Origin: Telopea speciosissima | Lineage: Eukaryota; Streptophyta; Magnoliopsida; Proteales; Proteaceae | Direction of reading: 5' to 3' | Assembly: GCF_018873765.1 (NCBI RefSeq) | Contig: NC_057922.1 | Span: 12,227,563-12,291,562, forward strand | DNA length: 64,000 nucleotides | Shown: piece after piece, positions 1 to 64,000 of the stretch | Layout: each line of letters begins with the position of its first letter | Numbering within the stretch: position 1 is the stretch's first letter | Position numbers and translations under genes: made by a program | The notes under the pieces: model-generated | The model's input: only the letters and a program-made list of their open reading frames with translations | What the model was told of the DNA's origin: nothing | Database searches by the model: none

Positions 1-451
1 TTATGGGCTTTTAAAACATTGTGGCTATGTCTAAGCCCCCTTACGACTATCATACCTAAATAATTTAATAAATTCCAACCATCAGAAGCCTTCATTACCA
101 GAAAAGGCATTATCAAAATTGAGTTAATTTTACATTCAATCTCCAAACCCTAATTTTACATCAAATTTCCAAACTCCCACTTCCACTCCCCATTCCCAAA
201 CACCCCCCTCCCCCCCCCCCCCCCCACACACACACACACACACTCACAAAAGAAACCCATGATCAGGTTGTTAATCCCCAATAGGAAACTATCAATGATT
301 CATTACAATTTCTCACAGTGGAGCCAATGCTTGAACTAATATTTTCTCTAACTTCTCTGGATTAAGAAAAGTCAAGGAATTTCCTCTCCATCTCCAAATC
401 ACTTGGCTTCTTCTTTTTATCCACACCACAGGAAAAAACTTTTGTGAGGCC
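1..451 (-). other. 3' flank of DPM3
   Basis: This is the stretch downstream of the DPM3 stop codon, which is read on the minus strand. It probably holds the 3' UTR and the gene's downstream flank. I see no coding signal. It contains a poly-C/(CA)n microsatellite near 203-243. Confidence 0.4.
203..243. repeat. poly-C / (CA)n microsatellite
   Basis: A run of C broken by one T is followed directly by about ten CA units. It is a compound simple repeat with no coding content and is likely to vary in length. Confidence 0.9.
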
Positions 452-3400
452 TTAATCACAACCCACATCAACTCCTCTTTGTTTCAAGAATTCTTTGGCT
501 TCTGCTATGTCCTGCATGCCAATATCTTTAATTTAAGTTTCAGGTATATCATAGCTAAACAGTAACAAAAGGAAATCACTATTGAAACTAATGAATACTC
601 TATAGCCCAGAAAGCCCGGTAACTGTCCTAGCAGCACATATGGGGCACAGGAACAGTGGAAGCTTCCACCAACCAATGAAACCCATCATGAAGATCCCCT
701 ATGAAAAAAGAATTACAAAACTGATGATTGCAACAATCAATTATCTAGAATTTTTGGGTGTGATTAGGAAACATGAAAAAACTACACAAATTGGAACATC
801 ATAGCATCCTGTAAGGTCGACATAGTATTGTGAAAGAAAGCTATAAGAAATGAGGCCTGCCTCTGTATTGTATAGTGTTTGTTTTTTTTTTTTTTTTTAA
901 AGAAGAGTATGAATGCAAATTCCAGACCACCCGATCTACACAAAACAGTATTAAAATAAGAATTCTTCATGAAAGTTAATGCCAATCTGAAACAAGCACT
1001 CTGAAAATCATTGAGAGAATATGCAGGGAAAGTAACCATTTAAGATGCACAGAAAGAAATACAGTACACAGACTGATACAAAACATGGAGATGGATTCTT
1101 AAGTTTCTACATTGAGCAAACTAAATATAAGGCTATCATATCTGGTATGGTACTACAGTTCCTAACCTTTAACTTTCATAAAGTTCATATGATTGTCTCA
1201 ACTCTCAACACTCATATCCATGGCCAAGTTGATGGAACTCCTAGTATTTAAATATATGGGAAGATCATATACAACAGACACTGTGGATCAATTATGATAA
1301 AAAGAAGGCCAAGTAACAGAGGGAAAAAACAAAACACAGAATCATTCATTTAGTTAACAAAACCAAACCAACAAGAAAGCAAGACACTCAAACAAAGAAA
1401 CAAAAAAATGTCTGAAATTCCATTAGGTCACCATTTCAACATTCTAATTATTCAACAGTTCAAATTCAAAAGAAAGCACGTGATTGGATGCAAACCAGCA
1501 GTATAAAATATATCTCTGTCTTCAAAGTACAGGAGCATGTGTGCATACAAATTACAACCAAAAAAAGGATAACATTTTCAGTTGCAGAACAGAACCTTCC
1601 AGAGGGGAGGGGGATAAAAGAAAAGGAAAACACTGGGAGAGGAAAGACCTTGGGGAGCAATAGAAAAAGCAACAGTTGAATTAGCTATTGTTTAGTCAAT
1701 TTTTCAAAACAGAAAATCAACTCGTATCAATCAATCGAATTTGTTGAATTGAGAAAATTGAATAAATATGAAAGAATAAAATTAAGTAGAATAAAAATCA
1801 TCTACATAAATACCAACTCGAATTAGCATTTACCACAAACACGTATAACTAAGTTGGCTAAAATGAATATCCAGACTCTTTTGTATATATAGGAATAGGA
1901 AGTGAAGGATCCTTTTCCCAATTTTTTCTGTCGAGATCTAACTGCTCCAATCTGTTTTTTATTCATAGTTGGAAGTTCTTATGACATAATAGATTGGTGA
2001 CTTTGGCGAAAATGGAAGAAATCTTTTCCATATTCCTTATACAATCATCTCCCACAACTTGCACACACTCTAGTACCACATATTCTACTGAGCCAATACA
2101 GAACAAGCACAAGACACATGTCTGCAGCCAAAACTCAAAGTCAAGATGATGTAGTTCAAGAGAACAAGAAGGGAAGCAGCAAAACAGGCCATCAAACTGG
2201 ACCAAGACTGGACTAGTATGTGTTATTTTGAGTGTTCAATGGGTTGTAATGGCCATGGGCTTTATATTTTTGAGTTTACTTTTCTAATGGGCCAATTTAT
2301 AAGCCCAAATATTAGGGATTTAAGTCTTCTATGGGATTAAGTAGTTATTTTCTGTTTCTTAGTCATTAAGAATATTAGTTTTCTACATTTTGAGTTTCTA
2401 TTTTCAGTTTTAGAAAGTAGAGTTTCCATTTTATGTAATAGCAAGATTGGAGTCTTAGTTTCTCATTTGTAATGTTTCTAGAAGAGAGATCTTAGAATAG
2501 GAGTATTTTCGGTTTTCGAAGCTTCCGATCTTGTAATGATTGCTTTGGTATTTAATAAAGAGAATGGCTGGACAACGGCCAAGATTTGAGTTTAAGAAAA
2601 AAAATGGCTTTATACTGTAACTGTGAGGCAGATCTGTGGGATGCAGAAACCCTAGTGGGAGACTAGGTTGGAGTTAGGTGGGAGGCCTGCTCTGCAGTTC
2701 AAGTGGGAGACTTGAACATATCCTTTTTCCTATTTCTATTCTTCTCTGTTTTATTTAATTCCCAGTAATATTAAAATTTCTATTCAGTTCTGATAATTGT
2801 ATTACACTGTTAGTGCCTGCGAGAGGGTTGTTTATCAACATCATATATCGATGTTCAGTCCTTGATTTCAGAAGATCTGACCATTAGTTTACATTGATAC
2901 TCTGATATGCCTTCCCTAGCCCCTCCGATCCAAATCTAGACTTCATCTGAGTGGTGAGTTGAAAATTGCAGTAATATTTTGTTACCTTCTATTTCTGAAT
3001 CTATAACTTTCTATTTTCTTATTCTGTCTTATCTCCCAATTCCCTCATCCAACAGCTAGATCAGGAGCTATTGCTATTGTCTCATTCTGTCCACAGATTT
3101 TGAGTTTTTGTTCACTGCGATGCTGATTTTCTGTGCGGTACTGTTGTTTTCCAGCCCACCATACCTACATTGCTAGGAAATTGATCTGTGGACACATGTC
3201 TATATGTATATGATGAAATTGAACAGTATATAATAGTTCTTACCAAAATAAAAATAAAAAACAGAATATAATAGTTGTATTCCTCCTATGGGTGATCATT
3301 TTAATGTTCAATTTGAATATAATTATGTTTTCTATTCATGTCCACTATGTGTAATATGTTTTCCTTTTACAAGCAACCTATTCATCCCTCTCTCTCCCAA

Positions 3401-5078
3401 TTATTTTTAAGAGAAGAAATAATACACGAAATATCTGTGTGGATGTTTGACACATGCCCAGACAATGAAAGATAGACGTGCTATTGCTACATAGTTGAAT
3501 TATAAGTGTTCAGGTTCTCTAACTATATATAACCTGAATTCTTTTGGTTTCACCCATTTCCATTTTAAACATCCAATTTTATTCAAGTCATGCTCCTCAT
3601 GCAGCACTTGGACTTTCATTACAAAGCACTGAAGCATCTCAGTCAACTTCCTTCATCTTACCAATTGGTGTTAACACTAGGTTCCAGGGAATGCATTCAG
3701 TGTCAGTTCTATGCTTTACAGTTTCACCCTTCATCCATTTCAAAATAAAAAAATTTCAGTAAGTAGTTTAAACAGTGTCAAATGGTTTTGACCATCTAGT
3801 CAAGTTCATACTGATTAGGACCTGCCACCTGTAGCCAAGGTTCAAGGTTTTGGTTTCGAGTCTAGTTTAAACTGTGAAATTTCGGTTGAAACTTGGAAGG
3901 TGTCGGTTGTTGGTTTCGATTGATGGTTTTGAGGCCCAGATGGCCTAATTAGTTCCCAAAACTTCTAGGAAACCCTATTTTAGGCCCTTTAAACATGGTT
4001 GAACCCATAGATTGTTAAAAACACACACACACCCAAAACGATTAGTTTGGCTTCGGACCCTAGATTTGTAGGGAACGTTGTACGTTATACGATGCTGTAT
4101 ACACAAAATTTAGTACTAGAAGGCACATAATTCAATTAAAACAACTAAAATGTGCTTTAGGAATGAATAAACATAAAATTAGAAATCATTTCATAATTAT
4201 CAAATGTTATACATTCATTACAAAAATATGAGAGTGATTTGGCAAAAAATCACAAAAACTTAGGTTTTCTAGGAAGTTTCCCCCTTAGCTGTCGAAACTG
4301 CTGAAACAATACCGAAACTCTAAACATGGTCAAAATTTCATCGAAAAATGAAAATTTTTGATTGAAACCATGCATTTTATACAAAGGGTTTGACCGAGAT
4401 ACCGAAATCGGAAACATGGTCGAAATTTCACCGAAACTGTGAAATTTCGACTGAAACATGGTAAGACCCAGGTATCGCACCTAGTTTCTTTTCGACCTAT
4501 GTCAAACCCGAAATATTTCGCAAAATTTCGGTCGAAATTGACCAAAAATTTTGAACATTGCCTGTATCATATTAAAAGGAGGATCCTAGCATTTCGTCTT
4601 CATATTCTCTAGATAATGATACACAAATAGCAATTCTTCTCTTTAAAATACAAACTCTGCATTGTCGGCTTTCCTTGTATGTAATTTAAAGCTATTAAGG
4701 AAAATAACAAAACACGTAAAGAAGGAAGAGTAAAGAAACCTGTTGTAGCAGCCCTGCTTCTTGCGGACACATTGGAAACCTCATCAAACCAATTCCAACC
4801 ATTAGAAGACCATAGCATCCTAGTGATACAATAAAGTAGACTGGTAGCTGGGAAGAATGGCAGACAGGAAATGTAAACTTCAAAGCCAAAATTTTTTTTG
4901 TTTTGGGGGTGGGGAGTATGAACATAGGAGAACAAAATCCAGTTGAACTACACAATGACATCAAGGAGAAACTTACCAACCAAGCATAACTACGTGGAAC
5001 CACTGAAGTCTCTAAGAGGCCAATCCAAAAGGCAGAGATGGCCACTAGCAAAGACATAATCTTTACAATATGCTTCAT
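452..5078 (-). CDS. DPM3: Dolichol-phosphate mannosyltransferase subunit 3
   Basis: Three coding exons on the minus strand are 5078-4977 (34 aa), 4847-4740 (36 aa) and 511-452 (19 aa plus stop), all joined in phase 0 with GT-AG introns. They give 89 aa, the length usual for plant DPM3. The protein starts MKHIVKIMSLLVAISAFWIG and has a second hydrophobic segment, LPVYFIVSLGCYGLLMVGIG. The C-terminal tail holds the conserved CPQEA and DIAEAKEFL motifs. DPM3 is a small ER membrane protein with two transmembrane helices. It tethers and stabilises the DPM1 catalytic subunit, which makes dolichol-phosphate mannose for N-glycans, GPI anchors and O-mannosylation. The last exon is only 60 bp and lies 4.2 kb from exon 2, across an intron that holds transposon remnants, so it is easily missed. 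Family and exon structure are clear by recognition; expression is not shown. Confidence 0.93.
512..2146. other. DPM3 intron 2, unassigned part
   Basis: AT-rich intronic DNA with a poly-T run near 883-899. I see no exon, RNA gene or delimited transposon here. Confidence 0.4.
2147..3182 (+). mobile_element. Probable solo LTR (fossil)
   Basis: The segment starts TGATGTAG and ends near CTACATTG, close to the ends shared by better-delimited LTRs at 20106, 25086 and 58566. It has the AT-rich, non-coding look of a plant LTR, with an AATAAAG-type motif near 2558. The flanking 5-bp duplication is not convincing, so this is either an old copy or has misjudged ends. It lies inside DPM3 intron 2. No internal coding region is present. 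Confidence 0.4.
3836..4560. mobile_element. hAT-like non-autonomous element, family B
   Basis: The 725-bp element has imperfect terminal inverted repeats (CAAGGTTCAAGGTTTTGG against CAATGTTCAAAATTTTTGG). It is flanked by CCTGTAGC and CCTGTATC, an 8-bp target duplication with one mismatch. The interior near both ends repeats the palindrome-like motif TTTCG(A/G)(C/T)CGAAA many times. It has no coding capacity. A partial relative lies at 12578-12965. The 8-bp duplication and terminal CA suggest the hAT superfamily; that placement is inferred. Confidence 0.65.
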
Positions 5079-5110
5079 TTTGTCTTGACAATGTACTTCC
5101 TAATCCTTAT

Positions 5111-5699
5111 CTGTTCAAGACAAAGATCTAACATGATTCTAAGCCAATTTCAAGAATTTCTGCATAGTAATTCGCAGGTTCATTGAAGGTCATATTCAAG
5201 CTAAACACTCAAGAATCAGCTTCACTCAAAATAACTATCAAATATGTCCCAGAACAGCATAGTAACGAATAAGAAGTGCAATTCTATTGCATATGAGTGT
5301 CTCTTCTTCACCCGATTCTCAGCAAAAAGAGAGTGGGCGGCCGAAGTGGATATCTATAGCCGCCAGTGTTGTAAGTACATCGAGTACCGAGATCTATTGC
5401 CGTGGAGAGGTACAGTTTGGGCGAATGACTTTTACTCTTTTCCCTTAATTTGAATATCTTCAGCAATTCTGTGATATGGTTGCGATTTCTTATTAAGTTT
5501 CATTTTTATTTTGTTGGATTTGCTTTCATACTTCTCGGCGGTAAGTTTTGAATGTATAGAAAGATGTGTGGAGTGTGAATTGAAGTCACGATTATAGTTT
5601 TAGTTGAAATCACCAAAACAATAATCCCATTCCAAATCTGTGTCATTGCGATTCAATAATCAAACGCAATTGAAATCGAGTGAGATCAGAAATCCATAC
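5111..5699 (-). other. 5' UTR intron of DPM3 (predicted)
   Basis: On the minus strand a donor reads CAAG|GTATGG at 5699. An acceptor TTGAACAG lies at 5111-5112, 32 bp upstream of the DPM3 start codon. The leader exon would lie from 5700 upward. A leader intron is inferred from splice signals only. Confidence 0.45.
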
Positions 5700-5849
5700 C
5701 TTGAAACAGAGAGCGCGAGAACGAACATCAAAGCTATGAGAGCAGAGAATTGAGGAAATACCAAATAACACAAAGCCTTGCGGGTTGCAAGTCCAGCGCC
5801 CTAAGCCCCTAACTAGTCTGACTCGAACATGTAGAGCCGAAATCAATCT

Positions 5850-6512
5850 AATTTAGACCAGACCGGCCCATTTCAAGAAAATCTGCAATTTTGCATCCCA
5901 ATTCCAACGAGGGAACAGGGATTGAGATATTGGAATCCCAATATTGACATCGGTTTCTGTCGATACCGAATTTTACCTCTACTTATCATTAAAAATTGAT
6001 TTTTTTTTATTTTTTTATTTTTTAAATACGATTTTTTACCTTATATCCAATACCCAAACCCAATCCAGGAATTGGCCAATATCAGTATCGTCTTGACCGA
6101 TATCGATACAATCCAACTGATCCAATGTCAATACCTAAGTGAAGCATTGAAAAAAAAAAAGAACTGTCTTTCAAACGAAGTTTTTCTTCAGCCACAGTAC
6201 ACAGGAATCCATTCACCGCGGCCTTTCAATTAGCATGAGAGAGTATGAAGCTATTTTGGGAACATAATCACCTTGTAGGGGGTTTTGTGAATTTAAAGAT
6301 GTTGGTTGACCCTTCACTTCGTAGTGAAAAAAAACTGTCATTGTCTTTAAACTTGTGATGTGGCATGGTCCTGGTCGATCAGAATTGAGTATTCATTGTC
6401 ACTTGTGTATTGAGTGAGAGCATGCTTTTTCAATATTTTGGATTTTTTTTTTTTTTTTTTTGTTGGGGTGGTGAGGGGGAGAGGGGGCCTGAATGGTACT
6501 GAGAAGGTTAAA
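5850..6512. other. Intergenic, degenerate repeat near 5925-6150
   Basis: Upstream flank of DPM3. A 5925-6150 segment is rich in CGATA/TATCG motifs resembling those of the element at 61321-62031, and is probably a decayed relative. I found no target duplication around it and no gene. Confidence 0.3.
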
Positions 6513-6753
6513 GATGTGTTTGATATGTATTATGGGTCTAGAATGCATTTTGAATCGATAAAAGTGTTATTTAGTATGCATTCATATTCTAAATTCCTAG
6601 AATGGGATAAAAAACATGTTTAGTTGTGGAACGTGCTAAAAGCCTATTCTGACAAAAATGATGTTTGGTACATCTGTACATGTACATTGTTGTTGTTCCA
6701 AAATGCATATTCGACCTATAATACACTATGAGAATGCATAGCAAGCACACCAC
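6513..6753. mobile_element. Decayed MITE of the TTTGGTATGCATTC type
   Basis: The ends are loosely inverted: a left end of type GTGTTTGATATGTATT and a right end whose complement reads GTGTGCTTGCTATGCATTC. The motif AATGCAT recurs inside. It resembles the cleaner copies at 18471-18546 and 38524-38640. The boundaries are approximate and no duplication was recognised. Confidence 0.35.
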
Positions 6754-6852
6754 ATTCTAAAATAGTATTTCATCACTGTTCTTTGCGCCTCAAAGTGACA
6801 AAATAAGGTGTCTACAGAAGAGAAGGCTCAAACCCTAGTTTATGAAGATTTT

Positions 6853-6870
6853 TTTTTTTTTTGGGTAGAA
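6853..6870 (-). mobile_element. Ultra-short L1 LINE 3' insertion
   Basis: An 18-bp insert, a T-run followed by GGGTAGAA, sits between two perfect 16-bp copies of AGTTTATGAAGATTTT (6837-6852 and 6871-6886). Read on the minus strand it is TTCTACCC plus a poly-A tail, like the ends of the L1 fragments at 8001-8200 and 24294-25000. The simplest reading is a target-primed LINE insertion that stopped after copying about 8 bp of element. Confidence 0.65.
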
Positions 6871-7327
6871 AGTTTATGAAGATTTTATATCATATACACA
6901 TCACTAGCTACTCTTCCCCGCATGCCTTTATTTGATTTAAGTGACAAATTAATTATTTATTGATTGTGGAAAGATCCCCATGATGACCGTAGGAAAATCC
7001 TTTCCCATGCCCTCACATCCTGATCATGTGGGACCCACACTACCACACTTTCTCCTCCTTGACCATGTGAGTCCTCTTGTTGACAAAATCATTTTCCATG
7101 CCATGATTGGTGTATGGCATGGGAGATTCCTCTCACAGTGACGGTGTGGGGAATCCTCTCCCTTGATTGATTTTATTGAAATTCAAATCAACTTAATAGT
7201 TAAATTTGGTTAAACTAAAGAGTAGATTCGAATACCGCCTTCTTTTGTCTTAAACATTTAAAGATACAAACCATAAATCACATGTATGGTGAATACAAAA
7301 TTTATCATAGAATACATTATGAGAACC

Positions 7328-7866
7328 GTTGGACCTAGGGGATGTGATCGGTCTGGGCTGGGTCAGGGTTTTTTAAAACCCTAGCCCAATCCTAGATCCT
7401 CTTAACTCAGTCTACCCAACCCAAGGTTGGATTGGGGATACCTCAACCTAGGGCAAGCCATGTCGGGTTCAGCTCAAACCAACCTAGCCAGCCCAACCCG
7501 GCCTTACTTGGCGACATAATTATGTATAATAATATAAGGGAAAAGAACATTATCTGGTTGTGTGTGGCACGGGGCTCCTGTGGCTAGACACAGGGCCACA
7601 CGAAATAACCGTTGTGCTCCCATGGAAAGGCAAAAATCCCTGAGGGTATAGTGGTCATTTTGTGCAAATCTTGTGTCTAAGCCCAGGAGCCATGTTCTAC
7701 ACACGACTAGGTAGGGTTCTCTTTCCTAATAATATATTATATATTTTCATATATTTATATAGACAGGGCTGGGCCAGGCCTAACTTGACCGTGCCCTCAA
7801 CCAAACCGGGTCTAGAATTCTCAATTCTAACCTGACCCGTGCCGGTTAGGCTCATGAGCACGGTCC
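7328..7866. mobile_element. Non-autonomous element rich in GGCTGGG motifs
   Basis: The two outer parts carry mirrored motifs (GGGCTGGGTC on the left; its kin GGGCTGGGCC and CAACCAAACC on the right), suggesting one old inverted-ended element. It is split by the younger insertion at 7537-7727. It has no coding capacity and I could not define its own target duplication. Confidence 0.4.
7537..7727. mobile_element. Mutator-type MITE with 9-bp duplication (nested)
   Basis: This 191-bp element has inverted ends about 55 bp long: left AGGGAAAAGAACATTATCTG, right end complement AGGAAAGAGAACCCTACCTA. Perfect 9-bp target duplications AATAATATA lie at 7528-7536 and 7728-7736. The 9-bp duplication is the mark of Mutator-like elements. 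The ends resemble the MITEs at 42660-42826 and 48895-49063. It inserted into the older element spanning 7328-7866. Confidence 0.75.
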
Positions 7867-8000
7867 AATTTTAGAAATAGCTCCAACCTCCGTCTTTTTA
7901 AACATTGCATTTTCGGCATTTTTTCGTAATTTTGAATTATGCTTTGCCCTTCATTAAATACTCCTATTGGGCATTTGGGCTGAGACTTCTATATAACTTT

Positions 8001-8200
8001 GTTTTTTTTTAATAGTTAAAAAAGGCGCTTTTATATATTATAATAGAAACATATTACATTCTAGAATAGACCTTTCCTTTGGCATCATTCTGTATCATCT
8101 CAGAAAGAGCCAAAGGAAGGCTTTGTAAATTAAAATGGACTATTTGCGGCACAGAACATAGCCAGCCAACATATAACTTTTTTTTTTTTTTGGGTAGAAA
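8001..8200 (-). mobile_element. 5'-truncated L1 LINE fragment
   Basis: A roughly 200-bp segment begins with a T-run (a poly-A tail on the minus strand). It is bracketed by AGACTTCTATATAACTT near 7983-7999 and again near 8200-8216, a 17-bp duplication. A second T-run followed by GGGTAGAAA sits at its right end, so two tail-bearing insertions may be stacked here. It is too short to show a protein domain clearly. Confidence 0.5.
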
Positions 8201-8537
8201 GACTTCTATATAACTTGGTGGTGACGTGGTTTTCTATCACATAAATCAACGTCCAGCAAGGTTTGCCACATGGCGAAAGATCATGGGCTAGTGAAAGGTG
8301 ATGACTGATGACAATTCACATATAAACGTGAGATTTATATTTTCTCTTCAGGTATCTAACTATCTACTATCTACTATCTACTATCTAAATGAAATTTATT
8401 ATCAAAACAAAATATCTAAATGAAATTACATTTTTAATTAAATCAAATTATGACGTCATCATTGGGATTGCATTTGGTGGGTCCAATTCCAACACAAAGG
8501 GACAGCTCAGCGGGCCAATGACAAATGGACGTTATAT

Positions 8538-8921
8538 GTGGTGGTGGTGAATTCCGCTGAATGGGCAGCCCACCCACCTTGTCCCCCTTCTACAACCGCC
8601 GACGCCTCGTTGGACGTTTGGTTCGATGTTCGCCATCTCTATAAGCAAAGAATAAAAGTGAGAAAGAAGAAGAGAGAAGCAGAAAGACAGAGAAAGGGAA
8701 GGCTGAGAGAGGGACGAAGGGGTTTCCTTTTTACGTCTCCTTTCTCTTCCTTCTTTTTTCTTTTGTTTTCTGCTTATGAGAAGCATAAAAAACTCGTTCG
8801 CCTGAGCCGCTTAGTTTGTGGCATTGGCACGTTTATCTTGTGCCCTTTTTGACAGATTTGATTTGGGTTCACTGCGTTTCCTCCCCGGTGGTTTTTTCTG
8901 TTGTTGTTCGTGTCGGTGAAG
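8538..8921 (+). promoter_or_regulatory. Promoter and 5' leader of the syntaxin-like gene
   Basis: The sequence before the start codon has a TATA-like CTATAAGC near 8639 and a purine-rich then pyrimidine-rich leader (AGAAAGAAGAAGAG, then TCTCCTTTCTCTTCC), typical of plant 5' UTRs. The transcription start itself is not visible. Confidence 0.4.
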
Positions 8922-10649
8922 ATGATGGTTGCTAGTAGTTTTGATCTCTGGCAGAAAGATGCGTTCTTCTCTGCGGCTGAAGAGGTTCAGGAATCCACAG
9001 ACATGTATGTTGTGTTTTACGTTTCAAATCTGTCCTTTTTGAAGGGTTCGGTGTTGTGGGTAGGGGGTTTCTGGTTATTGGATTGTTCTGTTAAATTTGC
9101 TGCATTGTTTTCCTATAAACGATGGGTTTTATCTCGTTTCTCTTCTTGGCGTTGGTTTGATTTGTGGTTGTTGAGCCATTTGAAGGATTTTTATCAGTAC
9201 TGTTTTCCTTGTTAGAAATTTATTGGTTTGATTGGATTATGGTTTGTGGGTTAATTTTGGTTTCTAATTGGCTTTTTCCAGAATGGAATCGGTATACAGG
9301 ACTTGGTTAAGGGAGAGAAGAGAAGGGATGGGACCAGAGGCTTCAGATGAGCTACGTAGGGAGCTGCAAATCACTTTAGGCACAGCGAAATGGCAGGTTG
9401 GTTTCTGATTTTGTTTCCCGGAATTGGATTTTTGCCATTTTATTTTACATTTCTTACAAATATCATCTGCCGGGTATCGATTTTAGATAGACCCAGTTCT
9501 CTTTTCTCTTTTCATTCCTTCAATTTTTAATTTTCTTTCCCCTAGTAATGCTTATATTATTAGAGTTTTGGTCGCTTAATCAGTTGGAAGAGTTTGAGAG
9601 GGCCGTCAGATTGAGCTATGGAAATCGTTCCGAGCATAATACAACAGTCAGGCATAAACAATTCATTGCAGCCATAGAAGACCAGATATCTCGTGTGGAG
9701 AAGGCACTAAGGGAATCCCTGTACGAGGAAGGGAAGCAACCCATGCGATGGGTAAACTTGGATGAAGAAGAACGCGATGATTTAGCTTCATTTCTTTCTA
9801 GAACTTCAGGAACCTTGCAAGGTACCAAGGATGAAAATGTGGAGCTCAGACCTTCCTCAAACAACTCTCTTCAGGGGAATGAACAAAGGAGAAAAGTTGC
9901 AGACCTCCATATCGATGCTGCCTGCAGAATAGATATGCCAAATTGTGTAAAGGATATTAAAGAGGTTGTGACTTTCAGGCAAGATGCTAATTATGCAGTA
10001 GACTTAGAAGCAAAAAAACCTCATGGAACCAAGGATGATTTAAGCTGTCAAATGGAAAAATCAAATGGTCATAGAAGAACATGGAGTACACCAAGCTTTG
10101 ATGCTTGGAAGATTGTAATACCAGATGAGGATAAACAGAGAAAACCATTGGTGGCACTTGATGAATCCCCAATCAAAGGAAAGGGGTTCAAGAATAGCTT
10201 CCGGAAGCAGAAAAATGGAGAGCATCTCCGGGCAAGAGGGACTTCAAGTTGCCTTGACTTGAAAGGAATCAATTTGCTTTATCGGGTTAGTTCACTTTCT
10301 TCCATTTTTTAAGTTGGTCCTTGAATTTTGTTTTATAGTTCACTTACAATACCAGCTTCCAAATGTTTGGTTTACCAGTTTAGTCATCACCTTGTTAGAA
10401 TAAAATGAAATTTTAGAAATTCTGTTTTTTTTTTTTAAAGAAATATGATACTTCTAGAACACAGAGTGGTTATAATAGATTCCAGGGAAATTCTAACATA
10501 TGCACATTTTGCAGGTCTTTGGATGGTTAGGTGGATCTCAAAGACAAATACAAGATCCACAGCACATACAGTTTAGCTCTCTCAAACTTACGGTTGTGGC
10601 TGTACTAGCTATTTTCTTGATTGGTATGCTCATGTTCTTTATTGCTTGA
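8922..10649 (+). CDS. Syntaxin-6 N-terminal-domain t-SNARE family protein
   Basis: Four exons are 8922-9004, 9282-9396, about 9584-10285 and 10515-10649, all GT-AG, giving about 344 aa. The start is MMVASSFDLWQKDAFFSAAE; exon 1 splices to exon 2 through the codons for STDIMESVYRTW. Residues 1-110 match the syntaxin-6 N-terminal helical domain (ELRRELQITLGTAKWQ, then LEEFERAVRLSY). A long polar middle follows. A C-terminal anchor, LKLTVVAVLAIFLIGMLMFF, ends just before the stop. Arabidopsis has similar proteins annotated as syntaxin/t-SNARE family. I see no clear canonical SNARE heptad region before the anchor, so it may act as a tail-anchored adaptor of the trans-Golgi or endosomal system rather than a fusogen. 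That role is inferred. An alternative start at the second Met changes one residue only. Confidence 0.9.
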
Positions 10650-11094
10650 ATCAGTGAAATACATACATGGGGAGTAACTGTAAAGGAGAATTTAGTTAAT
10701 AATAACCTTCATTGATCTAGAATTTTGTTCTCGACCGAAAACAAACTAGAAATTTTTTTCGGTTGTTCTCTTTTTGTTTTTTCACTTGTGTGGGTTGGCT
10801 TGGAGAGTTATGGGGTTGCAAAACATGAGAAAAAATAGATAGAAAAACTCCATAAAGTGAAAATATGAGCATCATAATCAACAAAATGTGAACTCCTTCC
10901 TACATTAACTTCAATTTTGGTAAAATAACAGCGCCTTATAAAATATATGGAGACATCTTATAAAATTACCATAAGGGCATCTATGCTTTATGAATAAAAT
11001 CACAGGCAATTAAGCAAAAACAATTAAAAACTTACTGAAACAAGAAAATAACTAAAAATAAACAGCACTCAAATAGAAAGTATAGCTGAGATTA
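10650..11094. other. 3' flank, no further gene
   Basis: AT-rich DNA after the syntaxin-like gene. It likely contains the 3' UTR. I see nothing else I can name. Confidence 0.4.
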
Positions 11095-12260
11095 TGATGG
11101 AGGAGAATAAAATAATGGACTTATTTTAGTGGAAATAAGCCTTAGGTTTGGCCTTTGGTCCAAGGAGTTTTCATTGTGATTGGCTAATTTAATGGGCCTA
11201 AATATGGGTAAGAGATAGGACTACGAGATTAATTAGATTAGCTTAGTCCAAATTTATGTGGTTATTTGAGTCATTTGTATGTTAGAAGTTAGCTGAGTCA
11301 AGTCGTAGAGTTATTAGGAGTCTGGTTAGGTTTTACTTGTTTTAGTATATGCTATGGTTTTAGATTTCTAGTTTGTATAGAAGTGTCAAATGTTAGTCTA
11401 TTTGGCTTTTCGAAGTAGTAGTTTGAATTCCAAATCACTTTAGGATTGTTAAAGAATCAGTTTATGAATTCTATATATAATTGTATTGGCATATGGCCTA
11501 ACCTAAAAGTTTATGAGTAATATTATTACAGTTTTTTTAAAGACTTGGTCGTGAGGATTCATGGTGTGTTTGGATGAATTTCCAGAAGTGCTAAGGTAGA
11601 TTCCGTAGTGGAAGAGTGGACTCTCTTCACGGTTTAGGTGGAATCCTGCCCTATTCATCCTTTCATCTGCTAATTCTGTTATCAACAATTTCGAGGTCTG
11701 ATTTCTTCACTCTTAGCATCAATCTGTTTGGCGTGAAATTACATATTTGATCTTTTTATTAGCTGTTCTCTGTGGGTGAGCCTTGGCACAACAGTTAAGT
11801 TTCGCCATTGCAACCTATTGGCTGTGGGTTCAAAACTTGGAAACAGCCTCTCCTGCAAAGCAGGAGGTAAGCCTGCGTACATTTGCCCCTCCCAGACCCT
11901 GCAGTAGTGGGAGCCTTGTGCACTGTAGTGCTCTATTAGCTGTTCTCTAATACTCAGCTGATAAAGTTCTATTCTGGTCTTCACTCTTCAAATTATCAGT
12001 TTCCTAGTTGCTGGACTACAATCCTTTTCTTCAGTCGAGCCCCAATCCTTTGCTTGATCAATCATAAATATTTCCAACAAGGAAATCATCTCTAGAGGCT
12101 CACTCAACCAGGGGAACAGGTCATTCTGACCAGTCTTCTGTTAGATATCAATTTTCTCCTTTACTTTAATCTGAAATTCGATTGCCCAGATTTCTCTGTT
12201 TGTGAGTTCCCTTGTTTGCAAAACAGTTTCTAGTTTCTACTGGGACTGGTTATTGCATTA
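11095..12260 (+). mobile_element. Solo LTR (fossil) carrying a SINE
   Basis: The segment starts TGATGGAG and ends TTGCATTA, close to the TGATG(T/C)AG...CTACATTA ends of its relatives. It is flanked by GATTA and GATGA, a 5-bp duplication matching at four of five bases. No internal coding region remains. The Au-type SINE at 11772-11933 inserted inside it later. The imperfect ends and duplication suggest an old insertion. Confidence 0.55.
11772..11933 (+). mobile_element. Au-type SINE with 15-bp target duplication
   Basis: The 162-bp body has a tRNA-like head with a B-box-like GTGGGTTCAAAAC. The Au SINE landmarks follow in the expected order: AAACAGCCTCTCCTGCAAAG, GTAAGCCTGCGTACAT, CCCAGACCCTGCAGTAG and GGGAGCCTTGTGCAC. 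Perfect 15-bp copies of TATTAGCTGTTCTCT flank it at 11757-11771 and 11934-11948. It needs LINE machinery in trans to move. The perfect duplication suggests a fairly recent insertion. Confidence 0.85.
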
Positions 12261-12577
12261 GATGATCTGTTGAAATAGATGAGAGGCAAGCTACAAAGAA
12301 CAGAAGTGGAAATAAACAACTGAAAAGCTTTATGTAGGACCAATAGGGGATGATATAAATGGAAGTTACTAGAGATAGTTTAATTATTTGTAGTGACTGC
12401 AACTGCTGAAGAGTGATATGGTCCAAGTTGAAAGATATGTACGCCAGTAATAACTAGGCTTGTAGTGAGAAAATGCATTTTGATTATGATGATACAAAAG
12501 GATATGAATAACAAGAAGTAAACAGGAGGAGGCTATCTCGAGTTGAGTTGTACTTAGTACTCTCTAGTCCTCCAAAG

Positions 12578-12965
12578 CAAGGTTCGAGATTTTGGTTTCG
12601 ACCGAAACCTGGCCGATATCTTGCAAGTTTTGCCTGATAGATTGGATACGGTATTTTGGTGGTCAAATGGCCATATTTTGGCCAGAAACTTTAGGAAAAC
12701 CCTAATTAAGCATCTCTAAGCATAATGGAATCTTTAGATTGTTAAAAAACACACCAAAAATGTTAGTTTGGTTTTGTACCCTAGGTTGGTAGTCTATGAT
12801 GTACCTTGCTGTATACTTTCTGAAATATAGCCTATGCAACCCATAATTTTGGTACTAAAACACATAAAATTCGATGAAATCAACTAAAACATGCATTACA
12901 AATGAAGAGAAACCATTTAATATTACAAAATGTCAAAGTATTATGAATACAAATGTGCCAGTGTC
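12578..12965. mobile_element. Partial copy of hAT-like family B
   Basis: It begins CAAGGTTCGAGATTTTGG and then runs parallel to 3836-4215: the shared landmarks are CCTAGGTTGGTAG/CCTAGATTTGTAG, TTGTTAAAAA and GTACTAAAACACATAAAATTC. The right half with the clustered TTTCGACCGAAA motifs is missing. No target duplication is visible. Confidence 0.55.
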
Positions 12966-13980
12966 ACAAGTATAAGTGTACAACCAAGGCGAAACTCGAA
13001 AGACCCCTACAAAACCGTTCCTCCAACTCTATGTCAGTACTACATAGAGTTCTGGGAAGGCTCAACAGCTGAGGAAGATTGCTATCATCAATGAAACCAT
13101 TCCTCCGACTCTATCCCAGTGGCAGTATACAGTGAGAGGTTGGTCGTATCCGACCATATATATGACTTATTTTCACAAAACTAAACTGAAACTCTTTAGT
13201 TTGTTCAAAAGATACAAAATATATAGAGAGTAACTGTTTCACTTTCACAGTCTGTGGAGTAACAGTCTGCTGAAATATCAGTTGTGGAGCTATGCAAGTG
13301 GTGCTAGAGCAGGGTGATATTTTGTGACTTCCAACTTGGAAGCCTTCTTCCTTTTACTCCACTGTCACTATTTGGGCTTTAACCACTCTCTTGGATGGTA
13401 TTGAAATGCAATAAATAGGGCTAATACAGACAGAATCTGGTAATATTACATATCCTAAGTGGAGTCTGTCAATATCTTGGCCCTGCTCTGCATGTGTTCT
13501 ATTTATGTTTCTTTTGGGGGAGGGGTGTTATCCTAGGCATGACTATCAAAGGAAGACCATAGATTTTTTCTCAAAGTAAAGATGTGACAGGAGCACAGGA
13601 CTATAATTTGAGTGCCACTACTCAGTTGAGCACTGGAAGATGACTCTTGCTATCAGTGTATTTTGGTAGAGTACAAAATTCAATAGCATAGGGTATTTGG
13701 GTAGCACAAAATTCAATAGCATAGTGTATTTGGGTAGTACAAAATTCAAATTCAAAGGCTCCATTTGTTTTTGCATGAAATAGTCAGGACAAAATTTTTC
13801 TGTAAAATCCACAGCTTATTTTCAAATTTGTAAAATTTTCGGACTACCTAATTCAGATTTTGCCCTGAAAATTTATATGCACAATTTGACCATAAAATCT
13901 TCCTTTGTAAAATTTTCAATATCTGGAGAGCGCGCCTTTGGAGGAATACATGTGGTCTATGTATTTATAGGATTCATATC
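12966..13980. other. Intergenic, nothing recognised
   Basis: There is an imperfect local repeat of AGCATAG(G/T)GTATTTGGGTAG near 13684-13740 but no gene or delimited transposon. Confidence 0.4.
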
Positions 13981-14531
13981 CTTGTGTGGAAAAACAAGGA
14001 AGGATAAAATACAAAATGAACGTATTAGAATAGACTTGGGAGTTGCCCCAATCAGTGACAAACTCCGAGAGAGTCATTTAAGGTGGTGTGGTCATATTCA
14101 ATGGAGGCCTAGGGACGCCCCAGGATAGGGGGTGATAGGGTTCCGGTTGAAGGAACTAAAAGAGCTAGGGGCAGGCCTAAAATGACCATAGGAGAAGTGG
14201 TGAGGAAGGACATGCATAGTCAAGGTCTTGTACCAAGTATGACCTCGGATGGAGCCTATTGGAGGGCAAGGATCCATGTAGCAGACCCCATTTAGCTAAG
14301 ATTCTTCTGACGTACTGGGTTGTGCCTCTTTCCTCTTATTATCATTCATTTCCTTTTCTGTTTTTTTTTTTTTTTTGTCATTTCTCTGCTTTTTCCCCAT
14401 CCCTTCTTTCTCATCTTTTCTTTCCCTTTTTTGGCTAGATCTCAGTCGTTCTTACCTTGTTTGTTTGGATCCATGTAGCCGACCTCATCAAGTTAGGATA
14501 AGGCGGAGTTTGTTGTCGTCGTTATTGTTGT
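13981..14531 (+). mobile_element. RTE-type LINE, 3' end
   Basis: The first part encodes the tail of a LINE reverse transcriptase: GKTRKDKIQNERIRIDLGVA, then ISDKLRESHLRWCGHIQ. It is followed by a 3' UTR with GATCCATGTAGC(A/C)GACC motifs twice and a TTGTTGTA-type end, the usual terminus of plant RTE elements. It is 5'-truncated and the frame is lost soon after the conserved block. A reverse-oriented relative of its 3' end lies at 29297-29565 and a bare tail at 36546-36587. Confidence 0.75.
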
Positions 14532-14654
14532 ATATCCTTTTATGGTTTTCACAATCATATGATAGGGACTACATAATTCAAATTTGGATAGAATAGTTTT
14601 TTTATATAATCATTTTAAAGAGTTGTACCATGTGAATAAAGGGCAAACAGACAT

Positions 14655-14785
14655 TGGAAAATCTTACTATGACATATAACATCAGAGTTTACCTCCTAAA
14701 GAGAAAACTTTGGAAATTTTTTCATCAATGCAAACCTTTTCCAATTAAAAATTTTACATGGAAACGAGCCTAAAGGACAATTTTT
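14655..14785 (+). mobile_element. Fragment of an L1 LINE zf-RVT region
   Basis: A short reading stretch, LLKRKLWKFFHQCKPFPIKN then FTWKRA, resembles the region after plant L1 reverse transcriptase (LWK...PPKIK.F.WRA). It is only about 40 residues and ends near a poly-G run at 14824-14836. Confidence 0.3.
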
Positions 14786-14837
14786 CATATTGTGGATATT
14801 GTTTGGTCTCTTTATTTTTTGTTGGGGGGGGGGGGGA

Positions 14838-15650
14838 TGTTGGTGAATGCAGACTAATCCCGACCCAAAAAATTCAGTGAGACTAGTACTTAACAGGATC
14901 GTAGAACAGGTAGCAAAACCATATAATTGAAAGAACAAATCAGAATAGTCCAAGTCTCAATCAAATGGTCTAGATTTGTAGAATCTAAACTGGTTCTGAT
15001 AACAAACATGTAGTTGCAAAGGAGTCCTGTTGCTACTAGGATTTCAGGTAGTAGGTCTAGAACTCTAAGAATCAATCTTAAAGTTCAAAAATCGATAACA
15101 GAATCTCTGAGAATGATCAGAAATAACTATATGAAATTTGAGTACAATCCATGTAGTATAGCAACAACAAAACTGAGCTGAATGAAGAAACATAAGATCT
15201 GCAGGGTATAGAAGTTGAAAGGATTTGATCTGTAGATCTTGATAGATAGATAGATATATAGATAGAAGAGACAACGAGACTAGGAAACCACCTAAGCCCC
15301 ACTTGGAATCTACTACGCACACTACTGAATTCACAGCAGCAAAACTTCATAAAACCAAACTGAATATATTTCATAAATTGGTGTCTAAGACCCTAGGACA
15401 CTTATCTATATATAGATTTCATAAACTGGCGCTCTAACAGTGCTTAAACTCCACTTGGAATAGTCAAAAGATACTAGTATTTGACATTCCTACTCAAACT
15501 ATGACGTAGAAACAGAACATTGACTTAGAATGTAGTATGGATTTAAATTTCTAATGATTCTAGGGATTAACTTTGTTTAGTGCTAACCTAAAAAAGACTC
15601 TAAACTAATCCTACTTGACTAATCTCATTGTCGTAGATTCACCCCATAGT
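14838..15650. other. Unassigned repeat-like DNA with (GATA)n
   Basis: This non-coding stretch has the style of a plant LTR in reverse orientation but I could not fix its ends. It includes a short GATA microsatellite near 15240-15266. Confidence 0.3.
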
Positions 15651-16838
15651 CTTCTATTACACTGATTGGATCAGTGCTTATGTTAACTTAAATAAGCCCA
15701 CTTTTATGATTTATCTGCATCAAGGGGCCTTGGTACATAACAATAGCGAAAACTGCATCTTTTTTTTAGGTTGGGTTGGGAGGTATTTAGACGAGGAGGG
15801 CCTTCAGCATACCATCTACTTTTCTTCTTCTTCTTCTTTTTGTAATATGTTATTATCTCTCTCCCTCTCTTTTTGGGATCTGTATTGCTAAAACTTTGTT
15901 TTAATTGTTTGCAGTCCCTTTGGTAGTCTATGCAACATAAAGGAGATTTATTCATGATCAGGATTAAAGGTATCCATGTAACCTTGGAAAATCATTATCT
16001 CAATGTCGTCCCTTTCTTTCCCCATTGTATTTTATCTCCCAACGAAAAAAACGTAAGATTGTACCAACATCACGTGTTCGTTCTTGCAGCTCAGCACAAA
16101 GCATATCCAATTGGATAGTTAATGCAAATGAAATGTTAAGAACTGAATATTCTTAGCAAATAAACTGAATCATTAACTAGCCCCCCAAGGAGCCAAATTA
16201 TGTCGAAGGCCAAATATTGAAATGGGTTTTCCCTAATATGTAATAAGTAATAAATAATGAAGGAACAAGATGCCTCAAAGAAGGAGAACATTTTCTCAGT
16301 TTTCTTTCTCCTTGAAAATCTTTCTGTTTCTTCTCTTCCAAAGACTCCATCTAACTGCAAGGTGTAGCTTTTGTCCAGAGAATAGATTAACTTCCTCTAA
16401 AAGCCTTTGTATAGGCTAATGCGATTGATAATCTTTATAATCAATCATCCAGAATATACTTTGAATTAACAATTCTGCTTAAAACCTTTCAGAACTGATT
16501 TTATCTTGATGTTGTAGCACAATCCTCGGATTTTGCAGGAATCCACGATTTAAACGCGTATAACACGTCGAGTGTCCATGAAATCCGTGAATTTTTCTGT
16601 AACTATGGAAAAATCCGTAAAATACAATTTTTTTATTGATACGTTTCGTATATGCGTATAGTACTAAGAGATAGACACCCTTAACTTGCTCTAGCTCAGA
16701 CTACTATGATTGGCACTAGAATGACTTGAAACAAAAATGATCTTCAGAGTTCAGATATCAATTCTAGGGAAATCTATTAGTGAATTGATCTCCCAATTAT
16801 TTATTTATTTATAAGCACTTATTACAACCACACATATC
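15651..16838. other. Intergenic, no gene seen
   Basis: AT-rich DNA downstream of the defensin-like gene on its minus strand. It includes its likely 3' UTR next to 16838. Nothing else is recognised. Confidence 0.4.
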
Positions 16839-17800
16839 TCAGTCAGTAACACAGTAACAGGCCTTCCCAGTACTCATTGGATTTGATACACATATACCTT
16901 CATGGTACAAGGCCTTGCTGCATTGCCGAGTGCAATCTATGTTATCTGCACATGGTCCTAACCAAGGTCCACAGTTAGATTACTTGGACTATTGACATGA
17001 AGGGTTAATAAATATAGAGATGATTAAGTAGACTATCAAGAGAAGGGTTTTTCTCGTAGGCTATGTCAAGATTATTTTGCCATATAAGTAACTTGAAAAT
17101 ACTACAAAGGAAAAACTCATTCTCAGTGGCACTTTGATAAGCTTATGAAAGCTATCCAACAAGAATAGATAATGTGGCCTTTCTGACCATTGGATAGAGA
17201 GGATTTAGTCTGGATTAGCCATGTGTCAAATGCCTATAGTACTTCGTCCACTTTCCCATAATCTCAAATTTGTAAAGCCCTATTTTACCACTTGGCAAAT
17301 TCCATTTGGACTGAAAATTTACATGTGAGTAAGAGTCCTTAGATTTTACATGTCTACAAATTTTAGGCTCCATCTAATTTGTCACATGGTGGATATTTGG
17401 GTCTCTTCGATAATCCTTATCAGAGTGGGCTGTGCTGGAAAATTTGCCCTTAGGACAATGAGAAAGCTTATGACAATGCCATACTAGTACCTAACTTTGA
17501 TTAAAAAAAAATCTTTATAACCCTAAGAAAGAAAGAAATTTTTGAAAAAAGAGGAACTTGTATCATGCATATATTACTCAAAAGCAACCCTTGGGACAAC
17601 ACATCAACAATATATCATCTTAGACTACCCAAGAGGTATCAAAGGTTAACTTATTCACTTAACCAAAATAGCATCACAAGTTCAAAACCACATGAATAGT
17701 AGATTTAAAATGTTGTATACTCACCTATAGATCCCATGCACTCAATAGAGAAAACCAGGCAGACAGCAAAAACAAGGATTAAAAGCTTAGAGGAAGCCAT
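16839..17800 (-). CDS. Defensin-like cysteine-rich secreted peptide
   Basis: Two exons on the minus strand, 17800-17725 and 16957-16839, are joined by an intron with a GTGAGT donor and a GGTTAG acceptor. They encode 64 aa. Exon 1 is a signal peptide, MASSKLLILVFAVCLVFSIE. Exon 2 gives a mature chain with six cysteines spaced C-x5-C-x3-C-x9-C-x10-C-x-C. The C-x3-C and final C-x-C fit the CS-alpha-beta fold of plant defensin-like peptides. The exon split (signal in exon 1, mature domain in exon 2) is the standard layout of this family. Such peptides act outside the cell in defence or in cell-to-cell signalling, for instance in reproduction; which one applies here is unknown. A TATATAAAC motif lies at 17978-17986. 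An upstream acceptor would bring in an in-frame stop, so I chose the one at 16958-16959. Confidence 0.8.
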
Positions 17801-17977
17801 TTTCAAAGACTTTTTTTTGATGAAGTGTAATCACACAAACCACACACCAATCCATAGTGTAATAACTGCTTGCAATCTTTCATCTTTCATTAATCATTAA
17901 TTAAATGTATAAAGATTTTTTTGTAAGGTTCAAAAGTATGAAGATGAATCACATTATCTCTCAATAACAACAAAAGT

Positions 17978-17986
17978 GTTTATATA
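17978..17986 (-). promoter_or_regulatory. TATA box of the defensin-like gene
   Basis: TATATAAAC on the minus strand lies about 180 bp upstream of the start codon. It would imply a leader of about 150 bp. Confidence 0.5.
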
Positions 17987-18470
17987 AAACAGAATTTCTT
18001 ATTGACCTTTGCGGTGTCAAATAATACTTCACTTAATTTTTTCGATCGTGTTTTCCTTCAGTCACAGACTCACAGTGAATGGGGAATCTATTAATTGCAT
18101 TGGCTTCATATGCGGGCTGAGGTATTAGGAGGGTGTTTTGGAGAACATACTAAAACCCTATAGATGTTTGTGAACTCTTGAATGATGTTGTGAACGTTCA
18201 GCCCCGTGGATAAAAACTTATTTTATTTTTTGTTAAAACAAAATAAAGTTTTAAAGTTGTTGAAAAAACGAAAGAATGTCTTAAATGTTTCTACACGCAT
18301 TCTTAGGCCCCTGTGCTAGTGCAAGCGCTACACGACCGCACACAAGATCTTAAATGGAGACAAAAGCTCCCATCAAACTGACTTTCTTATTTAACAAATC
18401 GTTGATTCACTAGAGATTCCCGTGTATCGATTCCTTTCCGATCTGATAGTGAATTGATAGGAAACATTAA

Positions 18471-18546
18471 GGCAGCGTTTGGTATGCATTCTATGTTGTG
18501 AAATCGACCTAGAATCTATTCTTTGGAATGATTATCAAACACAGCC
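18471..18546. mobile_element. Tourist-like (PIF/Harbinger) MITE
   Basis: The 76-bp element begins GGCAGCGTTTGGTATGCATT and its right end complement begins GGCTGTGTTTGATAATCATT. TAA lies on both sides (18468-18470 and 18547-18549). The 3-bp TAA duplication and GGC...GTTTGG start fit PIF/Harbinger MITEs. It sits about 260 bp upstream of the RPN12 start. Confidence 0.6.
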
Positions 18547-18734
18547 TAAAAGAAATTCGATTAAGAACCAAAATCGACCAATCAGTTGAGAGTTGAGACC
18601 GAAATCGAACCAATTGAAACGGGCCAAACCTACGGTTCGACTCCCTTACATACACCGAAACCGTTTGACATACGCTGAAACAAAATTCTTTCTCTTGCCT
18701 TGCAAGAAAGAGTGAAGACTGAAAAGTGAATTCC

Positions 18735-18752
18735 TCTCTCTCTCTCTCTCAA
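18735..18752. repeat. (TC)n in the RPN12 leader
   Basis: A short CT microsatellite just upstream of the RPN12 start codon, in the likely 5' UTR. Confidence 0.7.
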
Positions 18753-18808
18753 CCTTCCTTTCTCCCAATCTTGCAAACCCGTTGAAGAACAAAGAAGAGA
18801 GAAGGAAC

Positions 18809-21800
18809 ATGGATCCGAAGCTCACTGAGGTGGCTCAGTTGTTCGAGCGATTCAAGGCTGCTTTTGTGAGAAACGATCTCGATACATGCTCACATCTCCT
18901 GTCCCAGCTCAAGGTAACGCTCCCCACTTTCTTTGTCTGGATAATAGACTTATCTTCTTGTTAATGCCTTTTGTTTCTCGGAAACCCTAATTGTTGCCAC
19001 ACTTGCATTATGTTTCATGATTGAGCTTGGTGGCGTTCGGCTCGGTCAACTTGTTCAATGGAAGATTCTTAGATTTGAGAAACTTATAGAATGCATTTGT
19101 TCTTTTGGGTTTTTAATAAGTAAATATAGTGAAAGACAAAGCCTTAGGTCAAGGATTAATTTCAGTGGAGAATGAATTTTAGATAAATTTTGGATTTTAT
19201 CAGTTCCCGTTTGGTTTCCTCGGGAATGACTGGGTTGATTGTTTGAAATTGAAACTAAATTTGCTTTTAATATCTCTTGGTTTTGAAGATATTGGTAATG
19301 TATATCATGGAATTCAAGTTAATTTTATATTAGACGTCGTAATTGAAGGATCTGAGGAATTTGGAGGTTGAGCTTATAACTATGGGTTAGGAAATATAAA
19401 ACATGGAGGAAAGGTTAATGTGAAATTATGGCGAGAATACACGGGTAAATTGATGCAGTACTGAGTCAAAATCAACCTTTGTTGAGTCAAAATGGTAATT
19501 TCATCTTGACAGCCTTTGACAATTGTTGAGAGATTTCTGTAATCCGCCACAACGAAGATATGAAGCAAACTCCCTTCCCCTCCCCCCAGGGTGGTCTGTG
19601 CCAAGTTGTTAAATCACCATGCTGGATATGTTTGTGTAATTATTATCATATCACTAGGGCTGTTGCAAGTTTGGATCATCATGCTGAACTTATTCTCATA
19701 TCTACACGCTGTGCCAAGTTTAGATCTCCATTCTAGATCTGTAAGTGTATTTGATATTATATTGATAAGTAGGTAGGATTTAAAAGGGGCAGAGGCAAAA
19801 GGACAATAGTGAAAGTATTCATAACCCCCTCCCCCCCCCCCTCCCAAAAGAATGAAAAACAAAAACAAGAAAAAAAAACCACGATGAGAAAAAGTATGGG
19901 GGCAATTTACCTGCATGGCTGCAAATGAGCAACTGAAATGATAGAATATTTCCATACAAGAAGGAAAGCAAAAAAGTCATTCACACTGCACAAACCCTTG
20001 GTACAACTCTACAAGTTGTCACTTCCTTAACTAGATATTCTGCAACATCATCTTCCTTTTTCATGAGCTGGAAAGAGATATTAGGGATTGAGCTTCTCCA
20101 ATAATTGATGCAGATCAACTAGCAGGTACCTGGTCCAAATTCTTGGTTTATTCAAACCCATTGATTTCTGCCCCAAAGAGAGCTATGGGCAGCCTGTCAT
20201 GAAGGGTTTAGTTTCCAGAATTGAACAGATATCGTTCAGCTCAATTGGGAGGAGATTTCGTGATCAAGTGGGCCCCACAGCCAACTAGCTAGTGAATACA
20301 AATTGAAGACTCAATTGCCATACGTGGAGGACTCCTACAGCTGTTATAATAAGTTATATTGCATAGGTTTCTATTGGGATTTGTATCTGTTTTGGTTTTA
20401 TTAGTTAATTTATATGTAATCGGAAATTAGAAGGTTAGTTAGATTTAATTTCCTATGTAGATTAGGAATTTAATTGGGTTTTCTTTAAATATATTTTAAT
20501 AGCCATTAGCTAGGAACAATTGAGATAATGAATATTTGAAGTTTTCTTCATGAAGCTGTGTGATTCAGTTGAGGGTTGAGATGCCTTGAGAGGGTGGGAT
20601 ACCTATGGCTGAGAGGCCCAGGCGAGAGTGAGAAGCTCAATTTAAACCTACCTTTCTTTATTAGTTGATTTGGTTGTGAAAAATCTGTGTCCTGAATCTA
20701 ACGCAATCTGAGATCCATTTGAAGATCTGATTGTGGTTGCTATCCTTGTTCAATTGCTGAGAAGTGCCACTGCTGATATCTTAGTGATCCTGCTGTGGAA
20801 TTAGTTCCTAGTTGGGAATTGATTCTACATTAATAATGTGCAAAATCTCCAAGCCTCCCAACTTATCACCTTTGCCCCTATATTGTCTGCTGCATCATTC
20901 CACTGGAGAAATTGGGGAATCTCCTATTTCCATGTCATAGGAGAAGAAGGTGAAATTGAAGAAATGCTGTCTACTTGAACCACATTTTTTTTTGATATTC
21001 AGGTCTCTAGAATGCATATATTATCGAATTTTCCTTTCAGGATTTCGAATTTATTGATAAAATAAGCTAATGTGTTGCTGAGGTTAAAAATGGCTGGTCA
21101 CTTTAACACTAAATGTCCAAGTGAAAAACAGGCTTTACTTCAAGAATAATGCTACTCCAAGAACAATTGAGCTGTGGCATGGTTTTATTTCTACTTAGAT
21201 AAGATTTTCTAGCAAAGGGAAGGATGTATGATTGGAACCAAGGAAAAACACTCCAATCAAGTTTTATGTATATCAAGGGTTTAGCCTTGTAGAGTTCCTT
21301 TGACTAGCAGAATGCTTTTGACTAAGGGAGGATGTTTAGATGATGGATGATGTAAATATGAAATGAAGGCGGCAAAATGAAGTCGGGAATGATGCATGTG
21401 ACAATATAGATCTAATGATGGTGCAAGTCTTTTGACTAGAATTATTTTAACATTCCAGATATTGGTAAGATTGGTACGTTCTATGTATTTTGCGAGTGCG
21501 TGGTGATGCAGTTCGATGTTGGGTTTAGTAGGGATAATTTTTGTAATTTGATTTTTATTTATTATTTTCCTTTTTCTTTTAGAGTTTACTATCGATAGTG
21601 TTAGTGGGAGTTAGAGTCCAAAGTAGATTCAAAGTCTATTTCAGAGTTGATTAGGGGTTAGATTCAAAGTCTATTCAGTTATAGAATAGTATTAGGATTT
21701 CTTCTGTTTAATCTTACATAACAGCATGTAAGCCATGATTCTCAGTTGGATTTTTTGAATGAAATTGAATGAAGGTGCCTCCTCTGATTTTCTCTCCCTC

Positions 21801-24800
21801 TGCTCAGGTACAGTTCCTGCTCTTCTTCTTTCCTTTTTTATTCTCCTTCTCTCCTTGTTCTTCCTCTTCTTATATTTCAGTTTACTTTATACCGACACTG
21901 TTACTCTGTTTCTGAGTGGTAGCGTCAGCCCCACATTATTGGGTTGATCACCTTCGTGCGTTGTCTTCTCCCACCTGAACTTTGGTTCCTTGCTAGTTAT
22001 CCTCTGAGTGATTCTGCAGCTGATCTTTGGTGGCAGAACATTACATGGTCTGTATAAATCGAAACCTGCAAACCAGGTTGCTTCAAAACCACCGTCATAC
22101 TTAGTTTCAGTCATTAAACTATATTATGTTGCTTGACCTTTTTGATGCTGGTTGAATTGATTCCATAGCTCTACAGCATAGTTGTCAAGGTGTTGCCTAG
22201 GCGGCGCCTTGGTCGCCTAGTTGGTTTCGCCTTGATTTTGGACCCTCTCCAACGCCTTGGGACGCCTAGGCGCCGTGGCAACTATGTTCTACAGGTTAGG
22301 AATCCCTGCCTGAAATTTCATGTGGATTGGATAGCTATTGACAAGGATACTTCATCTTAAATCAGCTTGGGTTCTCCACTGGTTGTTCATATCATGAGGA
22401 AGAATAAGCCAGGAGGTCACTTCTTTCTATTGGCTACTAAAAGCAATTTTACAGTATTTACACACTACCCCTCCACTTCAAAGTTGCTTCTGTTTCATCC
22501 CATGCTTGTTTTAACTTCTGAAATAGTAATTCTAGATATATCCCAGCTATTGATTACTTACTTTTAGAGACCTGTTTTCCTTCGGAAATTATGGGTTTTC
22601 CACTGAGCCTCTAGTTCGAGTTATCTACTATTTTTTGTGGGCCCAAAGTGATCCAATTTGAGGGTTTCGGAACTCGAGATCGCATCATGTGGATTACAAA
22701 GTGAAATTTTTTAACCTTAATTATTAATGGGGGGAGTGGAGAGAATTAGCCTTGAAGAAATGGACAAACTAAAATTAGAGACATACTGTCATCTCACTTT
22801 CCATTGGTCTTGCATTGGTAAATTAAAATGCTCTTAATGTGGTTTGTCGTTGAGCGTCAGTACATTACGGAAGGAAACGATTACATTAAGCAAGAAGAGG
22901 AAGAAAAATTGCGCGTAGGCCTGGAGAAAATTGGGAACCAAGGCCAATACTAAGCATAACTCATGCATAATGATGATTAATTCTTTATGGAATAAAGTCA
23001 AGATTTTTTTTGGTGGATATTGAATATACATTGAGAAATAGAATGAAAGTCTTACATAACTTAGTTAAACCATCTCCTACTGCTGTATTAATTCTTGATT
23101 AAAACGGATATTCATTGGTGTAGCTTGGGCCTTTTCTTTTTCCCCTAAGAATACATTGGCTGAGCTTTAATGACATAGACAAGTATGACGTACATGGCTG
23201 CAATCTTTTCAAAGAGGGAAAATTTATTTTTGCACTTGCTTCCACTTGTAGGTTATTATTTTCACAAGTTTATGTTGTTTTCTTCTCCCAGTTTTGGTGT
23301 TTAGAAATTCCTCTAAAAGAGTTTTGCTTTCTCTAATACCTGCGTCTTTAATAAACAATCTCGCTTTCAGGTCTTGTTGACAGGATTTAAGAGCCTCCCA
23401 CCATTGTTTGAAGATTCACTGAACGCCATTCACGAGTTGACTTTAGCAAGTAACATTCTTAACTTGAGCTGTAACTCGACCATGTCTTTCTGTTGTGTTT
23501 GTTTCATTACAATTTCCTAATGGGTATGGAGAAAATGCTGTTGGTTGTGGAAGTCTTACGTTTAATCCTGTCTTTAGAGTTGCATATAAATAAGGAAACT
23601 CCAAGCTAAAAGCCAATAATTATAAGCCTTACATGTTATTTGTAATTTGAAAATTTACATTATTATGTAGTAGACTGTTTGTGATTGAAAGAAAAATTTG
23701 GTTAAGAAAGTCCTAGCATGCTCTTTTTTTAATCCTCCAACTATAATAAGTTGGGAAAGAAAAATCTGTATCTTATTTTAAGGCCAACAATCCAAAAATA
23801 AATAAATGAAGAAATTCTCTTTCTTAATGCATCAGTTAACAGATTACTCTTTCTTAAGACAATCTAAAATCACCAAAAAGTCACAGCTTTCAGATGGTCC
23901 TAGTTGCTTCTTTGTCTTTCTATTTTACATTAATCTCCCTCCTAGATTTAAATTGTTTGCAGTCAGTCTCACCAAGATTTGTATTGGTGTTCTGGTTGTC
24001 TTATTCTGTGACATTTGTTCGATTAAACAGAATTGGGTCCTTGGTTTTGGGACCAGTTATGAATTGGTTTTCATGTAAGTATTTAACTTTCAGTCTAGTT
24101 ATGATGGACTGGCCATAATTTTTTTTTTAATTGAGTCTTAGGTTGGTCTAAGTATCCGATAAAGCAAATTACTTAATTCGAATTCAAATAAGAATTGCTG
24201 CCGGTCATCCAGCAATAGAGATTTCCCTATTTTTAGGTTTCTATTTTATTCTTCTTAATGTCTGAATTTTCTGCATTTCTGTTTTCACTTTTCTTTTTTT
24301 TTTTTTGGGTGCATGAATAACAACCTTATTGATTAAACTTAAGATCCAAGCAGTAACCCCTTAACAAAGCGAAGCTTTTATTGATGATCTTTAAGAATAC
24401 AATGCATAAACTCTTGCAAAGGATAAAAAGCCTGCAAAACCATTTGGTTCTAATGACCCTTTGCTTGACCATGAGATCTTCAATATCACTAACTCATCTA
24501 GATTCTAGAGCTTCCATCGGAACAAGCTATTCACTTGGCTACCAAGTACTTTATGATTTGCCCTCAGAAGATGTGATACAAGCAAGAACTGTGGCTGAAT
24601 TACCATCTGTTAGAATGTTCCTGAAACCTTCCAATATGGCAAAATTCCAAACCCATTCTCAAAATTAAGAGCTCAGCCCTCATAGAATCCCCCTCTCATA
24701 TAGGGCCTGAATAGACATTTACTACAGCAACCGAAACTGATTTGGTCACACACTCACACCTCCTAGTCCAGAAGGACCCGGATTTTCAGTTACCCTGCCA

Positions 24801-27800
24801 TTAACCGTCAACCATGCAGTCATCCTTGTTCAATTACTTTTTCCAACACCAATGTCAAAACCTTAGGATTCCTACATTATAGCCTAGGGCCAGCATAGTG
24901 CCCTAATGCTCCATTGCTTCCAGCTTGGAGACTTCTTCCCTTTCTACTGCAGTCATCTTAATAAAATCTGAAAATGAAGCAGAAAAATCCAGTAGGAATT
25001 TAGACTGAGAAGCTAATGGGATTTCTAATCGGCAAATCACTGGCTAAATATACTTAAGGAATGAAGAGGTAGGACAGAGTGTTGTTGATGTAGACCAAAA
25101 CCTGAAGAAGAAGAGGCCAAGACACTGTTCACGTGAACAGTGTCACAGCCCCTTAGTGTGAATATTACTAGAAGATTGTGGGGGCAGAATAGTCTTTTAT
25201 TTATTAGAGATTCAAGTTTTTAAGTGAAGGGGATATTTGTCTCTTTGGGTTTAAAGTATTTAAAGGCTGCTGGTTAGAATCGATGGAGCTCTCTATTCTA
25301 AGGTGGGGACCACCAACTAAAGGAGCCGGCAGCATCACTCAACACCCAAGATGGGGCCCACAAGAGGCAATGCATCGGCTGGAGATTTAGAAGATTCTTT
25401 TGAAGACTTGAAGATTATATCTAGTTTCTATTTTTGAGTCAATCCTAGTTACTATTTTCTTAGTTTCTATTTTTTCTTGTAACTTGAGGTGCAAGCATAA
25501 CCCTCTACATATTATGTAAAGGCTGTAGAAGCCTCCCCACGGTTTGATTATGATGAATGAAAGTTATTTTCCTGCTGCAAGCATGGTTATTCTCAAATTT
25601 GATTGCGGAGCTTGAAGGACAAAGGGCCTGGCTGAGAGAGCCGAAACCTAAGGGCTGAAGGAGCCTTGCTGGGAGAGCTAAATCCATCTATCCCAACCCC
25701 TCCATTATCACCTTTTTCTAATCTCTGTCATCTCCATCGAGCCAAGGTTGCAGTGGTCCTTCCTCTGCCCAGAAAACCAATCGGGTGTTGCTGCTGCTGT
25801 TGCTGGAGACATCCTTTATTCATTGTGGTTACTGCTACTGAGTGTACCTTCGATTGGGGCTGTTGCTGCATCTCTGCAACTTTCTAGTTCCATAACACCT
25901 CCAATTCTCCACCAACCCTGCTGGGTTTTGAAGCACTGTTTTCCCCCTTTCATTCCCTCTACTCGATTGTCACTTCCACAGTCCCACCTCATTCTACAGC
26001 CTGAAACTCCCAAATTCTACAAACCTTCTATTTTCATTCCACCCCCATAACTTCACTTCTACCCATCAGAATTTCATCAAACTTGCAGCAGAGCCCTCTC
26101 TCCATGGATCCTACCCTCGATCCAAGTCTGATCACCATCACATGGCTGGATTGGCCTGCAGAGAATTACTTTCTATTTTGGGAGTTGCTGTCATATCTTC
26201 CAGCTCAACCATCAGAATCAATTGAAACTTTCAGCAATGTTTCTGCCCTATACAAGCATCATTCGATCCAAAGCTGGGAGAATTCCTTTGGCTGGTTTGG
26301 TTGATTTCATATACTTTCTAATTCAGCCTCTTGTTTCCATTTTGGATTTGTGGGTTTATCGATCCTACTGTAGACTGGTTCTTAGCTGAACCTCTTCTAC
26401 ATTAGTTGTGCTACCAGAACACACACACCCACAGAGTCTCACACTTTAAGGAGGAAGAGTACACATGCTCAAGTGAGAAGAGAAAGAATACATGAGTGAA
26501 GACAGAGAAGAGCACGATGGAATGAATGGAATGTTGGGCACCCCTCTATTTATAAAGGGGAAGTACCCTTTCAGATACGCCTGGTGGAGATTTATTCATT
26601 TGGATAAGATTCCAAATCAAGGGTTCTGGACACACCTCTTTATACAAGCATGTCTCTACGTATAGACATGTCTCTTGAAGAGACACCTATCTATATACAC
26701 GTATAGACATGTGCCATACCTCTCCACGTGTGTAGATTTCTCTAGATGTTTCTAGAAAACATTTGCCCACATGTAGATGTAGAGGTACATGTACATCTCT
26801 ACAACTTATAGACACATCTCCAGACCACCTATAAATACAAGAAGGCCAGCCAACAAAAAGGAAAGACACGCATGCACTGCACTGGTGCTCACATCTCCAC
26901 AGCATGACTGGTTGGCTTGGCTTGGTTTGGTTTGGTGTGTGCAAGAAAATAAACCCTGAATCCCGGAGACAAGAGAGTGTAGAGAGCCTTTCCTCCATGC
27001 ATCCCTACCCACGTAGTTCTTATTTCTACATATTAAACTCTCTACCCTCTCTCCGATATCCAATCTGATGTGGGACTAAAGAGTTTCCCCCAACATAGCC
27101 TTTTGCTAAAGCAAACGTCGGAAGTTTTTTTTCCCGGTAAACAAATGTTGGGGGTTGTGAGTTCGACACTTGTAGGGGGCGAAAACGAAGGTAAATTAAA
27201 AGAGGTATTTTTGACACTATATTTTGAAATCATTTAATACTAATGAGTTAACTTGAAAGCAAACCTGAAACTGAAAATTCTAGTAGAACAATATAGCTGC
27301 AGGAATTAAGTTCAAGAATTGTGGCCTGGAATTGCTTGAATGATGGAGAAGAGAGAGTAAAGGAAAGTAGATAAAAAGAGGTTTGGAATCCCACCAAAGT
27401 CCCAGTCAGAATCCACTGAGTGTCATCACTCCTGAATCCACAGAAGTATGACCTTAAATCCACAGAACCAGATTAGCAACTGAGCTTCTTTATTATAAAA
27501 ACGATTGAAAAGGGGGGAGGGATGCTGCAGACCTTACATTTAAAAGAGGGGGGGGGGGAATGCTGTGGACCTTACACTTATTTGTAATGTTGTAAAACCC
27601 AAACATGATTTGCATAGAAAGGCTGAAGTCAATCCTGGACAAAAAGGAAAGAAAACCAAAAACAATAACTGACTAGAACTCCCTCCAATCGACCAGCTAA
27701 TTGGGAAGTCCTATACCAATTAGGATTCTGACAAAATATGAAATCAGACCCAAAACAGGACTGAACTTATCAATTTCTAATCCAGCCAGACTAAGTCACT

Positions 27801-30800
27801 AAGGACAACTAATCATGAGCAAAACAAGAAAAGAAAACCAAAACAAAGCTCCATAAGAGATTTGGAATTCCTAGAGAGACTAGGAATTCTGGAAAATCCA
27901 GAACTGCAGGCTTTCAGATTCTGGTATTTTCTTCTTCTTCCTCTGGTACATGGCTTCTGCATCAGCTGCAGATTGAGAAATATTAGAAAGCAGTCAAAGC
28001 ACACGAATCTGGTCAAGTGCTGATTAGAATCTGTGGAGCAAGTCTGTATGTTATCTCAGAAAACAGAGCAAACAAACTCTAGTCGATGGCTTTATTCCAG
28101 TAACAGATTCGGCCTGCAGAATTGGAGCTAAATCTGATAACAGAATAGTGAAATCTAGTACAGTCCTAGAGCTACTAAGGGGTGTGAGTAGCAGTCCAGA
28201 ATGGCTCAACAAAACTGTTGCAGGCAACAGAGAAGTGAGTAGATCTGACCTGGTGTTTGGGAATGTATAGAACATAAAAGAAACACGATAACTGACCAGA
28301 AATCCACTTAGATCCAGGCTAAGACGCCATCAAAGCCTCTTCACTTATAATCCACCAAAGCAATCACTGAATCCACATGTAATTCAGAAAACTGAACTAA
28401 ACATATTTCTCAAATCAATGGGGGGAGGCCTATGGCCTTTACATCTACTTGAATAGTGAGCTAACCCTAAATAGGGTAGTATCATGACTGAATTACAGAT
28501 AGCTTATACAAAATAAATAACAAAAAATTGCAGTTCAGTGGGGGGGGGGGGGGTGGAAAGATAAACCATCGACCAGCCATTGACAGAGCCCTATTTCTCT
28601 AAATGACTGACTCTAGAGATGAGATAAGCTGGATTTCTAACATCAGACCTAATCTAGCCAAAGATACAACCATAGTTGTCACGGCGTCACGGCGATCCAA
28701 GTCGGTGGAAGGGTGTCACGTCGATATATTGACATGTCGCCCGCCATGGTGTTGCCATGGCGAGCATGTCGACCATGTTTAATTTTTTATTTTCTGTATT
28801 TTTAATGTCATTTAGTATGCTATAATATATGTCCTATAACATCAAAAATCAACATGAAAGTGTACTACACTACTACTAATATACTATGCCACTATGGTTT
28901 AATTCATGAAAGTGTAACTAATATCCATTAGTGTAAATGAAAGTATGAAAAATTGAAAATATAGATTAACCTATCAAATAATTGAAAGCAATAGTAAAAA
29001 TCAAATGATAGGCTAACCTGTTTACTGAAGCTTGATAGCAATAGTCTTTCTTTAGTGTATGTGATTTGGAGCAAAGCATCTAAGCTATTAAATGGTTTAA
29101 AAAAAAAAAATTTTAATCTAACTTTTATATGTACAAATATCGACCGATATGCCAACATATCGTGATATGGCGTCCATGGCGACGCCATGGAAGCCATATC
29201 GAACGATATATTGACATCCACCATGGCGTAGCTCGATATGCCCCCTCTCCCAGCGCCAGGACGCCATGGCGACGCCATGACAACTATGGATACAACAGCA
29301 AACTCAGCCTTATCCCAACTTAATGGGGTCGGCTACATGGATCCAAACAAAACAAAGTAAGGAAAAATGAGTTCTGACCAAAAAAGGGCAAGAGAAGAGA
29401 AATGAAGAATGGAAAATTCCAAATTAAAGATGGAAATAAATAGATAGAGAAATGAAAGATGAAAGATTAGTAAGAGGAAAGAGGCACAACCCAGCATGTC
29501 AGGAGAATCTCAGCTAAATGGGGTCTGCTACATAGATCCTTGCCCTCCAATAGGCTCTAATCCAGCCAAAGATAAGATACAGTAATAACAAAAGTGAAAT
29601 AGAAAAGAACTACTGAGTTTCCTATTCAATCCCATCAACTGGCCTGGCTTGGAGCGCCCTAAGAGCTTAAAATGCTGAAGTATCCCAAATGGGATAGAAT
29701 ACTAAAGTGTCATAACTGAACTGAACACTGAGCAATGTCCTATCGATAGAGGGCTGCTGGACTGCCTTATCAACAGCAATTGCCTGCTACTTCCTTCCCT
29801 TCTCTGATCTGCAGCACATCTCAAACCTCAACTTTCTTCCAGTTTGTTTTACTTTTACTCCCTGGAGAAGCACCGTAGTCCATTTTAAACCCTTCACCTA
29901 AATGCCCCAATCTGCATTCTAGCTAAAACCTAATCACATAACCTGCTGCAGTTTTCTTCACGAATTCTTATCTTCTTTCCTTTTCCGTGTCAAACCTCAC
30001 TGTTTGAACATTGAGTTGAAACTGGAAACTGGAAACTGGACTCTCCCTTACATTGCTCTTTTTAATTAAACTCAGGTTTCACCAATAGCTGGCTGTTTTA
30101 AGCAAGGCCCTACATTCTGAGCATATGATGCTGGTTGTTGCAGCAAAAGTGTGTTTTAATTTGTCTGGTTCTTGAAGAATAAAGCTGATATGCCCCCCAC
30201 CCCCGCGGGTGTCTCTATCTTTCTGCTCCACTGGGGAAGTGTAGATGGGGTGAGGGGGTACACTCAGTTTCTACTTGAGAGTATGCGTTATATAAAATCT
30301 GAAACTATTACTTTTCCCTCCCCCATCTCTGTTTGTTTTTTTGTTTTTTTTTTGTTTCAACATAACGACACTGTCGATTTAAAGATGGTTATGGGTGAAT
30401 CCGGGTCCCACTTCCCCCGCCCCCCTCTTCTAAGGTGGTCCAAACAAAAGGAATGTTGCTTTGTTTGATTGTAAATGCTTAGGTTTCCAATATGAAGGCG
30501 TGGACTCAAACCTGGGTAACCACTTTATGCAAAAAATGCCTAATGTTAGGACCAATCCATTCCACCCCTCCTGAGACCCTACAAATGCGGGATGCACTGG
30601 TTGTGGCTGAGTGCACTTATATTTCTGAAATTGGGGTGGTTGGTTGGGCTGGACTCGGTTGATTGTGGTTGGCTTACCAGGTGGCTACTCTTATTTTTGC
30701 TGTAACTTTTAGTTTTCTGTTGTCCCATCTCTAACATGTCACCATATTTTTTAAAGTTGCAGATAATTCCTAATCCATTCTCTCAGTTAATTGCTCTAGC

Positions 30801-33800
30801 TGTGATAATTTTCAGGAGATATATATGAACATGCTGTAGTTCTTAGTGTGAAGACAGAAGACCAAGATGCTTTTGAGAGGGACTTCTTTCAGCTTAAGCC
30901 TTACTATACAGATACTGGGTAACTTTCTAGTGACTTGAGGAAACAGCAATGAAAGTTCATCATATACAGTTTTAGTTTTTATTGCAAACTTAATTTGCAA
31001 ATGGATGTTTGAAAAGTTTATTATAATCAAATACTCTTAAGTCTAAAATTTGAAAGTTTTCCTTATACGTGTCTTTGTCTTTTGCGGGAACAGTGGCCAC
31101 CTCCAGCCATCGCCTCAGGAGTATCCAATCTTGGGCCTTAACCTTCTTAGGCTCCTTGTGCAGAATAGAATAGCAGAATTTCATACAGAACTAGAACTGC
31201 TTTCACCTGTTGCTCTGGAAAATCCTTGTATTAAACATGCTGTGGAATTGGAACAATCCTTCATGGAAGGGGCTTACAACCGTGTATTGAGTGCCAGGCA
31301 GACTGTTCCACATGAGACTTATGTTTATTTCATGGATCTCCTTGCGAAGACAGTCAGGTAATATGTTGAAATATGATGGTGGCTATCAGAATTTGAGGAA
31401 ATGTAAGCAGAAACCAATAACATTTTTACATTGCAATTGGAGTTTTGGTATGATATCCCAGTCTATTTTATTTGTTAAAACTCGAGGTGCAAAAATTCAG
31501 ACAAATCCAGGTCATCGTTATACAATACGTCATTCCATTGGCTTTTTATTTGTCATATTCAAATGTTTCAAAAAAAAGAGATACCATTTCAGCTTGTCCA
31601 AATTATCAAATCCAGACCATGACCTGGTTTCTAATTCAGAGGAGCTATCCCTGCCTCCTTGTTTGTTCTAGGATTTTGGGCAACATATTCTTATCTGAAC
31701 CCAGTTTTCATGGGGTTGGACATGATCGGTGGGACAGGTCAGTCAAAATTATGCCACCCCTAATCAAGGCTTGTGGTCTGAGTGTGTACAGAGTGCAAGC
31801 ATGATGTTGGATATGGTCTATTGACCCATCAATGCAGGATCCCCTTTAACTTGTGGCAACCCTACTAGTAAAATGTTATTTCTAACCCTACCATGTGCAC
31901 TATTTCTAGGTACCTTGATCTTCTCATAGAAGTTCGAAAGCTGGATTTGGAGCTTTTATTGAATGTCTTTTTTTGTGTCTTTAAACCTTTTTTTGTCACC
32001 TGCAGAGATGAAATAGCTGGGTGTAGTGAGAAGGCGTATGATTATCTCTCAATTAGTGATGCCAAGCAAATGTTGATGTTCTCATCTGAGCACGAGTTAC
32101 TTGAATATATCAAAGAGGTAGATCTAGTAGCATTTTGATTCACGTATTGTGTTCCTTGTACTTTCTTTGCTTCTGTTATGTTGATCATGCAAATTAAAAC
32201 TGAAGTTTACTTGAGGTGCCAACTATGGTTTTAGAGATCAGCCAAATCATCCAATTTACATCAGGAATTCAGGATAGGATCAATCCAGTCCATTATACCT
32301 AGTGGAGCAGCCGATCCAGTAGTACTATTAGGCTTTGTTCACTGGTTGTATGATTGATGAGTTGGTATTGGTTGGGGGTTCAACCTCCAATAGCAACCCA
32401 TAAAATCCTTGGACTTACTAGAAGTGATGCTGTTCGCTGAGTAATCGGTATCTTTTTCCTTTGTTAAACATGCACTGATGGGTTCGGTGTCATGACTTGA
32501 ATAATGTAGTTTGTCATAGATCTTGTCAGGTGCAAAGATAGATACTACTAGTGCAGAAATGGCTTGAGTTCAAGTTGGTATCCTTCCCATCTGAAGCCTA
32601 TATGGGAATAATTTATTCCTTTCAGGTCATTGATTGAACTGATCATGGGTCATAGTAATTCGGGTTTGTAAGACTCAAATCCAACGACCAATGTATTATA
32701 TATATATCCAATGTCAGCCTTTGCGGAACCTTACTCTCTTTCTTAATCAGCTCCCACATGTTAATGCAAAAATCAGAACCCCTAAATCTGATTTGAATTA
32801 AGGTGATGGGCTCTGTTAGTTTTATGAAAATACTAAGAGGGCGGAAGAGTTGCCAATATAGGGATAACATAAGTTGATAGAACTGCTACAAGGAAATTAA
32901 AATCTCAAAGAAAAAGATCAGATATAATAGCAGACAGTGTGATAAACAATGACCAAAATTGAAGGTAATGAACAAGATCTCCGAGAGCAGATGGGAATTT
33001 GTAACAGAAAGATAAACTGCTAGTTTTAGACAATAAATAGTATAGCAGAATTTCTGTAAAATAGATTGATGTAAACTAAAACAGAACTGAATTGCAGAAA
33101 ATGATTCTTAATCTGATATGTTAATAAACAGATGCTGAAACTCACAGAGAACTGGGATTGGACATGTTAGAAGAATAGAAGATAAGGCAAGGATTCCAGC
33201 CTAGGCTCTAGAGTGTCAATAGATTTGAGGAAATTCATCCTCATGTGGAACCACTGAATACACACAGAGCATGTTGATAAACTAGCACTATATTCATAAA
33301 AATGTATGCCTCCAAGGACAAAGGTACACCTATATATATCAATCCAATACAGCTCAAAAGTAGAAATTTCAACCCTAGATTCAACATCTAAGTCAAATAG
33401 GACTCTAAAACAGAAACTAAAACGAATGAGAAACTAGACTCTAAAATTCGTGTTCCAGACTGCTACCCATAATATAGGCTAAGGGTGTCAATCAGTTCGG
33501 TTTTGGTTACTCGGTTCGGTTCAAGATAAAAAACGCAGTGACCAAAAACTGAACTGAGAATAGGAATGCATTTTTCAAAACCAAAACGAACAGATTCGGT
33601 TCAGTTTGGCTTCGGTTTTTATTTGATCCTTATTCGGTTTAGGTCTTATTTTAGGTGTTTGGGATAACTTTTCACATCTTCACGAACAAAAAAAACCCTT
33701 ATCTGTTAGGGTCATAATCCATCAAACTTTTTCCAAACATAAAAAGACAGAATTTTTCATCCATATTAAAAGAATATAATTTTACTTGGTTCCTTATTCG

Positions 33801-36397
33801 GTTAAAAAAAAGGTAATTCGGTTCGGTTCAACGGTTTAAGTCATGAAACTGAAACTGAACTGAACCGAGAAAGACTCTAGCCTTTGAAATCAAAATTGAA
33901 CCGATTTCCTTTCGGTTTTAAATGGCCAGTGTTGTTTTTGGTTTCGGTTTTAAATTGACACCCTTAATATTATAGGCTCATTAAAGAAGCCTACTGCATT
34001 GTGAACCCATCAGACTAGAAGCCCAATATATGTGTAATCTATCCCAAATACTTATTTTGACTGAAATGAACTCTTCTCAATGATTTTAGTACATGTAATT
34101 ATTGATTGACTAGATTCATTCCTTATTGAAAGTAGTAGACCTAAATTTGGTTATGATTCTTTCATTTTAGAGTGTACGAGTCAATGTCTTGTCAGATCTT
34201 GGTCGACTATCTTATTTAAATTGAATTTCTAGATTCATTTTGCCCCTTCCTATCAGCCCTTTATAGTATTTCCCGACATTCATAATTGATGTCACTTTCG
34301 TCAGCAGTTGTATTTTTAGTGGTCCATTTTTCTATGCTTTTATCGTTTAGAACTTAAAATTTGAGTAAAATTACCAACAAGTGCATGATGATGAAAAGGT
34401 TTGTATATTGGGGTTTCTCTTCATTTGTTCTTTAAAAGATAAGGTTTTGTCCCTTCATCTTTTGTTCTTTTTCTTGGCGGAACAGGTCCGCTAATTTTTT
34501 TGGCAGACAAGTTTGGTATGAGTGGTTGTTCATAGGCAATCTTGGTACTTGCACTCTTATCATACTGTGGAGTATGGATCCTCCTATGAGGTTTGGCCTT
34601 TTGGCCAGCGTTGTTGTTGTACTTTTCCTTGCATAGTAGTTATTCTTAGGCAATAAAATTATATATATATATAGGGAAATTTACGAAACACCCCCTGAAA
34701 ATGGGTCGAAACTCAGATCACCCCCTATATTAGAGCCCAATACTCAGATTACACCCTACCGTTAGTGATCCACCGTTAAGTGATGAAGTCAGCTACTTAA
34801 ATATTTTTTAAAACCCTAGACTACCCTTGTGCAACGTAAAGTTACAATATTACCCTTCTAGAGAAAACCCCCAAATTCGAATGTTTTCCTCTTCGTTCTT
34901 CACTCTCTTCCTAAATGACCTGCAACTCCAAAACTGAAGTTCGCCGGAGTGAAGAAAGATAACGAATTTGAAACATGGCTTGCCGAGATTAAAGTCAAAA
35001 GTGATTTTTAATCTGATTCATCGCAGGCACCTACGGTTGGATGCTAATAAACACCGTCGCGACAACATTCTTCCAGATTCCCTAACTGAGCTCTGCAACC
35101 TACAGTTTCTCAAAGCTAAGGGCTTCCCCTGCAACCCACCACTACCGACTTGCAACCCTCCACTACCGACCTGCAACCCTAAACTGATTTTGTTTACCCT
35201 CTCAATTACCCTCTCAAAACCCATGAATGTCAATGAACAGAAAAACTGAAATGGATTTCAAATCCTTTGTAAGTTCTTTTTTATGGATTTCATAAAAAAA
35301 AAATTCTTTTTTTCTGGAAATGCAAAATGCAGAGATATAAAAGGATATAATGAGGAGGATTGCAGAGATTAAAGGGTAACTGCCGATTCGATTTCTCTCC
35401 ATTGTCCCATTTCTATTACCAACTCCAACTAGAGAAAACCAAGAAAAGCCAAAGCCCTGCAAAAACTCCCATTTATTCTTTCTTCTCCCTGATCGCACAA
35501 ACCAAATTTTAGAAGCCCTTAAAATGATGAAGACAATCACATGAGAAATCAGAAAACCCATAACCGTTTCCAAAACCAACAGAACAAACTCCCAACCCAA
35601 AAATTGCAGAAATCGAAATCGGCAGAACCAAAACCCTAGAACCTTCTCGTTTTGGGTTTTCCATTTTAAATCTCAGGAATTAAATTTTGTGAATTTTTCT
35701 TTAAATTTCCATCTCTCATGGCAGTGCCTTCTTTTGATTTTCTTCAGTAAATCAAATCTTAGTTTTAATAACCACAGAGCCCTCTGTTATTAACTTTTTC
35801 AGCATAAAGTTCCACACTGTTCTTCGGGAACTTAAATCGTTTCTGAACAACTGAAGCAAGTTCCTTGGTTCTTATGCTCTTCTCACCTAGAACGTTCTGG
35901 GTACGAGTAGCCCTAATGATGATTTTTGTGTGCATAGGCGTAGCTCTGACATCAACACCAGAGTAGCCATCCTCGGCAAGCTCTCTGGTGAGAACCTCGT
36001 TGAGCTCCGCGAAGAAAACTCCATCGGCAACGAACTTACACTTTTTGCTCATCTGAGTCACCATTCTAGGAGGAATTGTGCGATTTTCGTTTCCAAATGA
36101 AGCAACAAAAGGGCGCAGGATTTCTTTTTAGCTTCTCTTCGCGGGGTTATTGAAACCCTAAGTAAAGAGAAGCAGCGGCGGCGGTGGTGGCGGTGCTGCC
36201 AGCGGAGTTGCAGGGAAGGGGTGGGGTATCTTAGGTTGAAGATGAAGGAAGGGTAGTATTGTAAATTAAATTCTAATGTTTTAGTACAAGGCTAAAATAG
36301 TCCTTTTACAACAATAATTAACAGCAGACTAACACCGTTACTGTAGAGGGGGTGATCTGAGTTACAACCCATTTTCAGGGGGTGTTTCGTAAATTTC

Positions 36398-36432
<35 letters not shown>

Positions 36433-37770
36433 GGTATTTGCTGTTAGGGCTAGTAGTGCAGTTACCCATAAAAATCTCTCATCTTTTTTTGAATTGAAAA
36501 AATTGCCGTTTATTATTATTTTTGTTTAATATCCAGTCTTACATTTGTCCGACCCCATTTAGTTGGAATAAGGCTGAGTTGTTGTATCCACAGGCTTACA
36601 TTATTTGATTCTCTAATATTTGTTATTCTTAAATAATAGATGGAGCTAGGAGGATTTGACCATTTGGAAGCCATAGGTTGAATAGACTCCTGTCACTCCT
36701 CTTCGCCCATGAGTTATGCACCTGCAAAGATACAACCATTGGTCCATTATTACTTATTTCACCATCTTGAATCAATCCGCTCAGGAAGGAGGACATGAAT
36801 CTTTCAATTGCTTTCTCCTAAAATTCAATTACCTTACATGTAGCGTTGCTCTGACCATGATGATTATTGCCTGAAATGGCTTATCTTGGAGTACCGTTCA
36901 GCTTCCAATGTTTCAAACGCCTGGGTGTGTCAGGAATTTTGACGCCATTAATAATTATCTAAAAAACAAAAGAAAAAATAGGAATCCCATATGCCGTCTT
37001 GACATTTTTCTTCTGGGCCCTCCAATCATTAAATGAAGAGGGGGGGCAAGATGTTTGGCATTTTGGATGTCCCAAATGCCATTGCGGACTGTCCCAACGT
37101 CCCATGAAACTAATGCGGCCAGGGGATAGCCCTTGAGAGAAAATAAGGTAACCAACTTGGCATCCTTAAAAGTGCAAAATTTTGCACCATCTTATTCTGC
37201 TTGAAATTTATTTATTTTGTCTCATTGTCACCACAGATTTACGTTAGGTTGGTGTTGCATTTTGTTGTTATGCTGACACTTTTACATCAAAGTATGTCTT
37301 CACTTCTGCCATTATCTTATCCATTAGCATCACACATTATCTCCATGTTTGTTTCATGGAGAGTATAAGAATGGAACGTTTTTCTCTGCCTCTTTATTGG
37401 TTGGTTGGGTGACAGAAACAGCTTGATCACAACCAAGCTGACCAAAAACAATGGCTTGGATTCTTGAAGCCTCCAACATGCATTACTTTTGTTGGCATAT
37501 CTTCATTACAATGTTCTCCAAAAAAAAAAAAAAGCCTTGCATTAAAATGGGACTCCTCCAAAGATATGCAGAGTCTGATGTTTGATGAGGTTGACTATCT
37601 GATCAAATCATATTATCTGTTGTGTGCAGGAGCATCCTGAGTGGGAGATAAAGAATGGGTTTGTGTTTTTCCAGAAGGCAAAGGATTCTGCCCCTTGCAA
37701 GGAAATACCATCGCTGCAGCTTATCAATCAAACACTCAGTTATGCCAGAGAACTGGAGCGGATAGTATGA
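18809..37770 (+). CDS. RPN12: 26S proteasome lid subunit RPN12
   Basis: Six exons are 18809-18913, 23371-23449, 30816-30918, 31094-31357, 32006-32117 and 37630-37770. The phases match and all introns are GT-AG. They encode 267 aa, the length of Arabidopsis RPN12a. The product starts [20 protein letters not shown] and includes [40 protein letters not shown], the PCI/CSN8-like region [20 protein letters not shown], and ends [14 protein letters not shown]12 is a non-ATPase lid subunit of the 19S regulatory particle; it helps lid-base assembly and ubiquitin-protein degradation in cytosol and nucleus. I chose the ATG at 18809 because the family starts MDPKL; an in-frame ATG at 18782 would add nine residues. 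Introns 1, 2 and 5 are 4.5, 7.4 and 5.5 kb and are full of transposons, yet every exon is intact. The gene is therefore probably functional. Confidence 0.96.
20106..20832 (+). mobile_element. Solo LTR (fossil) with perfect 5-bp duplication
   Basis: A 727-bp segment starts TGATGCAG and ends CTACATTA, an inverted terminal pair. ATAAT lies directly on both sides (20101-20105 and 20833-20837). It has no internal coding region, so it fits a solo LTR left by recombination. It lies in RPN12 intron 1. Confidence 0.7.
21504..22126 (+). mobile_element. LTR-like segment (fossil)
   Basis: It starts TGATGCAG and may end near CTATATTA, similar to the LTR at 20106-20832 in style and size. No matching 5-bp duplication was found, so the right end is uncertain. 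It is non-coding and lies in RPN12 intron 1. Confidence 0.35.
22177..22286. mobile_element. hAT-like MITE, family A (CATAGTTGTCA)
   Basis: A 110-bp element begins CATAGTTGTCAAGG and ends TGGCAACTATG. The flanks CTCTACAG and TTCTACAG are an 8-bp duplication with one mismatch. The interior repeats GCCTAGGCG and its complement. It is the shortest of three family members in the window and lies in RPN12 intron 1. Confidence 0.7.
24294..25000 (-). mobile_element. L1 LINE 3' end with RNase H remnant
   Basis: On the minus strand a decayed frame reads MAELLALRMGLELC-like residues (AELLALRMGLE type, the RNase H core of plant L1 elements). A 3' UTR follows, ending CATGCACCC plus a poly-A tail (T-run at 24294-24307). 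It is 5'-truncated and broken in several frames. It lies in RPN12 intron 2. The residue reading is approximate. Confidence 0.5.
25086..26404 (+). mobile_element. Solo LTR (fossil) with perfect 5-bp duplication
   Basis: The 1319-bp segment starts TGATGTAG and ends CTACATTA. GTTGT flanks it on both sides (25081-25085 and 26405-26409). No primer-binding site or internal coding region follows, so it fits a solo LTR. It lies in RPN12 intron 2. Its ends match the LTR at 58566-59938, which does have a primer-binding site behind it. Confidence 0.7.
26410..27239. other. RPN12 intron 2, unassigned part
   Basis: The stretch near 26640-26820 repeats TATAGACATGT(G/C)-type motifs several times and holds a short direct repeat region. 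No exon or delimited transposon was recognised. Confidence 0.35.
27240..28660 (-). other. LTR-like repeat DNA with poly-G runs
   Basis: Two related halves share phrases such as GAATCCACAGAA/GAATCCACATG and a poly-G run followed by ATGC(T/A)G(C/T)(A/G)GACCTTACA or GGCCTTTACATC. The style suggests tandem or nested LTR remnants in reverse orientation. The ends could not be fixed. It lies in RPN12 intron 2. Confidence 0.3.
28671..29288. mobile_element. hAT-like non-autonomous element, family A
   Basis: The 618-bp element starts CATAGTTGTCACGGCG and ends CATGACAACTATG. The flanks are a perfect 8-bp duplication, GATACAAC (28663-28670 and 29289-29296). Both ends are dense in CCATGGCG and CGATAT palindromes, while the middle is plain AT-rich DNA. 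It encodes nothing. It lies in RPN12 intron 2, next to the reversed RTE tail. Confidence 0.75.
29297..29565 (-). mobile_element. RTE-type LINE, 3' UTR only
   Basis: Read on the minus strand, it repeats the 3' end of the element at 13981-14531: CCTATTGGAGGGCAAGGATC, then a block with GATCCATGTAGCCGACCCC and the TTGTTGT-side terminus. It is a 5'-truncated insertion carrying no protein domain. Confidence 0.65.
29566..30815. other. RPN12 intron 2, 3' part
   Basis: Mostly unassigned. A stretch near 30480-30610 (TGGACTCAAACCTGGG, then CCTGAGACCCTAC, TGCGGGATGCACTGG) resembles a decayed SINE of the Au type but lacks clean ends. The final bases carry the branch and acceptor region of exon 3. Confidence 0.35.
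32118..33480. other. RPN12 intron 5, 5' part with LTR-like DNA
   Basis: From about 32880 the sequence has the style of a plant LTR in reverse orientation, continuing after the MITE at 33481-33965 to about 34070. A TAATGTAG near 32502 could be a reversed LTR end. No coding region is seen. Confidence 0.3.
33481..33965. mobile_element. AAGGGTGTCAAT-ended non-autonomous element
   Basis: The 485-bp element has inverted ends AAGGGTGTCAAT and ATTGACACCCTT. Both end regions repeat TTCGGTTCGGTT-like motifs. The flanks AATATAGGCT and AATATTATAGGCT look like one target duplication with a small length difference. Similar ends occur at 47067-47741 and, less clearly, at 44596-45516. Mutator type is possible but unproven. 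Confidence 0.6.
34674..36399. mobile_element. Pack-MULE carrying an RPS3 fragment
   Basis: The 1726-bp element has 53-bp terminal inverted repeats (34674-34726 and 36347-36399) that differ at about two positions and start GGGAAATTTACGAAACACCC. The flanks are ATATATATA on both sides, a 9-bp duplication as expected for Mutator-like elements, but they lie in a TA microsatellite so the evidence is weak. No transposase is present. The interior holds host DNA: the start of a ribosomal protein S3 gene on the minus strand (35765-36064 plus its leader up to about 36200 and part of its intron below 35773). Near 34968-35110 on the plus strand is a short leucine-rich-repeat-like stretch, [12 protein letters not shown], that may be a second capture. 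It lies in RPN12 intron 5. The near-identical end repeats suggest a young insertion. Confidence 0.85.
35765..36064 (-). pseudogene. RPS3: Captured 5' fragment of ribosomal protein S3
   Basis: The minus strand reads [20 protein letters not shown], then [52 protein letters not shown] and VNNRGLC. These are residues 1 to about 97 of plant 40S RPS3, covering the N-terminal arm and the start of the KH domain. The similarity stops at CTCTGTG|GTTATT, where the intact gene would splice from exon 1 to exon 2. So genomic DNA with its intron was captured, not an mRNA copy. Several normally conserved residues differ (for example [10 protein letters not shown] where plants have GEKGRRIREL). About 60% of the protein is absent. 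It cannot make a working ribosomal protein but could be transcribed antisense to RPN12. Confidence 0.9.
36400..36429. repeat. (TA)n microsatellite
   Basis: A pure AT/TA run directly follows the right end of the Pack-MULE. A shorter run sits before its left end, so the element landed in a TA tract. Confidence 0.9.
36546..36587 (+). mobile_element. Bare RTE LINE tail, about 42 bp
   Basis: TGTCCGACCCCATTTAGTTG followed by the AAGGCTGAGTTGTTGTAT end of plant RTE elements stands alone. CCAGTCTTACATT and CCACAGGCTTACATT flank it and look like a slightly changed target duplication. It is an extremely truncated LINE insertion in RPN12 intron 5. Confidence 0.6.
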
Positions 37771-40590
37771 AAGTTATTGAGTCCATGGTATACTATGCTC
37801 CCTTCAGAGAACAACCTATATCAATATTTGAGCCCCTGTCACCGATGGAAGTTTATCACATTTTTCATGCTTTGCTTTTATTCAATTGTATTTGGAGTTT
37901 CTTGACTATAAAGCTTAAGATGATCAAAAGAGGGAAAACTGTTGGATTGGCAGTTGCATTCTAATTGGTTTCTTCAACTTGAATTCCTAGTCTTTCTAGC
38001 TCTCTGTTTTCTCTCAATACAACTGGTATCCTCTCTTTTAACATTTTGGGACCATGCTTGTTCTATCTATTTATGCCCTCATTTGGTACATATACAATTT
38101 CCTGTCAATTCCCATTATATGGCCAGTATTTATCTAAACATTGTCCCAAATTCTGTGCCTTACAGACTGTTCTTGGGAAATCGGTGTTGCTTTCTGAAAT
38201 TTAACAGTGGTCAGAATCAATGTTTTGGATCGTCTGGTTGGACTGGCTCGACAAAGGTCTGACCGCTGATCAAAAGTTTAATTACTTGGCAGATGCATAC
38301 TGGAGTACTGCAAATCTCAATGATGCTTACATGGGCTGGCTACTCTGCTATTGTAGGTTAACAACCAAAGTTGGTAGGGAAAAGCAGTTACGATGATATT
38401 ATCAAAATTACAGCAAAACAGGGGCCACCATGATTAGCTGGTGTTGGGATTTCTTACTATTTATGCAAACTGAAAACTAACAGGGCAGTCTAATATCTGC
38501 TGCACTACTTTGCGTTTTACGAAGGCAGTGTTTGGTATGCATTCTTGGAATGCATTATCAGATGATCAAAACTGTTGTTTTAATTGCCCGAGAATGCGAA
38601 ATCGACCTAGAATGCATACCAAACACTGCTTAAGTATTGAGATTCTACAGTAATCAAGTTTTGCCTAGCCTGCATTATAAAGATCAATCTACACGTCACT
38701 TCTAAGGACCTGATGTATGCATGGAACCCAGGTGGGACATAATAATATTACACTATTACCTGTGTACGTTTTTATGCCTGAAGGGTTTTTTTTGTTTTTA
38801 ACAAAGTAGAGAAAGATAGGAAAACTTAACTTTTTCTTTGAATGTGACTGGGTTGGAATCAATGCAGTTGTTTTACTAATTGCATTTGCTGCAGACAGCT
38901 TCAAAAGAGGATAAATAAGGGAGCCTTCGTGATCGTCTTCATGCTTAATGCTCTGTTTGCTTGTGTTCCTTACTGATCTTATGCAAGTTAACTTGCTAGA
39001 CTTTTGTGGCACCAGTGACCTGATGGCTAAGTCAAATGAGTCGATGAGGGAACACAAGTGGATGAATTGTGAAACAGGGTTAGACACCTGATTTAATTCA
39101 GAACTCACCATGAATTAATTGATTCTGAAATCTTTCTGATCTGCCATTACCTTTTACTTCTTTCTTTTCTTTTTTTTTAAATCTTTTTAATTGTGGGATG
39201 CATATGTAGTTAACATTTCAATTTGCTATGATTCTATTAAGTAGTGGTTGGATTCTAATTACCATGTTTTAATATGATTGATCTGTGCCCACTGTGATCA
39301 ATTGAATGACAACCAACACATGGCTTCATCTCTTTTCTGGTTTTTTCTTTTGCTGCTGGTGGAATTTGGATCCTCTACTACCAAGCTGTCAAGACATGGC
39401 AAGACATGCAATGACTGCCTTACCCCTGCCCGAGCGCCACATACTAAAATATTGCTTACAACATCTAATGCAAGATGATACGGTATACAATGTATCAAAA
39501 GTTCATTTGTAAATGGGAGAGATACCAAAAGCAGTGTACGTGTAGTGTGATTCTTCTTTAGGGAGTAGAGATTTTGGTCTAGTGGATGCAACTCAAGCGG
39601 AATATGCCTCGTGATAAAACACCATACTTAAAATTCGGTGGGAAAATGAAACTTCTTAAAAAAAACATGAGTGGTTAAAATACTAGGAAAAATACCAAAA
39701 ACGAGTGAACCGTCAACAATGTTTACAATACTTCAAACCACCAATATTATACATTTAGTTAAAATATGAGCTTACGACTCATGACATAAGTCATGTGATG
39801 AATACCCTAGTTATGTGAGATGAGATTCTTAAAATTAGGTCCAAAGGGTAAATTGTTTAGTAGTACTATTATGGATTCATCCTGATTAGATAGGAAAATA
39901 ATATTCACCGCAATGAAAGGAGGATAGGTTTTTAGAACTCTTAATCAGTCATAGCTCTTGAAAGGGGGGAGGGTTGTGTATTAATTGTGGTGCATATTAT
40001 AGATTGATCTAAGTGGGTGTAGAAGATGAAGCCGCTTCCAATGAAGATTTCAAGGGTGAATTCACTAACATCCATGACACTGAGATACAGACAAGATAAG
40101 ATAAAAATATCCACACATTAGAGAAGAAAAGACCTAGGAGTCGAATGATAGGATGTGATTGGTAAGTATTAGTGTATATTTGTACACCTCATCATTCTTA
40201 TATTGTAATCCTTGATTGATGTAGTTTCCTTATTGATAGAGAGTAGAATTAGGCATGTAATTGTATATTTATACGCATAATTTGGAATTCTCATTCCTAA
40301 CAGTAAGTTAATCAACTATACCAATAAGAAAAGATTCAAGAAATTTATTTTCACCTGTACACTCTAGCATGACATATTAATTCTAATGTTGATTCAAGTA
40401 GGAAAGTCATTTACAACGTGTCCTACTAATTTTTATGTCCTCAATTTGTCAATTTTCTACTTGATCAATATTTTTGAATCTTGTGTGGGAGGATTGTTGT
40501 CTTTAGAAGTTTTTTTTTTCTTAAAATATAAATATATATATATATATATATTTAACACACTTTTTCTATGGATTGATTTATTTTTTTTAA
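37771..40590. other. RPN12 3' flank and intergenic DNA
   Basis: The first few hundred bases probably hold the RPN12 3' UTR. Apart from the MITE at 38524-38640 and a (TA)n run near 40528-40552 I see no gene. An open stretch on the minus strand at 38689-39111 has no recognisable protein features and I treat it as chance. Confidence 0.4.
38524..38640. mobile_element. MITE with GGCAGTGTTTGGTATGC ends
   Basis: A 117-bp element has inverted ends: left GGCAGTGTTTGGTATGCATT, right complement AGCAGTGTTTGGTATGCATT. It is related to the TAA-flanked copy at 18471-18546, but the flanks here do not give a clean TAA duplication. Confidence 0.6.
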
Positions 40591-42507
40591 GGGAAAATAT
40601 CATCCCCCTCCCTACTAAGTTTGCCTAATATCAATTCAGTACTCAAGTTTTGAAAACTATCCTCCCCCTCCCCTACTTTATAAAGTTACTATCAACCGCG
40701 CCCTAAATATGTAACGCTGTTAAAAAAAACATATGTAAAGACAAAATTACCCCTCTTTTTGCCCCCACTCACCCATAATTATTTGAAAATTAAAACTGTA
40801 TTTTCAATTCTACCCTTTTCATCATCTTCAACCTAAAATACCTCTTTCTTTCCTTCTCCACCGCCAGAAGCAGCACCACCACCGCCACCACTATTGCCGC
40901 CGCCTCCTCTTCCTCCTGCACCGCCAACACCACCACCACCGTCATCGTGGATGGTGATATACGAGGGTCTAACCACCTGCCAATGAAACTCAAATTTGAT
41001 ATTAAACAATTAATGGCCAAACAGAAAGCTCATATTTAAGGATCCCAAAAGACGGTTTCATGAGAACTTGCACCAGAAACCGGAAACACCTTCTATAGAT
41101 CAAGCTCATTCCATGGTTTTTGATTGATTTCTGAAATTATCAATTATCTGTCTAGTAGTTTTTTCTTCATACGTTGTGTGATTATTGCCCTCCAAGGACA
41201 CCTACTTTGATCCAGTTTTGTGGCCCATCTGGGCTGTGGTCTGTTGGCAATAAGAAATCTCCATCTCAGTCTGGTAGTACCCTGTTTTTTTGGCCTATTT
41301 CTCTTAAGAACAAAAATACATTTCAGAAATTCACAGGTGCATAGTTGAACCAATTGTATAAGAGTCTTGATTCAAGACCAAATGACAAGAACTTCTAAGT
41401 TACCGAACTGCTATAGAAAACCATGCCTCACCTAAAACCCCTTCCTGAAACACTCATTACTAGCTTAAACTCCTACCTGAAACACCTCCTTGAAACCCCC
41501 ATTATTGAACTGTCGATTTTTGAAACCCCGTTACTAGCTTCAAACCCCACCTGAAACATCTCCTTGAAACCCCCATTACTGCGCTGCTGATTCTTGAAAC
41601 CCCAAAGGGTATCGGCAGCACACTTCACCGAAACAGCTCCTCTCCCTGAACCCATACTTGCCAATCCACCTCCCTGAAACTCCGTGCTCGCATCCCACCT
41701 GACCTTGCGGGTCCATGGTGACCTGCAAATTCGGGAACTAAAAATAAAGTTGTTTCAGATGCGTTACGGGTGTTTGACTGAATAGAGCTTGAAGAAGACG
41801 AGAACTCCTCTCTTGTCAATGATGATATTTGTTTAAAAAACAAAAGAAACCCCCTGTTTTAGTCTTTCATATGCGCAACAGGGGTCTCGGATGGGTTCTT
41901 TCATGGGCTATTTCTTGGCCAGCTCTGGCATTAAATGAACAACAACAGAGGTGGGAGTGAGGCCGTGAGGGAGGGACAAGGATAAGTGGCGGGGGTGGGG
42001 AGTTGCAGAGGGCAGAGAGTGAGTACCTTCTGATCGTCGACGATTTTAGGTTAGGAGGTTGCAAGAAAAGGGATTGTAGGAGGAGGAAGGAGGGTAAAAG
42101 GGGTACCTACGGTTAGGGTTTAGTGAAGCGGAGAGGAAGAGATGGAGGAACTCCATTTTTGTTCTCGCCGGAGTTTGCAGGAGAAGGGGTTGGAGGAAGA
42201 GGAGGAAGAAGAAGAAGAAGAAGAAGAAAGAAGAAGGGTAAAAGGGTCTTAGGTAAATTGTCAATGGCGGAAATAAAAAAAGAAGAAGACCCCTTTTGGA
42301 GGGGTAAAAATGGAATTAAAATAAATTAAAGGTAATTTGGGGTTTTAGGTAAATTGGACCTGTCCACGTCATGGCAGTTTTTAAGGGTTAGGGTATGATT
42401 GATAGAATCTTTATAAAGTAGAAGAGGGAGTTATCATTTTTTAAAACTTGGGTACTAAGTTGATATTAAACAAACTAAATTTAGAGGGGAGGGGATGATA
42501 TTTTCCC
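40591..42507. mobile_element. Long-TIR Mutator-like element, no transposase
   Basis: The 1917-bp element has inverted ends of about 120 bp, roughly 75-80% alike. Both begin GGGAAAATATCATCCCC and share AGTAC(T/C)CAAGTTTT and CTACTTTATAAAG. TTTTTTAA lies on both sides, an 8-bp duplication within a T-run. The interior has GC-richer, gene-like DNA: a CT-rich leader followed on the minus strand by an ATG near 42163, a proline-rich triplet-repeat stretch near 40858-40945, and a 74-bp tandem repeat near 41477-41624. It looks like another gene-capturing element, but I cannot name the parent gene. Confidence 0.65.
41477..41624. repeat. 74-bp tandem repeat, about two copies
   Basis: CTGAAACACCTCCTTGAAAC at 41477 recurs as CTGAAACATCTCCTTGAAAC at 41551, with GAAACCCC and CCCCATTA(T/C)TG repeated in register. 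A third partial unit precedes them. It lies inside the element at 40591-42507. Confidence 0.7.
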
Positions 42508-42659
42508 TTTTTTAATCCAAATTGTAACTCACAAGTGCATGCATACTGTTACCTTTCTCTCATGCATGTTTTTAAGTTGGTGGAAGATAAGCGGACGAGT
42601 GGATATTTTCCGCTGAAATCAAGATAAAGTTTCCTAAGAGGCTAAGAGCAATGTTTTTT

Positions 42660-42826
42660 GGAAGCAATTTTCTGTCCGAAAGTGTGATCTATGCCATCAT
42701 TCTCATGTGTCTATCTCTCTCCTCTTTAAAATAAGGGGGCAGAGGTGTCTTTTCACATGGGGAGGAGAGGGATAGGCTCATAGAAGTGCTAGCGTAGGCC
42801 ACACTCTCGGGCAGAGATCTTTTTCC
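42660..42826. mobile_element. Mutator-type MITE with 10-bp duplication
   Basis: A 167-bp element has inverted ends of about 60 bp (left GGAAGCAATTTTCTGTCCGA, right complement GGAAAAAGATCTCTGCCCGA). AATGTTTTTT flanks it on both sides. It shares size and end pattern with 48895-49063. Confidence 0.7.
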
Positions 42827-42980
42827 AATGTTTTTTTGGTCTTATGACATTTGGAAGGAGCCAATCCGACTTGCCTAGGCGATTGACCAGAGAATTGTAG
42901 TTACTAAGTAAAAAAAAATGAAATAGTCTTCTAGCTTTATATGATTCTGTAAACCATTCTTACCTTAGTTAGGTTCACGT

Positions 42981-43080
42981 TCATGTACATAAACGGCTCA
43001 CAGATGGAGTCCACCCTACCTTGTGGAACCCACATGGAGTGGATTCCATCTGAGTGATTGTGAGCCGTTATCGTACATGA
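42981..43080. mobile_element. Foldback MITE upstream of histone H4
   Basis: A 100-bp inverted repeat: the left arm starts TCATGTACATAAACGGCTCA and the right arm complement starts TCATGTACGATAACGGCTCA, meeting near CCACCCTACCTTGTGG. It would fold into one long hairpin. Confidence 0.6.
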
Positions 43081-43168
43081 TTGTGAGAGCCCAACTCTTG
43101 AATAGGGCAATACCAATGGATCATTAATTTGATACACTTGCCATGGCAAGATTTTAGTGGGACCAAGA

Positions 43169-43298
43169 TCCTCTGTAGTACTGTCGGGTATGCGGTGCAC
43201 ATTTTGCGGTACAGCAAAAGTCACGTGACACACATGGCACATGTAGCCTCTGCTGTGCCGCAGGATATGCACCTCACATCCTGCGGTATTGCAGAGGA
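43169..43298. mobile_element. Foldback MITE with a G-box, 340 bp upstream of H4
   Basis: The 130-bp inverted repeat has arms TCCTCTGTAGTACTGTCGGG and, from the right, TCCTCTGCAATACCGCAGGA. The loop region holds the 10-bp palindrome GTCACGTGAC (43220-43229), a G-box core. GTGC/GCAC-rich arms make it a likely relative of the hairpin at 45581-45689. Confidence 0.6.
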
Positions 43299-43462
43299 TT
43301 TTTATCTATGCCGCATAACTTTGTACCGGTTCTGTTGCAAAGTTGCACGTACCCGAGACCGATGTGTTTCTTTATTTCTAAGTTCCACTACTAACGGCGA
43401 AGCTCTCCTCATTCCCTCGATCCGACAATTCTCATTTCAACCAATCAAATTCAAGACTGACA

Positions 43463-43552
43463 CATCCAACGGTTATAACATCAAAACCAACTAAATACCA
43501 GGATCGCTTACTTATCCAACGGCCACCTCAACATTTTCGCACCTATATAAAT
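43463..43552 (+). promoter_or_regulatory. Histone H4 promoter: nonamer, MSA-like sites, TATA
   Basis: CATCCAACG at 43463-43471 equals the nonamer known from plant histone promoters. TCCAACGGTTA (43465-43475) and TCCAACGGCCA (43515-43525) both fit the MYB3R/MSA consensus YCYAACGGYYA. A TATATAAAT lies at 43544-43552, about 90 bp before the start codon. The match to known motifs is exact; binding is inferred. Confidence 0.7.
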
Positions 43553-43595
43553 CGAAACCAGACTATTCTAACTCCAGAATCACAGAAAGACATAA

Positions 43596-43952
<357 letters not shown>

Positions 43953-44595
43953 GTTTGTTATTAAAATTAGGGTTTCATCTAGTTGGTGTAAATTGTTCTC
44001 TCATAGTTTAGGTATAGATTTAGGTATTGGGGCTATGGTTTCATGTGGATGTCTTGTGGGCTTTAATTTTAGCTCTGATTCTGTTTGTGTTTCCATATTT
44101 TGGTTAGTTGCAGAAATAAATGTGAATCTCTCGGATTTCTTATCAGGAAAGTAGCCAAATTAATTAAAGATTTTCTTATTTTCTGATAAATTTGTTGTTT
44201 TTTCGTCTTCTTTCCGCTTTGATGCCCTAATTTGCAAAATCATGCCCTATCGAAAACAGAGTGAATAGGGCTATAAGATGTCTGTGATATTACGCGTTCT
44301 TCTGAACGGTGTGGAAAGAACGAAACGTGTGTTTCAGTTTCTATTTGTGTGCAATGGTTTGGGTATTTTGGTTAGCACGCTTGTGGGCTGCTGTGTTCTA
44401 TAGTTTTGAAGGCCAGTGGGTTAAAGTGGTTCCAATCCCTTTGATTTTAACCAGGCATTGAATCTGGCTGAGAATCAGTTCCCGGAAATCCGTTGGATTG
44501 GAATAATGTGTTCCGCCGCTTCCGTGTTCAGACTGATTGCTATGATATCCTGTAAAGCTAGTCTGCCTTGGATGGATGACTCTTACAATTGACTG
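43953..44595. other. H4 3' flank
   Basis: Contains the likely H4 3' UTR (AATAAA near 44114). No further gene is seen. Confidence 0.4.
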
Positions 44596-45516
44596 AAAAG
44601 TTCGGTTCGGTTTGGTTTAGGTTTTAGCTTAAACCAAAACTAAATCCTATTTAATTCATGCTAGACCTTACAATTATTTATCTTTAATGGGTGAGTGAAA
44701 TTACCTATAATGGTGCACAAGTGTGGGGTGTATGTAGGGTGTAGGCAATGAGGGCGAAGAGTGCTAGGGGTTGAATAGGGGTTGAACAGGGAGTAGGGTG
44801 GTCATTTCTACTCCTATATGAATAACTGGAGGGAATTGGAGCGGGCAATGAATTGGAGGTGAATAATTATAATTATTCCCCTATCCCGTCTCCAATTTCC
44901 TTCGTTTGCTTCCGCAATGCCATCACGCCAACCTCTGCCTTTGTCGATACGGTTTTTGGTCTAAGCCCCACAACACTACCACCACGATGCCCCCTCACTG
45001 CAGCTCACTCTCTCCCCTCTGCCCTATCCTTTTGCTCCCTCTTTGCATTTCTCTCTCTTTCTCCCCTGGTCAATTCCAACATGCTCGCTTCCGATCTCAA
45101 CTCCTCAACCTCGACCTACATGGATTGGAAGCTTTACGCCCGGACCCCAGGGCACCATGCTTCTCTTCTTTTATTTCATGGAAGTGAGTTTATACCCCAC
45201 TGTTTTTTAATTTTCAGAATAGGTTTACCAAACACCCCAAAAACTGTTTCTTAGCACAGGAAAAAAAAAAAAAAAACACTGATTATGTTGTTTCTCAGCA
45301 CATAAACAACAAAAAGGTTATCAAACGGTGCCCAAGCATTTACCCAAAATTTTTTAAATTTTTTTTTCTATATAAATTGATTTTAAACCGAATTACTAAA
45401 ACTAACAAACTGAAAAAAACTGAAGCAATCCGATTTCAATTTTGGATATATATTGTATCTTGAATCGAATCAAAATTGAATTGAAAAACCAGAATCGAAC
45501 TAATTGACACCTTTAC
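44596..45516. mobile_element. Possible element of the GGTGTCAAT-ended type
   Basis: The left part has AAGTTCGGTTCGGTTTGG and the right end AATTGACACCTTTACTAG, echoing the element at 33481-33965. The left terminus is unclear and no duplication was found. The interior near 44853-45254 is open on the plus strand but low in complexity and I do not call a gene there. Confidence 0.35.
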
Positions 45517-45580
45517 TAGAAGGTTAGAAAGAAACATCAAGTACCAATCTTCTAGGGAAAATTATTGCCCCCAGTACAAC

Positions 45581-45689
45581 TGGGTGTGCTGTGCACATTG
45601 TGCGGTGCAGCACCGCCCATGTGTGCATAGTGGGTCCCACTGTGCACACATGGGCGGTGCTGTGCCGCACGATGCGCACAGCACCCCAG
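45581..45689. repeat. Near-perfect 54-bp-arm palindrome
   Basis: The arms TGGGTGTGCTGTGCACATTG... and the complement of ...GATGCGCACAGCACCCCA match at nearly every position and meet at GTGGGTCCCAC with almost no loop. The transcript of either strand would form one long hairpin. It is probably a foldback MITE related to 43169-43298. Confidence 0.8.
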
Positions 45690-46278
45690 TAGTAAAGGTC
45701 CATCTTCTGGACCTAGATTGAGTTGTTGGGTCAACTAGGTGAATCAACTACTCAAATCGGTGGATTGAATATCAGAATCTGAATGGTCAGATCGGCTTGT
45801 TTGGACCAGTGGTCAAATTGATCGATTTGGATCAGAATCGGCCATGACCAATTTCGATTCCGAATGTTTCAGAGCGATTGTTTCTCTAGTTTTTGGAATC
45901 GATTTGACCTCTAATTGTAGATTAAAAATCCTTGCCCTACGGGCTTTGCCCCTAGTTAGTCTTTACCAAAAGATTCCGTTCACCCAATTAGTTTCTGAAC
46001 AGCTAATATGGGTATAAACTGGTTGAACCACTAAATTGGTTATCAAAACTGGTTGAAATTAAGATCCGGGCAGGGTTTTAAAATTAAATGAAAAGAAATC
46101 TTCTAGATTGCTAGAATCCAAATTATGGAATGCAGAATCTGGATATAGTAATCTTCCCTTCCTATTACGTTTTGATTCCAAATTTGGCTCAAGATCCTTG
46201 AAAACCAAATCAAATAAATAACCTCAGTGGGGAGAAGAAACCTCAGAAACAACTATATACACAGCAAGCACACAAACA
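45690..46278. other. SPH 5' flank
   Basis: Holds the upstream region of the S-protein homologue, with a weak TATA-like CTATATAC at 46252-46259. GATCGG/TCGATT-type motifs near 45760-45900 suggest old repeat DNA, not delimited. Confidence 0.35.
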
Positions 46279-46704
46279 ATGGGTGGTTTCAATAGTATCA
46301 TCTTCCTTTTGATACTTTTTGGTTTGATGATGGAGTACTCGTCGTCTTCGGTTTCTGGTTGCTTTACGACTCCAAAAACGCATGTAAGAGTGAAGAACAA
46401 GTTGGGTGCAGGAAAGAAATTGCATTTGGAATGTGAATCAAAGGAAGATGATCTGGGAGAGAAGGCACTCAACTACAATCAGGTATTCTCATGGACTTTC
46501 TGTGGTAGTGTTTGGACTTCCACTCTCTTCTTTTGTGATTTCTGGTATGAAAGGAATGGTACTTATGTAGCTACTCATGCTGACGTTTATTTCCAACAAA
46601 GAGATAATTGCTTGGACTGTTCGGTTCTTGTTGGAGTTAAAGGGGTTTACGTTGTAGACATCAAGAACCCTAGCGACTGGAAAATGGTAGCAACATGGCC
46701 TTAG
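46279..46704 (+). CDS. S-protein homologue (plant self-incompatibility S1 family)
   Basis: A single exon encodes 141 aa, the usual size. Residues 1 to about 27 are a signal peptide (MGGFNSIIFLLILFGLMMEY). The mature part carries the S1 family pattern: HVRVKNKLGAGKKLHLECES, KEDDLGEKAL, then FSWTFCGSVWTSTLFFCDFW near residues 70-89. Cysteines at about 52, 75, 86, 111 and 114 fit the family's disulphides. The founding member is the secreted pistil S protein of field poppy, which triggers pollen arrest. Most homologues in other plants have unknown roles, so self-incompatibility should not be assumed. A stop at 46702 is followed by an AATAAA signal at 46771. Confidence 0.93.
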   Translation: MGGFNSIIFLLILFGLMMEYSSSSVSGCFTTPKTHVRVKNKLGAGKKLHLECESKEDDLGEKALNYNQVFSWTFCGSVWTSTLFFCDFWYERNGTYVATHADVYFQQRDNCLDCSVLVGVKGVYVVDIKNPSDWKMVATWP

Positions 46705-46770
46705 AGAAAGAAAGAGAGAGAGAGAGACTGGCTCCATTGCTTTGAGATTTCATGATATGGTTTTTTCTTG

Positions 46771-46776
46771 AATAAA
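46771..46776 (+). terminator. Poly-A signal of the S-protein homologue
   Basis: AATAAA lies 66 bp after the stop codon, a normal spacing for a plant near-upstream element. Confidence 0.5.
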
Positions 46777-47066
46777 ATCTGGATCTTTTATTTGAACTGT
46801 TTTAATATTTTTTTTATATTTATTTATTGGAATTTCTTTCCTCCAAAGAGCAATTAGTGATCGATGAGGTAAAAACTAAGCATTAAAGGGAAGTTTCGGT
46901 CAGATCCATAATCCTTATTTCGCATCTAAATATTGATTAAAATGCCTTTGATACCTTCTCCAATGGATCCATTGTCATGTTTGCCATCGTAATGAGAAGA
47001 AATTTTCTGCGAAACCGAATCATAATCGCATGTGCCAACATGGAATAATCTCCTTCCTATATGGGT

Positions 47067-47741
47067 CAGCGTGTCAAACGGTGTGGTTTTGGTTTTGGTT
47101 CAGTGCATATTTTGCAAGGTTGAAATTAAAACCACACTGTATAAGAATCACTCAAAATCAAAATCGATTTATGTGCGGTGCGATTTTAATGATTTCTATT
47201 TGGTTTTTGTTATCTAGTTAACAACCGATTTACATACGAATATACGATTTGTAATACCGGTTCACATCCAGTTTCACCTTTATACCATTTAATTCTATTT
47301 TCCATTTCCTTGTTATGTGGGCGAAATTATATTGTTTCATATACATCTAACTCTGGGCAAAGTTCACTTAGACATGTTGGTTGTAATGATATTTCGCAAG
47401 GAAAGCTAACCTGAGGACATCATCAATCTATATCCCACTCAATTCATTAACAAAGTCCACTAAGACATGCTCGTTGCGATGTTATTTTAGAGTCATTACA
47501 AGAACCCTTTGTCCCTTCATGAATTTGAAACTCAAACTAAAATTCAAAAAAATCTCACTAAGGTGTCCTAATATTTTAGAGTGTTTAACTCTTTACTACT
47601 TGAAATCTATTTGGTTAAACGACAATTTTTCGGTTTTGAACCCAACCGTACCAGAAATAAAAATCAGAATCACATCATTATTTTAAGGGGTGGTTTGGTT
47701 CAGTCGTAAATGGTCGGTTCCGATTCCATTTTGACACCCTT
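47067..47741. mobile_element. GGGTGTCAA-ended non-autonomous element
   Basis: The left end reads CAGCGTGTCAAACGG and the right end TTTTGACACCCTT. Flanks CCTATATGGGT and CCTATGGGTTC look like one site with a small length difference. TTTTGGTTTTGGTT and GGTTTGGTTCAG occur subterminally. It is related to 33481-33965. Confidence 0.5.
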
Positions 47742-48894
47742 ACCTATGGGTTCATGAATATCCCTTTCAGTTTTAGTGTTTTTCAAAATACCGCTTTTAA
47801 TAGCAGCAGCCGAGATTCTATACAGGCACTTGCGACTACGGGCAGAAAAATTTTGTCCATGGAAAATGGAAGTAAAACTAGAGGAATTTTTTTATAATAT
47901 TTATTTAACAGGATTGGGTAGTCTACTTAAAATTCTCACCATATTATGTAATTGGGCATTGCAAATAAAATCTTAATTTTACATTTAAAATTGAAGGGCA
48001 TTGGTTGCAAATTAAACTAAATTTGAAATAATTTAAAATTAATTATACAATCATATTAGGTAATGTTAATAATAATTTATCCTTAGGTATAATTAAATTT
48101 TAATTCTCTTCCCCTTATTTCACTTGCGACCAAACGGAGCCTAGGGTTGACACCAAATGGGGTTTTTGCACTTGGCTTTTGAATCTTGATTCTAAGGTGA
48201 AATTAGAGATAGTGGGTTTCATAATGTGAACATTTTGTCGGCCTTCAACATTGTAGTTCATATTGAAATTGAAAGAAAAAATATATATATGTACATATAA
48301 CACCAAAAGTGAAAAAAAAATAATTTTTGGTCCGAAAAAGATTTATTGATGATTATGCGAAAAGAAGCCTTGAGTTCCAAATAAATAGTGTTGAAGCCAC
48401 AGAGTGGAAATTGTCTAATGTGTCAGACACATGATAGACATAGACATGACCCTCCTTGCCAATCCATTAGACACATGCAAAAAATTTAATGGACTTAGTT
48501 TCTCTTCACCTATGGTAAATTAAAAATCTGTCCTTTAGATTACTTTGGAAAGAGGATTTTCAACCGAGTACAATGGGACTCAGAGTTAATGATAATGCAA
48601 GAGTTCAATCATAATGTCACAACACCAATGATGAAAGGATTCTTATTCCTCCACACATGAAGAAAATTAATTCAAAACTATAGACATTAAAGAAACCCAA
48701 CCATCTACGGTCTTGCATGCATGAGATTAGAGTGATCTTGTTTGGGTTCTAATGAGCTAGCAATGGTTAATCCTGGCCTGACTATAGGTCCTCTTGTACA
48801 GGACCAGGTTGGCAATTAAGTTATATGGCCCCCTTAATGATAATATGATCAAGGCATTGGATCCATCTATATTATACATTGGTAATAAAATTAT
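47742..48894. other. Intergenic, nothing recognised
   Basis: AT-rich DNA with no gene or delimited repeat that I can support. Confidence 0.4.
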
Positions 48895-49063
48895 GGGCAG
48901 CAGTTTTCTTTTTGGGAGTATTGTGGTCAATGCCAGCACTCCCATGTATCTGTATCTCTCCTCAAAATAAGGGGGCGGAGGTGTCTTTTCATATGGGGAG
49001 GAGAGAGATAGACTCATGGGAGTGCTGGTGTAGGGCATACTCCCAGACAAAGTTCTTATTTCC
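48895..49063. mobile_element. Mutator-type MITE with perfect 9-bp duplication
   Basis: The 169-bp element has inverted ends (left GGGCAGCAGTTTTCTTTTTG, right complement GGAAATAAGAACTTTGTCTG, then CCAGCACTCCCATG on both arms). TAAAATTAT lies at 48886-48894 and 49064-49072. It is the best-preserved of the family that includes 42660-42826 and probably 7537-7727. Confidence 0.8.
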
Positions 49064-49072
49064 TAAAATTAT

Positions 49073-50399
49073 CTATTTGTTTCCATATGGAAATGTGAAA
49101 AATGAAATTTAAATAAGAAATTTTACATAGAAGATCATTTGCACGTAAGATTTTACAATCAAACAACTAGGGTTGATAGAGTTAGTTGGCATTCAAATAT
49201 TTTGTATATATTATTCATGTCACGAACTCTAGGCTGAGGGTTTTTTTTAACCCTAGAGAGAAAAATGTCAACTTATATTAGTCCAAATCAAAATTACAAT
49301 CATAGGCGAGAGCTTGAATAGTGTATGGACTCTCAACTCAGAGTAGAAGATAGATCATTTAACTCATTATATTATCCGTATTTTTTTTTGTCATCCAAAA
49401 GACATTTTTCGGTAATGATGGAATGGATATTTATTGGCCAATCCCTAGGGTTTTTTCGCAAATAAGAAAAATTTATAAAATAACTAAAATACCCCTAAAG
49501 AGTTCACCCCTCAAACTGCTTCTGAGTTGGTACCCAAACTTCATAATTAGATGTGGTTTATAATTAAAAACTAATCCTATGGTGTGGAAATGGCCTCGTT
49601 TTGGCCATTATTTTATGCAAAAACTTGTCATACAAACCCTATATTTGAAACAAAATTATAAATATGTTTTAATTTTCATATCAATAGATTGTCCTCGGAA
49701 TAAGCTTTCTAATGACATCTGATTCATGAAAATCAGACCTATAGATTGTAAGATATGAAATTTCAAAGTTAGAGATAAAAAAAAAAAATGGGGTCAACCA
49801 AAACACCTATTCATATAAGAGACACATTTTTATCGCAGCGACACAATTTATGTAGCGACACATTTTGTGTCACACAGTACCAAAGTCCACCACCAAACAC
49901 TTTTGAACCATTGCCATGGAAAAATTCTAGTGTTTTACAGTTTTGAAGGAAGCAATGGAGAGATGTACAGTCTAAAGATTTATATTTTTCTTTCTCTAAG
50001 GCTATGTTTGATAGCCAAGAAAAAAAAAGTAAAAAAAAAATCATGATGGTACAATGATTGCTTTAGGTTTGAAGGAAACTGTGTGGTACCGTGTTTAAGA
50101 GCTCCTCCAGAACTAGAACAAGGAGAGTGAATGCTTCGAGCATTCCAACTTAACACAATCATATTGTAAAGCGTATCTGCCACTAAACATTGAGAGGAAA
50201 TGATTGATTTTGCCTCTACAAACTCCAATATGGATTGCAGTTGCTAAATGAACTGCTCCGAACCATCTGAGTGTTGATTACTTTCTACTGTTTCTCTAGC
50301 AGTAGTTTGGTTTTGAGGTCTAGGCCTCAAACAATTTTGCTACTTTACATTTTCGGAGTGGATCAGTTACTTGAAATAAATTAGTTTTGGAGCTTGACG
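49073..50399. other. Intergenic, nothing recognised
   Basis: AT-rich DNA. I see no gene, RNA or delimited transposon. Confidence 0.4.
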
Positions 50400-50870
50400 C
50401 GACAACATAGAATCCAAATCCTTCAAATATTGATAGGACTCATCTTTAAAAGTTAATCGTTAAGAAAAAGGTATTCAAGTACCTATAAATCCTCACATTC
50501 TTCATTCATATCTTATGTGGTAATATGGTTCCCATGCCCCTAATCTAGGCATTGTCATGCCCTGCACTGTCGTTACCTTGGTTTTGATACCACTTGTTAG
50601 AAATTTGAATAGAATTCATCATTAAAAACTAGCGATTAGGGAGAGGGTGCCATAGGTGCCAAAATCCTTAACAATGTGGGAATCCAGTGTGATTTCATAT
50701 GCTCCCATGTGGAGGAGAAGGTGGAGAAGATCTCGATAGCTCCGTGAAAAAAATAGCCTCACATGAATAGAAAAATATAAGGGGTTTGTAGGTACTTGAA
50801 CATCCTCTTTTTAACGGTTAACTATTAAAGATGAGTTCTACCCAAATTCCTAATAGAGATAATTATAATA
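50400..50870 (-). mobile_element. TRIM-like miniature LTR element (fossil)
   Basis: Read on the minus strand, an LTR-like segment (about 50870 to 50600) ends CTAACA. It is followed by a primer-binding-site-like TGGTATCAAAACC, a short interior and then the start of a second LTR-like copy (about 50500 to 50420). The shared phrases are GAACTCATCTTTAATAGTTA / GACTCATCTTTAAAAGTTAA and TTCAAGTACCTA. No protein is encoded, as usual for TRIM elements. The copies differ noticeably, so it is old; the ends are approximate. Confidence 0.55.
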
Positions 50871-51180
50871 TTATCTTTTTTATTAAATTACAGTAAAACA
50901 TATAATTTCATATGCCTAAAAAATGCATCCAATTTAAGAATTGAAAAAAAAAAAAAAAACTTTCTTTAGGCTTAATCATGGTTCAAAGGAATCATAATCG
51001 AAACCGGTGAAATGCAATTTTCTTTTGAATTACTCATTATTTATGTTTAATTTTTATTTTTAACATTATATATTTTTGTGTTTAATCAATAAAATACTGG
51101 TCTGGACTCTGGAATCTGGATCCGGCAGCAAAGCCCTCAAGTTTATTATCTTATTGAATAAACACTGTTGCCTTGATTAA

Positions 51181-51515
51181 TCATATAATTGGAGAAGTCT
51201 TTGCAGCAACTGCTCCATTCTCTCTCTCTCTGTCTCTCTGGGAATTCAGAAGCAACGACACAATTTCTGCATCAATCAAATTCTCAGGTGGGTCTCTCTC
51301 TCTCTCTCTCTCTCTCTCGCAGCAGAAAAACACTCAGATCTCTAAGAATCAAACCCTAGAAAGACAAATTTCCTTCTTCAATTTGATTACAGAGAAGAGG
51401 AAGAGACCTAAGAACCCTAGTTGTTCAATCCAAATTTGGTCATGTACTTTCGATGACTATAGCATCCGAAACAAAACCTTAGATCTTCGTAGATCCTAAA
51501 GAGAACCCTAAAGCA
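51181..51515 (+). promoter_or_regulatory. TML 5' leader with CT repeats and possible intron
   Basis: (CT)n runs at about 51219-51239 and 51293-51320 are typical of plant core promoters or leaders. A donor CAG|GTGGGT at 51288 and an acceptor GATTACAG at 51391-51392 could remove a 105-bp leader intron. This is inferred from splice signals only. Confidence 0.4.
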
Positions 51516-53411
51516 ATGGCTTGTTTGGCTCTCTCGCTTCAACCAGCCAACGGATCTGATATCCTTCTCCAGACTCGCGAATGGTTCCCACCCGCGAGAG
51601 CTCTCTACGCTCTCAATGCTTTTCGCCAGACTCGAATCGCTTTTGCGAGCGGAAAGCACAACTCGGCCGAAGATGGCGATTCCTCTCTGGGTGATGATCC
51701 ACTCGCTGCATCGAGTGGGCAATTGATTGTCGGTGTTGAGAGCAAGTATCGTGTCGTTTATCGGCTCGTTAATGGGATCTATGTTTTGGGGATCACTACA
51801 GTTGACAGAGATGATTGTGTGAACAATGTGTTTGAATGTATTGGGATTGTTAATCAGGCGGTGAGCGTCATTGTCGCCGCCTGTCGTGGTGTCGATGTAA
51901 CGCCGGAGAAGCTCCATAGGAAGTACGCGGAGATATACATGGCTTTGGATATTGTTCTGAGAGGTGTGAGTAGCATTAGGCTTGCAGCAATGCTTGCATC
52001 AATGCATGGTGAGAGCATTGCCAAGATGGTCCATTCTGCGATTGATGCCGAGAACAAGATCAGAGGAGCTGATAGTTGGGTTAGTATTGAAGGTCTCTCC
52101 ATTGAGCACCAGGCCAATGTAGAGGTCTTCTCTAATCAGATGTTTGAGCTGCCTCCAGAGACATTGGCAGCTGGTGATGAAGTTGCTGTTACCCTTGCCC
52201 CGACAGGGCCGGCCTTGGCTGATCAACAGGATGAGCAGCAACAAAAAGAGGAATCTCCGACAGAGAAGGATCCTTTTGCTGCCAGTGATGCTCTTAATAA
52301 GCCGGAGGAGCTTGTGGGTGGGTTCAAGAAGAACAAGGATCCATCTGCAAACGATCTGACAACAGCTCTAGCTGGGCTTGAAGTCACAAATCTGCCACCA
52401 GCTGTAGCCACACAACCAACTAAAATTAGTGTAGCAGGGTTTGAAGGGGACTATGGTGGCATAGAGTATAGTAATGAGGAGGCGAGTTTACGCGAAGCTT
52501 TTGAAGGCTTTGATGCTGCCTTTGGTGGAGGTTTGGATCCATCGGAGTTTGTGGGGACAGAAAAGGTTGCGAAGCCACTGGGACTGGGACTGGGTGGCCT
52601 GGAAGCACTACAAACAGGGCAGAGTGATACTGCAGCAGCAGCTGCAGCTGGAACCGGCACTCCTCTTGAAAATTTGGTGACTAGAAAAGAAATGAAGGGT
52701 CCTGAGATGTTTATTTCTGAAGAGATCAGTGCAGAGTTCAGGGAATCACTGCTTGCTAGGGTGGGCTTAATGGGTGTGGTGCATTTAAGAACATTGCCTC
52801 CTAAAACTTCAGGTGATAAGGAAACTGAGTTTTCCTTCCGGCTTGAGGGAACGGCTGGAATTAAGAGAATCGTGATGCAAAGTTCTAGTGTCAGCAGCCT
52901 GGGCAATGGGATGTTTCATCTGAGGACAGCGTCTTCTGAGGAGCCAATACCAATCTTGAAGTATAGTTTGCTGCCTCGTCTAACTCCATTGCCTCTAAGG
53001 GTTCGTCTTATCCAGCGTCATACTGGGACTTTACTTTCTGTGATGATACAGTATGCTTCCAATCCGGACTTGCCTGCACCCTTAAATGATGTAACTTTTG
53101 TTCTGAAACTACCAGTGGAGCCGACTTTGTTGAATGCGTCTCCTAGAGCTGTTTTGAATAGATCTGAAAGAGAACTTAGATGGCATGTTGATGAAATTCC
53201 TCTTAAGGGTCCTGGTCAGTTGAGGGCACGGATGCCTGTTGATTCTGATGAGCTTGCTGGAGAAGAAATTGAAGTTATAGGACTGGTGAAATTTTCTGTA
53301 CTAGGAAGTAGAACATTGTCTGGGGTAACACTACGGCCGGCTACTGAGGGTAAGACAGACTTCTATGAGATTAATCACACATATAGTAGTGGAGTTTACA
53401 TGTGTAATTGA
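51516..53411 (+). CDS. TML: TPLATE complex muniscin-like subunit TML
   Basis: An uninterrupted frame encodes 631 aa. It begins MACLALSLQPANGSDILLQT and ends with the family's conserved SGVYMCN. Residues 1 to about 170 form a longin-like domain (SKYRVVYRLVNGIYVLGITT). Residues 230-300 are a polar, Q/E-rich linker with a DPF motif near residue 252. Residues from about 395 are a mu-homology domain (ISEEISAEFRESLLARVGLM, then LKYSLLPRLTPLPLRVRLIQ). TML is one of eight subunits of the TPLATE/TSET adaptor complex, which starts clathrin-mediated endocytosis at the plant plasma membrane; the mu-homology domain binds lipids and cargo, and DPF motifs contact AP-2 appendages in other adaptors. Arabidopsis mutants in this complex are male-sterile. 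The coding region has no intron here. The length is close to the Arabidopsis protein. Confidence 0.95.
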   Translation: MACLALSLQPANGSDILLQTREWFPPARALYALNAFRQTRIAFASGKHNSAEDGDSSLGDDPLAASSGQLIVGVESKYRVVYRLVNGIYVLGITTVDRDDCVNNVFECIGIVNQAVSVIVAACRGVDVTPEKLHRKYAEIYMALDIVLRGVSSIRLAAMLASMHGESIAKMVHSAIDAENKIRGADSWVSIEGLSIEHQANVEVFSNQMFELPPETLAAGDEVAVTLAPTGPALADQQDEQQQKEESPTEKDPFAASDALNKPEELVGGFKKNKDPSANDLTTALAGLEVTNLPPAVATQPTKISVAGFEGDYGGIEYSNEEASLREAFEGFDAAFGGGLDPSEFVGTEKVAKPLGLGLGGLEALQTGQSDTAAAAAAGTGTPLENLVTRKEMKGPEMFISEEISAEFRESLLARVGLMGVVHLRTLPPKTSGDKETEFSFRLEGTAGIKRIVMQSSSVSSLGNGMFHLRTASSEEPIPILKYSLLPRLTPLPLRVRLIQRHTGTLLSVMIQYASNPDLPAPLNDVTFVLKLPVEPTLLNASPRAVLNRSERELRWHVDEIPLKGPGQLRARMPVDSDELAGEEIEVIGLVKFSVLGSRTLSGVTLRPATEGKTDFYEINHTYSSGVYMCN

Positions 53412-54029
53412 TCTACTTGCGGAAAGTATTTGTTTTTTTTCATCCTCTTCTGGTTCTGAGGTGAGTGGTTTGGCAGAATTTGCAATATTCGTGGAACTTG
53501 ATTATAATTCTGATTCATTTTGTTCTTATGTGAGAATTTTATGTATTTTTTTCTTGAGGTTTTAAATACTTTTTGTCCTTTCTGTGTTGTAGGATATATT
53601 CTTATTAAGTCCAAGATTTAAATTCACTTTGTCATTTTATATTACACATAATTTGTATCTTTATTACATGTTACGTGCATTGTCAGGGGTAAGAGTAGCC
53701 AAATTGATTTTAAGGTTCTTAGGTGCTATGTGGCGTGAACCAATCTTTTCTGTAATTTTTTATATTAGCACTGGATCTTTTTGCAATCATGAAAAATGGC
53801 AAACAAGGTTCTTCTATGTTCTTCCTTCCATCTGAAAATCTTTGGTTAAGAACTTACTGGCAAATCCTTATCAAAAATGATCTGAGAACTGCACAAAGAT
53901 AATATCTCTGGAAATGCATCTGAACTCAATTATGAGAAACTCTGTATGCTAAATGTCATTCGAATGAAGTGGAATGGTTGGAGCAATCTTTTCAAACCCT
54001 CTGCAGTCAGTGGATGCTGATTAATGCTA
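53412..54029. other. TML 3' flank
   Basis: Contains the likely TML 3' UTR. No further gene is seen before the copia element. Confidence 0.4.
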
Positions 54030-57000
54030 ATCATGAGACACATATGAAGTAGTTCTGAAGACAGAAATTTAAGTTTGGAAAATGACCTTCCTGCAAAATG
54101 TGATAGGCATTTCCAATTGAGTGAGAAATATATGAAAGCAGATCCATCTCTACTTGCATGCACATTGTGTGGGGAAAAGATTTCTGTGTTCTCCCATAGA
54201 CCTAGAAACCAGAAGTTCCTAAGTCATGACATTTTATCTCTTGTCTGTGTTCACAAATGACCATTTTGGCTTTAAAGTGGGTAGGCAATCTGGCTTCTGC
54301 ATCCTGGCTCAGTTTTTGATTTTGGTTGTCCAGAAGTTCTGAGTTGGAACACTGTAAATCCTTCTTGTTCTTTGTCTGTGGAAAATGTGAATAATGGCTT
54401 GTGACTAATTGATCACAGCCCATCTTTATTTATAATAGATGGGAGAACATTCTAGGATAGGTACAAGGACAATAATAACCCTAGGACAGAAATACCCTTG
54501 AATCCTTATTACAACACTCCCCCTCAAGTTGGTGCATAGATATCAAACATGCCCAACTTGCTAACTATAAAACAGAAACTCTTACTACTAATGCCCTTAG
54601 TGAGAATATCAGCTATCTGCTCACTAGGCTGAATAAAAGGAACACAAATGATTCCTTGCTCGAGCTTCTCCTTGATGAAGTGCCAATCAATTTCAACATG
54701 TTTGGTGCGATCATGTTGAATTGGATTGTGGCCAATACTTATTGCTGATTTATCGTCGCAATAGAGACATATAGGAAGATTAACAACAAGATGTAAGTCT
54801 TGGAGAAGTCCTTGGAGCCAGAGGAGTTCACATATTCCATGGGCCATAGCTCAAAATTTTGCTTCAGCACTAGATTGAGCAACAACAACTTGCTTCTTGC
54901 TTCTCCAAGTAACCAAGTTACCACCAACAAAGGTTCAATAATTTGATGTAGACCTTCTATCATCTAGACACCCTGCCTAGACACCCTTGGTAAAGGGTTC
55001 AACCCGAAGATGATTGTAAGGAGAGAAGAGAATACCCTTTCCAGGAGAAGAATTCAAATATCTCAAGACCCTATATGCTGCCTCCAGATGAGTAGAATAA
55101 GGATCATGCATATATTGATTGACTACACTTACTACAAAGGCTATATCTGGCCGAGTGTGGGATAGGTATATCAAACGCCCAACCAATCTCTGATAGCTGC
55201 CCGTATCAACTGGCTCTCCATCCTTACTCTTTAGGTGAGTATTTGGTTCAAATGGTGTATCAATTGGCTTACACCCCAACATTCCAGTGTCAGTCAACAA
55301 ATCAAGTGTATACTTTCTTTGAGAAAGAGAGTTGCCTTGGGCTGAATGAGCAACCTCGATCTCAAGAAAGTATCTAAGCTTCTCTAGGTCTTTAACTTCA
55401 AAGTCTGTTCCCAAATAAGCCTTTAGTTTGCTTATCTCTTCAACATCACTCCCAGTGATTACTATGTCATCTACATAGACAATCAACACTGTAATATGCT
55501 GGCCTCCCTTCTTGATGAACAAGGTATGATCAACATTACGTTGTGTGTACCCAATAGACACCATGGCTCTCAGAAAATGACCAAACCATGCTCTAGAGGA
55601 CTGCTTTAGGCCGTACAAAGCTTTCTCCATATATACTTCTTCTTCTAATTCTCCATGGAGAAAAGCATTTTTCACATCAAGTTGTTGAAGGTCCCATCCT
55701 AGATTGACAACATAGGAAATAATTACCCTAACAGTATTCATCTTTGCAACTGGGGCAAATGTTTCCTGATAATCAATCTCATAAGTTTGGGTAAAACCTC
55801 TTGCAACCAGCCTAGCTTTGTATCTCTCAACCGATCCATCAACCTTCTGCTTGATAGCAAATACCCATTTGCAACCAAAAGGTTTCTTTCCAGGAGGAAG
55901 TGCTACCAATTCCCAAGTATTATTTTTTTTCCCAAGGCACTCATTTCTTCATGCATTGCATCTTTTCACTTCGAATTAGCTAAAGTCTCCAGCCAAGTGT
56001 TAGGAATAGAAACAGTGGACAAAGAGGAAACAAAGGCTTAAAAAGAAGGGGAAAGAGAATTATATGAAACAACATTGGAAATAGGATGCTGAGTACATGT
56101 TCTTTTAGGCTTACGAAGTGCAATAGGTAAATCAAGACTAGGATCAAAAGCAGACTTACTAGGAGAAGAACTTGGAGCAGGAAATACCGATTGCGGTGGT
56201 GCTGGGTTTTTTATGCCAAGTTCCTTGAGAAAAAGGTTTGCAAGGTGTCAGGCTCCCCAGGCTCCCCCTGAATTAAAGGTTGCTCCTGTTCCCCTTGGAT
56301 CGAAGGCTGCTCCTGTTCTTGCTCTGTTATACCATCCTCAAGTTCTATGGATGGGTCTTCCATTGTAGGTACATACACATCCAATGGAGCAAATGAGCAA
56401 TGAAGTCCACTTCACTAACAGGCTCCCCTTGATGAGGACTTATGAGTAGGAAAATAAGCCTTAGATCCTCGAAAAATGACATCCATGGTTACAAACAACT
56501 TCTGTGTAGGCGGGTGATAGCACTTATACCCCTTCTAGGTAGCAGAAGCCCAAAAAAATGCAGCGGAGTCCCGTGGGATCAAACTTCCCATGGACGTGAT
56601 GATTGCGAACAAAAACTATACAACCAAAGACCTTAGGAGGGGCCACAAAAGAAGAAGACCGCAGGTTAACATCAAGAGGGCAGCGATCTGCGAGGACCAG
56701 AGAAGGCAGCCGATTGATGAGATAGGCAGCAGAGAGCACAGCATCTCCCCAAAAGCTAGGAGGAACAACCATGGTGAACATAAGAGATCTGGCCACTTCG
56801 AAGAGATGTCGATTCTTCCGTTTAGCTATACCATTCTGGGCAGTAGTATCCACACTCAAAGTCTGATGTATTATCCCATGAGAAGATAGGTAGGTCTGAA
56901 AGGAGCTCTTCATATATTCTTTCCCATTATCAGTTCGGAAATTTTTTACCTGAACATCAAATTGAGTCTGAACAATTTTGTGAAACAATTGGAAGTAGGA

Positions 57001-58565
57001 GAATACATCAACTTTTTTGGTGCATAAGATAAACCTATTTAGTATGGCTAAAACAATCAATAAAGGTGACGAACCACAGGTAACCAGAGGTGGAAATACA
57101 ATGGGCAGGGCCCCACACATCATAATGTATTAAACCAAATGGAATAAGACTTCTATTATCTGAAATGGGATAAACAACCCGAGTTTGCTTGGCAAAAATG
57201 CAAGCATCACAAGAAAAATTGTTTGGGTTACAACTCTTAACTAAATTGGGAAATAAAGCAGATAAAACTCGTAGAGGAGGGTGGCCAAGTCGTCAATGCC
57301 ACCTATGCAGTTCGGCCAAGGTTGAAGCCAAAAATTCCAGGAGGGTAGCCTGAGAAAGCTAATGTGGGAGATGGAGAACTTTCCAACATGTAGAGACCAC
57401 CAAGCACCTTACCACTCCAATCGTATGACCCGTTTCCAAGTCCTGAAAAAGACAATGGGTAGGAAAGAAAGTTACTTTGTAGTACAAATCACAAGTGAGG
57501 CTACTAATAGATAATACATTAGTAGTAAATTTTGGAACATGCAAAATGGAAGAAAGACACAAGGAAGGAGTATACTTAATGGTGCCCTTCCTAGAAACAG
57601 AGGAAAGGGAACCATCAACGACCCAGACTTTATTGTTACCAGACAATGGCAAATATTTAAAAAATTGAGTAAAAGAACTTGTCATGTGATCAGTGGCACT
57701 AGAGTCAATGATCCAAGAGTTGGACATGACTGAGGTGCAATTTCCACTAAAAATACCTGGTGTGGGTGTGGGTGAAGGTGAAGAAGTGGAAGTAGATGAT
57801 CCAAGAGTGGGAAGTACTGGCAAAGAGGTAGTCAAAGCAGCAAAGGGCGCTGGTGAAGAAGTGGTGTCAAGCCGAGCCATCAAATGACGAAGATGCTGGT
57901 TAAATTCCTCTTGGGAAAGGGGTTGATCAAACATGGTGTCCTCAGATGAAGTTTGATTAGCCCGAGCAGTGGTACAACGTCCTTGACCACGCCCTCGTAT
58001 ATCATTGGGGGCGCCCATGAAGCTTCCAACATTTTTCTCGAGTGTGTTGTTCCTTGTCACAAAAATCACACTTCACCGGTGAGCGATCTACAGTAGAACG
58101 GTTGCTTGTAGTACGAGGAGGAACCCCATAAGATGTCTGATATGAGCTGGTGAGAAGGGCAGATCGCTCCTGGGTAACTGGATGAACCATAGAAGTGCGA
58201 CGACTTTCCTCTGATTGCACCATAGGATATGCCTGTTCAAGAGTAGTGAAGGGATCACGATTCAAGACAGTAGCGCGAATCTGATCATACTCCATATTTA
58301 GGCAAACAAGGAAATCACATACTCGGAGACCTTCTTCCCACTTCTTGAAGGCAGTAGCATCAACATCACAAATAGCGGTAAAAGGCCCATAAAAATCCAG
58401 TTGTTGCCACATGCCACGCAGTTTAGAATAATATTGAGAGAGGGATAATTCTTGCTGCTTTGTGACATGTATCATCTGACGGAGCTCATAACACTGGGCA
58501 GTATTACCAATCTGAGAGTAAGTGTCATTGGCCGTCTTCCAAATCTTGGCAGCAGTGTCGAGAAG
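54030..58565 (-). mobile_element. Broken Ty1/copia LTR retrotransposon (fossil)
   Basis: On the minus strand the parts appear in copia order: gag with a CCHC-type knuckle (about 58562-58000), a protease-like region (about 58000-57360), integrase (about 57230-56520), reverse transcriptase with the YVDDI signature (about 55910-54980), RNase H (about 54850-54524) and a purine tract ending at 54517. The 3' LTR starts TGTTGTAATAAGG at 54516 and runs toward about 54030, where its end is not clear. Integrase before reverse transcriptase marks Ty1/copia. The element is broken at several places. Its 5' end is not seen because another LTR element interrupts gag at 58566. Age is moderate to old. Confidence 0.85.
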
Positions 58566-60190
58566 TGATGTAGATTTATCACCAAACTGGGTTTCTTTGC
58601 TTAGAAATAAGTCTAGGGTTGGGTTATATACATGTTGAGCCTTTGATCTCATGCGTTTTCAATGTAATAGGCTACTTTTATGGGCTTATTATGGGCTTAA
58701 CTATGGGTAATAAGGTTACATACGTGATTAGCTAGTCGATTTCTTTTTTATTTGGTTAGTGGTCATGTGATCACTTAAGTGATCATGTGACTTGGTTAAG
58801 TGGTCATGTGACTATTTAATTGTTAAGTTGGGCTGGATTAGGACTCTATAAGTCCAGCCATGTTTTGAGTCTATTTCCTTCAGTATTTTAGTTTCCTAGT
58901 CAGTTTAGGTTACCTAATAGGTTAAGGATTGTGTTAGGTCCATTTTGCTAGGAGTCTATTTTTTAGTCTTTTATACAAGGTTGTAAGGGGGGCAAGAATT
59001 GAACATGAATTTTGATATTAATGAAAAGTTTTTGCTGCTCTTCTTCTCCATTGAAGATTTTTGTCTTGTGTTTGATCAAGGCTGGTGGGATCGGTGTTTG
59101 ATCCGATTGACACCTTGCGGTGGAAAGCCTAGGTGGTTCGTTGGTGGGACTGGTGTGTGATCCAATTGACACCTTGCAGTGTGAAGCCCGGGTGGTTCTT
59201 TGAAGTTTTCTTTCAGTTGTTTGAAGATCTCCTTCAAGTTCAAGATCAAGATTCAATCTTTATTCAAGAACATCAACCAAACAAGCTGTTGCCAAGATTT
59301 CTCTGCAACGATACTAAGTTTGATCCATCCCATCAATACCTATTCTTCTCCTAATCCTCCAAACCACCCCAAAATCCTAATTTTCCCACTCATCTCCCAA
59401 AATTCTTAAAAAACCATTCAGCTAACAACACCTTCACATAATTGGATCAAGTATTCTCCTACCCAATTGGAATACTTGAACCAAGCTGTTTCCCATTACC
59501 CCATTCAAACCACAACATCCCACCTATTTCTGGAGATCATCCTATTACCCAAATTCTTCACAGACCAATCCAACTATCAGAAACACACCATAACTGAATC
59601 GAATTTCATTCCCTACACTAGGAATAATCGATCCAAACCCTAGCCCCAAATTCTCATCCTAAACCCTAGATCCCCTTCTTTTCCTTTTTTCCAAAACCGG
59701 AAACTCTAAATCTAAACCTAAGTTGCTGCCCATTCAAATTTACAGACTTCCATCTATCAAAACATCTCAGGACCTTCACTGATAGACTCCCCGACTTTGA
59801 CTTGACACAAACCGTACATCAAACCATAACCCTAATTTCACCAAAAACCCTATTTTTGACCTAGCTGATTCACCTGTTCATAACAGATCCTAGTTTACTG
59901 GCTCCTAGTTGACCCCCTACCAATCTTGGACTACATTAAGTGGTATCAAAGTGATGAATGAACAGGGTCAGCCTTTGCCGCCAACAGCAATTGACCCTAT
60001 GGCAAAGGTTATCGAGATGTTTCAACAGTTACAAGCTGATCAGAAAGCTATGAATGAGAGGTTGCAATTAAATGAGCAACAGCAAGTTACTCCTTTCAGG
60101 GACAGCAATCTGCCCATGGAAGAGGACATATATCAGATTCACTCCCTAGTTCATCACCCAAATAAAAGGAACATAGAATATATACCTTAA
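58566..60190 (+). mobile_element. 5' LTR and gag start of a second LTR element (fossil)
   Basis: A 1373-bp LTR (58566-59938) starts TGATGTAG and ends CTACATTA. A primer-binding site, TGGTATCAAAG, follows at 59941. A short gag-like beginning (MAKVIEMFQQLQADQKAMNE) runs to about 60190, after which the element is lost. A TATA-like CTCTATAAG lies near 58844. The same LTR ends occur in the solo LTRs at 20106 and 25086. It is inserted into the gag region of the copia element on the opposite strand, so it is the younger of the two. It is incomplete; superfamily undetermined. Confidence 0.7.
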
Positions 60191-61312
60191 AGTATTCACA
60201 ACTAGGGATAGAGCTGGCACTCTATTCATATGGTTGTCGCGCTGTGTGTTCTAAGGACTGGTGATTCTAGACACAAGTGTGAGTACATATATATGTATGT
60301 ATCAAATTGGATCACTTGAAAATCTGGAATGGATTACTGTTAGATGGCCAGGGACAAGATTCTTTGTAATAGTTCATGATTGGTCCCCTAACCTAAGAGG
60401 TCCTCATCATTTCAGCTGAGTATTATGCGCTTTGGTGTACTAACGTTTGATGTAGATAGCCTATATATCAGTGTGCTGGGTGTATGGTATTTATTTGTGA
60501 ATGAAAGAGATGCTTAACAAGGAATCCACTTCCCATATTTGGGAGAAAATCGAGTGGGAGGTATCTAATTATGATTGGACAGAAATTCCTAGCTCGGTGG
60601 CATGTTTTGTAAATAGTTTGCAAAAGAGTTGAAAATATAATTATTGATTAATATTATATTTAAAAGAGTTTTGAAAATCTTTTTACGTCCAATCAATGAT
60701 CAAGAGTCTCTATATGTGATGTTTCGATGGATAATGGATTAGGATGGTGATGGTAATCAGTTCCACAACTGTAGGTCCATTATGCGAGATTGTAAAGTGG
60801 GGGAACTAAATTGTAATAGAATTATTTCATTGGGACTTAAATGTTATTTGTACTTAAAGTTGTCCTTATTTTCAATTATCTTTGTTTCTTAAGTGTTAAG
60901 AAATAAAGATAGAATTGGATAGAGATGATTGAGTAGGTTCATCCAATATGATCCCATCACTTGACATCTTGACTGACACAAGGATAGAGGGCACTAAAAG
61001 CTATAAATAAGCAGTAGAGGAGGTGAAAGATGAGACATCCAACCTGCATTAGTTAGTCTCTGTCTCTCTCGCTCCCTAGTGAGTATTGAGAGAGATTTCT
61101 ACTGCTGGTCTTGTTCAAGGGTTGTATGAAGAGTAGTTCGTTCCTGTAGTGAGCCGCTTGCTTAAGTGCTGTATTCCTTTGGATAATTTGCAATTGTGGA
61201 CTAATAGGTAAGCCTAAGTCCCTCTTTGTGATGGTGACTACCCAATGATACATGATGCACGATTCTAGGATTTAAATGATTAAAGTTAGCACATATTTCC
61301 GACAAATTGGAT
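60191..61312. other. Repeat-like intergenic DNA
   Basis: No gene. The stretch from about 60860 to 61250 has the style of an LTR, with TATAAATAA near 61001, but the ends could not be fixed. Confidence 0.3.
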
Positions 61313-61320
61313 ATCAGAAA

Positions 61321-62031
61321 CATGGATTAAATTATCACACTGTATCGTATCGGTATAGAGTGTATCGGTATTGACAGGTATCGATATGATACAGGCTGAT
61401 CCGTATATATATTTTTTTAAAACATTAGGTATCGATAGGTATCATAATGTATTGGCCGATACGGCTCGATACGTACAGATACTCGAGGATACGTCCATTT
61501 AAGGGTATAAAAAAAATTATGTATCGATACATATCGCCAGCCAATACGATGCAATACATATCCAGCACCATCAAAACCAAAAAAGGGCTTCAGTTTACAA
61601 ACCCGAGAATAGAACTGGTGGATTCTTTTTCACCCAAATTGATTTTTAGCCCCTCTTCTTTCAAATCGGTGAGTTAGGGCTTTTATTCCTTGGTGAAAAA
61701 AGAATCAAATCAAGAAAACAAACTTCACTTTGGTTGAATCAACATTCATAAATCTCGGATTGAAGAACTCCACAGAAAAGGTATGAAACCTCATCCTTTA
61801 CAACTTTCAATTGAATGCACTTGTCTCATTATATGTAGTTCTTCATTTAAGTGTTTGTACATGATTTGTGTTATATATTGCTTATTTATAGTGTTTTATT
61901 GCTTCAAAAGTGTATTTCCATGCATATCTTGACCATTTCTATGTGTATCTTGCGTATCTCTGATCCAACACGATACATCTGTTAAAATAACCCTGCTGAT
62001 ATGATACACGGTACCGATACTTTAATCCTTG
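61321..62031. mobile_element. hAT-like non-autonomous element, family C
   Basis: The 711-bp element begins CATGGATTAAATTATC, and its right end complement begins CAAGGATTAAAGTATC. ATCAGAAA flanks it on both sides (61313-61320 and 62032-62039), a perfect 8-bp duplication. Both end regions are dense in GTATCG/CGATAC motifs. It has no coding capacity. Confidence 0.7.
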
Positions 62032-62151
62032 ATCAGAAACTCATTAAAGTTGATTCAAACAGTTTTCAAAATTTCAGACTATAAGTTAGAAGCAATAAAC
62101 AAACAGATGTATGAGTTTGATGTGCAGACTAGAACAGAGTAGAGAGGAAAC

Positions 62152-62299
62152 CATAGTTGTCAAGGCACCTAGGCGAACCAAGCCCCGACCGAGGGGCCAA
62201 AAAAACAAGGTCACAAGTTGTCGCCTAGGAGACCAAGGTGACACCAGTAAACAAAGCAAGAGAAAGGCGCCTGGGCTAGGCGACGCCTTGACAACTATG
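62152..62299. mobile_element. hAT-like MITE, family A
   Basis: The 148-bp element begins CATAGTTGTCAAGGC and ends GCCTTGACAACTATG. Perfect 8-bp duplications GAGGAAAC lie at 62144-62151 and 62300-62307. The interior carries CCTAGGCG-type palindromes. The ends match 22177-22286 and 28671-29288. Confidence 0.8.
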
Positions 62300-62307
62300 G
62301 AGGAAAC

Positions 62308-64000
62308 TAGAGAATAAAAAAGAACTAGAAGAAGAATAGCAGTAGAGAGATATCATCTGGTTGTAGAAGGACCAGAACTAGAAGAAGAAGATTAAGAGAG
62401 CAGTCAGCCAGATGTGGAACACTCCAGTCCCTATGCATAGTACATACAACATAGTAGCAAAACACTTCATAAGCTTAAAATTCTATTACTCATAACATGT
62501 CTGATTGATGGGGGTGTATAAATATATGTATATAAATATATAACATTTTAAATTTCCAAAACTAACTCATAAAATGACTCCTAATCACTCTCATACGCTG
62601 ACTTAACTTAAATAGACTCAAGCGGAACTCTTAAAACCTATTAAGTATCCTAATCTAACTTATAATTTAGAATTCAAGACGCTTTCTAGTTTCTACTATA
62701 TTCTCATGCCCAGATCTCACCCCCACCTTATGGGCTTGTGTTTAAGGCCCATTACAAGATTAACCCCATAAACAAGTGACCAGAGACCCCATATAACCCA
62801 TTCATGGTCCAAAATTTGGCCTTCCTAAGCCCAATCGGGCAATCTCAACTGCGTCAGGTCAATTTTATGCAACCAGTGTAGCTGCATCATTATGCATAGT
62901 AATGCATTGTTTTTAAACACTTACTCCGGTGCCCCAAGAAACGGTGATGGGGAGAGGGCCACATTTGTGGATTAATAATGAATTGGAGATTAGCCCCTTG
63001 AGACCTTGGCACAAAAGAGAGACTCCAATTCATTTTGTAGAAGAAGAGATTTTCCAGGTTAGAGCATGAGATTGTAATATCTGGGACTGAGATTACAATT
63101 TATCTGTAAAGATGCAGCACAAACAGAAGGAAACTCTTGTGTACAGGAGTGGGTGCTTTGATATGATGATGGGAAAGCAAATGTTATGCAAATTGGTATC
63201 CTTAAAACACAAAGGGGAAATATACAACAAAATAAAGGGGGAAATTACAACTATGGTCCTAACATCAAGGTAACTATGAGAGAGTATACCGTTGATCCTT
63301 GTAGGAGCCATGGTCACGTGACTACTAAAAATTTCATATTTCCCTTATCAAAGAGAGAATATGGTGCAGAACCTACGCAATACCAGAGGAAGAAAAAACC
63401 TTCTGAAGCCTGTGGTTCTGAAACTAGGAATTCTATTTCTAGCCTCTTATGCAGTTCTATTTTAGTTTTCTTTTCCTATTTTGATTGTTAGTAGTTGTTT
63501 TATGGATTAGGAATCTATACGTCCAGTCTTGTTTTGGTTTGGTTTTCTTTATTATATTTTAGAGTCCTAGTTGATTTAGGACCTCCAAAACTGTATGTCG
63601 ATTGGAGTCGTCAATTTTGGTTTTGATTTTCTTTCCTTTCCTGTCCAGGATTGGCTTAGTTTCTGAATCAATCGCTTCTTGGGTTTTACATAGTTATAAA
63701 TACATGTAAAGGGCTACAGCCCTCCCATCGTAAAAGAGTTCAGTTTCTTCTGAAGCAAGCTGCTGTGGATTCAGTAGCATATTGGTTGATTCTGAGTGTA
63801 GCTTTGGTAGAATCCAAGCCTGAGGTTTAGGTGCATTCCTAACTTAGTACCTTCTATCCTTCCCCTATATTTTTTCTTTCAATTCAGGTCAGAACTTCTT
63901 TACTTCTTTGTCTGTGATTTACTGTTCTATCATATTTTCAGTTTCAGATTTGTTGTTGAGATAGAATTCTGTCTACTAAACTGATTATTGGTTATCAATC
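62308..64000. other. Intergenic, LTR-like toward the window end
   Basis: No gene. From about 63480 to the end the sequence looks like a plant LTR in plus orientation (TTATAAATACATG near 63693, then a GT-rich leader), cut by the window edge. A termini check is not possible here. Confidence 0.35.

Follow-up and report, generated by a model that had tools for sequence, protein, structure and literature searches.

The element and its host gene

The window, that is, the whole 64,000-nucleotide stretch of Telopea speciosissima DNA that we analysed, contains on its plus strand a gene that we take to be RPN12 from its peptide motifs. Its last-but-one exon lies at 32006..32117 and its last exon, with the stop codon, at 37630..37770. 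Pfam PF10075 matches the exon at 31047-31358 (E 6e-16), and no Pfam match was obtained for two short exons, at 30809-30919 and at the end of the gene. The last intron holds a non-autonomous Mutator-like element (Pack-MULE) of 1726 bp at 34674..36399, described here on the minus strand, which is the sense of the RPS3 piece it carries; the piece is antisense to RPN12. This arrangement had been proposed in a preliminary description of the locus, and the Mutator-like structure, the strand of the RPS3 piece and the location in an RPN12 intron are all confirmed. The position in RPN12 is most likely one insertion among many. The same intron contains a MITE-like stretch at 33473-33978, read by eye, with the ends AAGGGTGTCAAT / ATTGACACCCTT and with TATAGGCT on both flanks, which presumably resembles an 8-bp hAT-type target duplication.

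The terminal inverted repeats at 34674..34729 and 36344..36399 pair over 56 nt with 3 mismatches, slightly longer than the 53 bp with about two differences given before. Both sides are flanked by the 9-bp sequence ATATATATA, at 34665..34673 on the left and 36400..36408 on the right. This target site duplication, also noted previously, falls in a (TA)n run and by itself is weak proof, but it is backed by the duplications of other copies. A genome search (822,943,500 bases) found full-length RPS3-bearing copies of 92-97% identity on four other contigs, at C3:18.28 Mb, C1:78.55 Mb, C2:79.80 Mb, and C9:16.73 Mb, and their target duplications match at 9, 8, 9, and 9 of 9 positions. All five RPS3-coding copies with paired ends have a 9-bp duplication matching at 8 or 9 positions. 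The loci examined include 22 distinct elements with paired ends; 15 of them match at 8 or 9 of 9 positions, and the match is poor (2 to 7 of 9) in the other seven. The end sequence itself, allowing up to three mismatches over 33 nt, occurs at 245 + 243 places in the genome and at none for the reversed control, and the paired ends of the 22 elements bear out the expectation that such pairs occur elsewhere.

The long inverted ends, the target duplications of about 9 bp in other copies, and the family of the same ends identify the element as a MULE by structure. MULE transposase domains are plentiful among the best 150 of 828 candidates in the genome, and none was linked to these ends by the domain listing alone. 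The left arm (36162..36399, minus strand) is common to a large family with different cargoes, as judged from the best 40 of 2428 candidates in a genome search. A bacterial promoter model, which is uninformative for a plant, gave no match in this arm. As the definition of a Pack-MULE demands, the element has a host gene fragment between its ends and the parent gene, RPS3 at C7:64.07 Mb, lies elsewhere. Such fragments are usually, though not by formal definition, taken from genomic DNA with introns. Here both RPS3 introns are absent at exact joints, and we therefore class the element as a variant Pack-MULE.

The element had been called young-looking. An alignment of five copies has 1651 columns without gaps, and at 25 of these (1.5%) the window copy has a substitution of its own, which suggests that it is fairly recent and in that respect agrees with the earlier view, but that it is not a fresh insertion.

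The captured RPS3 piece

The intact gene was found by the genome search. Of the three RPS3 genes, the one closest to the element is at C7:64.07 Mb, on the same contig as the window, and its alignment with the element fixes the captured limits at 35773..36161 (minus strand) instead of 35350-36230. The piece has 389 nt: 97 nt of leader before the ATG, exons 1 and 2, and the first 114 nt of exon 3. Compared with the gene, 6 of the 97 leader positions and 16 of the 292 coding positions are different. The gene aligns in three blocks of 92, 97, and 93% identity: the leader and exon 1 (36035..36161, with the ATG at 36064), exon 2 (35887..36034), and the first 114 nt of exon 3 (35773..35886), all on the minus strand. 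In the gene, two introns lie between these blocks, one of 89 nt and one of 106 nt, both with GT-AG borders. The 89-nt intron is missing exactly at the exon 1/exon 2 joint (36034..36035), and the 106-nt intron exactly at the exon 2/exon 3 joint (35886..35887). Once both introns are cut out at these borders, the gene and the element give a gap-free alignment. The captured piece is thus not a single genomic exon 1, as first described, but three exons joined without introns, and the missing introns likewise speak against the earlier reading as a capture of genomic DNA.

The introns interrupt all three RPS3 genes at the same residues. A protein search of the whole genome with the element's frame gave 13 matches (15 candidates, all scored): seven element copies with contiguous exons, and the three RPS3 genes, each split in two by an intron. 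The first joint is intron-free in all seven RPS3-coding copies. The second is clean in six, and the seventh, at C10:61.53 Mb, is also without the intron and has an indel beside the joint.

The piece ends inside parental exon 3 and adjoins other element sequence. Since the parental exon runs on past this limit, the exon had not stopped exactly at a splice donor as supposed, and the apparent donor at the 3′ end of the piece is a coincidence of the joint. At the other end, the homology begins in the leader, with no significant match between the element and the C7:64.07 Mb gene upstream of these 97 nt. The start of the piece may or may not coincide with the 5′ end of the RPS3 message. The preliminary description had envisaged a captured RPS3 promoter strong enough to drive an antisense RPN12 transcript. 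The piece is indeed antisense to RPN12, and its leader keeps the TTAGGGTTT tract. The left arm might contain a promoter, yet it would not be that of RPS3. As the homology starts within the leader, a strong antisense promoter has no basis in the captured piece; we consider this proposal very improbable and have rejected the capture of the RPS3 promoter, there being no homology to the gene above the leader.

Behind the RPS3 piece, at 35639..35711 (minus strand), lies a second captured scrap of ~73 nt. It spans what looks like the start codon of a different gene, at C2:16.66 Mb, which was read by eye.

Copies and descent

The seven coding copies share changes relative to the gene, including Gly63Ser and Thr70Ala, and probably go back to one capture, as the common residues suggest. 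Two of them, at C7:30.30 Mb (hereafter C7b) and C10:61.53 Mb (hereafter C10), make up a second branch. At one place they lack 27 and 18 nt, respectively; the two deletions overlap and perhaps derive from one event.

Shorter versions of the piece are also present. Only the leader and start codon (104-108 nt) are kept at seven more places, six of which have a deletion joint in common. In the seventh, a 389-bp element, a short shared sequence, GGTGA, marks the junction of the start codon with the end repeat. Only the first 41 nt of the leader are found at fourteen further places, a class that may descend from the RPS3-bearing element or may have preceded it. The 35 DNA matches are thereby fully accounted for, as seven coding copies, seven leader and start-codon copies, fourteen 41-nt copies, and seven gene pieces. 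Descent of the RPS3-bearing copies from one capture, with parts of the piece lost in later ones, is well supported.

Nine of the fourteen 41-nt loci were read (L060-L068), and in seven of these nine a second copy of the leader start stands directly before it, like a 24-bp tandem duplication. A further locus (C86:94300-95500) is an element or remnant in which the final few bases are all that is present of the RPS3 piece, together with the sequence that follows it.

The open frame

The captured piece opens a frame of 99 codons at 35765..36064 (minus strand), which contains the N-terminal KH domain of RPS3 (Pfam KH_2, E 1.9e-11) followed by Gly-Tyr and TAA. The frame could be kept by selection as a new peptide. 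In favor of this, it is open from the ATG to the same Gly-Tyr-stop in all seven coding copies, with 99 codons in five of them, and with 90 and 74 codons in the pair that has in-frame deletions. The protein match in C10 shows two TAA, but when C10 is read from the ATG, 74 codons precede the first stop, which is the one that ends the frame. In a neutral simulation the chance of no stop was 0.046, or 0.057 when the deleted copies were judged on the codons present. We note that the simulation and the substitution counts assume a fixed tree, ((five copies as star),(C7b,C10)); they apply simple parsimony and a mutation spectrum drawn from these data themselves. Synonymous changes are, however, not in excess (21 of 77 inferred changes against 28.75% expected, one-sided p = 0.65), and dN/dS relative to the parent gene ranges from 0.61 to 1.32 (NG86; five copies, the two deleted copies left out), whereas over the 97 residues the C7 gene encodes the same protein as its C3 paralogue. 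The substitutions thus show no purifying selection, and the openness of the frame is marginally unlikely under neutrality. We therefore consider a selected peptide improbable and the frame most likely passenger DNA, with some doubt. G-to-A and C-to-T together make up 47 of the 77 changes, a bias as in methylated, silent DNA, which the copies may have been.

Origin of the spliced capture

The element has the structure of a MULE, and its RPS3 piece is without the two introns at exact exon joints. A spliced sequence implies an RNA stage of the template. Our main reading, to which we give a probability of about 85%, is that the 5′ part of an RPS3 message, already spliced, entered a non-autonomous Mutator-like transposon, which was then copied to at least seven places. 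Against this stand the single capture event, which concerns a single gene, the shortness of the introns, and the lack of a surviving donor cDNA or retrocopy that would show the route. The uptake may have begun with a break or gap in an ancestral element; during its repair, the machinery would have switched template to an RPS3 cDNA, either reverse-transcribed mRNA or a short-lived retrocopy. About 390 nt would have been copied from this cDNA before a switch back to the element, and MULE transposase acting in trans may have spread the RPS3-bearing product.

An RNA stage would not be needed if genomic RPS3 had been captured with its introns and both had been deleted afterwards. Internal deletions are common in this family, but those observed miss the exon borders, and none of the seven coding copies retains a remnant of an intron. 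Two independent deletions exactly at the GT-AG borders, both of them older than the earliest divergence among the copies, would be very unlikely, and we have rejected intron loss after capture as an explanation of extremely low probability. The piece is also not a simple LINE-made pseudogene inserted into a MULE, because the hallmarks of such a pseudogene, the 3′ end of the message and a poly(A) tail, are absent from it.

It is harder to choose between a cDNA and an RPS3 processed pseudogene whose genomic DNA was captured by the MULE and which has since been lost from the genome, an alternative whose chances we place just short of even. Retrocopying is known to produce genes without introns, this route makes RNA-templated repair unnecessary, and a retrogene, ARF6, within a MER20 transposon is named as one possible reading in the accessible part of an animal study (PMC8277862). 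Against it, no intron-less RPS3 was found outside these elements among the 13 protein and 35 DNA matches in the whole genome, and RPS3 exon 5 is present in the three RPS3 genes only (3 matches, 3 candidates, whole genome), although the donor may simply be lost. The absence of both is compatible with a cDNA and with a lost retrocopy alike. Uptake of the spliced message, the reading preferred here, raises the further idea that MULEs are able to copy RNA, or newly made cDNA, of highly expressed genes directly into gaps, and that part of plant transduplication is RNA-derived. We offer this tentatively, with the odds leaning against it.

Exon 5 was used as the RPS3 probe because a search with PF00189 gave many other rps3-like places. 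These further matches, on contigs C12, C72, C119, and others, are perhaps organelle-type, from organelle contigs or nuclear organelle DNA.

Relation to known captures

Like other Pack-MULEs in plants, the element has long inverted ends and 9-bp target duplications; it contains several gene scraps, exists in many copies, and has captured the 5′ end of a gene. It differs from captures in grapevine Mutator, PIF, and hAT elements, which include introns according to the available part of PMC2528002, whereas the RPS3 piece is intron-free across two introns. Turmoil-1 of C. elegans is likewise an inverted-repeat DNA transposon with a captured coding domain, which reportedly is not under selection (PMC2572040); its captured rsp-2 piece keeps its intron, while the RPS3 piece lacks both.

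The nearest precedent that we found is a hAT element of Pseudocercospora fijiensis with spliced histone H3, for which the authors infer capture of a transcript or retrocopy (PMC6710886). As in our case, a DNA transposon carries a housekeeping gene with exon-exon joints and without introns, and was then multiplied. That case concerns a fungus and another superfamily, and its spliced form was shown on sequences with RIP mutations removed in silico, whereas the element here is a plant MULE with directly readable joints. No report of a spliced capture by a plant MULE was found in the literature searched, in which most papers were judged by their listing; the founding Pack-MULE papers lay outside it, and an earlier report may exist there. 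The available parts of PMC1947982, PMC3726574, and PMC3538342 contain nothing on spliced captures by MULEs, and the words intron, mRNA, cDNA, retro, and ribosom are absent from PMC8903248.

How MULEs take up unlinked genes is an unsettled question. A 2026 review of plant gene capture, as far as its text was available, states that an undiscovered mechanism may exist, and the words intron and mRNA are absent from its main text (PMC13317346). A capture with clean exon joints bears on this question, since its template must once have existed as RNA. It also provides a simple test applicable to any plant genome, namely a search for exon-exon joints inside MULEs. If RNA-derived captures do occur, they could go unseen, since pipelines may drop intron-less captures as retroduplicates; the accessible text of PMC8277862 describes this for its own animal Pack-TIR screen.

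Other cargoes of the family

The left arm is followed by different sequence in a further five loci (L073-L077), with at least four cargoes as judged by eye, and the left-arm family is thus a gene-capturing family. In L061, no multi-exon parent of the cargo was made out among 82 matches (best 40 of 325 candidates). The only other cargo with an identified parent is part of a PADRE-domain gene, which lies antisense to the RPS3 leader in L022, L023, L024, L026, and L027 (e.g., L023:1674-2465), five of the six elements with the common RPS3-deletion joint. The parent stretch of the L023 cargo is an uninterrupted frame of 200 codons, so this cargo is no test of whether intron loss is a habit of the family. 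The PADRE-domain parent family is arranged in tandem at C5:7.02-7.05 Mb.
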